The position numbers and the translations under genes were made by a program. From an uncultured Pontibacter sp. (GTDB lineage Bacteria; Bacteroidota; Bacteroidia; Cytophagales; Hymenobacteraceae), in assembly GCA_947499125.1 (NCBI GenBank), contig CANMMP010000001.1, positions 682,001 through 746,000 of the forward strand: a stretch of 64,000 bases of DNA, written 5' to 3'. The notes under the pieces are model-generated. The model was not told where the DNA came from. It was given only the letters and a program-made list of their open reading frames with translations, and did no database searches. This document shows positions 1 to 64,000 of this stretch, piece by piece; the stretch's first letter is position 1; each line of letters opens with the position of its first letter.

Positions 1-726
1 TTGTTCCGGTTTCTCGAAAAAGTATTCTGTAACTACAGCAAAAAATTCAGCTTCGCTGGTACCACCATAGTCGTCGATATCAGATTTTCCTTTCCGGATA
101 AGGCTTATTTTACGGTACATCAGCTCCTGCCACGGCTGTATCAGTTCATCAGGTAAATAAGCTTCCGGTGTTCCGTCTATCTCTCCATCGGCCTGGTCCA
201 GCATGTGGGCAAACTCATGTATACCTACATTTTTCCGGTCAGCCATGTCATTAAAACCACGCTCCAGCGCAGGCTTAGATAAGGTAACATAATGGTCGTT
301 CTGGAACGGGTTTACCCGCCCCAGTATCTCCGAAACCGCTTCACTATCTTTATCCTTATACTTCTGGATACTCCCCGGAAATACAAATACTTCGCCCAGG
401 TTTGGGTATTCCCAGTCTCTGAAGCCAAAAATAGGAATGATCGCACTCGACGCGACAAGCACTTTCGTCAGGTCATCAACTATAACATCTATACCTGTAA
501 TGCGCTTTTCAGACAAAAAAAGCTGCACCATCTTTTCAAAGCGCTGCTTCTCCTCGTCTGATTTTAATGTATGGTAAAACCCAACCCTGTCAGTCAGTAT
601 CTTGCGCCACTCGGCCGGGAACCCGGTCTGCATTACCTTACGCCTATGGCGCGATTTGCGGGTGGCCCACCAGTAAAAAAGCGCGCAGGCAGCAACTATA
701 AAAAGTATAAATACGAGGTATCCCAT
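1..726 (-). CDS. MtfA-like zinc-dependent peptidase (M90 family), 3' end outside window
   Basis: The reading frame runs from an ATG at 726 to the window edge without a stop (242 residues seen), so the C-terminus is missing. Residues about 3-19 form one N-terminal membrane segment, followed by a basic stretch. The zinc site is visible as HEFAHMLDQADGE (HExxH at 170-174), with a second conserved block EFFAVVTEYFFE at 227-238 supplying a likely further ligand. These are hallmarks of the MtfA/M90 peptidases; E. coli MtfA is an aminopeptidase that inactivates the repressor Mlc. The membrane anchor suggests a cell-envelope location with the catalytic domain probably cytoplasmic. It lies 34 bases downstream of the LuxE-like gene on the same strand and may share its transcript. 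Family assignment is firm; the physiological target is unknown. Confidence 0.85.
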   Translation of the reverse strand, partial: MGYLVFILFIVAACALFYWWATRKSRHRRKVMQTGFPAEWRKILTDRVGFYHTLKSDEEKQRFEKMVQLFLSEKRITGIDVIVDDLTKVLVASSAIIPIFGFRDWEYPNLGEVFVFPGSIQKYKDKDSEAVSEILGRVNPFQNDHYVTLSKPALERGFNDMADRKNVGIHEFAHMLDQADGEIDGTPEAYLPDELIQPWQELMYRKISLIRKGKSDIDDYGGTSEAEFFAVVTEYFFEKPEQ

Positions 727-760
727 GGCAAACTATAACGCAGGAAAGCGAGGAAGGATA

Positions 761-1756
761 TTATACTACCATCAGGTTACAACCCCTGATATCCGAGTTA
801 TCGAAACGACCGAGCACTTCGAAAGCATTATCCGGGTGAATTTTGCCGATATCTTTGGTCTCTATAAAAGCGCAGGAATCTATGTTGGCCAGGTCAATAA
901 CATTAATACCGCCGCTTCGGTGGTGGCTGCCGATGTCAAAAGGGTCGTTTAAGTCACGGAGCAGGATGCGCATGGTTTGGCCCGGGTAAAAGATGCCGTC
1001 GCCTTTTGAGTAGCCCTGCGAAAGTAATTCCGTCATACCATACTCCGAGTGAATCGCATCAACACCAAAACCCTTTTTCAGGTAACTGTGTAGCTCTTCG
1101 CGCACCATCTCCCGGTGGCGGCCTTTCATACCACCGGTTTCCATAATAGTTACGCCGCTAAAATCATACTTGCCTTTTAACTCTTCAGCCCAATCCAGCA
1201 AAGCATAGCTCACTCCTATCAGCAGCACTTTTTTACCGCGCGCCTTAGCCGATTTTATACTTTGTAAAAGCTGGCTGTGATTGTTCAGGTAAAAGCCTTC
1301 CTCCTGCTGCCCGGTCTCCTTGATAAAAAAATCAACCATAGCAACCAGGCTCGAGCCACCCTGCTCTAAATAAGATGGCAATAAGGCAAGAACTACAAAC
1401 TGATCTAAGGAACCATAAAAGTTCTCGAATATGTGTTTGGTAACAGCATTGTACCAGCCAAGGTCAGCCACATAATGTTTGCTCCGGGCCTGCTGTGTAG
1501 TACCACTGCTCAGGAAAGTTACTTCAGGCTCGAACCCACCGGTTGCAACCATCTGCTGTTTAAAGAACTCTATAGGTAAGAAAGGGATCTGTTCTAAGTT
1601 GTTTATTTTATCTGGATCAACGTTAAGATGCTGCAGGTAAGAACTATAAACCGGGTTATGTATAGCCTGGTAACGAAAAAGCGACAGCGCCATCTGAGTA
1701 AAATCGGTGGGTTGGTTGAGTAACTGCTGTTTAAACTGCGCCTTAAAATCCATCAA
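761..1756 (-). CDS. LuxE/PaaK-like acyl-protein synthetase family enzyme
   Basis: This 331-residue protein resembles the LuxE domain family, adenylate-forming enzymes that activate a fatty or other carboxylic acid and pass it to a protein thiol. The nucleotide-binding signature SSGTT is at residues 83-87, and a glycine-rich ETGGMKGRHREM block lies near residue 205, as in PaaK/LuxE proteins. No LuxC-type reductase or other lux gene is nearby, so bioluminescence is not implied; stand-alone LuxE-like proteins are common in Bacteroidota and their substrates are mostly unknown. Start is ATG at 1756 (a second ATG follows directly at 1753). The gene is divergent from the lipoprotein gene at 1829. 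Confidence 0.75.
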   Translation of the reverse strand: MMDFKAQFKQQLLNQPTDFTQMALSLFRYQAIHNPVYSSYLQHLNVDPDKINNLEQIPFLPIEFFKQQMVATGGFEPEVTFLSSGTTQQARSKHYVADLGWYNAVTKHIFENFYGSLDQFVVLALLPSYLEQGGSSLVAMVDFFIKETGQQEEGFYLNNHSQLLQSIKSAKARGKKVLLIGVSYALLDWAEELKGKYDFSGVTIMETGGMKGRHREMVREELHSYLKKGFGVDAIHSEYGMTELLSQGYSKGDGIFYPGQTMRILLRDLNDPFDIGSHHRSGGINVIDLANIDSCAFIETKDIGKIHPDNAFEVLGRFDNSDIRGCNLMVV

Positions 1757-1828
1757 ATAAACTTATAACAAATCCTATATCTAACCGTTTGATTTAGTAA
1801 ATTTAGCTTCATTTTCTGAATTTCGTGT

Positions 1829-2407
1829 ATGAACCATATGCTAAAGTATAGCCTGGCCTGCTTGCTGCTGGTACTTGCCCTTGCCTCATGCCGCAAAGAG
1901 CCAAGTTACCCCGACGAGCCCCAGATCTCCTTTAAAAGAGTAGAGCAGTACGACTTTGATGACCAGGGCTTGCAAATAGACAGTATTTTCCTGGTGGTTG
2001 GTTTTCAGGATGGAGACGGCAACCTGGGCCTGTCGAACGATACGACCTCTTCCGACACCAAACCACCCTTTAATACAGGCTCGCCTTATGAGAACAACTT
2101 TATAATAAGGTTGCTTAAGTGGCAGGAAAACCCAAATAACCCGGGACAATTCGAGTTCAGGGAATTCGAGTTTCCGGTGGCAGGTTTCGATCTGAGTGGA
2201 CGTTTCCCGCGCATCAGCCAGGACGACCGTGAAGAGCCGCTGGAAGGTGAAATACGGTTTGGAATGCAGTTTACTAACGAAATTGAGGAATATTTTGCAC
2301 CCGGCGATGTGATAAAGTTCGAGGTATTTATTTACGACCGCGATACACCTGTACCGAACAAAAGCAATGTTATCGTCTCAGAACCGATCACACTTTTTGA
2401 GCAATAA
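1829..2407 (+). CDS. hypothetical lipoprotein
   Basis: This 192-residue protein has a lipoprotein signal peptide: a hydrophobic stretch ending in LALASC, with the lipidated Cys at about residue 21, followed by a charged tail RKEPSYPDEP. The mature part is rich in Asp, Glu, Phe and Pro and contains VVGFQDGDGNLGLSND, which resembles a Ca-binding-like acidic loop. I recognise the type as a conserved Cytophagales lipoprotein of unknown function, probably on the periplasmic or outer face. An ATG at 1838 is an alternative start. A strong terminator follows 20 bases after the stop. Confidence 0.7.
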   Translation: MNHMLKYSLACLLLVLALASCRKEPSYPDEPQISFKRVEQYDFDDQGLQIDSIFLVVGFQDGDGNLGLSNDTTSSDTKPPFNTGSPYENNFIIRLLKWQENPNNPGQFEFREFEFPVAGFDLSGRFPRISQDDREEPLEGEIRFGMQFTNEIEEYFAPGDVIKFEVFIYDRDTPVPNKSNVIVSEPITLFEQ

Positions 2408-2426
2408 AACTCCGGTAATAAAGTAT

Positions 2427-2463
2427 AAAAAAGCCCCGCAACTGTAGCAGTTGCGGGGCTTTT
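2427..2463. terminator. bidirectional rho-independent terminator
   Basis: A near-perfect stem (AAGCCCCGCAACTG / CAGTTGCGGGGCTT, loop TAG) has A-rich and T-rich flanks. It lies between the convergent ends of the lipoprotein gene and the E1 fusion gene and can serve both. Confidence 0.9.
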
Positions 2464-2482
2464 CTTTTATAGTATACCCTGT

Positions 2483-4891
2483 TTAGTAAATAGCAGGATA
2501 TGCTTTAGGGTCAGCTTCGTTCATTATTTCATAAACTGCTTCAAATACGTCTTCGGTATTCGGTTTAGAGAAGTAATCGCCATCTGAACCATAAGGAGGA
2601 CGGTGGGCCTGCGCTGATAAGCACTGCGGCTTGGAATCCAGCCATCTCCAGGCACCCTGCTCGTCTACCACCTGCTGCATCATAAAAGCTGTTGCACCAC
2701 CCGGCACATCCTCATCAGCAAACAGCACACGATTTGTCTTCTTTATCGAATCTGTAATTACATGTTCAATATCGAATGGTAACAACGACTGCACGTCAAT
2801 AACTTCAGCTGAAATGCCAAAGTCTTCCAGTTGTCGGGCTGCCTCCATTACGATGCGGCACATCGAGCCATAGGTAACTATAGTTACATCAGAACCTTCT
2901 TTCAGTATCTCCGGCTTGCCAAGTGGCACAGTAAACTCAGCAATGTTGTTCGGAATGCGCTCTTTTAACCTATAACCGTTCAGGCACTCAATAATAATAG
3001 CCGGCTCATCCGATTTCAACATAGTGTTATAGAAACCTGCTGCCTGTGTCATGTCGCGTGGCACCAACACGTGCATACCTCTTATACTATGCAGGATCAT
3101 GCCGATCGGGGAACCTGAATGCCAGATACCTTCCAGGCGGTGACCACGGGTACGAACTATAAGCGGTGCTTTCTGCCCACCTTTGGTACGGTACTGCAGA
3201 CAAGCTACATCGTCAGACAGGATCTGGATAGCATATAGCAGGTAATCTAAGTACTGTATCTCCGTTATCGGGCGAAGTCCGCGTAAAGCAGCACCTATAC
3301 CCTGGCCAATAATAGTACACTCCCTAATACCGGTATCAGTAACGCGTATCTCGCCGTGTTTTTCCTGCAAGCCGGCAAATGCCTGGTTTACGTCGCCAAT
3401 TTTACCAACGTCTTCGCCTATAGCAAATACACGTGGGTCGCGTTCAAGAATAGCATCAAAGCAAGCCTGTAATACTTCACGGCCATCAACTACCGGTGAA
3501 TTATCATCAAACTCAGCCTTTACTTCTTCAACCAACAAAGCCGATTCCTCAGACTGGCTATACAGATAAGAGTTATAGCGATCAGCATTCTCACCTATAG
3601 TTTGTTCTAACCAGCCTACCAGTTCACGCTTCGCCTGGTTATTTTCGTTGCGTACATAACGTAACGCTTTACGCACAGCCCTAACAGCATCGCTGCGTAT
3701 AGGCACTGTAACTTTGCGAAGCTCTTCAGTTATAGTTGCGATCTCAGTGATGTGCTCGCTGGCAGTGGCCATGTTATCCATTAAGCGTAGCGCTTCGGCA
3801 TGGTCTTCTTTTATACCTGCATCAAATGCAGCCCAGGCATCGGTACGGGCAATTTTAACGGCCTCTTTTGCTTCGTTCTCAATCTGGTTAAGCTGCTCTT
3901 CCGTTGAGATCTCGTTTGCTAAGATCCATTCGCGCATCTTTAAAAGACAATCGAAATCAGCTTCCCACTCCAGGCGATCCTTCGATTTGTAGCGCTCATG
4001 CGAGCCTGATGTTGAATGGCCTTGTGGCTGCGTAAGCTCTTCGACGTGTACCAGTACAGGCACATGTTGCTCGCGGCAAACACGTACTGCTGCTTCGTAG
4101 GTTTCGCAAAGGGCGGCGTAGTCCCAGCCTTTTACTTTAAATACTTCGTAGCCCTGTTCCCCTTCTGCGTTGCGCTGGAAACCGGCTAATATTTCAGATA
4201 TGCTACCCTTTGTGGTCTGGTACTCAGCTGGTACCGAAATACCATAGCCATCGTCCCAAACCGAAACCAGCATTGGCACCTGTAATACACCACCAGCGTT
4301 TATAGCCTCGAAGAACATGCCTTCTGATGTTGATGCATTACCTATTGTTCCGAAAGCCACCTCGTTACCATTTACTGAAAACTGCTGCAAATGCTGCAGC
4401 GCAGGGTTCTGGCGGTATAGTTTGGATGCATAAGCCAGGCCAACAAGGCGCGGCATTTGCGATGCGGTAGGCGAAATATCAGAGCTGGAGTTTTTCTGCT
4501 CCATAATATTTTTCCAGTTGCCTTCTTCGTCCAGCAAGCGCGTCCCGAAGTGCCCGTTCATGGCACGGCCGGCCGTAGATGGCTCGGCCTCTACATCGGT
4601 GTGAGCATAAAGTTGCGCGAAATATTGCTGCAGGGTAAGTTCGCCAATGGCAAACATAAAGGTCTGGTCGCGGTAGTAGCCAGAGCGGAAATCGCCGTTC
4701 TGGAAGAATTTGGCCATAGCAAGCTGTGCTACTTCTTTGCCATCGCCGAAAATACCGAACTTGGCCTTGCCCATAAATACTTCCTTACGACCAGCAAGAC
4801 TTGCTTGCCGGCTCTCCCAGGCTATCCGGTAGTCCTGAAGTATTTCTTCAGCTGTTAATTTTTGAGTTATAGATACTTCAGCAGTTTGCAT
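2483..4891 (-). CDS. 2-oxoacid dehydrogenase E1, fused alpha and beta subunits
   Basis: This 802-residue protein joins the two E1 subunits that are usually separate chains. The alpha-type half (about 1-400) binds thiamine diphosphate, and the transketolase-like beta half starts near residue 465 with DGREVLQACFDAIL and contains GEDVGKIGDVNQAF. E1 decarboxylates a 2-oxoacid and transfers the acyl group to lipoyl-E2; branched-chain oxoacids (2-oxoisovalerate) are the likely substrates for this fusion class, pyruvate being the alternative. In the cofactor motif the usual GDG reads IGN (residues 183-185 of GTIGNASTSEG), and the usual closing NN reads DD in VWDDGYGIS. I believe this is typical of the Bacteroidota fusion form but cannot verify it. 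No E2 or E3 gene is adjacent. A good promoter lies at 4929-4960. Confidence 0.9.
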   Translation of the reverse strand: MQTAEVSITQKLTAEEILQDYRIAWESRQASLAGRKEVFMGKAKFGIFGDGKEVAQLAMAKFFQNGDFRSGYYRDQTFMFAIGELTLQQYFAQLYAHTDVEAEPSTAGRAMNGHFGTRLLDEEGNWKNIMEQKNSSSDISPTASQMPRLVGLAYASKLYRQNPALQHLQQFSVNGNEVAFGTIGNASTSEGMFFEAINAGGVLQVPMLVSVWDDGYGISVPAEYQTTKGSISEILAGFQRNAEGEQGYEVFKVKGWDYAALCETYEAAVRVCREQHVPVLVHVEELTQPQGHSTSGSHERYKSKDRLEWEADFDCLLKMREWILANEISTEEQLNQIENEAKEAVKIARTDAWAAFDAGIKEDHAEALRLMDNMATASEHITEIATITEELRKVTVPIRSDAVRAVRKALRYVRNENNQAKRELVGWLEQTIGENADRYNSYLYSQSEESALLVEEVKAEFDDNSPVVDGREVLQACFDAILERDPRVFAIGEDVGKIGDVNQAFAGLQEKHGEIRVTDTGIRECTIIGQGIGAALRGLRPITEIQYLDYLLYAIQILSDDVACLQYRTKGGQKAPLIVRTRGHRLEGIWHSGSPIGMILHSIRGMHVLVPRDMTQAAGFYNTMLKSDEPAIIIECLNGYRLKERIPNNIAEFTVPLGKPEILKEGSDVTIVTYGSMCRIVMEAARQLEDFGISAEVIDVQSLLPFDIEHVITDSIKKTNRVLFADEDVPGGATAFMMQQVVDEQGAWRWLDSKPQCLSAQAHRPPYGSDGDYFSKPNTEDVFEAVYEIMNEADPKAYPAIY

Positions 4892-4928
4892 GTTATATCA
4901 GGTATATACTATAAGGTATAAATTCAAT

Positions 4929-4960
4929 CAAAAGTACAGAACATTAGCCTAAACTTCAAA
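4929..4960 (-). promoter_or_regulatory. Bacteroidota-type promoter of the E1 fusion gene
   Basis: On the minus strand TTTG (4960-4957) is followed after 20 bases by TACTTTTG (4936-4929), an exact match to the -33 TTTG / -7 TAnnTTTG consensus. The predicted transcript starts about 30 bases before the ATG at 4891. Confidence 0.65.
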
Positions 4961-5019
4961 TTGGCCAGTCCTTCACTAAATTTGGCACGATAGTAGAATC
5001 TGTTTACTAAAAGATTTCT

Positions 5020-5027
5020 TATCTTTG
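5020..5027 (+). promoter_or_regulatory. -7 promoter element of the DUF1573 gene
   Basis: TATCTTTG matches TAnnTTTG exactly and lies 57 bases before the chosen ATG. The -33 region is only a weak match (CTGTTT near 5000). Confidence 0.45.
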
Positions 5028-5084
5028 TTTTGCTTTGAAAATAAATAGCTCGTTTTTTACGTTTATTTGCTTCTCTTTTTTGTA

Positions 5085-5843
5085 ATGAGAAAAAACTTAT
5101 TTTTATTTTTAGGCCTGATGCTACTAAGCATTGCGGCCAGTGCGCAGGGCGAACTCTCTTTTGAGACCCAGACGCATGACTTTGGTACTATAGCAGAAGG
5201 CACGCAGGCTACTTACGAGTTCAGGGTAAAGAACGTGGGAAATCAACCGGTGGTTATTGCCAATGTGCAGCCATCGTGCGGGTGCACCGCACCAGATTGG
5301 ACAAAAGAGCCGATCATGCCCGGGAAAACAGGTATTATTAAAGCAGTTTATAACAGTACAGGCCGGCCGGGCCCTTTTCATAAATCTATTTCGGTAACCA
5401 GCAATGCCAAAGAAACCAATGCGGTCATCTACATAAAAGGCATGGTCGGACCAAAAGATTTAAAAACTAGTTATACTCAGGAACAAAAAATGATGTCGCC
5501 GCGTTTGGCAATTGGAAGCACAAACTATAGCTTTGGAAAACTTGAAAAAGGACAAAAAGCAGTAGCCAAATACATCATCAAAAACACAGGTCGGCAGGAC
5601 CTTGTAGTGCAGGGGGTACAAAGCAATTGCAAGTGCGTGAGCTATAAAGTATCGAAGCCTGCCATTAAGCCCGGCGAACAGGCAGTTTTGGAACTTACAT
5701 ACATTCCTTTGATGTTAAAAGAGCAAAACGAGCAGGTTACCATTTTATCAAACGATATAGTAATGCCAAATCTCAGACTAACGCTTAAAGCAAATGTGGT
5801 TGAGAGCCTGGCTAACAGAAATATGTTAAGGGAAGGCGAATAG
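5085..5843 (+). CDS. exported DUF1573 protein with two Ig-like domains
   Basis: I place the start at the ATG at 5085 (252 residues) because the signal peptide MRKNLFLFLGLMLLS...ASA begins there; an upstream in-frame TTG at 5067 adds only six residues. After the signal peptide two copies of a DUF1573 beta-sandwich domain follow, each with the marks FxxxxHDFGTI or NYSFGKLEKG, then a central Cys pair (SCGCT; SNCKC) and a terminal strand. DUF1573 proteins are abundant in Bacteroidota and are thought to be periplasmic or surface proteins; a precise role is not established. A terminator at 5891-5918 ends the unit. Confidence 0.85.
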   Translation: MRKNLFLFLGLMLLSIAASAQGELSFETQTHDFGTIAEGTQATYEFRVKNVGNQPVVIANVQPSCGCTAPDWTKEPIMPGKTGIIKAVYNSTGRPGPFHKSISVTSNAKETNAVIYIKGMVGPKDLKTSYTQEQKMMSPRLAIGSTNYSFGKLEKGQKAVAKYIIKNTGRQDLVVQGVQSNCKCVSYKVSKPAIKPGEQAVLELTYIPLMLKEQNEQVTILSNDIVMPNLRLTLKANVVESLANRNMLREGE

Positions 5844-5890
5844 CCGGAACCTTTCAGATAGTTTTTTTCATAGTTTTATTTTGTACTAAC

Positions 5891-5918
5891 GGCAGTGATC
5901 TTATCGCTGCCTTTTTTC
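5891..5918 (+). terminator. terminator after DUF1573 gene
   Basis: The stem GGCAGTGAT / ATCGCTGCC (one G-T pair, loop CTT) is followed by TTTTTT. Confidence 0.8.
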
Positions 5919-6068
5919 ATTTACAGGGTTTTACAACTCCTTCCCTTCCTAAAAACACAGTACAATTTGCTCCTGTATCTGCTGTATAAAAAGCTTCCGG
6001 GTTTTGTTAGTTTAATTGACCGAACTTATTGATATTTGCGCAGCTTTTAAATAATAAGATTCAACGTC

Positions 6069-7181
6069 ATGATAATTGGTGTTCCAAAGGAAATCAAGAA
6101 TAACGAAAACCGTGTAGGTGTAACGCCAGCGGGTGTTATTGAACTTGTGCGCAATGGCCACACGGTATATGTACAGGCTACTGCTGGCGAAGGCAGCGGT
6201 TTTGCTGATGAAGACTATACCAAAGCAGGTGCTAACATTCTGCCAACTATAGAAGATGTATATGGCACGGCAGAAATGATCATTAAGGTTAAAGAGCCGA
6301 TCGAATCGGAGTATAACCTGATCAGAAAAGGCCAGTTGCTGTTTACTTATTTCCACTTTGCTTCTTACGAGCCGCTTACACACGCCATGCTGGAGCGCGG
6401 TGCTACCTGCCTTGCCTACGAAACTGTAGAAAGAGCCGACAGAAGCCTTCCGCTTTTGGTACCTATGTCAGAAGTTGCCGGCCGTATGTCTATTCAGGAA
6501 GGTGCTAAATACTTAGAGAAACCGCTGAAAGGCCGTGGTATACTTTTAGGTGGCGTACCAGGTGTTCGTCCTGCTAAAGTTATGATTTTAGGTGGTGGTA
6601 TAGTTGGTACAAATGCTGCTAAAATGGCTGCCGGTATGGGTGCTGATGTAACTATACTCGACACAAACCTTGCCCGTCTGCGTTACCTGGATGATATTAT
6701 GCCAGCCAACGTAAACACGTTCATGTCGAACGAATACAACATCCGCGAACTACTTCCTACTCACGATCTGATCATTGGTGCGGTATTGATACCAGGTGCC
6801 AAGGCACCACACCTGATCACGAGAGAAATGCTGAAAGAAATGCGTCCGGGTACTGTACTTGTAGACGTAGCTGTGGACCAGGGTGGTTGCATCGAAACAT
6901 GTAAGCCGACTACACACGAGAACCCGACCTTCATTATTGATGATATCGTGCATTACTGTGTAGCTAACATGCCAGGTGCTGTACCTTATACTTCAACGCT
7001 TGCACTTACTAACGCTACCTTGCCTTACGCTTTACAGATCGCTAACAAAGGCTGGAAAAAAGCCTGCGCTGATAGCGAAGAGTTGAAGAAAGGCCTGAAC
7101 GTTGTAGATGGCAAAGTAGTGTACAAAGGTGTTGCTGAGGCCTTTAACTTAGAATACACTCCGGTAGACTCTATTCTATAG
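6069..7181 (+). CDS. ald: alanine dehydrogenase
   Basis: This 370-residue protein has the normal length for the enzyme, which reversibly converts L-alanine, NAD+ and water to pyruvate, ammonium and NADH. The N-terminus [20 protein letters not shown] is the family signature. The substrate-binding Lys75 (VKEP) and catalytic His96 (FTYFHFAS) are at the expected positions, and the NAD-binding fold shows [13 protein letters not shown] from about residue 176. It is a single-gene unit with its own terminator at 7203-7237 and lies upstream of repeat island A. Confidence 0.95.
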
Positions 7182-7202
7182 TCTATTTAAGTATAGATTT
7201 AA

Positions 7203-7237
7203 AAAACGCCTTTTGTGGTTTCCGCAAAAGGCGTTTT
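7203..7237 (+). terminator. terminator after ald
   Basis: A 13-bp stem (ACGCCTTTTGTGG / CCGCAAAAGGCGT, one T-G pair, loop TTT) is followed by a T run. Confidence 0.9.
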
Positions 7238-7239
7238 TG

Positions 7240-8125
7240 TTTTACCTCACCCCTGCCCTCTCCTTTTGAAGAGGCCCCCTACCCCCAAAACAGGAGAGGG
7301 AGTTTAATAGTAGAGTTATAGTTCGGTTTATTGTTTAGTCTTATCACTTTACGCTGGTGCCAGTCTCCAGACTGGTGACTTGGAATGGTATTTAGTCTCT
7401 TGACTCAACTGGCCTGCCAGAGACAAGCACCGTAGTTGCTTTGGCTATAATTCTATAGTTGGTGTTATCCAACCACCCCCAACCCCTCTCCCGAAACAAG
7501 TCCGGGATCTGCGACTTGTCTAAGGCGAGGTGTTAGAACTGAATAAAGTCCCCCTTTAAAGGGGGTAGGGGGAAGTTTGCTCTGGCAGACAAACACCCCT
7601 ATAGTCCCCTCAAGGGGACAGTTTCTGTCATTGCTATAGTTGGCGTTTATAGTTCTATAGTTACAGTCCAAGAGCGGACAGGTCGTGACCTGTCCCTACG
7701 GAACTATAGCCACGAGAAAAAGTCGGAGCTTAACTGTTCAAGCTATAAAAAGCGGTTGCAATGAGAAAGATATCAGTCTTTGGGTTGAGCGCCTTTGATT
7801 TGTTGCGGTGCCGTGAGGCAATCCGAGGTACGAGGATAGTAAGAAAGCAGCAGCGCGATGCCCGAAGACGAGGCCTCGCGGCCGTGAGCGAGCCAAGCAA
7901 ACTATAATACAATAGGTAAGTAAAGCTCCCAGGATAAGAAGTGGCTATGAAAGTATAGCTTGGTTAAAGGCGATAACTACTTGAACTATAGAACAACAGA
8001 CGCTAGCAGGAGCTGCGCACACTGCTAGGTCTAATAACTATAGGACAATTAAGATTTCTCAGCTGCGCTCGAAATGACAATAACTAATTATAGAACACTT
8101 AAGAACCTTAGTCTTCGCTCGGGAT
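7240..8125 (+). repeat. composite repeat island A
   Basis: This gap between the convergent ends of ald and the HsdR_N gene has no credible gene. It is a full copy of a modular repeat also found at 30540-30980, 48090-48680 (inverted) and 59030-59790. Modules here in order: a C-rich CCCCTGCCCTCTCC tract (7246-7310), the CCAGTCTCCAGACTGG block (7353-7428), the CCAACCACCCC...CTTGTC block (7469-7535), AACACCCCTATAG..CTCAAGGGGACAG (7590-7622), palindrome GGACAGGTCGTGACCTGTCC (7676-7695), the 165-base block from AGTCTTTGGGTTGAGCGCC to CTCCCAGGA (7770-7935), ACGCTAGCAGGAGCTGCGC (7991-8022), and AAGATTTCTC...CTCGAAATGACA (8048-8080), which recurs in diverged form at 8100-8128. Open frames through it are not conserved in frame between copies, so I treat the island as non-coding. 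Confidence 0.85.
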
Positions 8126-8137
8126 GACGCGGTCTTA

Positions 8138-8587
8138 CTATACTTTGCTATAAACAGGAATCTCCTGCAACGGCTGAAACTTTCTTGTTTTAAAATCAAC
8201 CTGCCAGCAATAATGCGCTAAACCATTGGTGATAACCACAAACTTTGCTTTTATAGTTTGGTTATAAACCGATACCTGCTTCACCACATCCTGGGATATA
8301 GGAACATAAGAAGCCTTACATTCTATCAACATAAAAGGAGCACCGGAATTATCGAAAACACAAAGATCAGTGCGTTTTTGAAGCTTGTTGTAGTTGGTGC
8401 CGCGTTCTATACTTATCAGGCTTTTGGGATACTGCAGCGTGTTGATCAGGTAATGAAGAAAATGCTGTCTAACCCATTCTTCGGGGGTTAAAACAATATT
8501 CTTCCGACGCAGTATATCAAAAATGAGATAATTCGCCCCGGATTTTGTAATTTTGTGTTCGAATGGTGGCAGATTAAGAGCATCCAT
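8138..8587 (-). CDS. HsdR N-terminal-domain (PD-(D/E)xK nuclease-fold) protein
   Basis: I choose the ATG at 8587 (149 residues), where the typical start MDALNLPPFEHKI appears; an in-frame ATG at 8629 is less likely. The fold signature is visible as KRTDLCVFDNSGAPFMLIECKA (Asp then ExK), the PD-(D/E)xK core also found at the N-terminus of type I restriction HsdR subunits. There is no helicase domain and no hsdM or hsdS nearby, so it is not a restriction system. Stand-alone proteins of this size are widespread in Bacteroidota and probably act in DNA or RNA maintenance, but their function is unknown. It is divergent from the AMP nucleosidase gene. Confidence 0.75.
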   Translation of the reverse strand: MDALNLPPFEHKITKSGANYLIFDILRRKNIVLTPEEWVRQHFLHYLINTLQYPKSLISIERGTNYNKLQKRTDLCVFDNSGAPFMLIECKASYVPISQDVVKQVSVYNQTIKAKFVVITNGLAHYCWQVDFKTRKFQPLQEIPVYSKV

Positions 8588-8613
8588 GCTGCAATTTAGC
8601 CATTTTCTCACGC

Positions 8614-8651
8614 TCCGCCCCAGTAGCATCTACTACCAAGGCGGATTTTTT
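8614..8651 (+). terminator. terminator-like hairpin in the leader of the AMP nucleosidase gene
   Basis: Outer stem TCCGCC / GGCGGA encloses inner stem AGTAG / CTACT, followed by TTTTTT, ending 25 bases before the ATG at 8677. It points toward the downstream gene, so it could attenuate a longer leader transcript or stop antisense RNA coming out of the HsdR_N gene. Confidence 0.5.
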
Positions 8652-8676
8652 ATATCTATTTGAGTATATTTAATTT

Positions 8677-9450
8677 ATGAAGACTAAAGAAGAGATCGTA
8701 AGCGATTGGTTACCCCGCTACACGGGCGTACCATTAGAAGAGTTTGGAGAATATATCCTGCTTACCAATTTTATAAACTACGTGCGCATGTTTGCCGACC
8801 GCTTTGAAGTGGAGATAAACGGCCTGGACAAACCTATGCAAACAGCTACAGCCAACAACATTACCATTATCAACTTTGGTATGGGTAGTGCTATGGCAGC
8901 AACCGTAATGGACTTGCTATCTGCTATTAAACCTAAAGCTGCTTTGTTTTTAGGTAAGTGTGGCGGCTTAAAGCGCAAAACCCAGATCGGCGACCTTATA
9001 CTTCCGATTGCGGCTATCCGAGGTGAAGGTACTTCGGATGACTACCTGCCACCTGAAATTCCAGCTCTACCATCGTTCCGTTTGCAGCGTGCAGTTTCAT
9101 CTATGATCAAAAAGCATGAGATGGATTACTGGACTGGTACCGTTTACACCACCAACCGCCGCGTATGGGAGCACGACGAAGATTTTAAAGATTATTTGCG
9201 CCAGATTCGTGCAATGGGTATTGATATGGAAACAGCTACCATATTTGTCGTTGGCTTTATTAATGAGATACCTCACGGTGCGCTGCTACTCGTATCGGAT
9301 AACCCGATGATACCTGAAGGTGTGAAAACATCTGCCAGCGATAAACTGGTAACTACTTCTTATGTTGAAAAGCATTTAAGTATAGGTATAGATTCACTAA
9401 TAGAGCTCCAGAACTCTGGTGAGTCTGTAAAACACATGCGCTTCGAATAA
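8677..9450 (+). CDS. amn: AMP nucleosidase (short form)
   Basis: This 257-residue protein of the nucleoside phosphorylase / MTA-SAH nucleosidase fold matches the short AMP nucleosidase of Bacteroidota, which splits AMP to adenine and ribose 5-phosphate and helps balance the adenylate pool. Visible features are NFGMGSAMAATVMDLL and LFLGKCGGLKRKTQIGDLILP (phosphate and ribose-binding part), MGIDMETATIF (the ME ribose-binding motif) and LLVSDNPMIPEG (catalytic Asp). The long N-terminal domain of the E. coli Amn enzyme is absent. The next gene follows after 9 bases. Confidence 0.85.
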   Translation: MKTKEEIVSDWLPRYTGVPLEEFGEYILLTNFINYVRMFADRFEVEINGLDKPMQTATANNITIINFGMGSAMAATVMDLLSAIKPKAALFLGKCGGLKRKTQIGDLILPIAAIRGEGTSDDYLPPEIPALPSFRLQRAVSSMIKKHEMDYWTGTVYTTNRRVWEHDEDFKDYLRQIRAMGIDMETATIFVVGFINEIPHGALLLVSDNPMIPEGVKTSASDKLVTTSYVEKHLSIGIDSLIELQNSGESVKHMRFE

Positions 9451-9459
9451 AAAACTTTC

Positions 9460-11121
9460 ATGAAAAAAACGCTACGCACCTTTGCTGCGGCTATTCTGTT
9501 GGGCTTTACCCTGCTCAGCAGCTGCACCAGCACTCAAACTGCCACCGAAACCGCTGACCTTATAGTTTATAACGGCACGGTTTATACGGTAAACGATAAC
9601 TTCGAAAAAGCTGAAGCTTTTGCTGTAAAAGACGGCAAAATATTGGCTGTAGGAACCTCAGAAGAGATACGACAGAAGTATAAAGCTACCGAAGAATTAG
9701 ACGCGCAGGGCAAAGCCATTTACCCGGGGTTTAACGATGCACATGCGCATTTCTACCGCTATGGTTTATCGCTGCAGTCGGCTGACCTGGTAGGTACAGA
9801 GTCGTTTAAGGAAGTGGTGCAGAAGGTAACTGAGCAGCGCGAAAAGTACCCGGATACAGATTGGATCACGGGACGTGGCTGGGACCAGAATGACTGGACT
9901 ATAAAGGAATTCCCTACTAAGGATACGCTGGATGCCCTTTTTCCAAATACCCCGATCATTCTTACCCGTGTGGATGGCCATGCGGCTATAGTTAACCAGA
10001 AAGCGCTGGATCTGGCAGGTATAAGACCAACTACTAAAATGGTAGGTGGCCTGGTTGAAGTGGAAAACGGTAAAATGACCGGTATCCTGATTGATAACGC
10101 CATAGATCTGGTGACAGCTAAAATACCAGAAGCTACTGAAGAAGAACAGCGTCAGGCCTTAATAAGTGCTCAGGAAAATTGTTTTGCAGTAGGTATAACT
10201 TCGCTGGCTGATGCCGGACTGGATAAAAGTACAGCCGACCTGATGGATGCCATGCACAAAAGCGGCGACCTGCAGATGCGCGTGTACGTGATGCTGAACC
10301 CTACTAAGCCAAACTTGGATCACTATCTGAAAAACGGCATTTACAAGACCGACAGGCTGAATGTGCGCTCGTTCAAAATCTATGGTGATGGTGCGCTTGG
10401 TTCTCGTGGTGCTGCCTTACTGAAGCCTTACGAAGATAAAGCTGGCCATTATGGTTTCCTGCTAGCTACTGAAAAGGAGTTCAGAGATATTGCAGCACAA
10501 CTGGCCAAGTCTGATTTCCAGATGAACACACACGCCATTGGTGACTCTACGAATCGACTTTTACTAGACATTTACGGTGAAGTATTGGGTAGCAAAAACG
10601 ATAAGCGCTGGAGAATTGAGCATTCCCAGATCGTAAACCCCGAGGATATTGCAAAGTATGGCAAGTATAGCATTGTGCCATCGGTGCAGCCTACGCATGC
10701 AACTTCGGATATGTACTGGGCCGGCGACAGGTTAGGCAAAGAGCGAATTGCGCACGCTTACCCTTTTAAAGAACTAATGCAGCAAAATGGTTGGCTACCA
10801 CTGGGCAGCGATTTCCCGGTTGAGCACATTAATCCAATCTATACTTTCCATGCGGCCGTAGCGCGCCAGGATGCCAAGAACTGGCCTGATGCTGGTTTCC
10901 AGATGGAGAATGCGTTAACACGTGAAGATGCATTGCGTGGCATGACGACATGGGCAGCGAAAGCAGCTTTTGAAGAGAATGAAAAAGGAAGTATAGAAAC
11001 CGGCAAATTTGCTGATTTCGTTATTCTGGAAGACGACCTGATGACGGTTGCTCCGGATAAAATGCGAAACCTGCAGGTGTTGTATACTTACCTGAATGGT
11101 GAACAGGTTTACAAGAAGTAA
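9460..11121 (+). CDS. amidohydrolase lipoprotein (YtcJ-like, Amidohydro_3)
   Basis: This 553-residue metal-dependent hydrolase carries a lipoprotein signal peptide with lipobox LLSSC (Cys22), so it should sit in the periplasm or on the outer membrane. The domain starts with DLIVYNGTVYTVND, then metal-binding NDAHAHFYRYG, and further conserved blocks HAAIVN, NTHAIGDSTNRLLLD, RIEHSQIV and GSDFPVE. The family hydrolyses diverse amide or lactam bonds and the substrate cannot be read from sequence. It follows amn by 9 bases and probably shares its transcript; a terminator follows. Confidence 0.85.
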   Translation: MKKTLRTFAAAILLGFTLLSSCTSTQTATETADLIVYNGTVYTVNDNFEKAEAFAVKDGKILAVGTSEEIRQKYKATEELDAQGKAIYPGFNDAHAHFYRYGLSLQSADLVGTESFKEVVQKVTEQREKYPDTDWITGRGWDQNDWTIKEFPTKDTLDALFPNTPIILTRVDGHAAIVNQKALDLAGIRPTTKMVGGLVEVENGKMTGILIDNAIDLVTAKIPEATEEEQRQALISAQENCFAVGITSLADAGLDKSTADLMDAMHKSGDLQMRVYVMLNPTKPNLDHYLKNGIYKTDRLNVRSFKIYGDGALGSRGAALLKPYEDKAGHYGFLLATEKEFRDIAAQLAKSDFQMNTHAIGDSTNRLLLDIYGEVLGSKNDKRWRIEHSQIVNPEDIAKYGKYSIVPSVQPTHATSDMYWAGDRLGKERIAHAYPFKELMQQNGWLPLGSDFPVEHINPIYTFHAAVARQDAKNWPDAGFQMENALTREDALRGMTTWAAKAAFEENEKGSIETGKFADFVILEDDLMTVAPDKMRNLQVLYTYLNGEQVYKK

Positions 11122-11140
11122 AAGCAACTATAAATTTTCA

Positions 11141-11177
11141 AAAAAGGCCGTTACAAATTCTGTAGCGGCCTTTTTTT
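11141..11177. terminator. terminator between amidohydrolase and UMF1 transporter genes
   Basis: A 10-bp stem (GGCCGTTACA / TGTAGCGGCC, loop AATTC) is flanked by A and T runs, and can serve both converging genes. Confidence 0.85.
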
Positions 11178-11199
11178 ATAGATTATGGTTTAGATTCCG

Positions 11200-12531
11200 T
11201 TACGAAACTATAGTTGCTTTCATTTCCTGCTGCGTAGCCATGGCTCGTTTCCAACGCACCATCGACAGGAAGATCAGCCCAAGAACGAAGAAAATGATTA
11301 GTGCCAGAATACTGTTTCGCATAGAGCCAGTTAGCTGTGCAACCAACCCATAAGCCAGCGTACCCAGTACTATAGAAACCTTCTCAGTTACATCATAAAA
11401 GCTGAAGAACGACGCATGATCTATAGTATGGGCCGGTATCAGTTTGGAATAGGTTGAACGCGAAAGCGACTGCACACCACCCATAACAGTACCAACTACA
11501 GCTGCCAGCACATAAAAATCAAACTCCCCTCTAATAAAATAAGCACCAATACAAATGCCAATCCAGATAATAACGGCAACTATAAGCGCCCTGATGTTGC
11601 CATACTTGCCAGATAAAACCGCAAAAGCATAAGCCCCGGCAATAGCCACTAATTGTATGATCAGGATGGTAAGTATAAGTGCGCTATCTTCCAAATGCAG
11701 TTCTTCAATTCCAAAAATAGTAGCTACATACATTACCGTTTGCACACCCATGTTATAAAAGAAAAAGGCCAGGAGGAAACGTTTGAGCATAGTCAACTGC
11801 TGTACCTGACTCCATACTTTCTTAAGCTCTTTAAGGCCATTCAATATCCAGCTGCCTTGAGGTTTGCGGTTATACACATTACTTGGCAAGTGGTAAAAAG
11901 AGTATTGCGCAAAGCCGAACCACCAGATACCGGTCGTTAGAAAAGCTATGCGCGGCGGAAGACTTTTGTTATCTGCAGCTATACCAAACCACTCCGGCTT
12001 CATGATCATGGCCAGGTTAAAGATCAGCAGAATTACACTTCCCACATATCCCATCGAAAAACCGCGTGCACTTAGTTTATCAAACTGGTCTTCGGTAGCA
12101 ATTTCGGGCAGGTAAGCATTGTAGAAAACGATACTCCCGCTAAAGCCAATAGATGCCAGCACAAAAAGTATAACCGATAAAGTAAAGGTGTCGCGGGTGA
12201 AAAAGAACAAACCGATACAGGACAAGGAACCGAGGTAACAAAACAATTGCACGAACAACTTTTTACGGCCGCTATAGTCTGCAATAGAAGTTAAGAACGG
12301 GCTAAGCATCGCAATGATTAGGAAAGAACCCGACACTGCGTAAGAGAACAGCACCGAGCTCTCCAGGTTAAAACCCAGGAAGTTAACTATAGTTGACTGT
12401 GTTTCGGGATTAGTAGCAACGGCGCTATAGTATATCGGGAAAATAGTAGAGGTAATAACCAGCGAGTAAACCGAATTGGCCCAGTCGTAAAAGCACCAGG
12501 CATTGGTTATTTTAGGGTTGTTCTTTTGCAT
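11200..12531 (-). CDS. UMF1-family MFS transporter (Atg22-like)
   Basis: This 443-residue polytopic membrane protein has about 12 hydrophobic segments. The N-terminus NAWCFYDWANSVYSLVITSTIFPIYY is characteristic of the UMF1 / Atg22-like branch of the major facilitator superfamily. An acidic-basic loop SIADYSGRKKLF after the second segment corresponds to the MFS loop 2-3 motif. Eukaryotic Atg22 exports amino acids from the vacuole; bacterial substrates are not known. It is a single gene, with no clear promoter match upstream. Confidence 0.85.
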   Translation of the reverse strand: MQKNNPKITNAWCFYDWANSVYSLVITSTIFPIYYSAVATNPETQSTIVNFLGFNLESSVLFSYAVSGSFLIIAMLSPFLTSIADYSGRKKLFVQLFCYLGSLSCIGLFFFTRDTFTLSVILFVLASIGFSGSIVFYNAYLPEIATEDQFDKLSARGFSMGYVGSVILLIFNLAMIMKPEWFGIAADNKSLPPRIAFLTTGIWWFGFAQYSFYHLPSNVYNRKPQGSWILNGLKELKKVWSQVQQLTMLKRFLLAFFFYNMGVQTVMYVATIFGIEELHLEDSALILTILIIQLVAIAGAYAFAVLSGKYGNIRALIVAVIIWIGICIGAYFIRGEFDFYVLAAVVGTVMGGVQSLSRSTYSKLIPAHTIDHASFFSFYDVTEKVSIVLGTLAYGLVAQLTGSMRNSILALIIFFVLGLIFLSMVRWKRAMATQQEMKATIVS

Positions 12532-12595
12532 GTGTCAAGATATTAAAAATCTGACATATGCATGTAAAGCCTATACTATAAAGTATAAATACAGA

Positions 12596-14071
12596 CTACT
12601 TAGGTAATTCGAGCCGTTGTAATATTATTTCGAGCAGGCTTTCGTAAGGCACAATCTCAGTTTCTGCAAAGGCTATACCTGGTGCAGGCGTCTGCTTTAA
12701 TTTTTTAAACATGTAAGCACACTTCTTACGACAAACCTTAGCGTCATCCAGCTCCTTGCCAATAATCAAAAGCAGCTTAAGAAATATCTTTGTCCGGGCA
12801 TCTTCTTTACTCTTAAGATACTTGGACATGAACTTACGGACACGGTCCTTTTCCCGCGTCAGCAACTCAGGCTTATCTTGTTGAAGCGCAACTATAAAAT
12901 CCAGGATCAGGCTCCAAACATTGTATCCTTTTTTATCCTGAGAAACAAACTTCATCTTTCGGGAAGAAAAACCAGCCATGGAGAACCCCGAGATATAGCC
13001 CATATACTTGTAGAATAGTAGCCAACGCTCCTGTGCAAACGAAGTCAGATCTTTCAAATATTTATTTGTAAGAACTTCTGTTAAGATCTCTTCTGCCTTT
13101 TTATAGTTCCTGGAGTGAACGGCGAGCATAAAGTAATTTTCCAGGTTTGCGAACCAGTTGCTTGTGCCCTCCTGCAGTATTCCTTTTAAAACCTCAGCTT
13201 CTTTAAAACCTTGTTTATACTTTTTAGCCCTCAGATAAGCAAAAACTAAGAGGAAATTGTTTAAATTTTCTGAAAAGTAAAGTTTATTAATCTTACCCTT
13301 TTTAAACAGCAAATGGGATTTATTCAGATAGTCAATATGTCCTTCTGCATCACCGACATATTCATAGTAGAGCATCTTTACTCTGTATAAAAGCATAAAG
13401 ACGATACTCGAACCAGAAGCTCTCCAATACTGGTCCATTTCGTTCAAAACTTTTGTAAAGCTCTCCAATAACTTATAGTTTGACTGGACGCCTAGCTTTA
13501 CATGAAAACGGACATCATAATATAATAATTTTGTCTTCCTTTCATACTCGTAAATTTCATAAAGTTTATGGAGCTTGAAAGTAACTTCCTCAAAGTATTG
13601 GACTTTAAATTTCCTTTCTGCAACTAGAATCAGGTATTTCTCTAAGGCATCTATAGCATACTTAGTAAGCTCAGCACTTTCAGTTATAGTAAGTACTTTT
13701 TTAAACTGCTGTTCAGCCAGTTCTATTTCTCCTAAACTTCTAAGAACTTCAGCAAAATATAACAATTTCCGACATTTAAGCTCAAGTGAAGTCACTTTGC
13801 CTATAATTTGATTTTTATCAATATCCAGAAAAAAAAGCTGGTTGTAAAGCTTACGCTTAACCCTGGACTTCAGCATTTTATAGGCGTCTTCTTTATCTTT
13901 ATTATTATAAAGTCTATCTAGCAGTATTTCTTCATCAAGGGTTTTATCCTCTTTAACTGCATGGTATAAGCGCGATTCAAGATTATGATCATCATGTATA
14001 TTAAGTAAAGCAGCAGAAGAGGATTTGCCCTTACGTTCCAATACATCAATCAACTTTTTTATTTCTTCCAT
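12596..14071 (-). CDS. hypothetical helical protein, paralogue of the next gene (copy 2)
   Basis: This 491-residue protein is almost entirely alpha-helical, rich in Lys, Leu, Glu and Tyr, and has no signal peptide or membrane segment. Short repeating helix pairs (for example LGEIELAEQQFKKVLTITE) look TPR-like. It is clearly paralogous to the protein encoded directly upstream at 14081-15553: both share YKMLKxRxKxKLYN near residue 75, ENYFxLAxHxxxY in the middle and TPxPGxAxAExEIVPYExLxEIIL at the C-terminus. Only 9 bases separate the two, so they form an operon. Both are more AT-rich than their neighbours. No known function recognised; a peptide- or protein-binding scaffold is a guess from the TPR-like pattern. 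Confidence 0.75.
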   Translation of the reverse strand: MEEIKKLIDVLERKGKSSSAALLNIHDDHNLESRLYHAVKEDKTLDEEILLDRLYNNKDKEDAYKMLKSRVKRKLYNQLFFLDIDKNQIIGKVTSLELKCRKLLYFAEVLRSLGEIELAEQQFKKVLTITESAELTKYAIDALEKYLILVAERKFKVQYFEEVTFKLHKLYEIYEYERKTKLLYYDVRFHVKLGVQSNYKLLESFTKVLNEMDQYWRASGSSIVFMLLYRVKMLYYEYVGDAEGHIDYLNKSHLLFKKGKINKLYFSENLNNFLLVFAYLRAKKYKQGFKEAEVLKGILQEGTSNWFANLENYFMLAVHSRNYKKAEEILTEVLTNKYLKDLTSFAQERWLLFYKYMGYISGFSMAGFSSRKMKFVSQDKKGYNVWSLILDFIVALQQDKPELLTREKDRVRKFMSKYLKSKEDARTKIFLKLLLIIGKELDDAKVCRKKCAYMFKKLKQTPAPGIAFAETEIVPYESLLEIILQRLELPK

Positions 14072-14080
14072 TCCAGCGAC

Positions 14081-15553
14081 TTACTTAGGCATTGTTTCAA
14101 GTATAATTTCCCAAAGGTGCTCATAAGGCACGATCTCAATTTCAGCATAAGCGTCACCTGGGGTGGGGGTATCTACAAGCTTTTGATAATGTTTTGCACC
14201 TTTAAGCCGACATAATTCAGCATCATAATCCTCAGTTACTGTAAGCATGAGCAATTTAAGGAACAGCTTACTACGCAAACTAAAGGTATCTTTCAGGTGA
14301 GTAAGTATGTATTTTTTAAGGCTCTCGATACGGTATAGCAAGCCTTCGGTATCTCCTTTTTTAAGGAAGAACATAAACTGCAACACAAGTATGGCTACGT
14401 TAAAACCTTGTTTATCCTTACTGTATTCGTTTACAGAGTTAATAAAATTCTGGTAGTTAAAGCCCTCTAAAACCGGAGAGTTTGGTTCTATAAAGTATAA
14501 GTAAGCAGTATAAAGTTGCCATCTCTCTTTTGCATCATTGCTGATAATCGCAAAACTGGAGTTGTTACGAACCCGATGTAACAATATTCCTGCTAGTTCA
14601 TACTTTTTAGCATGAAGTGCTAACAGGAAGTAGTTTTCCATGTATGCAAACCAGTTCTTTGTAGCAGGATCAAAAAGATAATTAAACTCGTTTGCGTAAT
14701 CTAGTCCTTTACTATACTCCTTTGTTCGAAAGTGAGCATATATTAAAGTATAAGCATTATATCTGATATCGAATCGTAATTTGTTTATATCCCCTTCCTC
14801 AACTTTTGTTACCGCCTCTTTTGTAATATTTATTATCTCTCTGAAGTTACCTATAAGCTCATAATAATGGATTGATGTTTTATAGTAGGAAAAGAAAACT
14901 TCAAATGTATTCGCTTCTTGAAGGATATTCTTTAATCGTTCTATGATGGAAGGAAGCTCTAGAAGCAGTTCTTTTCTGACCTTTACAGTGCTTTTAAGAT
15001 GTGTCTTAACAAGCTGATTCAAACCGATTGCTTCCTTCTCCATATTCACACTATACAGCAATTCATTATAAGCCTTTCTTTTCTCATTAAAAGCTTTTAA
15101 TGATCCATAGTTAGTTAAAGCCGCAAGCTCAATTTCATATGCATTAAGTAGTAAACTATTAAACTCGTATTCCTTTGCAATTGAAGATGCTTTATTACAT
15201 AAATTAATAGATAGCTGGTACTCAGTTTGTTTGAATAGGAGTTTTGCTATGCTTATTAACCTACCACACTCCATTTCTTTTTGAAAAGCTATACGATTAT
15301 TACTTAACTCTAATGTTAAAAGGGAGTTATACAACTTCTTCTTGAGCCTGTGTTTCAGCATTTTATAGCGTACATCGCTTTGGTCGGTGCCATATAATTT
15401 AGATGCCGCATCTGCATCACAAGAAAACTTCTCTTGCATGATGCCACTTAAGAAAGCACCCTCTAGGCTTTTAGACTTATTCATACCTGTTGCTGATATT
15501 CCTTTTAAAGATATCTTCTCTATTACATTTAATATTTGCTGAATTTCCTGCAT
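14081..15553 (-). CDS. hypothetical helical protein, paralogue (copy 1)
   Basis: This 490-residue protein is the first gene of a two-gene operon with its paralogue at 12596-14071. It is all-helical, cytoplasmic by composition, and carries the shared YKMLKHRLKKKLYN block and the C-terminal TPTPGDAYAEIEIVPYEHLW block. The middle is TPR-like. The two copies have diverged strongly outside these blocks, implying an old duplication. It is divergent from a 55-codon small gene across a 329-base AT-rich gap. Function unknown. Confidence 0.75.
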   Translation of the reverse strand: MQEIQQILNVIEKISLKGISATGMNKSKSLEGAFLSGIMQEKFSCDADAASKLYGTDQSDVRYKMLKHRLKKKLYNSLLTLELSNNRIAFQKEMECGRLISIAKLLFKQTEYQLSINLCNKASSIAKEYEFNSLLLNAYEIELAALTNYGSLKAFNEKRKAYNELLYSVNMEKEAIGLNQLVKTHLKSTVKVRKELLLELPSIIERLKNILQEANTFEVFFSYYKTSIHYYELIGNFREIINITKEAVTKVEEGDINKLRFDIRYNAYTLIYAHFRTKEYSKGLDYANEFNYLFDPATKNWFAYMENYFLLALHAKKYELAGILLHRVRNNSSFAIISNDAKERWQLYTAYLYFIEPNSPVLEGFNYQNFINSVNEYSKDKQGFNVAILVLQFMFFLKKGDTEGLLYRIESLKKYILTHLKDTFSLRSKLFLKLLMLTVTEDYDAELCRLKGAKHYQKLVDTPTPGDAYAEIEIVPYEHLWEIILETMPK

Positions 15554-15822
15554 TTACACTTAGTAGTATATCTTATAAAAAAATACTATTATTATAACCG
15601 AATAAAAAGATCTGATTAGTTATAGCCTTGGAATATTTAATTTTTCAAACAACAAATTTAACTTATCAGGTTTAACAATTTGTTTTAATGTTACTTTTAG
15701 AGGTTATCATTAAACTAAACACCAGCTTTAATATAAGTATAAATAACTCATACCCATTCAAAACATAAATATATATATTTTTTGATTATTTACTACAAGT
15801 TACTTTTTATAAAAAATATTCC
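15554..15822. other. AT-rich divergent intergenic region
   Basis: This gap has a strikingly high A+T content with long A and T runs (for example around 15770-15785). It separates the paralogous pair from the small gene at 15883. I see no gene in it. It probably holds the promoter of the minus-strand pair, for which I find no clean consensus match. Confidence 0.5.
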
Positions 15823-15853
15823 TTTGACAAACAATGTTAAAAATGAATATTTG
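15823..15853 (+). promoter_or_regulatory. candidate promoter of the 55-codon gene
   Basis: TTTG (15823-15826), a 19-base spacer and AATATTTG (15846-15853) match the -33/-7 consensus except for one base. The predicted start is about 20-25 bases before the ATG at 15883. Confidence 0.45.
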
Positions 15854-15882
15854 TTACGTAAAACACCTAACCTTCTAAAGCC

Positions 15883-16050
15883 ATGCTGGAAATTATAATT
15901 GCAATAATTCTACAATTAACAATTGTACTGAATAGCGGAACACCTGCTGAAAAAGCGAAAGCTGAAAAGGAGTTAAAAGCTCTAAATGAAAAGAAAGCTA
16001 AAGCAGAGCAAGCTGCTGACGGCGGAACTGGTAACTGGAATGATGATTAA
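15883..16050 (+). CDS. small 55-aa hydrophobic/charged peptide
   Basis: An ATG frame of 55 codons encodes a hydrophobic N-terminus (MLEIIIAIILQLTIV, residues 1-15), a helix of Ala, Lys and Glu repeats (about 22-46) and a short acidic Gly-rich tail GGTGNWNDD. It could be a single-span membrane peptide or have an uncleaved signal. A plausible promoter lies 30 bases upstream and the codon use looks normal, which argues it is translated. It is divergent from the helical paralogue pair and 60 bases upstream of the ABC importer lipoprotein gene. It resembles no family I can name; signalling peptide, membrane-active peptide and inert small membrane protein are all possible. Confidence 0.55.
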   Translation: MLEIIIAIILQLTIVLNSGTPAEKAKAEKELKALNEKKAKAEQAADGGTGNWNDD

Positions 16051-16110
16051 TAGTTAAAGCAATTTTCCTTATCTTGCTATTGTATACTTTTAGCCAAAGG
16101 ACATTGCCTG

Positions 16111-17826
16111 ATGAGGAATCGTTACCTATTTTTAATAAGCTTTTTTCTATTTTTTTCTTTTTGCTCTCAACCGCACAGGCAACCTGATGAGGTTAGAGTA
16201 AGGTTAGAAACTGAACCGCAGACACTGAACCCGGTAAACTATACCGATCAGGCTGCTAACCAGATACTAAACCTGCTCTTCCAGAGTTTACTCTCTGCTG
16301 ACCTGGCCGATGACCAACTGAAGCCTGTGTTAGCTAAAGAACTGCCCCTGATAGAGCAGAAAGATACGGTAACGCTAATTACCTACGAGATACGGGAAGA
16401 AGCAAAGTGGGCAGATGGCTCACCGGTAACTGCAACTGATGTGGCTTTTACACTTAAGGTACTTAAAGCACCATTACTGCAGAACGAACAAATTAAACCA
16501 CAGGTAGCATTTATACATGATCTGAAGCCAGACCCGAAGAATAAGCGCAGATTCACGTTGATATGTGAGGAGTTTACTCCGGAAATGGAATTACTTTCCG
16601 GCGACTTCTTTATACTTCCTGCTTACTTATTCGACCCTGAAAACCTGTTACAACCTATACCATTAGCCGCATTTACCAATAGCCTTTCCAAGCTACAAAA
16701 CAATAATAATTTAAAGGCTTTTGCGGCACGCTTTAACATCCCAGAATATAGTAACAACGGCGCTGTACTACAAGGCAGCGCCGGTTACACCTTAGAAAAA
16801 TGGGTGCCCGGCCAATATATTACCCTTAACCAAAAGCAAAACTGGTGGGGCAATAACACAGGAGCAACCAACCTGACAGCTAACCCAGAGCGGATTATAC
16901 TTCAGGTTATCCCGGACAACAATACAGCACTTCTTGCCCTTAAAAACCGCCAACTAGATGTACTGGAGGACATACCAGCCACCGAGTTCAACCAACTGAA
17001 GACAAATAAAGATTTTATTGAAGACTATAACCTGTATACCCCGCAGGCATATAGCGCCGTGTATACTGGTATAAACAGCCGCTTGCCTAAGTTTAAAGAC
17101 AAAGCAACGCGCCAGGCAATTGCCTACCTGATGGATGTGGCAAACTTTATAAAGGTCACGCAGCTGGATTACGCTACCCCTACGGTTGGCATTGTCCCCC
17201 CTAATCTGAAGAAATACTATAACAATAAACTACAGCCTTATACTTTAAACCCTACAAAAGCCACCAACTTACTAAAGTCTTCGGGTTGGGTGCAGCGTAA
17301 CGATGGCTGGTACCGGAAAGAGAATGGGAAAGAACAAAAATTAACAATAACGGTAAGTTATAAAGCCGGAGATAATGTAATAGAATCTACAGCGCTTATA
17401 TTTCAGCAGAGCGCTGCCAAGTTAAATATACCAGTGCAGTTACAGGCTGAAGAGGGGAGCATGTTTACAAAAAATATGCGTAACCAGGCATTCGAGTTGT
17501 TTTTCCGTACTTTAAATGGAAATCCGTTTGCATTTAACTTCTCGCCGCTTTTACATACTTCTTATGCTGAAATGGGCGGTACCAACTATACAGGTTTTGG
17601 CAACACCGACACCGATGCCCTGCTCAACAACATAAACAAAGCCACAACAACCGACGAGAAAGCAATACACCTTAAGGAATTGCAGCGCGTGATGCTGGAT
17701 GAAGCCACTTTCCTGGTGCTTTACTACCAAAAAGAGCGACTGGCGATCCATAACCGCTTTGATAATGTAAAGGTATCCGGGTTGAGCCCCAACTATGATG
17801 TAAGTGCGTTTACATTAAGCAAGTAG
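16111..17826 (+). CDS. peptide-type ABC transporter substrate-binding lipoprotein (SBP_bac_5)
   Basis: This 571-residue protein has a lipoprotein signal (FFSFCS, Cys18) and the layout of family-5 binding proteins for peptides and similar solutes: ETEPQTLNPVNYTDQAANQI at the start of the mature part, AKWADGSPVTATDVAFTLKVLKAP, and DVSAFTLSK at the end. It would capture a solute in the periplasm for the two permeases encoded next. The gap to the downstream permease gene is 6 bases. No ATPase gene is in the operon. The substrate is not predictable beyond oligopeptide or similar. Confidence 0.85.
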   Translation: MRNRYLFLISFFLFFSFCSQPHRQPDEVRVRLETEPQTLNPVNYTDQAANQILNLLFQSLLSADLADDQLKPVLAKELPLIEQKDTVTLITYEIREEAKWADGSPVTATDVAFTLKVLKAPLLQNEQIKPQVAFIHDLKPDPKNKRRFTLICEEFTPEMELLSGDFFILPAYLFDPENLLQPIPLAAFTNSLSKLQNNNNLKAFAARFNIPEYSNNGAVLQGSAGYTLEKWVPGQYITLNQKQNWWGNNTGATNLTANPERIILQVIPDNNTALLALKNRQLDVLEDIPATEFNQLKTNKDFIEDYNLYTPQAYSAVYTGINSRLPKFKDKATRQAIAYLMDVANFIKVTQLDYATPTVGIVPPNLKKYYNNKLQPYTLNPTKATNLLKSSGWVQRNDGWYRKENGKEQKLTITVSYKAGDNVIESTALIFQQSAAKLNIPVQLQAEEGSMFTKNMRNQAFELFFRTLNGNPFAFNFSPLLHTSYAEMGGTNYTGFGNTDTDALLNNINKATTTDEKAIHLKELQRVMLDEATFLVLYYQKERLAIHNRFDNVKVSGLSPNYDVSAFTLSK

Positions 17827-17832
17827 TAAGTT

Positions 17833-18930
17833 ATGGTGCTTCACCAGCTCTTTAAACGCCTGCTTTATGCCATACCTACGCTGTGGATCATGGTGTCGCT
17901 TATTTTTTTACTGAGTCGAGTATTACCGGGAGCTTTTGGCGAGCAACAGTTGCTAATGGCAGATGAAAGCTTTTACGGAAAAGGGTCTGCTCAGCAACGA
18001 ACAGCAGCATATGAACAACTCCTAAACCGTACTAACCAGCAACTCCCGCTCTTCTATATAAGTATAGCCCCTATTTTACCATCTGCTACAGCTGATTATA
18101 GTTACCTTTTACCTGATTTCGAGTGGCATGGCAGCCAGAACCAGTATCACCTGTGGGCATCGCAGCTTCTTAAAGGCAGCCTTGGAGTTTCATTCGCCAG
18201 CAACAGGGCTGTAGCTGATAGTATACTTGAAGCCGCCGGAAATACGATCTGGATATTACTGGCGAGTATGGTAGCTGCAATTGCCTTAGCTTTGGTTTTA
18301 AGTATAAGCATGGTGCAGCATAACAGAACGCATTGGCGAAGGTTTATACTTTCATTTTTGATCGTGCTGGATAGCTTGCCGCTTTTTGTGCTCAGTTTAC
18401 TTTTGCTGTTACTGTTAGCAAACCCCGATGCACTACAGATCTTCCCTGCTTTTGGCTTGAGTTATGGAGAGAGTGCTGGCCTTACGGGTTTTCAGAAAAT
18501 AGCTTACGATTTGCCTTACTTTATACTTCCTATACTTACCCTGGTGCTGGCGGAGATACCTTACCTAACCAACCAGCTGTACAATGCATTAAACACAAGT
18601 CTGCAGTCCGATTATATCAGAACAGCCAGAGCCAAAGGTTTATCCGAGCGCACGATCATCCTGAAACATGCCTTGCGGAATGCTTTATTACCTGTTATAA
18701 CTGTGTTGTCTGACCTGCTTCCGGTGCTTGTTGCCGGTACCATCATCATCGAAACCATATTTGCCATACCAGGTGTGGGACGCTTATTAGTAAGCAGCGT
18801 GCTTGCCCGCGATTTTCCGGTTATTGTTGGCATTGTGGTAGTTATTGCACTTGTAAAAATGCTCTCGCATATACTGGCTGATGTGTTGTATACCATAGCA
18901 GACCCACGTATAAAACATAAGGCTGCATGA
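17833..18930 (+). CDS. peptide-type ABC transporter permease, DppB-like
   Basis: This 365-residue inner-membrane protein has the N-terminal FKRLLYAIPTLWIMVSLIFLLSRVLPG segment of DppB/OppB permeases. The ATPase-contacting EAA loop is seen as YIRTARAKGLSERTIILKHALRNALLP. It is the first of two permeases and overlaps the next gene by 4 bases (ATGA), so translation is probably coupled. A roughly 110-residue periplasmic insertion separates the first segment from the rest. Confidence 0.88.
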   Translation: MVLHQLFKRLLYAIPTLWIMVSLIFLLSRVLPGAFGEQQLLMADESFYGKGSAQQRTAAYEQLLNRTNQQLPLFYISIAPILPSATADYSYLLPDFEWHGSQNQYHLWASQLLKGSLGVSFASNRAVADSILEAAGNTIWILLASMVAAIALALVLSISMVQHNRTHWRRFILSFLIVLDSLPLFVLSLLLLLLLANPDALQIFPAFGLSYGESAGLTGFQKIAYDLPYFILPILTLVLAEIPYLTNQLYNALNTSLQSDYIRTARAKGLSERTIILKHALRNALLPVITVLSDLLPVLVAGTIIIETIFAIPGVGRLLVSSVLARDFPVIVGIVVVIALVKMLSHILADVLYTIADPRIKHKAA

Positions 18931-19994
18931 GGAAGTTGTTACAGGATATTACCTATTTGTGGCAGTATAAGTGGAGCTTTAAACTGGCTCTTACCTACCT
19001 GGGCGTTTTGCTGTTAGCTATACTTGCATTGCCATTCCTCCCCTTCTCTTTCGGGCCAAACGAGTTACATTTAAGTAAGGTATACCTAAAGCCATTTTCA
19101 GACGCTACGCATTTATTTGGCACCGACCAGTTAGGCCGCGATGTGTTGGTAAACAGCTTATATGGTGCCCGAAATGGTTTATTTCTGGCTATACCTGTTA
19201 TGCTGATCGCATCGTTTTTTGGGACGGGGATTGGCGTTATAGCCGGTTACTTTGGCAATAATACCTTTCAAGTCCGGTTAAAATCATTGCTGTGGTTTAT
19301 ACTTACTTTAGCCGTAGTTAGCTACTACGTCGTTTACTTGCCCATACAATTAAATGAGCTTGACCAACCTGTAAAACACATTTATACTTCCTGGGCAGTG
19401 GGCATAGCCATAAGTGCAATTTTATGGTTTATACTTCGGATGGCAGCCTACTGGTGGCCTTTGTTACAGAAACCGATTCTTATTCCGCTCGATGGATCTA
19501 TACTTCGGGTTATTGAGCTGATCACAAGTCTGCCTAAACTGCTTGTACTTATTGCAGTAGCCGCGTTTGCCCCGCCTTCGGTAGTGTTACTTTCGGCCAT
19601 TTTTGTTTTTACTTACTGGACAGGTACGGCCAGGCTGGCTCGCGCCGAGATGTTACGCATCAGGCAATTGCCTTACCTCGAAGCTGCTATTAGCACAGGC
19701 ATGCCAACGCATCGTATCTTATTTAAAGAAGCTGTTCCTAACCTCCTGACACCGGTTATAGTTGCTTTTGTGTTCGGCATTGGCGGTTTGCTTACCATAG
19801 AATCTACCTTATCTTTTTTAGGAATTGGCTTACCCGCAGATTTTCCGAGTTGGGGACGAACTATAAGTGGCATCCGCTCCAACCTCTCGGCATGGTGGCT
19901 GGTTACTTTCCCGGGCGGTTTTCTGGCCATAACGGTATTAGCACTTCAAATCTGTAGTTATCACATAGTACGATTAAACCAGTTTAAGGCATAA
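18927..19994 (+). CDS. peptide-type ABC transporter permease, DppC-like
   Basis: This 355-residue partner permease shows FGTDQLGRDVLVNSLYGARNGL, the DppC/OppC signature after the first membrane segment, and an EAA loop YLEAAISTGMPTHRILFKEAVPNLLTP followed by LTIESTLSFLGIGLP. An additional pair of hydrophobic segments (about residues 115-175) is inserted relative to typical DppC. With the upstream DppB-like protein it should form the channel; the ATPases must be encoded elsewhere. Confidence 0.87.
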   Translation: MRKLLQDITYLWQYKWSFKLALTYLGVLLLAILALPFLPFSFGPNELHLSKVYLKPFSDATHLFGTDQLGRDVLVNSLYGARNGLFLAIPVMLIASFFGTGIGVIAGYFGNNTFQVRLKSLLWFILTLAVVSYYVVYLPIQLNELDQPVKHIYTSWAVGIAISAILWFILRMAAYWWPLLQKPILIPLDGSILRVIELITSLPKLLVLIAVAAFAPPSVVLLSAIFVFTYWTGTARLARAEMLRIRQLPYLEAAISTGMPTHRILFKEAVPNLLTPVIVAFVFGIGGLLTIESTLSFLGIGLPADFPSWGRTISGIRSNLSAWWLVTFPGGFLAITVLALQICSYHIVRLNQFKA

Positions 19995-20227
19995 TGTTAC
20001 TTTTAGCCATTTTTTAACTTCATCCTGCTTTCAAGGCTTCATCAATCCTCAATTCCAGCCGGATTAACCAGATCATTATTAGGCCAATCTGCAAAATACC
20101 AGCAACCCGTTGCTTCGCACTACAGCACTATATTAGAAAAATACAAGTTAAATAACCGCCTTATATTTCCTGTCAGCTAATATTTGGTTTAGTTAATATT
20201 GTTTAATCAAACTAAAAGACAAGCTGT

Positions 20228-20467
20228 ATGAAAATAACTTATAGCATCCTGAAAGAATCTGACTGCATCAGCCAATCAGTTTTGCCTTCATCTTTTATAT
20301 CCGCCGAAGACCTGATAGAGTTTGCAACTATAGATGGCGGAGTAGTTGATTATTATGCCTGCGAACAGGCTGTAAGTTCCGGGGCCGGAATTTTTATTGG
20401 AGGATATTTTGTGGGAGGTACTGAGGCGTCGCAATGCTATAGCCAGCAATCGCTTATGCGCTATTAA
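20228..20467 (+). CDS. hypothetical 79-aa protein
   Basis: This small frame has a charged N-terminal half (KITYSILKESD, SAEDLIEFATIDGG) and a Gly-rich hydrophobic stretch SSGAGIFIGGYFVGG, ending in a Cys/Gln-containing tail. I recognise no family. The length, an independent upstream gap of 233 bases and a terminator 60 bases downstream make a real gene plausible. The internal GG motifs are reminiscent of secreted peptide precursors, but there is no adjacent peptidase or exporter, so this is only a resemblance. Confidence 0.45.
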   Translation: MKITYSILKESDCISQSVLPSSFISAEDLIEFATIDGGVVDYYACEQAVSSGAGIFIGGYFVGGTEASQCYSQQSLMRY

Positions 20468-20528
20468 ATTAAAGAGAGCTTCTGCTCCCGAAATAAAAGT
20501 TAGTAGTTGGTTGTTTGTGTAAACAATT

Positions 20529-20558
20529 AGCCCTGCGGCGCGAGCTGCGGGGCTTTTG
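20529..20558. terminator. bidirectional terminator
   Basis: An 11-bp stem (AGCCCTGCGGC / GCTGCGGGGCT, loop GCGA, two wobble pairs) is followed by TTTTG. It lies between the 79-aa gene and the convergent gene at 20561. Confidence 0.75.
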
Positions 20559-20560
20559 TT

Positions 20561-20989
20561 TTAATTATAGATCCACTCCAGTGCTTTCTCGCGGTCTGTG
20601 AACGATTGCATACTATAGCCACACATATCTTCGTAAGGCATTGCGTTTAGTAAACTCTCCAGTATTGCCTGTGTAAATACATCAGGTTCAACTATTCGGG
20701 CAAACTTTGTAACAGAGGATGTGCTTAGAGATGGGATGAAGATATCGCTGATCCATTTCTGGCCTTCACAGCCAGGCGCGTTAAGCTTTCGGGTATCAGC
20801 CAATAAATATTGTGGTTGTTTTTCCTCAATTACCTGAAGTAAATGAGCAAGCATTGCCTGCAGATCAGAAAGAGCAGCCGGACCATTGCTTGTAACTTCT
20901 ACCAGGCCCAGTGGCTCGCTGTAGCGTATAGCATAAACTGACAGATCGGTAGAAACCGTTTCGGATAATAACGCGCGTTGTGGATACAT
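20561..20989 (-). CDS. hypothetical protein, STAS/SpoIIAA-like
   Basis: This 142-residue protein has the pattern of the SpoIIAA-like/STAS fold common in Cytophagales: an early strand GLVEVTSNGPAALSDLQAMLAHLLQVIEEKQPQYLLADTRKLNA, then a helix and a late FTDREKALEWI. In such proteins the LLADTRxL strand is central. No Ser phosphorylation site is obvious, and no anti-sigma partner is adjacent, so its role is unknown. A possible stress- or signalling-related function is a guess. Confidence 0.55.
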   Translation of the reverse strand: MYPQRALLSETVSTDLSVYAIRYSEPLGLVEVTSNGPAALSDLQAMLAHLLQVIEEKQPQYLLADTRKLNAPGCEGQKWISDIFIPSLSTSSVTKFARIVEPDVFTQAILESLLNAMPYEDMCGYSMQSFTDREKALEWIYN

Positions 20990-21134
20990 AAAGAGGTAAT
21001 ACGCAACAGTTGCACCAAATACTTGAACTATAGCACTATTATATACTAATTATTAAAGTATTTTATAGTTTTTGATAGGTATGGCTTTTTATATATTTGC
21101 ACAAATACATCTTTTAATTGGACAACCGAAATGC

Positions 21135-21172
21135 AAAAAGCCCGGTACAAACAGTGTTACCGGGCCTTTTTA
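21135..21172 (-). terminator. terminator after tRNA-Ser
   Basis: A stem of GCCCGGTA / TACCGGGC (10-base loop) with A and T runs on both sides lies directly 3' of the tRNA gene. Confidence 0.85.
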
Positions 21173-21174
21173 TG

Positions 21175-21262
21175 CAGAGAGTGAGGGATTCGAACCCTCG
21201 ATACCCTTGTGAGGTATACACACTTTCCAGGCGTGCTCCTTCGACCACTCGGACAACTCTCT
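21175..21262 (-). tRNA. tRNA-Ser (anticodon GGA)
   Basis: The minus strand folds as a class II tRNA: acceptor arms AGAGAGT / ACTCTCT, discriminator G, anticodon stem-loop with loop CTGGAAA (anticodon GGA, reading UCC/UCU), a long variable arm (GTGTATACCTCACAAGGGTATC) as expected for serine, and T arm GAGGGTTCGAATCCCTC. The 3' CCA is not encoded. It has its own promoter (21272-21303) and terminator. Confidence 0.95.
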
Positions 21263-21271
21263 AATTGCCTG

Positions 21272-21303
21272 CAAAGATACACTATTAATATCTATACTTC
21301 CAA
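21272..21303 (-). promoter_or_regulatory. promoter of tRNA-Ser
   Basis: On the minus strand TTG (21303-21301), a 21-base spacer and TATCTTTG (21279-21272) match the Bacteroidota promoter consensus, ending 9 bases before the tRNA 5' end. Confidence 0.65.
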
Positions 21304-21320
21304 CTATAGATATTGCTCTT

Positions 21321-22388
21321 TCAGGGGGTAATTTCGCCGCGTAGGTTCTCCGAAAGCAGTTTTATAGTTTGCTCTCTCGGTAATCCTAACCCCAGCACAA
21401 ACATCATTTTAGTTATAGCTGCTTCAGTTGTAATATCGGCTCCCCCGATAACACCCATGTTTAGCAGGTATTTACTTGTTTCATAACGGCCTTGGTCTAC
21501 GCGGCCTTCGTCGCACTGGCTTACATTCAGGATATATACGCCACGCGCAATGGCTTCTTTCAACAGATCGAGGAACCAGGCCGATGTAGGCGCATTACCC
21601 GAACCAAAAGTTTCCATCACTACTCCCTTAACATCAGGTGCCTGCAAAATGCTTTTCACTACCTGCTCGGTTATCCCCGGGAACAGCTTAAGTATAACTA
21701 CACCGGGCTCGAGTTGGTGATGCACTTTTAATGGTTGCAGCGGGCAAGGTAATATATTCTCATCGTAAAAATCGATGTCGATGCCGGCTTCTGCCAGAGG
21801 TGGGTAGTTCTCCGATTTAAATGCATCAAAATGGCTACTTTCTACTTTTTTAGCCCGGTTACCACGCAGCAGCAGGTTATGGAAATAGATACATACCTCT
21901 GGCACACGGCAACGCAGGTGCGCTTTTGTTCCGGCAATCTGTAATGCTGTAATAAGGTTTTCGCGGGCATCTGTTCGTATCAAACCGATCGGAACCTGCG
22001 CACCCGTAAAAATGACAGGCTTCTCCAGGTTTTCCAGCAAATAACTTAACGCAGATGCACTATAGCCCATGGTATCGGTACCATGCAACACCACAAAACC
22101 ATCGTAATCGTTATAGTTCTCCTCAATTAACTGTGCCAGCATCAGCCAGTCGTTTATAGTTATATCCGACGAATCGATAACAGGTTCGATGCTGATAACC
22201 GTGATCAGGTAATTGAACTGCTTTAATTCAGGTACTTTATCGAGTATCTGGCTGAAGTTGAATGGAACCAGATGCTGTGCTTCTTCATCGAACACCATAC
22301 CCACGGTACCACCTGTGTAGATGATCAGAATGGTTGCATCCGGATCTTCGGGAGCTGCTGTATCGATGTGTACTTTTACCGTTTGCAT
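21321..22388 (-). CDS. ansA: type I L-asparaginase
   Basis: This 355-residue enzyme hydrolyses L-asparagine to aspartate and ammonia. Both catalytic threonine motifs are present: IIYTGGTVGM (TGGT at 25-28) and VLHGTDTMGY (about 103-107), as is the conserved GAQVPIG. Absence of a signal peptide fits the cytoplasmic type I enzyme. It starts 2 bases after the stop of the TatD gene on the same strand, so the two form an operon. The family also has members acting in glutamyl-tRNA amidation, but length and motifs fit AnsA. Confidence 0.92.
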   Translation of the reverse strand: MQTVKVHIDTAAPEDPDATILIIYTGGTVGMVFDEEAQHLVPFNFSQILDKVPELKQFNYLITVISIEPVIDSSDITINDWLMLAQLIEENYNDYDGFVVLHGTDTMGYSASALSYLLENLEKPVIFTGAQVPIGLIRTDARENLITALQIAGTKAHLRCRVPEVCIYFHNLLLRGNRAKKVESSHFDAFKSENYPPLAEAGIDIDFYDENILPCPLQPLKVHHQLEPGVVILKLFPGITEQVVKSILQAPDVKGVVMETFGSGNAPTSAWFLDLLKEAIARGVYILNVSQCDEGRVDQGRYETSKYLLNMGVIGGADITTEAAITKMMFVLGLGLPREQTIKLLSENLRGEITP

Positions 22389-22390
22389 GG

Positions 22391-23158
22391 TTATAGTTTA
22401 AACAGGTTCAGGGCGTTTTTAGTAGTAGCATCCGCTACTTCCTCTTCGGATTTTTGGGTCAGCTCGGCCACTCTTTTTAATACCAGCGGAATGTAGGCGG
22501 GTTCGTTGCGCTTGCCACGGTGCGGCACTGGTGCCAGGTAGGGGCAATCTGTTTCCAGAACCAGGTCATCGAGGGCTACATGAGGCAATACTTTGTCCAG
22601 GCCGCCATTTTTAAAGGTCGCTACGCCACCAATTCCCATCAAAAAGTTAAGCTCCTTTACTTTAGCCGCCTGCTCCTGCGTACCCGAAAAGCAATGGAAA
22701 ATACCACGTAGTGTTCCGTCCTGTGCAGCAGCTACCAGCTCATAAGTCTCATCGAACGAGTCGCGGGTATGGAGCACGATGGGCAGCTTATGTTTTTTAG
22801 CGAGTTCAAGCTGTACTTTCAGGGCTTCCTGTTGCTGCGGGAGAAACGTTTTATCCCAGTACAGATCAATGCCGCACTCCCCTACTGCAGCAAAAGGCCG
22901 CTTGCTTAGCCATTCTTCTACCAAATATAGCTCACGCTCAAAATCTTTAGTAACAGAAGTTGGGTGAAGTCCCATCATGGCAATACACTGCCCCGGAAAA
23001 GCGGCTTCTGTTTCCAGCATCGCATCAATGGAGGTGTGGTCGATGTTGGGCATGTATATTTTATCTACGCCAGCTTCAGCAGCTTTAGCTACAGCTTCTG
23101 TCTGGTCGTCTTTAAACTTCTCAGAATAAATATGTGCGTGCGAATCAACTAATCTCAT
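22391..23158 (-). CDS. TatD family metal-dependent hydrolase
   Basis: This 255-residue TIM-barrel protein carries the TatD metal ligands: DSHAHIY (HxH, residues 5-9), GECGIDLYWD (Glu), VLHTRDSFDE, HCFSG and ETDCPYLAP. TatD enzymes are 3'-5' exonucleases or related DNA/RNA hydrolases active in repair and RNA processing. It is the first gene of a two-gene operon with ansA. The 168-base gap upstream holds its promoter, but I find no exact consensus there. Confidence 0.9.
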   Translation of the reverse strand: MRLVDSHAHIYSEKFKDDQTEAVAKAAEAGVDKIYMPNIDHTSIDAMLETEAAFPGQCIAMMGLHPTSVTKDFERELYLVEEWLSKRPFAAVGECGIDLYWDKTFLPQQQEALKVQLELAKKHKLPIVLHTRDSFDETYELVAAAQDGTLRGIFHCFSGTQEQAAKVKELNFLMGIGGVATFKNGGLDKVLPHVALDDLVLETDCPYLAPVPHRGKRNEPAYIPLVLKRVAELTQKSEEEVADATTKNALNLFKL

Positions 23159-23326
23159 ATCAGCAGTATCTATACCTGTTCGGGTTATACTTGTAAAAAC
23201 CGCAAGTTCGGATTAAGATATGTAAGATTAAAGGATTTACCCGGCGAAAACATAATCGAACAGTATAAACAACTACTCTACAGTCGTCAAATCCATATCA
23301 AACAGCATCAAAATTTAAGCTTATAC

Positions 23327-24418
23327 TTAATATTTACGGCCTTTCCAGGTGGTTTTAACGGGCAAGAAAAAGTAGATGACCAGGATAATGGTAGAAAGCA
23401 CCAGGTATAGTTCGAAAAGCAGGTAGTAGTGCAAAGGAACAGTCAGCCTTAACCGGAGCAGGCAGTTGTACAAAAATATACTTTGAAAAATAAGCTTGAG
23501 CGCAAAAATACCTCCCATAGCAGCCACCGAAGTATAGAGAAAGAACGGTATCAGGACAGGGTAATAGGCTGAATGAATGATAAAGATGACCGCCATATAA
23601 ACGGGCAGGTGCATTGACCCGCTCATCCAGCGTTTGCGTTGGTTTATGTATTGGTCTAAGGTGCGTGCCGGCAACGACAAGGCCAAGGTGCTCCGGGTGT
23701 AAATGTTCCGGAAATCCCAGCCTTTGCGCAGTATCTCGTTAAAAATAGCAATGTCTTCGGTAATGGAGAATTTTATACTTTCAAAGCCTCCTACGTCTTC
23801 GTAAGCCTGCCGGCGCAGCAGCATGTTGTTGCCCATAGTAGTAACAGGCAATCCAATATCGGCCACTACCTGCACCAGCCCAAGCGCATACAGCCAGTCC
23901 AGGGCCTGCATTTTATCAAAGAAGCGGTTGCCGGTTATAGTTGTAATGCCTGTCACCACCCCGACTTTTTCGGTTAAAGCGCCCAGCATAGCCTGAATCC
24001 AGTTCTCGGGAACGGCAATATCAGCATCCGTGTAAAAGTAATAATCGGTGGTTGCCAGTTTAGCCAGGTGCGCCAGTACATTGGCTTTGCCACGCGCTTC
24101 GCCCATGTATTCGCTAATGGTAACGCAGGTATAGTTTGGTTTATCTTTAATATAAGCATCAACCACAGCCCGGGTATTATCTGTAGAGGCATCGTCCCCT
24201 ATCAGTACTTCAATCTTGTCTTTGGGGTAATTAAGAGATTCTATGGCTTTAAAGCATCGAAGTATGGTATGCTCTTCGTTTCGGGCGGCTATTAAAATAC
24301 TGATGCGGGGCTGCTCGGAAAGTGGTGAAGTATAACGTTTGCGGTTTAGCAGTTGCAAACCCAGCAGCACCAGGAAAACAAAAAAGAAAACTATAAAATA
24401 GATGACCGATACGATCAT
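23327..24418 (-). CDS. membrane glycosyltransferase family 2
   Basis: This 363-residue protein has an N-terminal membrane segment, a GT-2 catalytic domain and three or four C-terminal membrane segments. Catalytic features are SILIAARNEE, GDDASTDNT (nucleotide-sugar Asp), DADIAVPENW (DxD-like) and QRKRWMSG (QxxRW). This is the processive/hook-type arrangement of enzymes that build lipid-linked or exported polysaccharide. It overlaps the upstream deacetylase gene by 4 bases (ATGA), suggesting the two act on the same glycan. Product unknown. Confidence 0.87.
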   Translation of the reverse strand: MIVSVIYFIVFFFVFLVLLGLQLLNRKRYTSPLSEQPRISILIAARNEEHTILRCFKAIESLNYPKDKIEVLIGDDASTDNTRAVVDAYIKDKPNYTCVTISEYMGEARGKANVLAHLAKLATTDYYFYTDADIAVPENWIQAMLGALTEKVGVVTGITTITGNRFFDKMQALDWLYALGLVQVVADIGLPVTTMGNNMLLRRQAYEDVGGFESIKFSITEDIAIFNEILRKGWDFRNIYTRSTLALSLPARTLDQYINQRKRWMSGSMHLPVYMAVIFIIHSAYYPVLIPFFLYTSVAAMGGIFALKLIFQSIFLYNCLLRLRLTVPLHYYLLFELYLVLSTIILVIYFFLPVKTTWKGRKY

Positions 24419-25050
24419 AAGGTTTCGAAAGTATAGCCCTGCTCCGTAAAATGCTCGAGGTACCGTGGCAGCACATGGCGCAGGTTCCGTTCAGCTTTCA
24501 GGCTATCATGGAAAACGATGATACTGCCGCTTTGGGTTTTATTTATACTTTGTTTCAGGCAAGCTTCTGGCAAGAGCGAATTATCATAGTCGTTGGTAAG
24601 CACATCCCACATAATCAGTTCGTAGTTCGGCCGGAGCGCTGCTGCCTGTTTTGAAGTAATGCGTCCGTAAGGTGGCCGGAAAAGCTTTTTGCCTTCGACT
24701 TCTGGAGTTATTTTATCCAACGTATCCTGGCATTGCTGTACGTTTTGCAGGTAATCCCCGAAAGAAGTTTGCCAGCCTTTCAGGTGGTTATAGGTATGGT
24801 TTGCCAATGTATGGCCTTCTTTTAAAACCTGCTGCGCTATATCCGAATGCTTTACCAGGTTATCGCCAACACAGAAAAACGTTGCCTTTGCTTTATACCT
24901 GGCAAGTTGATCCAGCACGAATGGTGTCACTTCCGGAATTGGCCCGTCATCGAATGTAAGGTATAGTTTTTTGCCCGCTACGTCCCGGTGCCAGGTATAG
25001 CCTGGCAGCAGTTTCTTCATCAGGTACGGGGTTTTAAAGAGGCGAAACAA
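24415..25050 (-). CDS. polysaccharide deacetylase (NodB fold)
   Basis: This 211-residue carbohydrate esterase family 4 protein has the full set of NodB motifs: TFDDGPIPE (catalytic and metal Asp), HTYNH (HxxxH metal ligands) and RPPYGR, with WDVLTNDY and SIIVFHDS towards the end. It removes N-acetyl groups from a polysaccharide such as peptidoglycan or exopolysaccharide. There is no clear signal peptide. It is coupled by overlap to the GT-2 gene downstream. An alternative start is the Met at residue 11. Confidence 0.87.
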   Translation of the reverse strand: MFRLFKTPYLMKKLLPGYTWHRDVAGKKLYLTFDDGPIPEVTPFVLDQLARYKAKATFFCVGDNLVKHSDIAQQVLKEGHTLANHTYNHLKGWQTSFGDYLQNVQQCQDTLDKITPEVEGKKLFRPPYGRITSKQAAALRPNYELIMWDVLTNDYDNSLLPEACLKQSINKTQSGSIIVFHDSLKAERNLRHVLPRYLEHFTEQGYTFETL

Positions 25051-25063
25051 GGCTAAACTGTTT

Positions 25064-25146
25064 GATTGTTGAACTGTTAATTGTTGAATCTACTATAGTA
25101 GCTCTTAATGACCACGAAACAATTTAACAATGTAGCCATTTAACCA
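25064..25146. repeat. short AACAATT-type intergenic inverted repeat
   Basis: GATTGTTGAACTGTTAATTG is followed after about 40 bases by its inverse type AACAATTTAACAATG. The same words recur at 61095-61115 and 61304-61336. It fills most of the 101-base gap between the deacetylase and phosphatase genes. Confidence 0.5.
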
Positions 25147-25151
25147 TTAGT

Positions 25152-26375
25152 CTATTTAAACCTGCACGAAAGTAAGGTAATGTCGTCGTTAAGCGTGGCC
25201 TCTTCGTTGTACAGGTTTATTTCGCGGAGCAGTTGCAGGTGCAGCATTTTAGAGCTCAGGAAGCGGTGTGTTTGCAGGAACTGAATAGTGCGCTCAATAC
25301 CAAACTCCGATTCGTCTTCGTCAAACACTTCCGTAAGGCCATCGGTGTAGCACAACAGCATAGAGTTTTCGGGCACAGTTATGCGCGTTACCGACATAAA
25401 AGGCAGTACATCAAAAGCGCCCAGCATGGTGCAGCCTTCGTTCAGGAGTTGGTGCGAGTTATTTTCGAATAGTAGTATAGGCGAATTGTGGCCGGCATTT
25501 ACATAATTCAGCTCGCGGGTTTTACGGTTATAAAGACCCATAAACGATGTGATGAACTTCTCGGCGATCGCGTTGCGGTAGATCAGGTTATTCAGTTCAG
25601 CTACTACGGTGTTCAGGTCTGAGGTCTGGCGAAGTATAGTTCTAAGTCCGGCCTGGAAGTTCGACATCAGCAAAGAAGCCGGTACGCCCTTACCCGACAC
25701 GTCTGCCACACAAAAAAGGAACTGGTCCTGGTCTATCTCAATAAAATCGTAATAGTCGCCGCCAATAGAGGAGTGCGGAATGTAGCTGGCATGTATAACT
25801 ATATCTTTATCATTAGGCAACGATTTCGGAAACAACATAGACTGTACTTCACGCGCAATCTCGATCTCGCGCCTGATGGATTCCTGAGCCAGTCGTTGGC
25901 GTGCCATTTTATGGTTCTCGATGGCCACCAGCATAATATTACTGATGGTTTGTACAAAGTTAAGCGCCTCGAGGTTTGAATAGTAAGGTTGTATCTTGCC
26001 TATCAAAATAAAAGCCAGCACTTTACCATTGTGCAGGATCGGGATGACGATCTCAAAAGCTCGCCACTTCTTATCAACTTTTAACTTTGAGATAAAGGTT
26101 ATCTCTTTAAGAGAGGTGATAGTTTCAGAAAGTTCCTGCTTTTTAAATTCCTGCGGCCCCCCAAACTCGGCTTTGCACTCCCACTCCTCATCGTGTACAT
26201 ACAATACTAGGCGGCTGATCTGAAGCTGGGCAAGCAGTGTAAAACGGTAGATCTTATACAGGGCAGCTTCGGGCAGGTTTTCATTAATAGCCTGCGTGAT
26301 CTCCAGCAATGCTGTAAGCTCCAGCTTTTTAAGGTTCAGTTCCTGTTGTATATTTGGTATGCTACTTTCAGCCAT
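25152..26375 (-). CDS. GAF-SpoIIE (PP2C-type) serine phosphatase
   Basis: I choose the ATG at 26375 (407 residues, MAESSIPNIQ) because it overlaps the stop of the upstream permease gene by 8 bases; a longer frame opens at 26417. Residues about 20-160 form a GAF-like sensor region and 190-405 a SpoIIE phosphatase domain with HSSIGGDYYDFIEI, FCVADVSGKGVPASLLM, NAGHNSPILL and CYTDGLTEVFDEDE, including the metal-binding Asp residues. Such proteins dephosphorylate anti-sigma antagonists in partner-switching pathways. No STAS or kinase gene is adjacent. Confidence 0.85.
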   Translation of the reverse strand: MAESSIPNIQQELNLKKLELTALLEITQAINENLPEAALYKIYRFTLLAQLQISRLVLYVHDEEWECKAEFGGPQEFKKQELSETITSLKEITFISKLKVDKKWRAFEIVIPILHNGKVLAFILIGKIQPYYSNLEALNFVQTISNIMLVAIENHKMARQRLAQESIRREIEIAREVQSMLFPKSLPNDKDIVIHASYIPHSSIGGDYYDFIEIDQDQFLFCVADVSGKGVPASLLMSNFQAGLRTILRQTSDLNTVVAELNNLIYRNAIAEKFITSFMGLYNRKTRELNYVNAGHNSPILLFENNSHQLLNEGCTMLGAFDVLPFMSVTRITVPENSMLLCYTDGLTEVFDEDESEFGIERTIQFLQTHRFLSSKMLHLQLLREINLYNEEATLNDDITLLSCRFK

Positions 26376-27546
26376 GTGATAACGGAATTTTTGGGTCGTA
26401 TGCGTCGCGCAGGCCATTACCCAACAGGTTAAAAGCCAACACCAGTACGCTAATACATAAACTTGGTAATAGTACTAAGTATAATCCGGCCTTAGCCCCT
26501 ATCAGCTGAAAGCCCTCGTTCACCATCATGCCCCAACTTGGCGCAGGCGGTTGTACGCCGAGCCCTAAGAAGCTCAGGCCCGCTTCTATAAGTATAGCCG
26601 AGGCAAAGTTTGCTGTGGCAATAACGATTAAGGGGCCTATCATGTTTGGAAGCAGATGTTTGAAGATAATCATATTTTGCGGAACTCCCAGAACCTGAGC
26701 CGCTTCGATATAGGTCTTTTCTTTTAAGCCGAGTATCTGCCCGCGCACAACACGCGCTACTTCTACCCACATGGTTAAACCAACCGCCACAAAAGCTACC
26801 CACACCCCTTTGCTATCCAGGGCCAGGCTAATGGCAATAACCAGCATAATACCCGGCACCGACCAGACCACTGTCATAATGAAGGTCATCAGCTTATCTA
26901 CCCAACCTCCAAAATAGCCACCTGAAGCACCAACTACAATACCAACAAATACTGAAATCAGCACCGCTACAAATCCGATGCCCAGCGAAATACGCGTACC
27001 CAATATAAGCCTGCTCAGCACATCGCGGCCGGCTTTATCGGTGCCCAGCCAAAAGGTTTTGCTTCGGATGTAGTCATCTTCAATTTTTTGCTGCATTTCG
27101 GCGGATGAACTATAGCTCTGAGGGTCGGCTACGATCTCATTCAACCCAAAAGTACGGGGCTGGTCGGCCATGGCGTTGTTGCTGCGTAGTGGCTGCACCT
27201 GCATACTGTCGCCTTTAAAAGTATAGCTCTCGATCGGGATCTCGCTATAATCTTCGGGGGCACCGGAAAGTATAAATGTAACAGGGTTTACGTCAGCGCG
27301 GGGGTTAATTTTGGCCATGCGCAATACCTGAGTCGAAAAGCCGGGTGTCTTTTTCTGGATCTGAACCAAGCCGTTGTTGGCATTTGGCGTGCTGTCGGGC
27401 ATGATGGCATAACCAAGTATAGCTACCACTATAGCCAGCACAATAATACCCAAGCCAACCATAGCCGGCTTATTTTGCAACAGGCGCTGCCTGATGTAAT
27501 AGGAAGGTGGCCGGCTCGCAGCGTTGTTCTGTTGTAGCACAGCCAT
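26368..27546 (-). CDS. ABC transporter permease, DppC-like, without partner
   Basis: This 392-residue inner-membrane protein has LGTDKAGRDVLSRLILGTRISLGIG and an EAA loop YIEAAQVLGVPQNMIIFKHLLPN followed by ILIEAGLSFLGLGVQPP, all typical of DppC/OppC. A periplasmic insertion of about 115 residues follows the first membrane segment. Unlike the permease pair at 17833-19994 no DppB partner, binding protein or ATPase gene is adjacent. It begins immediately after the stop of the 85-aa gene (TAAATG) and overlaps the phosphatase gene downstream. Confidence 0.87.
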   Translation of the reverse strand: MAVLQQNNAASRPPSYYIRQRLLQNKPAMVGLGIIVLAIVVAILGYAIMPDSTPNANNGLVQIQKKTPGFSTQVLRMAKINPRADVNPVTFILSGAPEDYSEIPIESYTFKGDSMQVQPLRSNNAMADQPRTFGLNEIVADPQSYSSSAEMQQKIEDDYIRSKTFWLGTDKAGRDVLSRLILGTRISLGIGFVAVLISVFVGIVVGASGGYFGGWVDKLMTFIMTVVWSVPGIMLVIAISLALDSKGVWVAFVAVGLTMWVEVARVVRGQILGLKEKTYIEAAQVLGVPQNMIIFKHLLPNMIGPLIVIATANFASAILIEAGLSFLGLGVQPPAPSWGMMVNEGFQLIGAKAGLYLVLLPSLCISVLVLAFNLLGNGLRDAYDPKIPLSHG

Positions 27547-27804
27547 TTAAATTGAGTTATGTACTACTAAGCCAGCCTTGGTGGCAAGGTAAAAATAGTC
27601 CTGACAATGCTGCCCGAACTCTTCGGGTCTAAACTCATACTCAGTGTCCTGGTTAGGGTACATAATACGGACATAGCCTTGCTGTAGCAGCGACTGCAGG
27701 CCCTGGCAAAGCTCTTCATCAGATAAGGAAAGCGTGCTGCGCAGGTCCGGGTAAGACGCTACAAAGTATAGTTCGTCGAGTATATCAAATTCTACTTCAG
27801 TCAT
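27547..27804 (-). CDS. hypothetical 85-aa protein (winged-helix-like)
   Basis: This small acidic protein shows a helical N-terminus (DILDELYFVASYPDLRSTLSLSDEELCQGLQSLLQQGYVRIMYP) with a spacing that resembles a winged-helix reading head and wing; DNA binding is unproven. Its start overlaps the end of the glycosyltransferase gene by 8 bases and its stop touches the permease start, so it is embedded in a tightly packed transcript. I recognise it only as a conserved Cytophagales small protein. Confidence 0.6.
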   Translation of the reverse strand: MTEVEFDILDELYFVASYPDLRSTLSLSDEELCQGLQSLLQQGYVRIMYPNQDTEYEFRPEEFGQHCQDYFYLATKAGLVVHNSI

Positions 27805-28945
27805 CGGTTTTTATGGTTCTTCCTTTCCATTGGTAGCGCCCGGCAAGGCCCAAAACCGCAGTCAGGACGACGTATGGTATGTACACAATTTGCAGCGGCA
27901 GCATATACCAGATGTACTTCCTGCGGCCTAAAAAATCAAGTATACGAGTTAAAAATAAGAAATCTACAGCGAACTTGGCAACTATAGCCCCAATAAATAC
28001 TGACAGAGACAAAACTCCGCCTAACATCATAAAGAAAGCTACAAAAAGTAACAGATTAACTATAAACACGATAAGCGCCAACAACTTTACATACCACTGC
28101 TGGTAGGCCCGCCATTTGCTCGCCCAACGTATGCGCTGGCTAAAAAAACTGCTGATGGTTTTGCGGGCTTCGGTGTATACTATGGCCTGTTTGTTCTTCA
28201 GGAAAAATACCTTCTCCGGATACTTTTGGCTGATCTTGTGCAGCAGAAATTCATCGTCGCCGCTGGCTATGGTCTCATTGCCGCCGAAGCCGTTTACTTC
28301 TTCGAAAACCTGTTTGGTATAAGCCAGGTTAGCGCCATTGCACATGTTTGGTTTGCCCAGACCAATCGAGGCTCCACCTATCCCGATAAGGCTGGCAAAT
28401 TCCACGAGCTGCATCCGCTCCAGTAAACTGTCTGTATTTATAAAACTAACTGGTCCGCTTATAAATTTGGGCTGATGGGTTTGGTAAGTATAACTATAGA
28501 GTTGCAGCCAATCGGTTTGCACCCGGCAATCGCCATCCGTAAATACCATTAACTCCCCTTCTGCCAATTCTATTCCTTTTTGTACAGAAGCTTTTTTACC
28601 TTTGTACTTAACATAAGTATTCAACCCGATACATTTTATAGTTATAGTAGCTGTTTGGGCAAATTGCCGAACTACGGTTGCAGTCCCATCTTCCGAATGA
28701 TCATCAACAACTATAACCTCGAAAAGGCCGGCAGGGTAATTTTGTTTTTGCAGATCCTGGAGCAAGTATAAAATATTGGCAGCTTCGTTACGGACAGGAA
28801 TGATAACGGAAAGTTTTGTGGTTGCCGACCAGCCGGCAGGTATAGTTGGTTCTGGTAATTTTGCCCAGGCCAGCCACCTTCGAAGTATAACCCAACTATA
28901 GCTTATTAGCGCGAATGTAAGTAAAAGTATAAAAGGCCACATCAT
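27797..28945 (-). CDS. membrane glycosyltransferase family 2
   Basis: I place the start at the ATG at 28945, which overlaps the flippase stop by 4 bases (ATGA), rather than at the upstream frame start, giving 382 residues. It has an N-terminal membrane segment, a GT-2 domain with SVIIPVRNEAANI, VVDDHSEDGT, FTDGDCRVQTDW and QRIRWASKW, and two to three C-terminal membrane segments. Coupling with a flippase-like gene suggests work on a lipid-linked sugar in the envelope. The acceptor is unknown. Confidence 0.87.
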   Translation of the reverse strand: MMWPFILLLTFALISYSWVILRRWLAWAKLPEPTIPAGWSATTKLSVIIPVRNEAANILYLLQDLQKQNYPAGLFEVIVVDDHSEDGTATVVRQFAQTATITIKCIGLNTYVKYKGKKASVQKGIELAEGELMVFTDGDCRVQTDWLQLYSYTYQTHQPKFISGPVSFINTDSLLERMQLVEFASLIGIGGASIGLGKPNMCNGANLAYTKQVFEEVNGFGGNETIASGDDEFLLHKISQKYPEKVFFLKNKQAIVYTEARKTISSFFSQRIRWASKWRAYQQWYVKLLALIVFIVNLLLFVAFFMMLGGVLSLSVFIGAIVAKFAVDFLFLTRILDFLGRRKYIWYMLPLQIVYIPYVVLTAVLGLAGRYQWKGRTIKTDD

Positions 28946-29931
28946 GCTGGGGTTCCTTTCCTGAACAGGCGCAGGCGCAGCACAAAGTATAAACCTACCA
29001 CACTTGGCACTGCAATATTCAGTAACCATAAACTCAGGCTGGCACTCAGCACTTGCAAGCTATCCTGGCCCAGCAAACCAAACAGGTACATAGCCGATAA
29101 TTCGCGCGCACCCAAATCCGAGAGCAGGCTAACAGACGGAACTATAGACTTGATATAAAAGGTACCGGCCACGCCACATATATACTGCAGGGCGCTCAGG
29201 CGTACATCAAAAAGTATGAGCAACAAAACAAACTGCAACAAAAAAACCGAGTAGCGCCCAAGCGAAAGTATAAGTAACCTGGATACCTCTGCAGAACTAT
29301 AGCGCTGCATAATTGCCACATACTTTACGAGGCTGCGGATCGGTTTTATAGTTGAGATGAGGGCAACAAGTGCCTGCGCATTATACAAGAGCAACAAAAC
29401 ACCCGCACAAACAACCAATAGCAGGAAGACCAACCCAAGAGACACACCCGGATATTCGGCCCAATAAAAGCGTACTATAAAGTATAGCAAACCTACCGAG
29501 CCAATTATAACTGTAGCCACCAATTGGCAAAACCTGCCTATAAAAATCGCCCCGATGGCATCAAGGCGTTGCTTGCTTTTAAGTTCCAGCACACGACCGG
29601 CATAATCTCCTAAGCGGTTTGGTGTAATAAAGCCTAACGTTAAGCCAACCATAACCGCCCGGTAAGCCCGCAGGTAAGAGATCGGTTCAAGCTTTTGGCC
29701 CAGTAGCTGCCACTTTTTCGCCTCGAATCCCCAGTTTACAGGTATAAGTATAGCTGTAACTATAAACAGCCAGCGCAATGGACTATCTACAGCATTTTGG
29801 AAAATATTTCGCCAGTTCAGGAGGGTATCGGATGTGGTAAAAATAGCCTGATAGAGCAGGTACAGCGTGAGCACTACCACCAGCGCTTTTCCGGAGAGCA
29901 AAAGGAACCTTCTGTTAGCAGCAATGTTCAA
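28942..29931 (-). CDS. LPG_synthase_TM / UPF0104 flippase-like membrane protein
   Basis: This 329-residue protein has about eight membrane segments and the conserved pattern of the UPF0104 family, including [26 protein letters not shown] (a glycine-rich, charged loop) and [13 protein letters not shown] towards the C-terminus. Family members include the membrane half of MprF, which flips lysyl-phosphatidylglycerol; in operons with GT-2 enzymes they probably move a glycolipid. It leads the minus-strand string that continues to about 25152, and is divergent from ruvC, whose promoter overlaps its 5' flank. Confidence 0.82.
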
Positions 29932-29941
29932 GATATTGTCT

Positions 29942-29949
29942 TATTTTTG
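29942..29949 (+). promoter_or_regulatory. -7 element of ruvC, very close to the start codon
   Basis: TATTTTTG matches TAnnTTTG and ends 7 bases before the ruvC ATG at 29957. With a start about 7 bases downstream the transcript would be leaderless or nearly so. Confidence 0.45.
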
Positions 29950-29956
29950 TAGCCTT

Positions 29957-30529
29957 ATGGTTTACTCTTCTGCGCTTCCGCCTAATAAATTAATTCTTGG
30001 CATCGACCCCGGCACCCAGGTTATGGGCTATGGTCTTATCGAGGTTACCGGTTCCAAGGTTAAGGTTGTGCAGTATGGCGTTATCCACCTCAAAAGCTAC
30101 AGCAACCACGCCATCAAGTTAAAGAAAATTTTTGACCGCATGATACAGCTCATCGACGAATACCTTCCCGATGAACTGGCTATTGAGTCTCCGTTCTTTG
30201 GCGTGAACGTGCAAAGTATGCTTAAATTAGGTAGAGCTCAGGGAGTTGCCATTGCCGCAGCCCTCTCCCGCGACATTCCTTATGTAGAATATGCTCCTAA
30301 AAAAGTAAAGCAATCGGTTACCGGTAATGGTAATGCCTCGAAAGAACAGGTTGCAGCTATGCTGGTGCAGATCTTGAAGATTGAGCCAGACCCGAAGATG
30401 TTTGATGCCACCGATGCTCTGTCTGTTGCCCTGTGCCACCATTACCAGAAAGGTAATAACGCCAAGCAAGGGGGCAGCTCCTGGAAGAGCTTCGTTACGG
30501 ATAACCCTGATCGTTTAGCTTCGAAGTAA
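29957..30529 (+). CDS. ruvC: crossover junction endodeoxyribonuclease RuvC
   Basis: I choose the ATG at 29957 (190 residues) because the RNase H-like core [14 protein letters not shown] follows directly; a longer frame from 29867 would run through the divergent gene's start. The four acidic catalytic residues are present: Asp17, Glu77 (AIESPFF), and Asp150 and Asp153 ([15 protein letters not shown]). RuvC resolves Holliday junctions with RuvAB during recombination; those genes are not in the window. Repeat island B follows. Confidence 0.93.
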
Positions 30530-30539
30530 TTGGTAATAA

Positions 30540-30980
30540 TACAACCCACCCCTACCCCTCCCAAGAGGGGAATTTCTGCTTTTGTAATTGTTGTAGGTAT
30601 AGTTTTATAGTTGCTGTAGTCCAACCACCCCTAGCCCCTCTCCCGAATCAAATCCGGGATCTGCAACTTGTCCAAGGCGGGGAATTCTGAAGTTGCTTTA
30701 GTTAAGCTTATAGTTTTATAGTTGCAGCCTAAACACCCCTATGAGCTTTGCTCGCAAGTTTCGAACTCCCGTTCTCACTTGTCCTCAAGGGGACAGTTTT
30801 GCTACTGCTAACAGTTGGTTTAGAGTTTTATAGTTTACAGTATTGAGCGGACAGGTCGCGACCTGTCCCTACGAAATGAGATTGTAGAGACGCAATACTT
30901 TGCGTCTTGTTTCCAATTACTACAAACCTCCCCCATAAAACACATAAGATTTCTCGGCTAATGCTCGAAATGACGTGTGG
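30540..30980 (+). repeat. composite repeat island B
   Basis: This copy follows ruvC. Modules in order: ACCCACCCCTACCCCTCCCA with AGAGGGGAATT (30541-30573), CCAACCACCCC...CTTGTC (30621-30690), the long form of the AACACCCCTATGAGC..GGGGACAG block (30731-30797), perfect palindrome GGACAGGTCGCGACCTGTCC (30849-30868), an inserted hairpin GTAGAGACGCAATACTTTGC (30884-30908), and AAGATTTCTCGG..CTCGAAATGACG (30946-30975). The 165-base block and the ACGCTAGCAGG module of islands A and D are missing. Bases 30981-31260 hold AT-rich non-coding sequence in which I see nothing further. Confidence 0.8.
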
Positions 30981-31272
30981 GATTAACTATAAGATAACTC
31001 AGATAAAGTGCTTAAAGCTAAACTGCACTTTCCAACGTGCTCTTACCCAACACTTTTCAGAATGACTACACAACAGGCTAACATATTAGCAATAGCAACT
31101 ATAACAAAGACTTGCTAATCCAATCACCCAAGTTTAAAACTATAAAACCTGAAGGTAACTATAACCTAAAACAAGCTGTAGTGTAAAAGCACTGTAGAAA
31201 GTTATACTTTCAATTTTCCTAAAAACATATATTAATATAAAGTCGGATTAGGTTTAAAAAAGAGATAAAGGT

Positions 31273-31280
31273 TACCTTTG
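31273..31280 (+). promoter_or_regulatory. -7 element ahead of the mlaEFD operon
   Basis: TACCTTTG is an exact TAnnTTTG match 119 bases before the mlaE-like ATG. A convincing -33 element is not seen. Confidence 0.4.
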
Positions 31281-31399
31281 CTTTTTAATCGTCCTGAGGT
31301 TCGGGCTGCACGTATGATGTTTTAAGTCTATCGAACATTCGTCCCGATTTAGGATTATATAGTAAACTTGCGCAAAATTACGGCCTCAGCAATTAGCCA

Positions 31400-32215
31400 A
31401 TGGATCAAAGTAACAGAGAAAAAACCAACGTACGTCGCCGCAAAAGCTTTCTTACCAAAAGATTGGACCGTTTTTTCCTGGAGCTGTACCACATCTATGC
31501 GTTCGTATCCCGTTTTTTCCGAGAAGTCTTTTTCCCTCCCTACGAATGGAGAGAGATCATTAAACAATGCTACGAAGTTGGTGTTAAATCACTGCCGCTA
31601 ATATCTATTACTGCTTTTATTATAGGTATCGTTTTCACGAATCAGTCCCGTCCTTCGCTTGCCGAGTTTGGTGCTACCTCGTGGTTACCTGCCTTAATTT
31701 CGGTGGCAATTGTGCGGGCCATGGGTCCGCTGGTGACTGCTATTATCGCTTCCGGTAAGATCGGGTCCAGCATTGGGGCCGAATTGGGCTCTATGCGCGT
31801 TACAGAGCAGATCGATGCCATGGAAGTTTCTGCTACCAACCCGTACAAGTTTTTAGTAGTTAGCCGTGTGCTGGCCACCACCCTAATGATTCCGGCGCTC
31901 ACCATGTACACTACCCTGGTGGCGTTGCTTGGGGGGTACCTGAACGTACATCAGAACGAACTTACTACGTTGATCACCTTTTTTACTCAGGTTTTTGATG
32001 CCATCACTTTTCTTGATATTATCGCTTCAACTGTAAAATCGGTGTTGTTTGGCTTCACGATCGGGATGGTAGGCTGCTATAAAGGATATCACTCTTCTAA
32101 AGGAACTGAGGGCGTAGGTAAAGCTGCCAACTCATCTGTGGTTACGGCCATGTTCCTGATCTTTATCGAAGAACTGCTCATCATGCAGGTCATAAATGCG
32201 ATCAGGATAATGTAA
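31400..32215 (+). CDS. mlaE: MlaE-type ABC transporter permease
   Basis: This 271-residue membrane protein of the MlaE/YrbE family is the permease of an ABC system that moves phospholipids between the inner and outer membranes. After a basic N-terminus the conserved core shows SLPLISITAFIIGIVFTNQ, RAMGPLVTAIIASGKIGSSIGAELGSMRVTEQIDAMEV and NPYKFLVVSRVLA, with several hydrophobic segments. It heads a three-gene operon with the ATPase (9-base gap) and the MCE protein. Confidence 0.92.
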   Translation: MDQSNREKTNVRRRKSFLTKRLDRFFLELYHIYAFVSRFFREVFFPPYEWREIIKQCYEVGVKSLPLISITAFIIGIVFTNQSRPSLAEFGATSWLPALISVAIVRAMGPLVTAIIASGKIGSSIGAELGSMRVTEQIDAMEVSATNPYKFLVVSRVLATTLMIPALTMYTTLVALLGGYLNVHQNELTTLITFFTQVFDAITFLDIIASTVKSVLFGFTIGMVGCYKGYHSSKGTEGVGKAANSSVVTAMFLIFIEELLIMQVINAIRIM

Positions 32216-32224
32216 TCTCTGTTA

Positions 32225-33001
32225 TTGATGAAGAAACCAAACTCAAAAATAGACTATACCCAAAAGGTAATCAGCATTAAAGGCCTTACAAAAGCCTTTG
32301 ATGACTTTGAAGTGCTGAAAGGTGTCGACCTGGATCTTTTCCGGGGCGAAAACCTGGTTGTGCTTGGTCGATCGGGCACTGGTAAGTCTGTTCTCATCAA
32401 AATAATTTCGGGGTTATTACGCCCTGATAAAGGGATGGTGAATGTATTAGGCCAGGAAGTAGCGCACCTTACGCCAAAACAGCTGGACGCTTTACGCCTG
32501 AAGATCGGTTTCTCGTTCCAGAACAGTGCCCTGTATGATAGTATGACGGTAAAGGAAAACCTTGAATTCCCGTTGATACGCCATGCAAAAGAAATGACTG
32601 CCCGCGACCGCGACCGTATTATTGATATTGTATTGGAAGCGGTAGGACTGGGCCAGACTATAAACCAGATGCCCTCCGAGCTTTCGGGTGGACAGCGCAA
32701 GCGTATAGGTATAGCCCGCACCCTTATCCTGAAGCCCGAAATTATGCTTTACGATGAGCCAACTGCAGGCCTGGACCCGATTACGAGCCAGGACATTAAC
32801 CAACTGATAAACGAAGTACAACGACGCTTTAATACGTCTTCGATCATTATTACCCACGACCTTACCTGCGCTAAAGCAGTAGGCGATCGCGTTGTAATGT
32901 TACTTGATGGGCAGTTTCAGCGGCAGGGTACTTTTGAAGAAGTGTTTGCAACCGACGATGAACGCGTAAAAGCTTTTTATAACTACAACTTTACTGAATA
33001 A
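32225..33001 (+). CDS. mlaF: MlaF-type ABC transporter ATPase
   Basis: This 258-residue cytoplasmic ATPase energises MlaE-linked lipid transport. Walker A is GRSGTGKS (48-55), the signature is LSGGQRKR, Walker B is IMLYDEPTAGLDP, and the switch His is in IIITHD. The stop shares a base with the next start (TAATG), indicating coupled translation with the MCE protein. Confidence 0.93.
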   Translation: MMKKPNSKIDYTQKVISIKGLTKAFDDFEVLKGVDLDLFRGENLVVLGRSGTGKSVLIKIISGLLRPDKGMVNVLGQEVAHLTPKQLDALRLKIGFSFQNSALYDSMTVKENLEFPLIRHAKEMTARDRDRIIDIVLEAVGLGQTINQMPSELSGGQRKRIGIARTLILKPEIMLYDEPTAGLDPITSQDINQLINEVQRRFNTSSIIITHDLTCAKAVGDRVVMLLDGQFQRQGTFEEVFATDDERVKAFYNYNFTE

Positions 33002-34020
33002 TGAATACGGCAGATAATAAACGTTCTATTATAGTAGGCATTTTTGTGCTGCTTGCCCTGGTTATACTTATAGCAGCCATTTTTACGCTGGGCGGTAACC
33101 AGAAACGCTTTATATCTACTATACAGGTACGCGCGCTTTTTGATGATGTGGCCGGACTGAAGACCGGTAACAACGTTTGGTTCTCAGGTGTGAAGATCGG
33201 CACTATAAAATCCATCAGTTTGCACGGCGACTCGCAGGTAGAGGTTACCATGAACATCGAGGAAAGCGCCCAGGAATATATCCGGAAAGATGCTATTGCC
33301 CGAATTAGCTCCGAGAGTTTTATAGGTAACAAAAACATTATTATTGAGAGTGGCACGCAGCAGGCCGGTATTATACAGGACGGAGACCGCATTACAGCAG
33401 TGAATCCGCTTAATACCGATGACCTGATGGAAACCCTGCAGCAGAACAATAAGAACCTGGTAGCTATAACCGGCGACTTTAAACAACTGTCGTCTAAATT
33501 AGTGAACGGGGAAGGTACAGTAGGTGCGATGCTAACAGATACTGCCATGGCAGATAATTTCAGGACGATTGTAGCGAACCTGCAGCGCGTTACACAAAAC
33601 ACCATGCGGGCCTCAAACGACCTGAATCGTTTTACATCCCAACTGAACAACCCGGGCAGCCTGGCCAACGAACTGATCACAGATACCACTGTTTTCAACC
33701 AACTTCAATCGTCTATGGCTCAGTTAAAAGAAGCTTCTACCTCGGCGGCGGCATTAACACAGAATTTGCAGCAGGCTACATCCAACATCAACAGCCAGAA
33801 CAGCGCTATGGGTGTACTTTTGAACGACAAAGAGTTCGCGCGTAACCTGCAAAGCACCATGCAAAACCTGGAAACAAGCACAGAGAAATTCGACCAGAAC
33901 ATGGAGGCGCTCCAGAACAACTTCCTGCTTCGCGGCTTTTTCAGGAAACAAGCCAAGGAACAGGAAAAGCTAAAGCAACAACAGCAAAGTCAACCGCAGG
34001 ATACAACAGTTACGAATTAG
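33001..34020 (+). CDS. MlaD-type MCE domain lipid-binding protein
   Basis: This 339-residue protein has one N-terminal membrane anchor (about residues 9-30) and one MCE domain (RALFDDVAGLKTGNNVWFSGVKIGTI..., ending near IIESG). A long Gln/Asn-rich helical C-terminal region follows, consistent with a periplasmic MlaD-like subunit that forms a lipid channel. The C-terminus ends in a Lys/Gln-rich tail. It completes an mlaE-mlaF-mlaD operon and is followed by a terminator; no mlaB or mlaC gene is adjacent. Confidence 0.88.
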   Translation: MNTADNKRSIIVGIFVLLALVILIAAIFTLGGNQKRFISTIQVRALFDDVAGLKTGNNVWFSGVKIGTIKSISLHGDSQVEVTMNIEESAQEYIRKDAIARISSESFIGNKNIIIESGTQQAGIIQDGDRITAVNPLNTDDLMETLQQNNKNLVAITGDFKQLSSKLVNGEGTVGAMLTDTAMADNFRTIVANLQRVTQNTMRASNDLNRFTSQLNNPGSLANELITDTTVFNQLQSSMAQLKEASTSAAALTQNLQQATSNINSQNSAMGVLLNDKEFARNLQSTMQNLETSTEKFDQNMEALQNNFLLRGFFRKQAKEQEKLKQQQQSQPQDTTVTN

Positions 34021-34037
34021 ATATAACTACCATAAAG

Positions 34038-34073
34038 AAAGCGCAGCAGGTTTATACTTGCTGCGCTTTTTTG
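34038..34073 (+). terminator. terminator after the mla operon
   Basis: The stem AAAGCGCAGCA / TGCTGCGCTTT (10-base loop) is followed by TTTTTG. Confidence 0.85.
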
Positions 34074-34099
34074 TTATGGTTACCCGGCAATTATAAAAC

Positions 34100-34139
34100 A
34101 AAACCGCCGGAACAAAGCTATACTTCATTCCGGCGGTTG
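34100..34139 (-). terminator. terminator after the greA-HIT operon
   Basis: AAACCGCCGGAA pairs with TTCCGGCGGTT; on the minus strand it is followed by TTTTGTTTT. It lies 20 bases past the HIT gene stop. Confidence 0.8.
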
Positions 34140-34159
34140 CCTTTGTTTATACTTGTAAA

Positions 34160-34558
34160 CTACCCGTTATAGGCAGCTTTTATTTTCTCAAGGGTATCTT
34201 CAAACTCCTCTTTCGTAAACTGCTTTTTATTAGCAAAATTCATATCCTGCATGTTGTTCAGCGGAATCAGGTGCACGTGGGCATGCGGTACTTCCAAGCC
34301 AACAACGGCTACGCCAATGCGTTTGCAGGGCACAGCTTTCTCTACGGCAGCGGCTACATTTTTTGCAAAAGCCATCAGGCCAATGTATAGCTCATCTTCC
34401 AGGTCGAAAATGTAATCTACCTGTTGCTTCGGTATTACCAGCGTATGCCCTTTTGTGGTCGGGAACACATCTAAAAAGGCGAGGTAACGGTCATCTTCTG
34501 CTATTTTATAGGCAGGTATCTCACCATTCACAATCTTTGTAAAAATCGAAGCTTCCAT
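34160..34558 (-). CDS. HIT family nucleotide-binding hydrolase
   Basis: This 132-residue protein has the histidine triad HAHVHLIPL (HxHxHxx) near residue 95 and the N-terminal ASIFTKIVNGEIPAYKIAEDD typical of HINT/HIT hydrolases that remove groups from AMP (adenosine phosphoramidates and similar). Start follows the greA stop by 3 bases, so the two are co-transcribed. Physiological substrate unknown. Confidence 0.92.
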   Translation of the reverse strand: MEASIFTKIVNGEIPAYKIAEDDRYLAFLDVFPTTKGHTLVIPKQQVDYIFDLEDELYIGLMAFAKNVAAAVEKAVPCKRIGVAVVGLEVPHAHVHLIPLNNMQDMNFANKKQFTKEEFEDTLEKIKAAYNG

Positions 34559-34561
34559 AGT

Positions 34562-35035
34562 TTATCGGCTAATTTCCAACACTTCAAACTGCAGTTTACC
34601 GGCCGGCACTGTTATCTCAGCAATCTCCCCTACCGATTTGCCTAGTAAACCTTTACCGATCGGCGACTTAACAGAGATCTTACCTGAAGCCAGGTCAGCT
34701 TCTTCCTCCGCTACCAAAGTATAATCTAGCACCATATTGTTCTTCAGGTTTTTGATCTTTACCTTAGACAGGATCAGTGCCTTGCTCATATCCAGAACTG
34801 ACTCATCGATCAGGCGGGCGTTGCCCACTACCTCTTCCAGTTTGGCAATTTTAAGTTCCAGGTGGCCTTGCGCATCTTTAGCTGCATCATATTCGGCATT
34901 CTCACTCAGATCGCCTTTATCACGGGCTTCTGCTAACTGACGGGCTACTTCTGAGCGGCCTTTTGTCTTTAGCTCATGCAGATCTTCCTTTAGTTTCTGT
35001 AAACCTTCGGCAGTGTAATACGATAATTTGCTCAT
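34562..35035 (-). CDS. greA: transcription elongation factor GreA
   Basis: I choose the ATG at 35035 (157 residues) since MSKLSYYTAEGLQKLKEDLHELK is the usual start; the frame extends to 35068 through a hairpin. The N-terminal coiled coil carries the acidic tip (DLSENAEYDAAKDAQ) that reaches into RNA polymerase, and the C-terminal globular domain contains SPIGKGLLGKSVGE. GreA rescues backtracked polymerase by stimulating transcript cleavage. A strong hairpin with a T-rich tail lies in its leader at 35067-35103. Confidence 0.95.
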   Translation of the reverse strand: MSKLSYYTAEGLQKLKEDLHELKTKGRSEVARQLAEARDKGDLSENAEYDAAKDAQGHLELKIAKLEEVVGNARLIDESVLDMSKALILSKVKIKNLKNNMVLDYTLVAEEEADLASGKISVKSPIGKGLLGKSVGEIAEITVPAGKLQFEVLEISR

Positions 35036-35066
35036 ACTCTTATTCTCTTGTTTTAAACACAAAAAC

Positions 35067-35103
35067 AAAGAGAACGGTTATGCCGATCATAACCGTTCTC
35101 TTT
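35067..35103 (-). terminator. terminator-like hairpin in the greA leader
   Basis: A perfect 16-bp stem (AAAGAGAACGGTTATG / CATAACCGTTCTCTTT, loop 5) is followed on the minus strand by TGTTTTTGTGTTT, and ends 31 bases before the greA ATG. It sits downstream of a -7 match at 35224-35231, so it can act as a leader terminator. Confidence 0.65.
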
Positions 35104-35421
35104 GCCTATAATGTAAATCTTTAGTAACTCTTATCTTAAGGCAGTGCCACCTGTAGCGATACTACCGCGTTATACCATAAGCTGGTAATTTTCTTTAGCG
35201 CCTTTTTTAGTAGCGGTATAAGGCAAATATAAAAATTTTTAATTACAAATACGTCAATCCGCCATTTTTAAGATTTATACTTGCCGCACCTCTAAAAAGG
35301 TTTGCTTAAACAGGTATAAAGCCTCATTTTATACTTGTTCTGGCTGAAATACTTAGTATAATGAAGTATAGATCTGCCCAGATTATGAGCTAAGGGAGGG
35401 TTTCTGACCTGGCAATAGTTT
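35104..35421. other. intergenic region upstream of greA
   Basis: This gap holds the greA leader and the end of the dehydrogenase transcript. A TATATTTG element (35231-35224, minus strand) could be the greA promoter and would give a leader of about 180 bases. No other gene is seen. Confidence 0.4.
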
Positions 35422-36375
35422 CTATACTTTATGCTGAAGTATAGCGTTAATCTTCTGTACCAGCACTTCGTTTATTTTGATGTACGACTCGTGGGTCCAG
35501 CCACCTATATGCGGGGTGAGCACTACATTAGGTGCCTGAGCCAGGTAGTTATAGTTGGCCTGCTGCTTTTCGGTAAGGGTTTGTAGCTTTTCGTTTTCCA
35601 GCACATCCAGGGCAGCGCCTTTTACAGTTCCTCTTTTAAGATGTTCCACCAGCGCATCCTGGTCCGCAACTTCGCCACGCGAGGTATTCAGGAACCAGAC
35701 TGGCTTCTTAAAACCGCTAAAGAAGGCATCATCTGCAAAGTTAAAGTTCTCCGGAATATAAGGGATGTGCAAGCTGATCACATCGGCTTCGGCTTGTATC
35801 ACCTCCATAGGCACCTGCTCGGCCGGAACCGATACTTTTTCAGGGGCAAACTTATCGTAGGCTAAAATACGGCAACCGAAACTCTGCAGCACACGGGCAA
35901 AGCTCTGCCCCATATTGCCATAGCCAAATATACCGATGGTCTTGCCACCTATCTCTTCGCCACGGTTCTCTTCGCGCAGCCATACTTTGTTGCGCACTTC
36001 ACGGTCGCCGCGGGCAATGTTGCGGGTAAGCGATAGCAGCAAACCAAGTGTAAACTCCCCTACTGCCTGCCTGTTACCTTCATTAGCCGAGAGCAAAGCT
36101 ATTCCACGTTCTTCCAGGGCTTCAGCATCTATATTATCAACTCCGGCACCTGCTCTTGCTACAAATTTAAGTTTGCGGGCATGATTTATAGTTTCGGAGG
36201 TGATGCGCATCTTACTGCGAACTATAAGTCCGTCAAAATCAGCCAGTGCTTCGCACACATCTGCCGGTTTTATAGTTGGCCTGTAGTCTGCTTCCAATCC
36301 TATACTTTCCAGCATCGGGAAAATACTTGGGTGCATCTCGTCTATGATTAGGACCTTGGCTAATGTGGCAGGCAT
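35422..36375 (-). CDS. D-2-hydroxyacid dehydrogenase (phosphoglycerate dehydrogenase-like)
   Basis: This 317-residue NAD-dependent enzyme has the nucleotide fold IGIFGYGNMGQSFARVL and the catalytic triad seen as NTSRGE (Arg), DVLENE (Glu) and TPHIGGWT (His). The substrate-binding part has LIVRSKMRIT and VARAGAGVDNIDAEAL, as in 3-phosphoglycerate dehydrogenase. It lacks the C-terminal ACT regulatory domain of many SerA enzymes. Either serine biosynthesis or reduction of another 2-oxoacid is possible. No serC or serB is adjacent. Confidence 0.85.
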   Translation of the reverse strand: MPATLAKVLIIDEMHPSIFPMLESIGLEADYRPTIKPADVCEALADFDGLIVRSKMRITSETINHARKLKFVARAGAGVDNIDAEALEERGIALLSANEGNRQAVGEFTLGLLLSLTRNIARGDREVRNKVWLREENRGEEIGGKTIGIFGYGNMGQSFARVLQSFGCRILAYDKFAPEKVSVPAEQVPMEVIQAEADVISLHIPYIPENFNFADDAFFSGFKKPVWFLNTSRGEVADQDALVEHLKRGTVKGAALDVLENEKLQTLTEKQQANYNYLAQAPNVVLTPHIGGWTHESYIKINEVLVQKINAILQHKV

Positions 36376-36505
36376 AATTTATTCGGTACTTTTAAACAAC
36401 TATAATTAAGGAATGGATACGTTGATATGCTAACCCTTGGTTTAGTGTAATGTTTATACTTTAGTTCTTTTAACCGATCTTGTCTGATGATAACCAGCTA
36501 TAGTT

Positions 36506-37858
36506 CTACAAGTTATAAAGCATATGCGCTACGCCAAAATAAATGGCCAGGCCAAGCAAGTCGTTTGCTGTGGTTATAAACGGACCGGCGGCTACAGCAG
36601 GGTTTACGCCAACTTTATCTAATAACATTGGCGTTAATGTTCCCATCATCGAGGCCAGCATTACAACCGAGAACAGCGCTACCGACACTACCAGAGCCAG
36701 CGTAAAATCATTCCAAAAAAGAAAAGTGAACAGGAAAACCAGGCTGGATATGATAAGCGCATTTAGCAATGCTACCATAAGCAGCTTAAAGATACGTTGG
36801 GCAAAATTATCGAACATCACTGCGTTAGATGCAAGGGTCTGGATAATGATGGAAGAGGACTGAATGCCTACATTACCGCCTGTTGCCGTAATAAGCGGCA
36901 CAAAAAGGGCCAGCGCCGGAAGTATAGCTATGTCGTTCTCGAAAAAACCCATAAACTTCGCTGCCATTAAACCGCCCACCATGCCTATCAGCAGCCACGG
37001 AATGCGCGAACGCGAGATACGGAACACGCTGTCATCTTCTTCCACGTTCTCGGTAATACCGGTCATGAGCTGACGGCTGAGTTCGGCCTGTTCCTGCATT
37101 ACGTCTACCACGTCATCGATCGTGATGCGGCCCAGCAAACGGCCCTGTATATTAATAACAGGTATAGCTTCCAGGTCATATTTCTGCATAACGGTCACTA
37201 CTTCCCCTTCATCCCTGAACGACTCTATCGAGATAACATCTTCACTATAGATATCCTTTACCAACTTGTCGTCTCGGGAGAGCAGCAGCGCTTTCACACT
37301 TACACGGCCAACCAGAATATCCTTGTTATCAACCACATACACTGTATAGATACGCTCTACATCCTCGGCCTGCCTTCTGATCTCTTCAATACATTGTCTT
37401 ACGCGCCAGTTCAGGTTTACTTTTATAAGCTCTTTCGCCATCAGACCACCGGCACAATCCTCTTCGTAGTGCAGCAGGTCCAGTATGTCTTTTGCTTTTT
37501 CCTCGTTCTCTATTAAGGCAATTACCTCTTCGCGCGTCTGCACCGATTGCTCGTTGAGTATATCCACGGCATCATCGGAGTGCATCAGGTTTATGTAGCG
37601 GGCAATCTCGGGAGATGTAAAATATTGTAGAAAATCGGTACGGATATCGTAATCCAGGTCGCCAAGTATCTCCGCTCCCACCTCGGGCGGTAGCAGGTCC
37701 ATCACGTACTTCGATTCGTTCGCATCCAGTTCGTAGAGCACCGTGGTAATATCGGCCGGGTACATGTCGGCCATCGTACTCAGAATAAACTCCGAGTCTT
37801 TACGTTCAATGGCTTCTTCTACCTGGTCAATATACTCTCTTGTGATCTCTACCTGCAT
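36506..37858 (-). CDS. mgtE: magnesium transporter MgtE
   Basis: This 450-residue protein has the full MgtE layout: an N-terminal superhelical domain (about 1-125), two CBS domains (125-255) that sense cytosolic Mg2+, and five C-terminal membrane helices containing FVPLITATGGNVGIQSS and GVNPAVAAGPFITTANDLLG, which line the Mg2+ pore. It follows rsmA by 4 bases, and the two probably form an operon. Confidence 0.92.
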   Translation of the reverse strand: MQVEITREYIDQVEEAIERKDSEFILSTMADMYPADITTVLYELDANESKYVMDLLPPEVGAEILGDLDYDIRTDFLQYFTSPEIARYINLMHSDDAVDILNEQSVQTREEVIALIENEEKAKDILDLLHYEEDCAGGLMAKELIKVNLNWRVRQCIEEIRRQAEDVERIYTVYVVDNKDILVGRVSVKALLLSRDDKLVKDIYSEDVISIESFRDEGEVVTVMQKYDLEAIPVINIQGRLLGRITIDDVVDVMQEQAELSRQLMTGITENVEEDDSVFRISRSRIPWLLIGMVGGLMAAKFMGFFENDIAILPALALFVPLITATGGNVGIQSSSIIIQTLASNAVMFDNFAQRIFKLLMVALLNALIISSLVFLFTFLFWNDFTLALVVSVALFSVVMLASMMGTLTPMLLDKVGVNPAVAAGPFITTANDLLGLAIYFGVAHMLYNL

Positions 37859-37862
37859 ACGC

Positions 37863-38642
37863 TTATTTGTTCTGCTCTACCAGTTGGGTTAATGCTATAA
37901 AATCCTGCACCGACAATTGCTCGGCACGCTTATCAAAAACGGGCTGCGCCTGTATTTCGGGCGGCAAGTTATAACTTTTGAGACAGTTACGCAGTGTTTT
38001 GCGACGTGTTCCGAAACTCTGTTTTACCACTTCAAAAAATAGCTTCTCATCGCAGGCCAGTTCTTTTACCTCATTCCGTATCAGGCTGATGACCCCGGAC
38101 TTTACTTTTGGCGGCGGATGGAACACATGCTCGTGCACCGTAAAGTTGTACTCTATACTATAAAATGCCTGCAACAGCACACTCAGTATGCCATAGGTTT
38201 TTGAGCCCGGAGGCGCCGCAATACGCTCAGCCACTTCTTTTTGTATCATACAAACCACTTCCGGTACCACATCGCGGTGCTTTAACACGGCAAAGAATAT
38301 CTGGCTCGATATGTTGTATGGAAAGTTACCGATGATGGCAAATTTACCGGGGAACAACTTGCTCAAATCCGTCTTCAGAAAGTCTGCAGAAATGATGCGG
38401 TCTTCGAGTTGCGGAAAGTGCTCTTTTAAATAAGCAATGGATTCACGGTCGATGTCTACAACCGTGGTCCGATACTCTTTATGCTGCAACAGGTACTGCG
38501 TGAGCACGCCCATACCCGGGCCAATTTCCAGCACATCCTCAACGCCTTCGGGCATGGTCAGTTGCTCCACTATCTTCTGGGCTATATTCTGGTCGACCAG
38601 GAAGTGCTGGCCTAAATGCTTTTTCGGACTTACTTTGCTCAC
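37863..38642 (-). CDS. rsmA: 16S rRNA (adenine1518/1519-N6) dimethyltransferase
   Basis: This 259-residue protein is KsgA/RsmA, which dimethylates two adjacent adenines at the 3' end of 16S rRNA during small-subunit maturation. It shows KKHLGQHFLVDQNIAQKIV, the SAM motif VLEIGPGMGVLTQYLL, and the catalytic NFPYNISS. Length is typical. It is the first gene of an rsmA-mgtE unit and divergent from the leucyl aminopeptidase gene. Confidence 0.95.
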   Translation of the reverse strand: MSKVSPKKHLGQHFLVDQNIAQKIVEQLTMPEGVEDVLEIGPGMGVLTQYLLQHKEYRTTVVDIDRESIAYLKEHFPQLEDRIISADFLKTDLSKLFPGKFAIIGNFPYNISSQIFFAVLKHRDVVPEVVCMIQKEVAERIAAPPGSKTYGILSVLLQAFYSIEYNFTVHEHVFHPPPKVKSGVISLIRNEVKELACDEKLFFEVVKQSFGTRRKTLRNCLKSYNLPPEIQAQPVFDKRAEQLSVQDFIALTQLVEQNK

Positions 38643-38791
38643 GGTGTATACGTTATAGTTTGCGGCGCAGCATTATACTTTTGGCCGTAAACCCGTTATA
38701 AGTTAATTGTGCGATAAATGGCTGTGGCTGCACTTTTTCGCATTACGTTTTATAGTTACTATATTGCAGCCATCAAAGATACGAACGACAG

Positions 38792-40225
38792 ATGCCAACA
38801 CAACTTAAATACGATACAAGCTTAGCTAAAAATACCGATCTGGCTGTTATTATATCTGCCGATAAGGTAAAAGAGCTCACCGAACTACAGCCGGAAGAAC
38901 AAAACTATGTACAGCAGCAGTTAGATCAGGAAGCGAAATTTATCTACCTGAACCGCTACTCGCACCGCATTTACATGGTGGTAACGCCCGACTGCAAAAC
39001 CGAAGACCTGAAGAACGAAGCACTTCGCCAGGCCGGCCATAGTTTGCTAAAGCAACTTAAAACAGATAGATCAGAAAGTATAACTATACTTGATAAGACC
39101 GGCAGCAACGCCAGCTTATACTTAGCCGAAGGCTTATACCTGAGCAACTACCAGTATTTTAAGCATAAGACCAAAGACACAAAGGAAACCAAGCTTAAAA
39201 CTATAACTATAGCTGACGAAGGTATAAATTCTGATCAAGTAAACGAGCTGGCAAACCTGCTCGAAGCTGTTTACAAGACCCGTAGCCTGATAAATGAGCC
39301 GCATAGCCACCAGTCTGCACCGCAATTCAGCGAGCAGTTAGTAGAACTGGCTTCCGAAGCTGGTTTCAGTATTGATGTGCTGGACGAGATAAAGATACAA
39401 AGCCTGAAGATGGGTGGTTTACTTGCCGTAAACCAGGGAAGCGAAGAACCTGCTACCTTTAATATATTAGAGTGGAAACCTGAGAACGCTAAAAACAGCA
39501 AACCTTACGTGTTGGTTGGTAAAGGCGTGGTATACGATACTGGTGGTCTTAGCTTAAAGCCAACTCCAATGTCGATGGACTTTATGAAGTCGGATATGGC
39601 GGGAGCTGCTGCGGTTACAGGCGTATTATATGCGGCTGCAAAAAACAACCTGCCCCTGCATATTATTGGCTTAATACCGGCAACCGATAACAGACCAGGC
39701 GGAAGAGCCGTTGCCCCGGGCGACGTAATTACAATGCACAACGGTATGACCGTAGAAGTGCTGAACACCGACGCAGAAGGCCGACTTATACTTGCCGATG
39801 CCCTGAGCTTTGCTAAAAAGTATAACCCTGAACTGGTAATTGACCTGGCTACTTTGACAGGTTCAGCGATGCGTGCGTTAGGTAAAGAAGCCCTGGCAGC
39901 CATGGGCACCGCTGGCGACGAAGTTATAGCTGAACTGAAACAAGTAGGCAATAAAGTGCATGAGCGTATAGTTGAGTTCCCGCTATATGATGAGTATAAA
40001 AAGCAACTGGAGTCTGATATCGCTGACCTGAAAAACCTGGGTGGTGCAGATGCCGGACACATTACCGCTGGCAAGTTCCTGGAAGCATTTACCGATTACC
40101 CTTGGGTACATTTTGATATTGCCGGCACAGCTTATTTACATGCAGAAGACTCGTACCGCGGCAAACTGGCAACCGGCACAGGCGTTCGATTAGTGTATAA
40201 CTTCCTTAGCGCTAAGGCAAAATAA
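38792..40225 (+). CDS. leucyl aminopeptidase (M17)
   Basis: This 477-residue cytosolic dimetal aminopeptidase removes N-terminal residues from peptides. The catalytic domain shows VGKGVVYDTGGLSLKP, DFMKSDMAGAAAV and NTDAEGRLILADAL with the metal-binding Lys, Asp and Glu residues. The C-terminal GGADAGHITAGKFLEAF and HFDIAGTAYLH are also family marks, while the N-terminal domain is poorly conserved. The next gene, pdxA, follows after 5 bases, so they are likely co-transcribed. Confidence 0.92.
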   Translation: MPTQLKYDTSLAKNTDLAVIISADKVKELTELQPEEQNYVQQQLDQEAKFIYLNRYSHRIYMVVTPDCKTEDLKNEALRQAGHSLLKQLKTDRSESITILDKTGSNASLYLAEGLYLSNYQYFKHKTKDTKETKLKTITIADEGINSDQVNELANLLEAVYKTRSLINEPHSHQSAPQFSEQLVELASEAGFSIDVLDEIKIQSLKMGGLLAVNQGSEEPATFNILEWKPENAKNSKPYVLVGKGVVYDTGGLSLKPTPMSMDFMKSDMAGAAAVTGVLYAAAKNNLPLHIIGLIPATDNRPGGRAVAPGDVITMHNGMTVEVLNTDAEGRLILADALSFAKKYNPELVIDLATLTGSAMRALGKEALAAMGTAGDEVIAELKQVGNKVHERIVEFPLYDEYKKQLESDIADLKNLGGADAGHITAGKFLEAFTDYPWVHFDIAGTAYLHAEDSYRGKLATGTGVRLVYNFLSAKAK

Positions 40226-40230
40226 AAAAC

Positions 40231-41253
40231 ATGGACAATAGATTTAAAGCCAGGTTAGGCTTAACTATAGGCGACACAAACGGCATTGGTCTCGAAGTGA
40301 TCGTTAAAACCTTATCAGACCAGCGTATACTTAACTTTTGTACGCCAGTTATTTACGCATCGGCCAATGTGCTCAACAAAGTGCGTAAAGCGCTCAGCTC
40401 CGAGCATTTCCATTACCAGCAGGTACCAGGCGCTAACGCGCTTGTGCCTCGCAAAGTAAATTTAATTACCTGCCTCGACGAAAACCTGGAAGTAAACCTG
40501 GGCAACCCGACACCGGAATCAGGAAAGGCATCTCTGGATTCGCTGACAACTGCCTGCAAAGACCTGAAAGCCGGCTTACTGGATGGTATAGTAACAGCAC
40601 CGATCGATAAAGAGAACATCCAGACGGACGAGTTCCGTTTCCCGGGCCACACCGAGTTCCTGACCTCTTACTTTGATGCGCCTGAGAGCCTGATGCTGCT
40701 CGTTAGCGGCGACCTACGCGTGGCAACTATAACCGGGCACATGCCTGTTAAAGATGTAGCCGATAAGATCACCTTCGACCTGATAATCCGGAAAGTAACC
40801 ATACTGCTGGAGTCGCTTAAAAAGGATTTTGGTATTTTGAAACCGCGCATCGCTATACTTGGCCTTAACCCTCATGCCGGCGAAAATGGCTTACTGGGCA
40901 CCGAAGAACAAGAGATCATTCGCCCGGCGGTGCTGCATTTAAAAGAGAAAGGTCATTTAGTATTTGGCCCGTACCCTGCCGATGGCTTTTTTGGAATGCA
41001 GCAATACAAGCAGGTCGATGCCGTTGTTTCGATGTATCACGACCAGGGGCTTATACCATTTAAAACGCTGGCATTTGAGAGTGGCGTTAACTTTACGGCC
41101 GGTTTACCGGTTGTGCGCACCTCCCCCGACCACGGCACAGCTTACGATATTGCAGGCAAACAGGTAGCAAGTGAAACCTCTTTCAGAGAAGCTTTGTTTC
41201 TGGCCTGCGATATAATAAAGAAAAGAACTGCAGAACAAATGCCTGTTGTTTAA
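40231..41253 (+). CDS. pdxA: 4-hydroxythreonine-4-phosphate dehydrogenase
   Basis: This 340-residue enzyme of pyridoxal phosphate synthesis (the DXP-dependent route) oxidises 4-phosphohydroxy-L-threonine. Metal-binding His residues are visible in FPGHTEFL and MYHDQGLIPFK, with GDTNGIGLEV at the N-terminus and VRTSPDHGTAYDIAG near the end, all PdxA marks. It sits between leucyl aminopeptidase and the yceD-rpmF cluster. Confidence 0.94.
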   Translation: MDNRFKARLGLTIGDTNGIGLEVIVKTLSDQRILNFCTPVIYASANVLNKVRKALSSEHFHYQQVPGANALVPRKVNLITCLDENLEVNLGNPTPESGKASLDSLTTACKDLKAGLLDGIVTAPIDKENIQTDEFRFPGHTEFLTSYFDAPESLMLLVSGDLRVATITGHMPVKDVADKITFDLIIRKVTILLESLKKDFGILKPRIAILGLNPHAGENGLLGTEEQEIIRPAVLHLKEKGHLVFGPYPADGFFGMQQYKQVDAVVSMYHDQGLIPFKTLAFESGVNFTAGLPVVRTSPDHGTAYDIAGKQVASETSFREALFLACDIIKKRTAEQMPVV

Positions 41254-41313
41254 GGCGCAGGTGTTTTATTTCTCAGATTATTATTCTAATTTTGCGTCTT
41301 GCAATAAAAACAG

Positions 41314-41859
41314 GTGGTGAAAAAGTTAAAAGAATACGAGATCAACATTGCCAAACTCAGCAATAAAACGCACCAGTACGAGTTTGACATGGATGATTCA
41401 TTTTTCGACCTTTTCAGCGGAGAGATCATACAGGGTGGTAAATTGCACGCTGATGTTGAGTTAGAGAAGACAGAAACCCTGTTAACACTGCATTTTGACA
41501 TTAAAGGTACCGTACGCCTTACCTGCGACCGAAGCCTGGAAGAGTTTGATGAACCGGTTGACGTTCAGGAAACTTTCCGGATGAAATTTGGCCCGGAGGA
41601 TAAGGAACTGAACGAGGACCTATGGCAGATAGCGACAGAAACGCAGCAGATTAACGTAGCACAGCACCTATACGATTTTATAGGTCTTTCGCTGCCGATG
41701 AAGAAGCTGCATCCACGCTTCCGCACCGACGAAGATGATGAGAATGAGGATGATATCCTGATCTATTCGTCGAAAACTGAAGGCGATAACAGCAACGATG
41801 ATGATGACGATAACGACGACATCGACCCGCGCTGGGATGCCCTGAAAAACCTGAATTAG
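41314..41859 (+). CDS. yceD: YceD/DUF177 family protein
   Basis: This 181-residue protein has a GTG start (41314 or 41317). The conserved block LTCDRSLEEFDEPVDVQE, a single Cys and the acidic C-terminus (long DDDDD runs, about residues 140-175) are typical of DUF177. The family is genetically linked to rpmF and 23S rRNA accumulation in bacteria and plastids. The yceD-rpmF-plsX-fabH order seen here is a classic conserved cluster. Confidence 0.88.
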   Translation: MVKKLKEYEINIAKLSNKTHQYEFDMDDSFFDLFSGEIIQGGKLHADVELEKTETLLTLHFDIKGTVRLTCDRSLEEFDEPVDVQETFRMKFGPEDKELNEDLWQIATETQQINVAQHLYDFIGLSLPMKKLHPRFRTDEDDENEDDILIYSSKTEGDNSNDDDDDNDDIDPRWDALKNLN

Positions 41860-41906
41860 TAGCTTAACGAATCATAAACACAGTAAATAAATTATTTAAC
41901 TAAAAA

Positions 41907-42104
41907 ATGGCACATCCTAAACGTAAGATTTCGAAGACCAGAAGAGATAAGAGAAGAACTCATTATAAACTTTCTGAGAAAGCCATTGCGATCTGCCCAA
42001 CTACAGATACTCCGCACCTATTACACCACGCTTATGTAGTAGAAGGCGACCTGTACCATAAAGGCAAACTGGCAATCAAAAATTATACAACTAACGCCCA
42101 GTAA
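41907..42104 (+). CDS. rpmF: 50S ribosomal protein L32, zinc-free type
   Basis: This 65-residue protein has the L32 start [20 protein letters not shown]. The usual two CxxC zinc pairs are reduced to one Cys ([16 protein letters not shown]), so this is the zinc-independent (C-) form. It sits in the conserved yceD-rpmF-plsX-fabH order. Confidence 0.94.
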
Positions 42105-42155
42105 GCATTAGCTGCACTTAGTTTTAGTTCTGTATAATTTAACATCAACCACTAC

Positions 42156-43097
42156 ATGAGGATCGCCTTAGACGCAATGGGTGGCGATTATGCACCAGAG
42201 GCAATTGTTAAAGGTGCTATACTTGCCGAGAAACAGCTTCCTGAACAATATGAGATCTTGCTGATTGGCAAAGAAGATATTGTGCAGCAGTTGTTACAAG
42301 AATATGGGTATACCGGAGCAGGCATTAAAGTGGTTAATGCCACCCAGGTAATTGAAATGGGTGAACACCCAACCAAAGCCCTTACCCAAAAACCAGACTC
42401 CAGCATAGCTGTTGGTTACGGACTTCTGAAAGCCGGAAAAGCAGATGCTTTTTGCAGCGCAGGAAACACCGGGGCCATGTTGGTTGGAGCTATGTTTAGC
42501 GTTAAAGCTATAGAAGGTATTTTAAGGCCATCTATAGCCGGGCTCGTTCCGAAATTAAATGGTAACTACGGCATTATGCTGGATGTTGGCGCAAACGCTG
42601 ACTGTAAGCCGGAAGTACTGGAGCAGTTTGCTGAACTTGGCTCTATTTATGCCAGGTACGTGCTCGACATTAAAAACCCGAAGGTTGGATTGATGAACCT
42701 GGGCGAAGAGGAAGGCAAAGGTACTGTGAACACACAGGCCGCCCACCAGCGCTTAAAAGTAAATCAGTCTATCAACTTTATAGGTAACATAGAAGGACGC
42801 GACGTTTTCAATGATAAGGCAGATGTTATAGTTTGCGATGGTTATACCGGTAACATTATCCTGAAAATGGCAGAATCCATCTACGACATCTTAAACGAGA
42901 AGAACATGCACGATCCGTTCTTCGATAAGTTTAACTATGAAGCTGAGGGTGGAAGCCCTATTTTGGGTATAAACGGCAATGCAGTAATTGGTCATGGGGT
43001 ATCTACTCCTAAAGCCATCTGTAACATGGTATTGCAGGCCCAGAAAATGGTAGCCACAAACCTGTCGGAGCGTTTCAGAAAGAACTATAGCGAATAA
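42156..43097 (+). CDS. plsX: phosphate acyltransferase PlsX
   Basis: This 313-residue enzyme converts acyl-ACP and phosphate to acyl-phosphate, the first committed step to phosphatidic acid. Family marks are [21 protein letters not shown], the [13 protein letters not shown] loop, [10 protein letters not shown] and [11 protein letters not shown]. It is 51 bases downstream of rpmF and in the same run. A terminator-like hairpin lies between it and fabH. Confidence 0.95.
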
Positions 43098-43126
43098 CAC
43101 AGGTAGCGCAACCGCCGCCTTTTAAG

Positions 43127-43189
43127 CTTGGCATAAACTACTTCAGTTATCTTTTTAAGGAACTGGGAGTTTGTGCCAAGTTTTTTTTT
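43127..43189 (+). terminator. terminator-like hairpin between plsX and fabH
   Basis: A 13-bp stem (CTTGGCATAAACT / AGTTTGTGCCAAG, one mismatch, 28-base loop) is followed by nine T. It lies 45 bases before the fabH ATG, so the two genes may be partly uncoupled. Confidence 0.7.
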
Positions 43190-43233
43190 GTAACTTGCCC
43201 GACTTAACTAACAACCTAATACCTTTTTTAGAA

Positions 43234-44232
43234 ATGAGTAAAATTACTGCCGCGATAACAGGTGTAGCAGGCTACGTACCCGAATACGTCCTGACCAACA
43301 AGGAGCTCGAGACCATGGTGGAGACCAATGATGAATGGATCACTTCCCGTACCGGCATTAAGGAAAGGCGCATTTTAAAAGGTGAAGGCAAAGGCACATC
43401 GCATATTGCAGTGCCGGCAGTGTTAGAGCTGTTAAAGAAAACAAATACAAAACCCGAAGAAGTAGAGTTGCTGATATGCGCTACTACTACTCCGGACATG
43501 GTATTCCCGGCTACGGCCAACCTGATAACCGCTGAAGTAGGCGCTGTAAACGCTTTCGGATACGACCTACAGGCTGCTTGCTCGGGTTTCCTGTATGCGC
43601 TGGCAACGGCATCTAAATTCATAGAGTCTGGCCAGTATAAAAAAGTAATTGTGGTGGGTGCCGATAAAATGTCGTCTATAATAGACTACACTGACAGAGC
43701 AACCTGTATTATATTCGGAGATGGTGGTGGTGCTGTTATGCTGGAGCCAAATACCGAAGGATATGGTATCATCGATTCAGTTTTAAAGTCGGACGGAAAC
43801 GGGGCACAGTACCTGCACATGAAAGCCGGTGGTAGCCGCAAACCTGCCACTATAGAAACAGTACAGGCCCGCGAACATTATGCTTTCCAGGAAGGCCAGC
43901 AGGTATTTAAGTTTGCTGTTAAAGGCATGGCAGACGTGTCGGCTGAAGTAATGGAGCGCAATAACCTGACAGGTGATGATGTGGCGTGGCTGGTTCCGCA
44001 CCAGGCTAATAAACGTATTATTGAGGCTACAGCCAACCGTATGGGCCTGAGCAACGAGAAAGTAATGCTGAACATACACAAGTATGGCAACACAACTAGC
44101 GGCACTATTCCGCTTTGCTTATGGGAGTATGAAAGCCAGCTTAAGAAAGGCGACAATATTGTGTTAGCTGCTTTTGGCGGAGGCTTTACCTGGGGTGCTA
44201 TTTACATTAAATGGGCCTACGATCCGAAATAA
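43234..44232 (+). CDS. fabH: 3-oxoacyl-ACP synthase III (FabH)
   Basis: I choose the ATG at 43234 (332 residues), where [22 protein letters not shown] begins; a 63-base in-frame extension overlaps the upstream hairpin's T run. The active site shows Cys116 ([10 protein letters not shown]), His (VPHQANKRI) and Asn ([13 protein letters not shown]). FabH starts fatty acid synthesis by condensing acyl-CoA with malonyl-ACP. It ends the yceD-rpmF-plsX-fabH cluster, with a terminator following. Confidence 0.94.
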
Positions 44233-44254
44233 GACCTTATAAATTATAACAAAA

Positions 44255-44279
44255 GAGCGGCCTACAAGCCGCTTTTTTT
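44255..44279 (+). terminator. terminator after fabH
   Basis: Stem AGCGGC / GCCGCT with a 6-base loop is followed by TTTTTTT. Confidence 0.85.
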
Positions 44280-44569
44280 ATACTTCGGGTTTATACTATC
44301 TACCTGCAACAACTTATACTTTGCCTCTTAATGGTAATCTGGCAAATAACCTGGACATGTTGCAAAGTATAGGTGCGAGGCTTTACTATAGACAAATGCG
44401 GTTGCTTTTCAGATTGAAAGCGATGAACTAAGGCTTTCAGGTATAAAGATTTTCAACCTGTATGCCTGCATCAGACTTAACAAATAATGTTGCGCATGCA
44501 TACTAAATTGGAATAAATTGATAATAATAATGCGAAATCGTACTCAAATTAGGGGCATTTTTAAGGTTA
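44280..44569. other. gap between fabH terminator and efp promoter
   Basis: This stretch has several copies of the TATACTT-type word but no frame, hairpin or RNA that I can support as a gene. Confidence 0.4.
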
Positions 44570-44601
44570 TTGACTAACTTTGTTTGCAGAACATAGTTTT
44601 G
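44570..44601 (+). promoter_or_regulatory. candidate promoter of efp-accB-accC
   Basis: TTG (44570-44572), a 21-base spacer and TAGTTTTG (44594-44601) fit the Bacteroidota consensus. A second exact -7 match, TAACTTTG, lies at 44575-44582. The ATG is at 44652. Confidence 0.5.
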
Positions 44602-44651
44602 CGCTATACTTTTATCGTTTCATTTAAGTACAACACGACTCAAGATACTCT

Positions 44652-45215
44652 ATGGCAACCACAGCTGATATAAAAAACGGCGTTGTGATTGAATACAACA
44701 ACGACCTTTACCAGGTAATAGATTTCCAGCACGTAAAGCCAGGCAAGGGCCCTGCCTTTGTTAGAACTAAACTAAGAAATATCAGAAGTGGTAAAGTATT
44801 GGATAACACTTTCTCTGCAGGACATAAGATTACAACTGCTCGTGTAGAGCAGCGCCCTCACCAGTACATCTTTAAAGATGATATGGGCTATAACTTTATG
44901 GACATGAACACTTTTGAGCAGGTAACACTGCCAGAGGAAATGGTTCCGTTCGCAGACCTTATGAAAGAAGGACAGGAAGTAACTATCCTTTTCCATGCTG
45001 AAACCGAAAGCCCGCTTACCTGTGAGATACCTCCTTTTGTGGAGTTAACTATAACTTACACAGAGCCGGGCCTTAAAGGTGATACCGCAACCAACGCATC
45101 TAAACCAGCCATCGTAGAAACAGGGGCAACCATACAAGTGCCGTTGTTTATTGGCCAGGACGAAAAAATAAAAGTAGACACTCGTACTTATTCTTACGCA
45201 GAAAGAGTAAAATAA
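44652..45215 (+). CDS. efp: elongation factor P
   Basis: This 187-residue protein is EF-P, which helps ribosomes through polyproline stretches. The tip loop is KPGKGPAFVRT with Lys32 at the modification position. It is followed after 3 bases by accB, an arrangement widely conserved in bacteria. An accB product with a long Pro/Ala linker is directly downstream. Confidence 0.96.
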   Translation: MATTADIKNGVVIEYNNDLYQVIDFQHVKPGKGPAFVRTKLRNIRSGKVLDNTFSAGHKITTARVEQRPHQYIFKDDMGYNFMDMNTFEQVTLPEEMVPFADLMKEGQEVTILFHAETESPLTCEIPPFVELTITYTEPGLKGDTATNASKPAIVETGATIQVPLFIGQDEKIKVDTRTYSYAERVK

Positions 45216-45218
45216 CAC

Positions 45219-45707
45219 ATGAAAGCTAAAGAAATCCAGGATCTAATTGACTTCATCGCCAAATCCGGTCTGAACAAAGTCAACATCGAAACAGAAGAGT
45301 TTAAAATTTCGGTACAGCGCGAGCCAAACCAGAAGGTGAAGTATGTAAGTGAGCCAGTTCAACATGCTCCTGCTGCTCCTGCCCCTGTTGCAGCTCCGCA
45401 GTCTGCTCCGGCACCAGCTCCTGCTGCTGCTCCGGCCGCTGCACCTGCTGCTTCCGACGACAGCAAGTATGTTGCTATTAAAGCACCGATGATCGGTACA
45501 TTCTACCGTGCAGCAAGCCCTGAAGCTCCTATTTTCGTGAATGTAGGCGACGAAGTAAAAAAAGGCCAGGTGATATGTATCATCGAAGCAATGAAGCTGT
45601 TCAACGAGATCGAATCTGAAGTATCAGGTAAGATCGTGAAGGTGCTGGTTGATAATGCCACACCAGTTGAGTACGATCAGCCATTGTTCCTGGTAGACCC
45701 AAGCTAA
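45219..45707 (+). CDS. accB: acetyl-CoA carboxylase biotin carboxyl carrier protein
   Basis: This 162-residue protein carries biotin in acetyl-CoA carboxylase. The C-terminal biotinyl domain shows APMIGTFYRAASPEAPIFV and the biotinylated Lys126 in EAMKLFNE. A Pro/Ala linker (about residues 49-79) connects it to the N-terminal helical region. It lies between efp and accC, in one operon. Confidence 0.96.
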   Translation: MKAKEIQDLIDFIAKSGLNKVNIETEEFKISVQREPNQKVKYVSEPVQHAPAAPAPVAAPQSAPAPAPAAAPAAAPAASDDSKYVAIKAPMIGTFYRAASPEAPIFVNVGDEVKKGQVICIIEAMKLFNEIESEVSGKIVKVLVDNATPVEYDQPLFLVDPS

Positions 45708-45713
45708 TTCATT

Positions 45714-45832
45714 GATTTGAAAATTTGAAAATGTGAAGATCGAAAAATGGAGATGGGACTTACCTTCTCCATTTTTATATCGTTTTCACTTTACATCTCT
45801 ACATTTCCAGATCTCCAGATCTCCAAATCAGA
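45714..45832. repeat. inverted intergenic repeat between accB and accC
   Basis: GATTTGAAAATTTGAAAATG in the left arm and the inverse of GATTTGGAGATCTGGAGATC in the right arm flank a central 11-bp perfect stem AAAAATGGAGA / TCTCCATTTTT. Both arms are strings of the degenerate word GANNTGNAGATGTGAAAATG. Confidence 0.6.
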
Positions 45833-45836
45833 CATT

Positions 45837-47183
45837 ATGTTTAAAAAGATATTAATTGCAAACAGGGGCGAAATTGCACTGCGTATTATTCGTACGTGTA
45901 AAGAGATGGGCGTAAAAACGGTAGCAGTTTACTCTACTGCCGACAAAGAAAGCCTGCACGTGCGTTTTGCTGATGAAGCTGTTTGTATAGGACCTCCGCC
46001 AAGCGCGCAGTCTTACCTTAACATTCCGCACATAATTGCTGCTGCCGAAATAACTAACGCCGATGCTATTCATCCGGGTTACGGTTTCCTTTCTGAGAAC
46101 GCTGAGTTCTCGCGCATCTGTGCTGAGAACGGCATTAAATTTATAGGTGCATCGCCTGAGATGATCAATCAGATGGGTGATAAGGCCTCGGCTAAAGACA
46201 CCATGAAAAAAGCCGGCGTACCAACTATACCAGGTTCTGAGGGGCTCCTTAAGAATGTGGAAGAAGGTATAAAACTGGCTAAAAAGATCAAATATCCGGT
46301 TATTATTAAAGCAACTGCCGGTGGTGGTGGCCGTGGTATGCGTATCATTAAGCGTGAAGAGGATTTTGAAAAAGCATGGAACGATGCCCGTACAGAGTCT
46401 AAAGCTGCGTTCGGTAACGATGGTATTTACCTGGAAAAGTTTATTGAAGAGCCTCGCCACATTGAGATCCAGCTTATAGGTGACCAGCATGGTAACGTAG
46501 CTCACCTTTCGGAGCGTGATTGCTCTATCCAGCGTCGCCACCAGAAATTGGTTGAAGAAACACCTTCTCCGTTTATTACCGACGATCTTCGTGAGCGTAT
46601 GGGCCAGGCAGCTATTGCCGGTGCCAAAGCCATTAATTACGAAGGTGTTGGAACCATCGAGTTCCTGGTAGATAAAAACCGCGACTTCTACTTTATGGAG
46701 ATGAACACGCGTATCCAGGTGGAGCACCCGATCACGGAAGAAGTTATTGATTACGACCTGATAAAAGAACAGATCAAGGTAGCTGCCGGCGAGAAGATCT
46801 CTGGTAAGAATTACTACCCTAAAATGCATGCTATCGAGTGCCGTATAAATGCTGAAGACCCTAAGAACGGTTTCCGCCCTAGCCCGGGTAAAATAACCAA
46901 CCTGCATGTGCCAGGCGGCCACGGTGTTCGTGTAGACTCTCACGTTTATTCTGGCTATACTATTCCCCCGAACTACGACTCTATGATCGCGAAGCTGATC
47001 GTGAGTGCGCAGACACGTGAGGAGGCTCTGGTTAAAATGAAACGTGCCCTGAGCGAGTTTGTAATTGAAGGTATCAAAACCACAGTACCTTTCCACCTGA
47101 AGCTGATGGACGACCCAGGCTTTAAAGAAGGTAACTTTACAACTGCTTATTTAGAGAATTTCGATTTTAAAGCGCTTGATTAA
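45837..47183 (+). CDS. accC: acetyl-CoA carboxylase, biotin carboxylase subunit
   Basis: I choose the ATG at 45837 (448 residues), where [20 protein letters not shown] begins; the upstream in-frame extension runs through the inverted repeat. ATP-grasp features are [56 protein letters not shown] and the C-terminal RINAEDP. It carboxylates biotin on AccB with ATP and bicarbonate. A terminator follows. Confidence 0.96.
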
Positions 47184-47201
47184 GTAGCTTGAACTATAAA
47201 T

Positions 47202-47234
47202 AAAAAAGCCGGTGTATTTGTACCGGCTTTTTTT
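47202..47234 (+). terminator. terminator after accC
   Basis: Stem AAAAGCCGGT / ACCGGCTTTT flanks a short loop and continues into a T run. Confidence 0.88.
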
Positions 47235-47291
47235 GTTGCGCATACTCATACTTAACATATTAAATAAACTACAAATTTATACTATATACTA

Positions 47292-47334
47292 TAAAAAAAG
47301 CGGGAAGCAGCTTTTAACTACCTCCCGCTTTTTA
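47292..47334 (-). terminator. terminator after DUF3109 gene
   Basis: AAAAAGCGGGAAG and its near-complement CTCCCGCTTTTT (14-base loop) sit 20 bases past the minus-strand gene's stop. Confidence 0.8.
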
Positions 47335-47354
47335 ATTTATGAACTATAGTTTGA

Positions 47355-47930
47355 TTATACTTTCTCCGGTTCTGCTTCCATCAACTCTGTCAGCTCATTG
47401 TACCAATCTTCGCCATACTTACGAATAAGCGGCTCTTTCAGGAACTGGTAAACTCTTACACCAAGATCTTTCCCGAAATTACAGGCAGATGCGCAAATAC
47501 TCCAACGGTCGTAGTTAAGAGCTTCGAAACCATCATACTTTGTAACCCTGATCGGGTAAAGGTGGCATGATATCGGTTTTTTCCAGCTGATCTTACCATC
47601 GTAATACGCCTGCTCAATAGCACATTTCAGAATGCCTTGCTCATCGTATAAAGCATAAGCGCATTCGCGGTTATCTATAGTTGGTGTAGAGTAATCGCCT
47701 TCAAAATCCTGCACATAGAGTCCCTGCTCTTCCACTGCCAGCTTGCCGGCGCCTGTCATATAGGGTTTTATATGCTCGTAACTTTCGGCAAGTATAGCCA
47801 GTTCATCGTCAGCGAGTGGCGCACCCAGGTCCCCCTCCACGCAACAGTCACCTTTGCATTTCTCGAGGTTACAAACAAAAAAGTTATCGCGGATATCGTC
47901 GCTGATCACGGTATTCTGAAGAACTATCAT
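47355..47930 (-). CDS. DUF3109 family cysteine-rich protein
   Basis: I choose the ATG at 47930 (191 residues, [12 protein letters not shown]); the frame extends to 47975. The Cys-rich start [18 protein letters not shown], then [24 protein letters not shown] and CASACNFG give a ligand set likely to bind a metal centre, as in DUF3109 and the related YkgJ zinc/iron-chelating families. Function is not established. Repeat island C lies between its start and the next minus-strand gene. Confidence 0.82.
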
Positions 47931-48089
47931 ATCGGTATTGGCAAAAAGCGCTTTATGCACTTTGTAAAGAGACAAAGGTAAGGAGAAAATAGTTTAGTAG
48001 CGGGGAGGAGATTTACGTATAGTTTTATAGTTTCAATTTGTCATTCTAAGTATTAGCCGATATAGCTTATTTATCCCCTATGTTCTCTT

Positions 48090-48680
48090 TTGTCATTTCG
48101 AACGTTCTTGAGACGAGAGTCGAAAAGAGCCAGCGTAGCTGTGAGAAATCTATTTGGGTTTATAGTTTAAGTTTATACTTGTTTGACCCAAGCTATACTT
48201 TCAAACCACATCATATCCCGGAAGCTCTACTTGCCTATTGTATTATAGTTTCCTTGGCTCGCTCACGGCCGCGAGGCCTCGCCTTCGGGCATCGCGCGGT
48301 GTACATTTCTTTTGCTCGTTCCTCACAATGCCTGACGGCACCAGAAATCTACAAGGCGCTCAACCCAAAGACTGATATCTTTCTCATATCTACCGCTTAA
48401 CTATATTTGGAAACTATAAGCTTCGACCTTTTCTCGTGACTATATTCCCGTAGGGACAGGTCGTGACCTGTCCGTTCATGGACTGTAACTATAGAACTAA
48501 AACTTCAACTATAGCAACTGCAGAAATTCCCCTCTCGGGAGGGGGAGGGGTGGGTTAAGACTCAGCTAAAAGTATAGCCGAAGCTACTACTATTATTGTC
48601 CCTGCCGGGCCAGTTAAGTCAAGAGACTCAACACCATTGTAAGTCACGAGTCTGGAGACTCGCGCCAGCATTACGAGCTT
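48090..48680 (-). repeat. composite repeat island C (inverted)
   Basis: This copy reads on the minus strand, starting after the ankyrin gene's terminator. On the plus strand the modules appear in reverse order: GTCATTTCGAACG..GAGAAATCT (48092-48152), the inverse 165-base block (about 48228-48385, from the AAGCTC..ATTGTATTATAGTTTCCTT end to CGCTCAACCCAAAGACT), palindrome GGACAGGTCGTGACCTGTCC (48454-48473), GCAGAAATTCCCCTCTCGGG..GGGTGGGTT (48521-48557) and the CCAGTTAAGTCAAGAGACTC block (48599-48676). Its 165-base block is the most diverged of the three complete copies. No supportable gene lies in 47976-48738. Confidence 0.8.
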
Positions 48681-48738
48681 TAAAGCTATGGACTAATAAA
48701 CTCACTATAGAAAAGCCAAAAACTCTCATCACTAAAAA

Positions 48739-48773
48739 CAAAAAGGTGACCATCTTATCGATAGTCACCTTTC
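48739..48773 (-). terminator. terminator after the Sel1/ankyrin gene
   Basis: AAAGGTGAC / GTCACCTTT with a 12-base loop is followed on the minus strand by TTTTTG. Confidence 0.8.
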
Positions 48774-48798
48774 TAACTTATAAATAAACCCTAAACTT

Positions 48799-50436
48799 CT
48801 ATTTCTGTTTTGGAGGAGAACCAGCTGCCATAAGCATATTCGCAACATTTTCTCTGCTGGTATAGTCTATTGCAGCTTTATCAGCCTGGTCGCGCAGTTT
48901 AGGGTCAGCACCAGCCTGGATCAGGGCCAAAATGATCTCGAAATTAGCGTTAAGTTCGCAGGCCAATATTAGTGGTGTTTTCCCTTCCAAGTTCTGCATG
49001 TTCGGGTTAGCGCCCGACGATAACAGTTTTTCCATTTCCATGATACCCAGATGTTGGCCACTGGTAGACTGAAGCGCGGCCGTAAGGGCCGTATTGCCCT
49101 CGTTATCTTTTATGTTGGGATCGGCTTTATACTTTATCAGGGTATCTAAAAGTTGTACCTGTTCCTGCTCAAATAACTGTGAATTGCTGATGCGGGCACC
49201 GGCTACGGTATAATGTAAGGCAGTACGGCCATCCTGGTCCTGGGCATTTACGTCGGCACCATTCTGAAGCAGCTTACCAGCCATTACAGGCCGAACTTCA
49301 GGCTGGTATATTACGCCATAATCTTCCAGTAGCATTGGCACATATAAGGTATGCATTAAAGGTGTGCGGTTCCGGAGGTCAGTATCGTAATCGTCAGGTA
49401 TAGCGGTAGTATTTACATCTGCTTTATTTTTCAGGGCACGCTCCAGCATATCCGGGTTGCGGGTGATAGATGCGATAACCAGTTTCTGGTCAGCAGTCTG
49501 GTTCATGTAACGTAGCTGCTCGTAAGCACTTACACTTCCCTTCGAAATAGCCTGGCGGTACAGGTCGCGGGCAGTTTCCAGGTTAGCCTCTCCTACTGTA
49601 CCTTCTTCGTAAAGCAAGCCTAAGGTATAAAGTGCTTCCCGGTCGCCGGCCTCTACGCCTTTCTTCAACCAGAAAATTGCTTTTTCTTTATTGGGCTCCA
49701 CTCCTTCTCCATCTAAGTATAAATTAGCCAGAAAAGTATAAGCCACTACATCGCCTTTGTTAGCCGCACGGTTCAGGTAGTTAAAAGCATAGCCCAGGTC
49801 CTTCATTTCGCCATAGCCGGTATAATACATACTACCCAATATACGGTTACTAAAAGCGTCCCCTTCCACTGCTTTCTCCCGGATCACGACAGCCGCAGCT
49901 CGCATTTTCTGCAGAAAGTTCTGCTTGTCCTCTTCCGATCTTAAGACCATCAGTTCAGCCATACCTAAGTGGCCCAGCGGACTATTTTCCTGCAAAGCCA
50001 GTTCGTAATAATAGCGGGCCGAATCGGCATTGGCCGAGAAGAAGCGGGTGCGGTTCTGTATTTCCGCCAAGGTATCTATCTGTACCGTATCATACTTCAG
50101 TTCGCGGTAATGATACATGCGCCCTATAAAGTATAAAGCGTCACTTTCTCCCTGTGCGGCAGCTTCCCTGAACTTGTCGTGTGCCTGCTTGTATTGCTGC
50201 GAAGTATAAAAAGTCATGGCTTCCTGCATAGCGGGTGTCTGCCAGATAAGCTTGGCCGGGGCTTTCTCAACCGGTTTAGGAACAGCAGTAGTATCTTTAG
50301 CCTGAGCCGGTTTTTTTACTGAGGTAGCTTCTTTAGCAGGAACCGTTTTCTTTGCAGGGGCTTTGCCTGTTTTGCTTTGGGCCGGGCTCAGTTGAGCTGA
50401 TAAAATAAACAGTGCCAGTAGCAGCAGTCTTTTCAT
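48799..50436 (-). CDS. exported Sel1-repeat and ankyrin-repeat protein
   Basis: I choose the ATG at 50436 (545 residues) since a signal peptide starts there (MKRLLLLALFILSAQLSPAQ); a further in-frame ATG is at 50472. Next comes a Lys/Ala/Pro-rich linker, then Sel1-like repeats (ALYFIGRMYHYR, AFNYLNRAANKGDVVAYTFLANLYLDGEGV, AIFWLKKGVEAGDREALYTLGLLYEEG), then ankyrin repeats in the C-terminal half (GADVNAQDQDGRTALHYTV, KADPNIKDNEGNTALTAAL, GANPNMQNLEGKTPLILAC). Both repeat types bind proteins, so a periplasmic or surface scaffold is likely. No catalytic domain is seen. Confidence 0.85.
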   Translation of the reverse strand: MKRLLLLALFILSAQLSPAQSKTGKAPAKKTVPAKEATSVKKPAQAKDTTAVPKPVEKAPAKLIWQTPAMQEAMTFYTSQQYKQAHDKFREAAAQGESDALYFIGRMYHYRELKYDTVQIDTLAEIQNRTRFFSANADSARYYYELALQENSPLGHLGMAELMVLRSEEDKQNFLQKMRAAAVVIREKAVEGDAFSNRILGSMYYTGYGEMKDLGYAFNYLNRAANKGDVVAYTFLANLYLDGEGVEPNKEKAIFWLKKGVEAGDREALYTLGLLYEEGTVGEANLETARDLYRQAISKGSVSAYEQLRYMNQTADQKLVIASITRNPDMLERALKNKADVNTTAIPDDYDTDLRNRTPLMHTLYVPMLLEDYGVIYQPEVRPVMAGKLLQNGADVNAQDQDGRTALHYTVAGARISNSQLFEQEQVQLLDTLIKYKADPNIKDNEGNTALTAALQSTSGQHLGIMEMEKLLSSGANPNMQNLEGKTPLILACELNANFEIILALIQAGADPKLRDQADKAAIDYTSRENVANMLMAAGSPPKQK

Positions 50437-50724
50437 GTTACCGGGAGTCGTACGAATGGTTTTATATATCATTTTAAGGAGTTCATCTTATGCTCGAGAC
50501 ACAGATTACAGCAAAAATAGCCATAACCAGCTTCTAATTCAAAAACAGAAAGTATAAGCCATGTTATACCTGCAATTTACGGGCCCAATTTAAAGGCCCG
50601 CTATAAAACGCTTTTGCAGAAGTTATTGTTCATAACACGACGCCTGCACCAATTTGCAAAGGCGGTTCAGAAAACGGATTAGTATTCGTAAATTGCGAAG
50701 ATTATTAGCACGCCAGGAGAACAA

Positions 50725-52977
50725 ATGGATTATATTAGTTTATTGAACGAGTCGCAACGCAAGGCGGTATTACACACCGATGGCCCGGCCATGATCATTG
50801 CGGGTGCCGGCTCAGGCAAAACAAGAGTACTTACTTACCGGATCGCCCACCTTATTAGTTTAGGGGTAGATCCGTTTAACATATTGGCCCTTACCTTTAC
50901 GAATAAGGCGGCCAAAGAAATGCGTAACCGTATTGTGAAAGTGATCGGTGCCGAAGCCAAAAATGTATGGATGGGCACGTTCCACTCTGTTTTCTCGCGT
51001 ATACTTCGCGCTGAAGCAGACAAGATAGGTTACCCGAAGAGCTTTACCATTTACGATACCGACGACTCCAAAACGCTCATTCGCAATATTGTGAAGGAGA
51101 TGAACCTGGACGACAAACTATACAAAGCAAACGTAGTACTGGGCCGCATCTCATCCGCCAAAAACAAACTCATCTCGCACAAGCAGTACCTCAGCGACCC
51201 GGTGATACAAGCCGATGACGAAGCTGCCATGCGCCCTAAAATTGGCAAGATTTACGAGCAATACCAGAACCGTTGCTTCAAGGCTGGCGCCATGGATTTT
51301 GACGACCTGCTGTTCCAGACCAACGTACTTTTCCGCGACCACCCGGATGCGCTGAACAAATACCAGAACATCTTTAAATTCGTGATGGTGGATGAGTACC
51401 AGGATACGAACTACTCGCAATACCTGATCACGCGCAAACTAGCTGCTCAGAACCGTAATATAGTTGTGGTGGGTGATGATGCGCAGTCTATTTACGCTTT
51501 CCGTGGTGCTGATATCCAGAACATCCTGAATTTTGAGCGCGACTACCCGGAACTGGAAGTGTTTAAACTGGAGCAGAACTATAGATCGACAAACAACATT
51601 GTACAGGCGGCCAACTCGGTTATCAAAAACAACTCGGCACAGCTCAAAAAAGATGTTTATACCGATAACGAGCAGGGCCCGCTGATTGAAGTAATAAAAG
51701 CCAACTCCGATAATGAAGAAGGCAAACTGGTGGCTACGTCCATTTTCGAAGAGAAGATGAATAACCACCTCTCCTACGACGACTTCGCTATACTTTACCG
51801 CACCAACGCGCAGTCGAGGGCTATGGAAGAAGCCCTGCGCCGCATGAACATCAAGTATAAAATTGTGGGCGGCCTGTCGTTCTATCAGCGTAAAGAAATA
51901 AAGGACCTGATTGCCTACCTGCGCCTGACGGTAAACCCGAATGATGAGCAGGCTTTGCGCCGCGTGATAAACTACCCGAAGCGTGGTATCGGCGACACAA
52001 CCGAATCGAAGATATTTGTAACGGCCGATGAAACAAACCATAGCGTTTGGGAAATAGTACAGAATGCCGGCGAGTTTTTAGGAAACCGTGTTGGAACCGC
52101 TATCGAGAACTTTTCGCTGATGATACGCGAGTTTGCGATAATGGCCGAGCAGAACGATGCTTTTGAAGTTGCCAAGCACGTCGCCAAGCGCTCCGGTATA
52201 GTGGATGACCTGTACCAGGATAAGACCGTGGAAGGCCTTGCTCGCTACGAGAACATTCAGGAATTGCTGAATGGTATTAAGGAGTATGTCGACGACCCGG
52301 AAAAGGAAGATAAAAGCCTTTCGGCGTTCCTGCAGGATATTGCCCTTATTACAGATGCCGATACGAAGGCTGACCTGGAAGGCGAGTTTGTTACCCTCAT
52401 GACGATACACTCTGCCAAAGGCCTCGAGTTTAAGAACGTATTTATAGTTGGCATGGAAGAAAACCTCTTCCCGAGCCAGATGATGCTGAACTCCCGCGCT
52501 GACCTGGAAGAAGAACGTCGCCTGTTTTATGTAGCTATTACACGTGCCGAAAAGAAACTATACTTAACTTACGCCACCAGTCGCTACCAGTGGGGCAACC
52601 TGCGTGCCTGCGAAAAAAGCCGTTTCCTGGATGAGATAGACCCGAAATACCTGAACTTTAAGTATGGCGACACGGGCAATACAGCCACCAACAGTGTATT
52701 TGAAAGAGTGCTGCAGCGCAAGAGCAGTGTAAGTAGCCTGGTGCAGCCACCAGCTCGCAAACAGGCGGCCACAACCTATACTGCCCCGGCCGATTTTAAG
52801 CCAAGCGATACCAGTAATTTGCAGGAAGGTATGAAGGTAGAACATCAAAAGTTCGGATTTGGCGTAGTAACCAACATGGACACCCAGGGCAACAGTGTAA
52901 AAGCAACTATAAATTTCGAAGAAGTAGGCGAAAAGACCCTTCTGCTGAGCTTTGCCAAATTACGCATACACGAGTAA
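50725..52977 (+). CDS. pcrA: UvrD/PcrA-type DNA helicase
   Basis: This 750-residue SF1 helicase unwinds DNA in repair and replication. Motifs: LNESQRKAVLHTDGP (Q motif), IIAGAGSGKT (Walker A, 26-33), TFTNKAAKEM (Ia), VDEYQDTN (II), GDDAQSIYAFRGAD (III), LEQNYRS (IV), TIHSAKGLEFKNVF (V) and YVAITRAEKKLYLT (VI). The C-terminal 50 residues form the small beta domain (MKVEHQKFGFGVV) that binds RNA polymerase in PcrA. UvrD and PcrA are not separable by sequence alone here. Confidence 0.93.
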   Translation: MDYISLLNESQRKAVLHTDGPAMIIAGAGSGKTRVLTYRIAHLISLGVDPFNILALTFTNKAAKEMRNRIVKVIGAEAKNVWMGTFHSVFSRILRAEADKIGYPKSFTIYDTDDSKTLIRNIVKEMNLDDKLYKANVVLGRISSAKNKLISHKQYLSDPVIQADDEAAMRPKIGKIYEQYQNRCFKAGAMDFDDLLFQTNVLFRDHPDALNKYQNIFKFVMVDEYQDTNYSQYLITRKLAAQNRNIVVVGDDAQSIYAFRGADIQNILNFERDYPELEVFKLEQNYRSTNNIVQAANSVIKNNSAQLKKDVYTDNEQGPLIEVIKANSDNEEGKLVATSIFEEKMNNHLSYDDFAILYRTNAQSRAMEEALRRMNIKYKIVGGLSFYQRKEIKDLIAYLRLTVNPNDEQALRRVINYPKRGIGDTTESKIFVTADETNHSVWEIVQNAGEFLGNRVGTAIENFSLMIREFAIMAEQNDAFEVAKHVAKRSGIVDDLYQDKTVEGLARYENIQELLNGIKEYVDDPEKEDKSLSAFLQDIALITDADTKADLEGEFVTLMTIHSAKGLEFKNVFIVGMEENLFPSQMMLNSRADLEEERRLFYVAITRAEKKLYLTYATSRYQWGNLRACEKSRFLDEIDPKYLNFKYGDTGNTATNSVFERVLQRKSSVSSLVQPPARKQAATTYTAPADFKPSDTSNLQEGMKVEHQKFGFGVVTNMDTQGNSVKATINFEEVGEKTLLLSFAKLRIHE

Positions 52978-53092
52978 TTACGAATAGTTAATGCCTTATT
53001 ACGAACAGTGAATGCTTTATACATTCATTTATAACTATAATTCGTAATTCTAAATATTTAATTCGTAATTAGTAATTCTTTATTCTAAACCG
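52972..53092. repeat. AT-rich intergenic repeat of ATTACGAATT-type words
   Basis: TTACGAATAGTTAATGCC and TTACGAACAGTGAATGC on one side and ATTCGTAATTC, ATTCGTAATTAGTAATTC on the other make an inverted arrangement filling the gap between the helicase and DUF4290 genes. Confidence 0.5.
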
Positions 53093-53097
53093 ATATA

Positions 53098-53763
53098 ATG
53101 GAAGCAAGTACCTCCTTTAAACAAGACCTGTTGTTGCGCGAATATGGCCGTAATGTGCAGGATCTTGTAAATCACATATTAAAAATAGAAGACAGGGGCG
53201 AACGCACACGCCTTGCACAATTGCTTATTAACCTGATGGCGAAGCTGAACCCACAACTTCGTGATACCCAGGACTACCAGCAGAAACTCTGGAACCACTT
53301 ATATGTAATGTCAGGTTCCCAGCTGGATGTGGATGCACCTTACCCGCTTAGCGCCATGGAATACCTGAACGATAAGCCACAGCCATTGAGCTACCCACTG
53401 TCTACGCCAAAGTATAAGCACTACGGCCAGAATGTAGAACTACTGATAAAGCGTGCTACCGAACTGGAAGACGAAAAAGAGCGCGAAGCAGCTATCGTTT
53501 CTATAGGTAAACTGATGAAAACGCTTTACCGCTCATATAACAAAGACAGCATAACCGACGACGTGATCCTGAGCGATATCAAACAGCTATCGAACGGCAA
53601 ACTGAGTATGGACCTTGCTTATATTGAGAGCAATAACCTGTTTGAGTCTAATGTGCGCGGGCAGCAGGATGGCGGCGGACGTCAGCAGCAAAGCCGCGAC
53701 AACAGAGGTGGCGACCGTAACCGCAAAAATTCACGATCATCTTCCAATCAAAGAAATAAATAG
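53098..53763 (+). CDS. DUF4290 family protein
   Basis: This 221-residue protein is of a Bacteroidota-specific family that is regularly found directly upstream of murA. It has a helical body (LLREYGRNVQDLVNHILKIEDRGERTRLAQLLINLMAKLNPQLRD) and a disordered C-terminus rich in Gly, Gln, Asn and Arg (residues about 190-221). Only 3 bases separate it from murA. The linkage suggests a role near cell-wall synthesis, but the function is unknown. Confidence 0.85.
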   Translation: MEASTSFKQDLLLREYGRNVQDLVNHILKIEDRGERTRLAQLLINLMAKLNPQLRDTQDYQQKLWNHLYVMSGSQLDVDAPYPLSAMEYLNDKPQPLSYPLSTPKYKHYGQNVELLIKRATELEDEKEREAAIVSIGKLMKTLYRSYNKDSITDDVILSDIKQLSNGKLSMDLAYIESNNLFESNVRGQQDGGGRQQQSRDNRGGDRNRKNSRSSSNQRNK

Positions 53764-53766
53764 TAC

Positions 53767-55071
53767 ATGGCTTCATTTGAAGTAAAAGGAGGCAACAAGC
53801 TTAAAGGCGAAATAATACCACAGGGTGCCAAAAACGAAGCTTTACAGATACTTTGTGCTGTACTGCTTACGTCGGAGCCTGTTACCATCTCTAATATCCC
53901 TGATATACGGGATGTAAACAAACTGATCGAGCTGCTTATAGACCTGGGCGTAAAAACAGAGCGTTTAGCGCAGGACACCTATAGGTTTCAGGCAGATAAT
54001 GTGAACCTCGATTACCTGAACTCAGAGAAATTTGTGGAACAGGGCCGCGCCATACGTGGTTCGGTTATGATCGTGGGGCCAATGCTTTCGCGTTTCGGTA
54101 TCTCTAAAATGCCAAAACCGGGTGGCGATAAAATTGGCCGCCGCCGACTGGACACACACTTCGAAGGGTTTGAAAAGCTGGGAGCAAAGTTTGAATACGA
54201 TGCTGCAGACAACTTTTTCAGTGTAACCGCCGACCAGCTGAAAGGTGCTTACATGCTCCTGGACGAGGCATCGGTAACAGGTACGGCTAACATTTTGATG
54301 GCTGCTGTGCTGGCACAAGGCACTACTACTATTTACAATGCTGCCTGCGAGCCATACATTCAGCAGCTTTGCCGCATGCTTAACCGCATGGGTGCTAAAA
54401 TAAGCGGTATCGGCTCTAACCTGCTGGTAATTGATGGAGTAGAAAGACTAGGTGGCACAGAGCACCGCATGCTCCCTGATATGATTGAGATCGGTTCGTT
54501 TATAGGCCTTGCTGCCATGACGGGCTCTGAGATAACTATAAAAGACTGCCAGATTCCGGAGCTAGGCCTTATACCAGACACATTCCGTCGTTTGGGCATT
54601 AAAATGGAATTCCGTGGCGATGATATCTATATTCCGGCTCAGGACCATTACGAGATCGACACCTATATTGACGGTAGTATACTTAACATATCGGACCATA
54701 CCTGGCCGGGCTTAACGCCTGACCTGCTGAGCGTGGCGTTGGTAGTGGCTACACAGGCAAAAGGTACGGCGCTTATCCATCAGAAAATGTTTGAAAGCCG
54801 CCTGTTCTTTGTAGATAAACTGATAGACATGGGTGCCCAGATCATACTTTGCGACCCGCACCGCGCTACCGTAATTGGCCACAACAACCATATTCCGTTA
54901 CGCGGCATCCGTATGACCTCCCCGGATATTCGTGCCGGTGTGGCCCTGTTAATTGCAGCACTTTCAGCGGAAGGTACCAGCATTATAGATAACGTTGAGC
55001 AGATCGACCGTGGTTACCAGGACATTGACGGCCGACTGAATGCAATTGGCGCGCAGATAAGAAGGATCTAA
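53767..55071 (+). CDS. murA: UDP-N-acetylglucosamine 1-carboxyvinyltransferase (MurA), Asp-type active site
   Basis: This 434-residue enzyme transfers enolpyruvate from PEP to UDP-GlcNAc, the first step of peptidoglycan synthesis. Lys22 and Asn23 (GAKNEAL) and the flexible loop are present. In the loop the usual catalytic Cys (PGGCxIG) is Asp121 (PKPGGDKIGRR, bases 54127-54129). MurA with Asp here is known to be insensitive to fosfomycin (for example the E. coli C115D variant and natural mycobacterial enzymes). It lies in an operon with DUF4290; a terminator follows. Confidence 0.95.
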   Translation: MASFEVKGGNKLKGEIIPQGAKNEALQILCAVLLTSEPVTISNIPDIRDVNKLIELLIDLGVKTERLAQDTYRFQADNVNLDYLNSEKFVEQGRAIRGSVMIVGPMLSRFGISKMPKPGGDKIGRRRLDTHFEGFEKLGAKFEYDAADNFFSVTADQLKGAYMLLDEASVTGTANILMAAVLAQGTTTIYNAACEPYIQQLCRMLNRMGAKISGIGSNLLVIDGVERLGGTEHRMLPDMIEIGSFIGLAAMTGSEITIKDCQIPELGLIPDTFRRLGIKMEFRGDDIYIPAQDHYEIDTYIDGSILNISDHTWPGLTPDLLSVALVVATQAKGTALIHQKMFESRLFFVDKLIDMGAQIILCDPHRATVIGHNNHIPLRGIRMTSPDIRAGVALLIAALSAEGTSIIDNVEQIDRGYQDIDGRLNAIGAQIRRI

Positions 55072-55091
55072 AAAACTATAGTTTCCAACAG

Positions 55092-55126
55092 AAAAGGAGC
55101 ATTCAGAGATGGGTGCTCCTTTTTTG
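55092..55126 (+). terminator. terminator after murA
   Basis: AAAAGGAGCA and TGCTCCTTTT pair around a 12-base loop, ending in a T run. Confidence 0.85.
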
Positions 55127-55214
55127 TGGCACGTCCTTTAGCTGATGTTATTGGGAAACCATATAGAATATTATATATTTAGCAAAATTATTCCAATCAT
55201 CCCAACCTTCATTC

Positions 55215-56336
55215 ATGAAATACAGACTTCTACTCTTGTCCTTACTTCTCGTGTTTTCCATTTCAGCTTTTGCCCAGATACAGTCTGAGCAGGGTAAGGT
55301 TGTGCTTACAGATGGCCAGGTTATTGAAGGCAGGATCACTTACTTTCATGACAACCCGATAGCTATTAAAGTGTATGACACCGCAAACAACAAACAAACA
55401 TTTGAGCCCGGGGATGTAGATAAAATAACGCTTGATAACGGAAGACGCTTTGTAGCAAAGAAGTATAGATCCTCTTCTGAAACTAATATCCTGATCTTCC
55501 AGGAGTTAGTAGTATCTGATTACATGAGCTTATACAAACGTGAGATGCCCTACCGGAAATTTTATGTATATACAGATAATGAGGTTATAGAACTTGAGAA
55601 CAACGAGACTACTATAGAGGGTAATAATGGAAAGCGCTATAGTAAAATGGATCATAAATATGTAGGTACTCTCATGATACTGATGCAGAACCGAACAGAC
55701 CTGATAGAAAAGATCCAGAAAACAAAATTTAACGAAAAAAGCCTGGCTTCTATAGTTACAGCTTATACTAATGGCAATGTATCATATTATTTTGCCGATG
55801 CCGTTAAGGAGGATAAGAAACCATACTTCCAGGTGTATGCGCATTACACAAATCATGCTGGATACTATGGCGTGTCAACAACCGGATCAACTGGTTTCCA
55901 GGTAGGTGTGCAGTATTATTTTTCAAGCGAAACACGACACTCCATAAGGTTAGGTCTTGATATCTCAAATTACGAGGTCAACGATACGTTTTATGGTAAC
56001 AATTACAGCCACACCCAAAGTGTATTCAAATACAAAACGCTCTCTTTCAAGTATCAATATGATTTTGTTAAAGAGGAAAAATTAAGATCCTATTTGCTGG
56101 TACATATTTTAGATGTAGGACATATGCAGCGTGATGTTCAGGAACTTGTTTACAACCCTATCCCAAAAACAGATACCAGAGCTGTTTACGATCTCAGGTT
56201 TAGTCCTGGCGTCGGTTTTGAGCTTTATGCTACTCAAAAGGTATCTCTGTTTGCTGAAGTAAATCACTTATTCCACTTTCAGCATCTTCCTAAAAACGTA
56301 AGTATAGGCATCAAGTATTCTTACCGAAAACTATAA
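55215..56336 (+). CDS. hypothetical exported protein with beta-rich C-terminal half
   Basis: This 373-residue protein has a signal peptide (MKYRLLLLSLLLVFSISAFAQ). The first part includes KVVLTDGQVIEGRITYFHDNP and DVDKITLDNGRRFVAKKY, a pattern seen in many Bacteroidota envelope proteins. The second half has alternating aromatic/hydrophobic strands (YYFSSETRHSIRLGLDIS, SVFKYKTLSFKYQYDFV, ending GIKYSYRKL), consistent with an outer-membrane beta-barrel. Function unknown. Confidence 0.72.
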   Translation: MKYRLLLLSLLLVFSISAFAQIQSEQGKVVLTDGQVIEGRITYFHDNPIAIKVYDTANNKQTFEPGDVDKITLDNGRRFVAKKYRSSSETNILIFQELVVSDYMSLYKREMPYRKFYVYTDNEVIELENNETTIEGNNGKRYSKMDHKYVGTLMILMQNRTDLIEKIQKTKFNEKSLASIVTAYTNGNVSYYFADAVKEDKKPYFQVYAHYTNHAGYYGVSTTGSTGFQVGVQYYFSSETRHSIRLGLDISNYEVNDTFYGNNYSHTQSVFKYKTLSFKYQYDFVKEEKLRSYLLVHILDVGHMQRDVQELVYNPIPKTDTRAVYDLRFSPGVGFELYATQKVSLFAEVNHLFHFQHLPKNVSIGIKYSYRKL

Positions 56337-56355
56337 CACGTTATAAACTATAGTT

Positions 56356-56390
56356 AAAAAGAGCACCCTGGGTGGGGTGCTCTTTATTTT
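56356..56390 (+). terminator. terminator after the exported protein gene
   Basis: AAAGAGCACC / GGTGCTCTTT with a short loop and a T-rich tail. Confidence 0.85.
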
Positions 56391-56392
56391 GC

Positions 56393-56536
56393 TGCGTGTT
56401 TATCCCTCGCTCGCCTCTGGCGAGTGTGAGGTATTGGGTGGCGTCCCGCCACGAGTTTTGCCAGATATAGTCAAAGCGGCCAGAAGCCGAAAGATAGCAC
56501 ACATCCCGAAAGCGTTCGGGACGTGCGCTTTTAGTA
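56393..56536. repeat. cluster of small inverted repeats (minor island E)
   Basis: Three short hairpins follow each other: TCGCCTCTGGCGA (56409-56421), GTGGCGTCCCGCCAC (56438-56453) and CCCGAAAGCGTTCGGG (56506-56521). They lie between convergent gene ends. The pattern resembles dispersed intergenic repeats but shares no module with islands A to D. Confidence 0.5.
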
Positions 56537-56565
56537 GTTCTATCCCTTTAAACTATAAGCTGTAG

Positions 56566-56895
56566 TTACTCTTCTATCGCATCTATCTTGGCAGCAACTA
56601 TAAAATCGTTTTCAGAGAGGCCGTCGATAGCGTGCGTCCAGAGCTCAACTATAACTTTACCGTACGAGATGTGCAGGTCCGGATGGTGGGCTTCTTCCTC
56701 TGCGATATCCCCCACCTTATTTGCAAACCCCATGGCTGCGACAAAATCAGGGAATAGGAATTCTTTCCGGATCATTTTCTCGTCTACTACATCCCAGTTT
56801 GTTTTGAGCTGGCAGCTGTAGTTCTCAATATCATCGCCTTTAATTACAGGAACACCTCCTTCGCAGGGCACGCATTTTTTATTTTCTAATTCCAT
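56566..56895 (-). CDS. phhB: pterin-4a-carbinolamine dehydratase
   Basis: This 109-residue enzyme dehydrates the hydroxypterin produced by phenylalanine hydroxylase so that tetrahydrobiopterin can be recycled. The family block EEEAHHPDLHISYGKVIVELWTHAIDGLSENDFIVAAKID is complete, with the catalytic His residues. It starts 11 bases after the phhA stop on the same strand, forming a phhA-phhB operon. Confidence 0.93.
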   Translation of the reverse strand: MELENKKCVPCEGGVPVIKGDDIENYSCQLKTNWDVVDEKMIRKEFLFPDFVAAMGFANKVGDIAEEEAHHPDLHISYGKVIVELWTHAIDGLSENDFIVAAKIDAIEE

Positions 56896-56906
56896 GGGTT
56901 TATAGT

Positions 56907-57695
56907 TTAGATAAGTTCTAATTGTGCCAGTTTTGCATTCAGTTTTGCTTTAATTGCATCTACCGAATCGAGTAACTGGTCAAAGGAGTCAATTACAAAG
57001 TACCTGTCCTGGAAAGTATCTTTACGGTAAGGTGTATCCAGGATCTGATCGACGTTGTAAGCGAAGTGCTGCGGCTCGTCGCTCAGGCTATACTTTGTTT
57101 CGCCCACAGAACTTAAAATACCGGCACCGTAAATACGCAGCTCATCATCCTCTCTTATCAGGCCAAACTCAATTGTAAACCAGTAAATGCGCGATAACAG
57201 ATCAACTGCGACTGGGTTATCTGCATATTCGTGTCCGATCTGGCTGAGTACCTGCAAAAATTCAGTAACCTTCTTATTTGTAAGTAACGGTACGTGTCCA
57301 AAAACATCATGAAACATATCCGGCTCTTCCAGGTAATCGAGTTCGCTTAATTTTCGCAGCCAGGTTGTTGCCGGAAACTTCTGGTTAGCCATCAGCTCAA
57401 AAAATAAGGCATCATCCACAATACCTTCTACAGCCACTAACTGCCAGCCGGTTATAGGTTTAAGTATAGCATTTACGGGTACAAAATCAGGTATCTCCTC
57501 CTGTTTAAAATCAACTTCTTTCAACCCTTTCAAAAATTCCTTTGTAGCGGCACTAGGCAGGTTATGTATCTGTCTTTCATATAAAAGTTGCCAAACCTGC
57601 TGGTCCTCGTCGGTATAGTTGTTATACACCTGCTGCATATCTTTCAGGGTCGGAATGTGTCTTTTCGTTTCAGGCATTGTCGTTTTACTTTCCAT
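56907..57695 (-). CDS. phhA: phenylalanine 4-monooxygenase
   Basis: This 262-residue iron enzyme hydroxylates phenylalanine to tyrosine with tetrahydropterin and oxygen. The iron ligands are His129, His134 (FHDVFGHVPLL) and Glu176 (WFTIEFGL). There is no ACT regulatory domain, as in other bacterial forms. The start is the ATG at 57695, with an alternative Met at residue 7. It is preceded at 57724-57865 by a leader with a Tyr-rich small frame and a terminator, which implies attenuation of expression by tyrosine supply. Confidence 0.95.
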   Translation of the reverse strand: MESKTTMPETKRHIPTLKDMQQVYNNYTDEDQQVWQLLYERQIHNLPSAATKEFLKGLKEVDFKQEEIPDFVPVNAILKPITGWQLVAVEGIVDDALFFELMANQKFPATTWLRKLSELDYLEEPDMFHDVFGHVPLLTNKKVTEFLQVLSQIGHEYADNPVAVDLLSRIYWFTIEFGLIREDDELRIYGAGILSSVGETKYSLSDEPQHFAYNVDQILDTPYRKDTFQDRYFVIDSFDQLLDSVDAIKAKLNAKLAQLELI

Positions 57696-57723
57696 TTTGA
57701 TCTATAATTTGAGGTTTGGGCAT

Positions 57724-57758
57724 AAAAAAAGCCTGGTCCGTTTTGGAACCAGGCTTTT
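57724..57758 (-). terminator. leader terminator of the phhA-phhB operon
   Basis: On the minus strand GCCTGGTTCC pairs with GGACCAGGC (one bulged base, loop AAAAC), followed by seven T. It lies 28 bases upstream of the phhA ATG, downstream of the small Tyr-rich frame, so it controls read-through into phhA. Confidence 0.85.
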
Positions 57759-57815
57759 ATATGCTATAGGTATAAATTACATACTTAAGAACACACGCAT
57801 CCTACTCCAAAACGG
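57738..57815 (-). promoter_or_regulatory. predicted antiterminator pairing of the phhA leader
   Basis: CCGTTTTGGA (minus strand, 57815-57806, in leader codons 17-20) is perfectly complementary over 10 bases to TCCAAAACGG (57747-57738), which is the end of the terminator's first arm, its loop and the start of the second arm. Pairing would prevent terminator formation. Confidence 0.75.
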
Positions 57816-57865
57816 CGGCTTTGGTGATAGTAGTAATAATAATATGCGTTGTTCATCAAATTCAT
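57785..57865 (-). CDS. leader peptide with six consecutive Tyr codons (attenuator)
   Basis: A 26-codon frame starts with ATG at 57865 (a second in-frame ATG is at 57856) and ends with TAA at 57785. The peptide starts MNLMNNA, then has six Tyr in a row (codons 8-13: TAT TAT TAT TAC TAC TAT, bases 57844-57827), then HQSRRFGVGCVCS. A terminator follows about 27 bases after the stop and a 10-base antiterminator segment overlaps codons 17-20. This is the layout of ribosome-stalling attenuators: low charged tRNA-Tyr stalls the ribosome in the Tyr run and lets phhA, which makes tyrosine, be transcribed. I find no exact promoter match upstream. Confidence 0.75.
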   Translation of the reverse strand: MNLMNNAYYYYYYHQSRRFGVGCVCS

Positions 57866-58015
57866 GGCTGCTAAATACGATATTATAGTATTTAAAAACC
57901 AACTTTTCGTATTTTTTTATTTTATAAGTTTGATCAAATCCCTCTAAACCAGCCTGATAAACTAAATCAGAATGATGGTATAATTCTGAAATCATACTTA
58001 GACACAAGAAAACCA

Positions 58016-58047
58016 TTTGAGCCAAACTATAGAATAAGTTACCTTTG
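58016..58047 (+). promoter_or_regulatory. promoter of menB
   Basis: TTTG (58016-58019), a 20-base spacer and TACCTTTG (58040-58047) match the consensus exactly; the start codon is 18 bases past the -7 element, so the leader is very short. Confidence 0.7.
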
Positions 58048-58065
58048 AGTGTAAATATGTAAGAT

Positions 58066-58908
58066 ATGAGCAAAGCAAATTGGAAAACCGTTAAGGAATA
58101 CGAAGATATAACCTATAAAAAAGCTGACGGCGTGGCCCGTATTGCTTTTAACCGCCCGAATGTGCGCAATGCGTTCCGTCCTAAAACTGTATTCGAACTT
58201 TTCGATGCGTTCCTGGATGCCCGTGAAGACACAAGTATAGGCGTGGTACTTTTATCAGCTGAAGGGCCGTCTACTAAAGATGGCGTTTATAGTTTCTGTA
58301 GCGGCGGCGACCAGAATGCCCGTGGTTTCCAGGGATATGTAGATGAAGGCGGGATTCCGCGTTTGAACATACTGGAAGTACAGCGCCTGATCCGTTTTAT
58401 GCCGAAAGTGGTAATTGCTGTAGTTCCGGGTTGGGCAGTAGGCGGCGGCCATAGTTTGCACGTAGTCTGCGACCTGACACTTGCCAGCAAAGAGCATGCG
58501 ATCTTTAAACAAACCGATGCCGATGTGACCAGCTTCGATGGTGGTTATGGTTCGGCATACCTGGCTAAAATGGTAGGCCAGAAACGTGCCCGCGAGATCT
58601 TCTTTTTAGGTCGCAACTACTCTGCCCAGGAGGCTTATGATATGGGCATGGTAAACGCCGTTATCCCGCACGACGAACTGGAAGGTACTGCTTACGACTG
58701 GGCTCAGGAAATACTGGCTAAGTCGCCTACATCAATTAAAATGCTGAAGTTTGCCTTTAATGCAACTGACGATGGCATGGTAGGTCAGCAGGTTTTTGCC
58801 GGCGAAGCCACCCGCTTAGCTTACATGACCGAAGAAGCCAAAGAAGGCAGAAACGCGTTCCTCGAGAAACGTAAGCCGAACTTCAAGAATATTCCGTGGA
58901 TATCGTAA
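58066..58908 (+). CDS. menB: 1,4-dihydroxy-2-naphthoyl-CoA synthase
   Basis: This 280-residue crotonase-family enzyme closes the second ring in menaquinone synthesis, converting o-succinylbenzoyl-CoA. MenB marks are SFCSGGDQNARG, WAVGGGHSLHVVCDLTLAS, FKQTDADVTSFDGGYGSAYLA and the C-terminal NFKNIPWIS. It is monocistronic here, with its own promoter and terminator, and divergent from the phhA leader; other men genes are not in the window. Confidence 0.95.
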   Translation: MSKANWKTVKEYEDITYKKADGVARIAFNRPNVRNAFRPKTVFELFDAFLDAREDTSIGVVLLSAEGPSTKDGVYSFCSGGDQNARGFQGYVDEGGIPRLNILEVQRLIRFMPKVVIAVVPGWAVGGGHSLHVVCDLTLASKEHAIFKQTDADVTSFDGGYGSAYLAKMVGQKRAREIFFLGRNYSAQEAYDMGMVNAVIPHDELEGTAYDWAQEILAKSPTSIKMLKFAFNATDDGMVGQQVFAGEATRLAYMTEEAKEGRNAFLEKRKPNFKNIPWIS

Positions 58909-58948
58909 TATAACCTGACTCTTCGGAGGATAGCGTTTGTTATAAATA

Positions 58949-58986
58949 GAAAAGCCTGTTACCTGATGGTGGCAGGCTTTTGTTTT
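58949..58986 (+). terminator. terminator after menB
   Basis: AAAAGCCTG and CAGGCTTTT pair around a loop and end in a T-rich tail. Confidence 0.8.
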
Positions 58987-59029
58987 ATAGTTGGTTATAA
59001 CATCTTGTTTTAATTATCAGCTGTCTCGT

Positions 59030-59790
59030 GATTTAAGGTGGTGTTGAGTTTCCTGACTTAACTGGCCCGGCAGGGACAGGAATTGCATTAGCGGTGTCTA
59101 TAGTATAAACCCACCCCTACCCCTCCCGAGAGGGGAATTCCGGCTGTAGTTTCAGTTTTATAGTTAACGTGGTCCAACCACCCCTAACCCCTCCTTGTCT
59201 AAGGCGGGGAATTTTCTGCTACTGCCAAGTCATAAGCTATAGTTTTATAGTTACAGTCTAAACACCCCTATGAGCTTTGCTCGCAAGTTTCGAACTCCCG
59301 TTCTCACTTGTCCTCATGGGGACAGTCCTGCCAAAACTAGCTCACCATTTATAGTTCTATAGTTGACGGTATTGGGCGGACAGGTCGCGACCTGTCCCTA
59401 CGGAAATACAACCATAGGAAAGGTCGAAGCTTATAGTATAAATTATAGTTAAGTGGTGGCTATGAGAAATTTATCAGTCTTTGGGTTGAGCGCCTTTGAT
59501 TTGTTGCGGTGCCGCAGGCAACCCGAGGTACGAGGGTAGCAAGAAAGCAGCAGCGCGATGCCCGAAGGCGAGGCCTCGCGGCCGTGAGCGAGCCAAGGAA
59601 ACTATAAAACAATAGGTGAATAGAGCTCCCAGGATGAGAAGCGACTATGAAAGAAACTGCTTGGTTCAAATTGAAATCTGCTTGAGCTATAGAACATCAT
59701 AGACGCTAGCAGGAGCTGCGCACACTGCTAGGTCCTACAACTAACTATAGGACACATAAGATTTCTCGACTGACGCTCGAAATGACAAAA
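59030..59790 (+). repeat. composite repeat island D
   Basis: The most complete copy together with A, downstream of menB. Modules in order: GGTGTTGAGTTTCCTGACTT block (59035-59083), ACCCACCCCTACCCCTCCCG with AGAGGGGAATT (59109-59141), a short form of CCAACCACCCC..CTTGTC (59172-59215), the long AACACCCCTATGAGC..GGGGACAG block (59261-59327), perfect palindrome GGACAGGTCGCGACCTGTCC (59378-59397), the 165-base block (59473-59640), ACGCTAGCAGGAGCTGCGC (59702-59733) and AAGATTTCTCGAC..CTCGAAATGACA (59758-59787). No credible gene lies in 58987-59805. Confidence 0.85.
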
Positions 59791-59805
59791 AAAGAAACTA
59801 TAAAA

Positions 59806-59842
59806 CAAAAACCTCACAGGTTTTAAAAACACTGTGAGGTTT
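59806..59842 (-). terminator. terminator after the methyltransferase gene
   Basis: AAACCTCACAG / CTGTGAGGTTT with a 12-base loop; on the minus strand it is followed by TTGTTTT. Confidence 0.85.
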
Positions 59843-59867
59843 AGAATCTTATTATACTTATACTTTT

Positions 59868-61061
59868 TTACTTCTCTTCCTCTCTCCTGCTACCACTGTA
59901 CAACTCATACTTAAGCAGGCGGCAATCGATGGCGCCGTTGTAAAGCGGGGTGCGGCGTGAGGCGCGCAGGCCTATACTTTTAGCTGCATCCAGGTTACCG
60001 GTGAAAACAAAAGCATCATAGCCCTGGTAATTTTGTTTTAAGGTATCGCCAATGTTCTTGTATAGTTCGAAAATATCGTCCGATAAAATACGCTCGTTAT
60101 AAGGCGGGTTCATGACTAAAACACCTTGCTCGGTTGGGGCATTGGTTTTAAAGAAATCGGCTTCTTCTACTTTAATAACATATTCCAGTCCGGCATTGGC
60201 AATGTTGGTGCGGGCAGCTTCCACGTAATCCGGGTCAATGTCGTAGCCGATTATCTCAGCTTGTGGTTCTTTCTTTTCTTTGGCTTCGGCAGTGCGCCAT
60301 ACCATTTCAAACAGCTCTTTGTTATAATCTTTCCAGTTCTCGAAACCGAACGGGTCGCGGCGGAAAAGGCCGGGTGCGATGTTCTGCGCCATCATAGCCG
60401 CTTCTATCAGGAAAGTACCGGAACCAGCCATCGGGTCTATAAAGGTCGACTTCTTATCCCAACCGGAAAGCGAAATGATACCGGCAGCCAAAACTTCATT
60501 CAGCGGGGCCACGTTGGTTTGCAAGCGGTACCCACGGCGGTGAAGCGAATCTCCTGACGAATCGAGGGAAAGGGTGACCATGTTTTCGTGCATGTGCAGG
60601 TTCAGGCGCACATCCGGGCGAATACGATCTACAGAAGGGCGTTCGCCGGTCTTTTTACGGAACTGGTCAACTATAGCATCTTTGGTAAGCTGAGCCACAA
60701 AAAGCGAGTGCTCAAAAGTAGAATGGCTAACTACAGCATCAATGGCAAAGGTCTGGTCGAGGTCGAAATATTCACTCCAGTTCGTTTTTTGCACCTGCTC
60801 GTACAGGTCGTCTTCGTTACGGGCTTTAAAATTACGGATCGGCTTAAGTATACGAATAGCAGTACGACACCATAAGTTAGCTTCGTACAATTGCCGCTGG
60901 TTACCCGAACAGGACACCACACGATTTCCGACTTTAATATAATCCATATCGAGCGCACGCAGCTCTTCTGCCAGCACCTCTTCCAGGCCTGCCAGCGTTG
61001 TAACGCTTATATTAAAGTTTTCGGTTGCTTTCTGCTTTTGCTTCGGTTTCGGTTTTGCCAT
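59868..61061 (-). CDS. THUMP-domain 23S rRNA (guanine-N2) methyltransferase, RlmL N-terminal type
   Basis: This 397-residue protein has a basic N-terminus, a THUMP RNA-binding domain (about residues 15-170) and a UPF0020 Rossmann methyltransferase domain with DPMAGSGTFLIEAAMMAQN, IIGYDIDPDYVEAARTNIANAG (SAM binding) and the catalytic NPPYNER. It matches the N-terminal half of E. coli RlmL, which methylates G2445 of 23S rRNA; the RlmK half is absent. Confidence 0.88.
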   Translation of the reverse strand: MAKPKPKQKQKATENFNISVTTLAGLEEVLAEELRALDMDYIKVGNRVVSCSGNQRQLYEANLWCRTAIRILKPIRNFKARNEDDLYEQVQKTNWSEYFDLDQTFAIDAVVSHSTFEHSLFVAQLTKDAIVDQFRKKTGERPSVDRIRPDVRLNLHMHENMVTLSLDSSGDSLHRRGYRLQTNVAPLNEVLAAGIISLSGWDKKSTFIDPMAGSGTFLIEAAMMAQNIAPGLFRRDPFGFENWKDYNKELFEMVWRTAEAKEKKEPQAEIIGYDIDPDYVEAARTNIANAGLEYVIKVEEADFFKTNAPTEQGVLVMNPPYNERILSDDIFELYKNIGDTLKQNYQGYDAFVFTGNLDAAKSIGLRASRRTPLYNGAIDCRLLKYELYSGSRREEEK

Positions 61062-61084
61062 GATCTATAGTTCGTAATACTGCA

Positions 61085-61340
61085 AAGATACTGCTTAATT
61101 GTTGAATTGATGATTGTCGTTTGAATCTATAAACAGGCCTGAATTATTTATCCAAAGTTTATTTCAATTCCAGAATTTATATGCTGATCAGATACTATAG
61201 TTTTATAGTTGCTTCTATAATTCAGGCAGCTACCAATTGTTCTATAGTAGAGACGCAAGGTATTGCGTCTCTACTGACCCATATCTTTGTTTTGTGACTG
61301 TATTAACAATTCAACAATTCAACAATCAACAATTTAAATT
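61085..61340. repeat. intergenic region with AACAATT words and a GAGACGCAA hairpin
   Basis: This gap between the divergent methyltransferase and murB genes holds TTAATTGTTGAATTGATG (61098-61115) and its inverse type AACAATTCAACAATTCAACA (61305-61324). Between them GTAGAGACGCAA / TTGCGTCTCTAC (61247-61274) is a perfect hairpin arm pair; the same hairpin type occurs in island B at 30884-30908. No gene is seen. Confidence 0.6.
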
Positions 61341-61348
61341 TATCTTTG
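61341..61348 (+). promoter_or_regulatory. -7 element of murB
   Basis: TATCTTTG matches TAnnTTTG exactly, 16 bases before the murB ATG. The -33 position is occupied by the AACAATT repeat and has no TTTG. Confidence 0.45.
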
Positions 61349-61364
61349 CTGTAAATACGAGCCT

Positions 61365-62381
61365 ATGAAATTGCAGACCGATTTTCCACTGAAGCCCTAC
61401 AATACATTCGGGATTGATGTAAAAGCCAAACTATTTGCCAGCTTCGAGAGTGTGCAGGAACTACAGCACCTGTTGCAAATGCCTGAGTTGAAACAAGAGC
61501 AAAAACTTATACTTGGCGGCGGCAGTAACCTGCTTTTTACAAAAGACTTCGACGGTGTGGTGCTGCAAAACAGTATAAAAGGCATCGAGATTTTACAGGA
61601 AGACGAGAACTATACTTTCGTAAAAGCCGGTGGTGGAGAAGTATGGCACGAGTTTGTACTTTTTACCCTGCAACATAGCCTGGGCGGCGTTGAAAACCTC
61701 TCGCTTATACCTGGCACAGTTGGCGCTGCCCCTCTGCAAAACATTGGTGCCTATGGCGTTGAGCTGAAAGATGTGTTTTATGAGCTGGAAGCAGTTGAAA
61801 TGGAAACCGGGCAATTAAAGAAATTCGATAATGCAGATTGTAAGTTTGGCTACCGCGAAAGTGTGTTCAAGAACGAACTGAAAGGCCGGTTTATAGTTAC
61901 TTCGGTTACCTTCAGGCTGCACAGAAACCATAAACTGAATACCTCTTATGGCGCTATTACAACCACACTCGAGGAGATGCACATACAGCAGCCAACTATA
62001 CAGGACGTAAGCGCAGCCGTTTGCCACATCCGCCAGAGCAAGTTACCAGACCCAAAGCAGATAGGTAATGCAGGCAGCTTCTTCAAAAATCCCGAAATAC
62101 CGGTTACCTTATTCGATATCCTGAAAGAGCAATACCCGAACATGCCGGCTTACCCTGTATCTGAAACAACCGTGAAAGTACCTGCCGGCTGGCTGATAGA
62201 ACAATGCGGCTGGAAAGGGAAAGTGATCGAAAATTATGGTGTGCACAAAAACCAGGCGCTGGTACTCGTAAACTATGGCGGCGCATCCGGCGAAAAAGTA
62301 AAACAACTTGCCCACGATATCATTCAGTCGGTAGAAAAACGGTTTGGTATTAAGCTTAACCCTGAAGTAAATATTATGTAA
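61365..62381 (+). CDS. murB: UDP-N-acetylenolpyruvoylglucosamine reductase
   Basis: This 338-residue flavoprotein reduces the MurA product with NADPH to UDP-MurNAc. The FAD-binding part shows LGGGSNLLFTKDFDGVVLQN and LSLIPGTVGAAPLQNIGAYGVEL, the Tyr-containing CKFGYRESVFK and the late GSFFKNPE (catalytic Ser) fit type I MurB. Monocistronic, with a strong terminator. Confidence 0.94.
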   Translation: MKLQTDFPLKPYNTFGIDVKAKLFASFESVQELQHLLQMPELKQEQKLILGGGSNLLFTKDFDGVVLQNSIKGIEILQEDENYTFVKAGGGEVWHEFVLFTLQHSLGGVENLSLIPGTVGAAPLQNIGAYGVELKDVFYELEAVEMETGQLKKFDNADCKFGYRESVFKNELKGRFIVTSVTFRLHRNHKLNTSYGAITTTLEEMHIQQPTIQDVSAAVCHIRQSKLPDPKQIGNAGSFFKNPEIPVTLFDILKEQYPNMPAYPVSETTVKVPAGWLIEQCGWKGKVIENYGVHKNQALVLVNYGGASGEKVKQLAHDIIQSVEKRFGIKLNPEVNIM

Positions 62382-62404
62382 TCTGATATTTAACGATCAA
62401 CTAT

Positions 62405-62456
62405 AAACCAGCTTTACACTGCTTTAAACAGTAGTGTAAAGCTGGTTTTCGTTTTT
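62405..62456 (+). terminator. terminator after murB
   Basis: A perfect 16-bp stem (AAACCAGCTTTACACT / AGTGTAAAGCTGGTTT, 12-base loop) is followed by TTCGTTTTT. Confidence 0.9.
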
Positions 62457-62627
62457 AATACGCACCTGCCCGGTTAAACAATTACGTTACACACTGCGTA
62501 CTTCGCTTGTTGGTGGTTTATACTTTGCCGGCAATTGCTCCATTTAAAACAACTAATCAGGCCTGTTAAAAAAAGGCCGTCAGCTCAGTTCTTCCAAACT
62601 TAATTATTAACCAAAACAGAAAAAACG

Positions 62628-63065
62628 ATGAAAAAACTTCAATTCTTAAGCTATTTGTTCGCTGCCTTATTTATGGTAACTATGGTTAGCTGCGACGATG
62701 ATGATGACGATAATGTAGATCCGACTGCATCAAACACCGAATTACTAACTGCCGGCGTTTGGACAGGAAATAAGGTATTCTTCAATGGAAATGATGTTAC
62801 TGAGCTGGCAAAAGACCAGATTGATGTTTCGACTACAACTGTCAAGTTTGAGACAAACGGAACGTACACAGGTACTATTCCTGGCAGGACTGAGGCATCC
62901 GGTACGTGGGAGTTTACAAATGATGAAAGCCAGGTTATTATGGATTCCGGTACTGATAATGAGTTGACTGTAGATATTAATATGCTTTCTGCTACAGAAT
63001 TGTGGGCTGAAGGTGAATTTTTAGGTGAAAACCAGGGAGTATACGAAGTACGTTTTGTACGCTAA
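62628..63065 (+). CDS. small lipocalin-like lipoprotein
   Basis: This 145-residue protein has a lipoprotein signal (ALFMVTMVSC, Cys22) followed by an Asp-rich spacer DDDDDDNVDP. The mature part, with LLTAGVWTGNKVFFNG, TTTVKFETNGTYTG, ASGTWEFTNDESQVIMDSG and AEGEFLG, has the strand rhythm of lipocalin-like or DUF4923-type domains that start with a conserved Trp. An acidic stretch after the lipidated Cys resembles the Bacteroidota lipoprotein export signal to the cell surface. Ligand unknown. Confidence 0.75.
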   Translation: MKKLQFLSYLFAALFMVTMVSCDDDDDDNVDPTASNTELLTAGVWTGNKVFFNGNDVTELAKDQIDVSTTTVKFETNGTYTGTIPGRTEASGTWEFTNDESQVIMDSGTDNELTVDINMLSATELWAEGEFLGENQGVYEVRFVR

Positions 63066-63085
63066 CCCTTTTCACATAATACCAT

Positions 63086-63117
63086 AAAAAGGCTCCCTGA
63101 TGCAGGGAGCCTTTTTT
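63086..63117. terminator. bidirectional terminator
   Basis: AAAAAGGCTCCCTG / CAGGGAGCCTTTTT, a perfect stem with a two-base loop, lies between the convergent lipoprotein and mutS2 genes. Confidence 0.9.
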
Positions 63118-63139
63118 ATAGGTTATAGTTTATACTTCG

Positions 63140-64000
63140 TTATTTCAGCACAGCTAATGTAGCACCATCGCCGCCACGCTCTTCTGCTTCGTTGCCCAGG
63201 CTGGCTACTTCCGGCACCGAGTATAAATAATCGCGCACCACCTGCCGAAGTATACCGTTGCCGCGCCCATGTATGATCTTTATTTCCGGGATGCCCAGCA
63301 TTATAGCCTCGTCGGTAAAGTTCATTATTTTGGTCAGCGCGTCTTCTGCATATTCGCCTCTTATGTCGAGGGTGCTTCCGAAATCGGCCATGCGTTGCGT
63401 AATGTTCATGCCCCGGGTATAACCCTGTTCGGCTTTGGCAACTGCTTTTTTCTGCTTTACCGTTTGCGCATCTACCCGCTCCAGGTTATCAACTTTAACT
63501 ATAGTTTTCAGTCCGCCAAAAAGCACCTCAGCCGTTTTGCCTTTTATACTTATGATCTGCCCAACTGAGTCCTGCCCTATCAGCGAAACATGGTCTCCTT
63601 CTGCTAATGGTCCTTTGTTTACTGACCGTCTGTGAGCCGGACGCTGTTCTTCTTTGCGAACCTGTTCGTTGGCAAATGTTTCCAGGTCGCGGCGTGCTTC
63701 TTTCGTTTTTTCCTTCTCGGCCTGGCTCTGCTTTATCTGCTGTATAGTTGCTTCTATTTTCTGGTTCGCATCCTTAAGCAATAACTTGGCTTTGCCTTTT
63801 GCTTCGCGCATTACGTCCTGCTTGCTCTCCTCCAGGAAGTTCTTCAGGTCATGATATTCTTTTACGTTGCGCTTCAGTTTCAGCTCCAGCTTGGTTGCTT
63901 CGGCTAGCTTCTTTTCCAGTTCCTGCTTTTCGGTTTCAAGTTCTTCCAGCAGGCGGTCGTACCGTATTTTGTCTTTACCTACCAGGCTGCTGGCTTTATC
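63140..64000 (-). CDS. mutS2: MutS2 endonuclease, 5' end outside window
   Basis: The frame is open to the window edge (286 codons seen). It begins in a long coiled coil (RLLEELETEKQELEKKLAEATKLELKLKRNVKEYHDLKNF...), continues with the KOW-like GPLAEGDHVSLIGQDSVGQI part and ends with the Smr nuclease domain (LDIRGEYAEDALTKIMNF, KIIHGRGNGILRQVVRDYL, GGDGATLAVLK). MutS2 acts in suppressing recombination and in rescuing collided ribosomes; the ATPase domain would lie upstream. Confidence 0.9.
   Translation of the reverse strand, partial: DKASSLVGKDKIRYDRLLEELETEKQELEKKLAEATKLELKLKRNVKEYHDLKNFLEESKQDVMREAKGKAKLLLKDANQKIEATIQQIKQSQAEKEKTKEARRDLETFANEQVRKEEQRPAHRRSVNKGPLAEGDHVSLIGQDSVGQIISIKGKTAEVLFGGLKTIVKVDNLERVDAQTVKQKKAVAKAEQGYTRGMNITQRMADFGSTLDIRGEYAEDALTKIMNFTDEAIMLGIPEIKIIHGRGNGILRQVVRDYLYSVPEVASLGNEAEERGGDGATLAVLK

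Follow-up and report, generated by a model that had tools for sequence, protein, structure and literature searches.

A probable tyrosine-codon attenuator ahead of the phenylalanine hydroxylase gene phhA in Pontibacter and its distribution in the class Bacteroidia

How is phenylalanine hydroxylase controlled in a genome where a short frame with a run of Tyr codons and an intrinsic terminator lie between the presumed promoter region and the gene? The window, by which we mean the whole 64,000-nucleotide stretch of DNA that was analyzed, belongs to an uncultured Pontibacter sp. whose genome comprises 3.98 Mb in 16 contigs and is 99.98% complete. On its minus strand, the order is 26-codon leader, antiterminator arm, intrinsic terminator, and phhA-phhB. 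From the sequence and its comparison with relatives, we consider it highly probable that this leader attenuates transcription of phhA-phhB by a ribosome-mediated mechanism responsive to charged tRNA-Tyr. The parts of the locus are as follows.

57872-57902, minus strand: candidate promoter, proposed by analogy with relatives: TTG (57902-57900), 20 nt, CGTATTTA (57879-57872), 6 nt, and the leader ATG
57785-57865, minus strand: leader ORF of 26 codons plus stop, translation MNLMNNAYYYYYYHQSRRFGVGCVCS, with equivalent frames in relatives
57827-57844, minus strand: run of six Tyr codons, read in the sequence and proposed as the sensor
57818-57824, minus strand: region 1 (CCAAAGC), predicted by folding to form a protector hairpin (-6.9 kcal/mol) with 57813-57807
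57806-57815, minus strand: region 2, antiterminator arm CCGTTTTGGA, perfect complement of region 3
57738-57747, minus strand: region 3, TCCAAAACGG, partner of region 2, in the loop and top of the terminator
57724-57758, minus strand: intrinsic terminator, hairpin 57758-57727 plus T run, from folding and shuffles
56907-57695, minus strand: phhA, phenylalanine 4-monooxygenase, 262 aa (Pfam Biopterin_H, 2.2e-48)
56566-56895, minus strand: phhB, pterin-4a-carbinolamine dehydratase, 109 aa (Pfam Pterin_4a, 7.2e-29)

The phhA product scores over the cut-off for NCBIfam NF008877 and TIGR01267, and for phhB the NCBIfam equivalogs score below their own cut-offs. The first-pass annotation had described a 26-codon minus-strand frame (57865-57785) with six consecutive Tyr codons, a segment (57815-57806) perfectly complementary to a second one (57747-57738), and a rho-independent terminator at 57758-57724 located 28 bases ahead of phhA, and the coordinates and readings of all of these were borne out. 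The terminator consists of a 13-bp stem formed by 57758-57746 and 57739-57727, a loop of 6 nt, and a run of T; it folds at -19.7 kcal/mol with a z of -6.3 against shuffles, and 28 nt separate its end from the phhA start at 57695. It does contain the second complementary segment, as had been claimed, with the nuance that this segment is mainly the hairpin loop and top and not the base. The 211-nt region as a whole folds at -61.1 kcal/mol (shuffle mean, -37.9; z, -5.1). The window thereby has the short leader ORF rich in Tyr codons and the terminator between the leader and the first gene that are expected of an attenuator. The codon run, 11 nt ahead of the arm, is also placed so that a stalled ribosome, with nominal edges, would cover region 1 and free region 2.

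From this arrangement we infer that the leader is translated, that ribosomes stall in it, and that read-through changes with tyrosine. Transcription would begin near the leader ATG. With plentiful charged tRNA-Tyr, the ribosome would pass the Tyr codons, and region 2 would be covered or folded onto region 1; with region 2 sequestered, the terminator would form and transcription would end before phhA. With scarce charged tRNA-Tyr, the ribosome would stall in the Tyr run. When its A site is on the last Tyr codon, the nominal front edge would be at about 57817, so that region 1 (57824-57818) would be covered and region 2 would be free to pair with 57747-57738 once that stretch is made. No terminator would then form, phhA-phhB would be transcribed, and tyrosine would be produced from phenylalanine.

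Folding predictions were made for this scheme. In nascent RNA extending to 57738 with a ribosome on any of Tyr1 to Tyr6, the antiterminator formed with 10 of 10 pairs, and in the full transcript it was the minimum-energy state only with stalls at Tyr4 and Tyr5. The full transcript without a ribosome had protector and terminator in its fold. The minimum-energy fold of nascent RNA without a ribosome also favored the antiterminator, and termination would therefore need an early protector or kinetics outside the model. The late stop codon of the leader, which had been raised as a caveat, proved typical of the group: among the 56 loci with a Tyr leader described below, the stop lies past the arm in most cases (median, 18.5 nt; interquartile range [IQR], 9 to 26.5), and by the same measure the distance is 13 nt in the window. 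A ribosome at the stop may thus leave region 2 uncovered, in which case the protector hairpin would be needed. This hairpin is present in the window (p 0.12) and reached p<=0.05 in 13 of 43 loci, with a median p of 0.12, which points weakly to its presence in relatives.

A run of Tyr codons is not in itself remarkable in this genome. Five consecutive TAY codons are found in the phhA leader and at one other place only, a frame without an ATG and without a terminator by the rule used, and the TAY run alone is not rarer than its control, the reversed pattern also giving 3 matches. When the same genome was scanned for five Tyr or His codons in succession, 36 matches were returned, equal to the backward control; 30 of them were opened as loci and one more as L066, with the terminator criterion applied only to frames of <120 codons between stops. 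Among the places examined, only the phhA leader has an ATG, a frame of <40 codons, and a terminator. What is distinctive at phhA is the combination of run, start codon, terminator, and gene.

Comparison with relatives carries the main argument. Searches for phhA gave matches in 182 of 200 genomes of the family (matches of any strength), 89 of 148 of the order, 67 of 247 of the class, and 84 of 247 of the phylum. The first set of loci consisted of 148 upstream regions, hydroxylase paralogues included and the weakest matches of the searches left out; 60 of these were fetched stretches, and L031, L032, and L064-L066 were dropped. A leader was scored as a frame of 8 to 65 codons that ends near a terminator and has at least four Tyr within 12 codons. 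By this rule, 56 of the 148 regions carry a Tyr leader with a terminator, two of which (L051 and L070) look doubtful. The same rule gave 39 regions for Leu, 22 each for Ala and Ile, and 0 to 10 for each remaining amino acid; in frames that precede a terminator ahead of phhA, clusters of Tyr are thus more frequent than those of any other amino acid. When the sequence upstream of the terminator was shuffled, on average 0.8 and at most 3 of 107 loci passed, and the antisense control gave 1. Terminators by the rule used were found at 107 of the 148 first-set loci and at 51 of 55 further loci of the family. The strict rule was failed by 92 of the 148 hydroxylase upstream regions; 41 regions had no terminator by the criteria used.

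In the 200 family genomes, 82 of the 91 close phhA loci (those with E up to 5.1e-81) carry the Tyr leader and terminator, 32 of 36 in the first set and 50 of 55 in the further set. The failures L007, L008, L016, and L027 have three or four Tyr or a terminator missed by the rule, and L236 has a Tyr frame with no nearby terminator by the rule. L223, L225, L229, and L230 have neither a Tyr leader nor a terminator, taking the gene start as annotated. By eye, L007, L008, L016, and L027 and the mixed Tyr/His leaders L037, L040, L041, and L047 are attenuator-like; they were left uncounted. In other orders of the class, 9 of 26 phhA loci pass (L127, L129, L142, L145, L148, and L150-L153), and the class-level loci with a leader come from families f41, f56, f57, f58, f65, f70, and f74. 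The 21 loci from other classes of the phylum (L182-L187 and L190-L204) have no frame with four Tyr. Among named genomes, a Marivirga MAG (L033) and Nafulsella turpanensis (L034) carry the leader. Since many hydroxylase genes in the order are without it, the trait is patchy there, and loci from related genomes are not independent of each other in any of these counts. Conservation of the Tyr run, one of the checks proposed beforehand, was found before most close family phhA genes and extends to several further families in the class.

Four named relatives of the window phhA (56907-57695) were found, the top-scoring being that of Pontibacter sp. E15-1 (L031), with 71% identity, and the partial phhA of Fulvivirga aurantia (L032) has 74% identity across residues 46 to 262. 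Identity is 71 to 74% to G115 and G012 (L002 and L003) and F. aurantia (L032) and mostly 53 to 58% to the phhA genes of other genomes in its own genus, and the window gene is perhaps a separate gene lineage or a horizontal transfer. The sequences GTGGCGGGACGCCAC and CGCCAGAGGCGAGCGAGG follow phhB in the window (56405-56460, minus strand) and precede phhA in Pontibacter sp. E15-1 (L002/L031); they are a possible dispersed repeat.

A conserved Tyr-rich frame could be kept for its product, in which case it would encode a functional small protein and the terminator would be its ordinary stop. A start codon with a Tyr-cluster frame is indeed present in many genomes, some leaders are alike over their whole length within genera, and peTrpL is a known leader peptide with an additional function in trans (described in PMC7298713). 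Between families, however, the peptides differ outside the Tyr cluster, and a small protein would leave the pairing of each leader with its cognate terminator unaccounted for. The conserved RNA after the run is, moreover, read in another frame in L003, and we regard the small-protein explanation as very improbable.

The attenuator reading predicts just such a cognate pairing. For each of the 56 loci, the stretch from the last Tyr codon to the hairpin was paired with the 5' arm and loop of the hairpin. In 26 of the 56 loci, including the window, this pairing was better than in dinucleotide shuffles (p<=0.05); for the window, 5 of 200 shuffles were equally good. In the 30 other loci, which include 12 of the 14 long two-cluster leaders of Pontibacter relatives, the test was not significant. 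The distance from the last Tyr codon to the start of the arm has a median of 13 nt (IQR, 9 to 16). Among 36 representatives, hand-picked to reduce redundancy, the summed cognate pairing energy was -507.9 versus a permuted mean of -391.6 (standard deviation, 16.1), a value reached in 0 of 20,000 permutations. When terminators were swapped, 7 of 35 foreign ones paired with the window leader as well as its own. The letters change while the pairing is kept, as seen for GUUUUGGA with UCCAAAAC in the window, GUUUCGGAA with UUCCGAAAC in L002, GCUCGGAAA with UUUCCGAGC in L042, and GGAACCGG with CCGGUUCC in L152, and the pair U57809-A57744 of the window is C-G in L003. L003 conserves the RNA that follows the Tyr run, yet reads the arm in a different frame than the window does, which indicates that the RNA is kept rather than the peptide. 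Arm pairing, permutations, and folds together point to an antiterminator that excludes the terminator, with 30 of 56 single loci not significant. The complementarity, which the first-pass annotation had proposed to check for compensating base pairs, is thus maintained by compensating changes, and these changes, together with the conserved Tyr run in relatives, support its reading of the phhA leader as a Tyr-run attenuator. A Tyr attenuator of phhA is in this way well supported by comparison.

Some leaders depart from the simple pattern. Long leaders with two Tyr clusters occur in Pontibacter relatives (L012, L014, L018-L020, L022, L024-L026, L028-L030, L125, and L126), most of them with a GGCAATCA stretch and a conserved upstream part. 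Of these first-set leaders (n=14), only L014 and L028 were significant in the arm test. In a wider search run without a shuffle control, a longer pairing that takes in sequence ahead of the hairpin was visible on inspection in about 8 of the 14, such as GCGCUCUCUCAGGCAAUCAG with CUGAUACAACUGAAGCAGAGCGA in L126 and AUCACU with AGUGAU in L028, and the remaining ones have other pairings.

The leaders of family f19 (L037, L040, L041, and L047) mix Tyr and His codons, as in MNPTPRTYVHHSYHFLQ of L041, with fewer than four Tyr, and in L040, L041, and L047 the sequence GGAATAGG or GGGATAGG lies opposite CCTATTCC of the terminator. A second conserved leader, this one without a Tyr run, precedes hydroxylase paralogues in genus g5 of the same family as the window (L105, L106, L107, L108, and L114). 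In L114 it reads MMNQTAKCFCLNIRPVVDGVGLYCRYGS, and the hydroxylases downstream are 38 to 44% identical. L105, L107, L108, and L114 have a GGAGTCGGGCT-like stretch opposite AGCCCGACTCC of the terminator, some with mismatches or G-U pairs, and this Tyr-less leader is a possible attenuator.

A structured leader with a terminator would also suit a T-box, a tyrosine riboswitch, or another leader-RNA switch, in which the Tyr codons would be incidental. The Tyr clusters are, however, far above chance, with the arm at a similar distance after them, and the 13 matches in Rfam with an E of up to 5 included no T-box or riboswitch. The window leader is also short by T-box standards. We find control by such a switch extremely unlikely. 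The Rfam leader families that were matched all scored below their gathering thresholds (Thr_leader, 28.1 bits versus 55; Leu_leader, 22.1 versus 50; Phe_leader, 18.6 versus 55), and since even the best of them falls short to this extent, the phhA leader belongs to no Rfam leader family.

If the leader is an attenuator, its signal could mainly be phenylalanine or the general translation rate and not tRNA-Tyr. The enzyme consumes phenylalanine, and there is a precedent in the AroR leader of Corynebacterium glutamicum, which contains Phe-Tyr-Phe and, in the account of PMC11802643, responds to Phe and not to Tyr. Against this, the 12-codon windows of the 36 representatives contain 2.5% Phe and 41.4% Tyr, the latter value being inflated as the windows were picked for Tyr, and the only Phe codon of the window leader lies inside the antiterminator arm. 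This makes Phe or the translation rate a highly unlikely main signal, and we return to charged tRNA-Tyr as the input.

A promoter so close to the leader ATG is suggested by relatives. The -7 box of Flavobacterium psychrophilum is given as TAnnTTTG at -12 to -5 (PMC9723704). Exact Bacteroidota -7 boxes, searched for 3 to 9 nt before the start, were present in 20 of the 56 loci at distances of 4 to 8 nt, and none was seen before the 254 remaining ATGs of the same upstream regions (0/254). A TTG is found 22 to 25 nt ahead of up to 11 of 21 boxes. A box matched in L001 lies inside the leader and was rejected as the L001 promoter. The spacing of the exact boxes places the transcription start at or a few bases from the ATG in those loci and suggests a nearly leaderless transcript. 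By comparison, only about 3.7% of 5' untranslated regions in Bacteroides thetaiotaomicron are reported to be <10 nt (PMC7366714). The earlier caveat that the window has no exact promoter match holds, with exact boxes present in some relatives: the window box CGTATTTA is a poor match to TAnnTTTG, with three mismatches at the six fixed positions, and the window promoter is for this reason not established and TTG-N20-CGTATTTA-N6-ATG a candidate.

Attenuators of amino acid operons are textbook knowledge, with a general scheme for the enteric his, thr, leu, phe, and trp operons. The phhA leader is like these in having a codon run of the regulated amino acid, a terminator, a mutually exclusive antiterminator, and a biosynthetic gene downstream; it is unlike them in that it would sense tyrosine, that the gene encodes a pterin-dependent hydroxylase, and that no Rfam leader family is reached. 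Accounts of his attenuation are given in PMC3896937 and of trp and phe attenuation in PMC11802643. The trpL system of Sinorhizobium meliloti, as presented in PMC7298713, shares codon-run attenuation and has a transcript that starts at the leader ATG, but it reads Trp and not Tyr and is from another phylum, and the leaderless start of the phhA leader is proposed from the boxes of relatives. AroR, ahead of C. glutamicum aroF, has a Tyr codon in a leader before an aromatic pathway gene, and it differs from the phhA leader in its Phe-Tyr-Phe and its described response to Phe limitation rather than Tyr (PMC11802643). In F. psychrophilum, of the same phylum, candidate leader peptides precede amino acid operons, and the structure of 5' regions has led to a suspicion of attenuation; structured elements of this kind are named for pheA and hisG, and the section on these candidates, unlike the case made here, names neither phhA nor tyrosine (PMC9723704). 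Our literature search, conducted mostly among papers outside subscription, found no attenuator described for tyrosine alone or for phhA. Given that leader-peptide attenuation is already suspected in Bacteroidota (PMC9723704) and that a leaderless leader ORF is described for S. meliloti trpL (PMC7298713), the kind of control is known, and it is the tyrosine and phhA member and its breadth that appear to be new. A Tyr attenuator of phhA is ordinary in principle and apparently new in its object.

Such an attenuator makes sense if phhA makes the amino acid that is sensed. No prephenate dehydrogenase (PF02153) match was obtained in the window genome, against 14 of 14 control genomes, and PhhA is therefore probably its tyrosine route, so that the downstream gene would make the sensed amino acid. 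In a sample of 50 genomes of the genus, the window genome included, all 8 genomes without phhA have PF02153 over the cut-off, and 23 of the 42 with phhA do not, 5 of these 23 matching below it. Elsewhere in the class, 25 of 26 phhA-bearing genomes have no PF02153 over the cut-off, 4 with a weaker match; 17 of the 26 are in the quality tally. The leader-bearing genomes G115 and G012 do have PF02153. Of the 89 genomes with phhA in the order sample, 55 also match PF02153 (4 with scores under the cut-off), and PhhA is hence not generally the sole tyrosine route. G001 and G007, of genus g2 of the family, have neither a phhA nor a PF02153 match.

Bacterial PhhA is often regarded as a step in the breakdown of phenylalanine. 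A switch that responds to Tyr starvation points to phhA making tyrosine here, and we infer that PhhA is used in this direction in the cell. This agrees with genetic data for Echinicola vietnamensis, which, like those for Dyella japonica, support tyrosine synthesis by phenylalanine hydroxylase as summarized for GapMind (PMC7311316). The released terminated leader RNA and the Tyr-rich peptide might also act in trans. In Bacteroidia genomes that lack prephenate dehydrogenase, the leader is an easily scored mark for annotating the synthesis of tyrosine. At slightly less than even confidence, we propose that a Tyr attenuator with a nearly leaderless ORF may be an old and common form of phhA control in the class Bacteroidia, in lineages that make tyrosine by phenylalanine hydroxylation, either in place of prephenate dehydrogenase or in addition to it.
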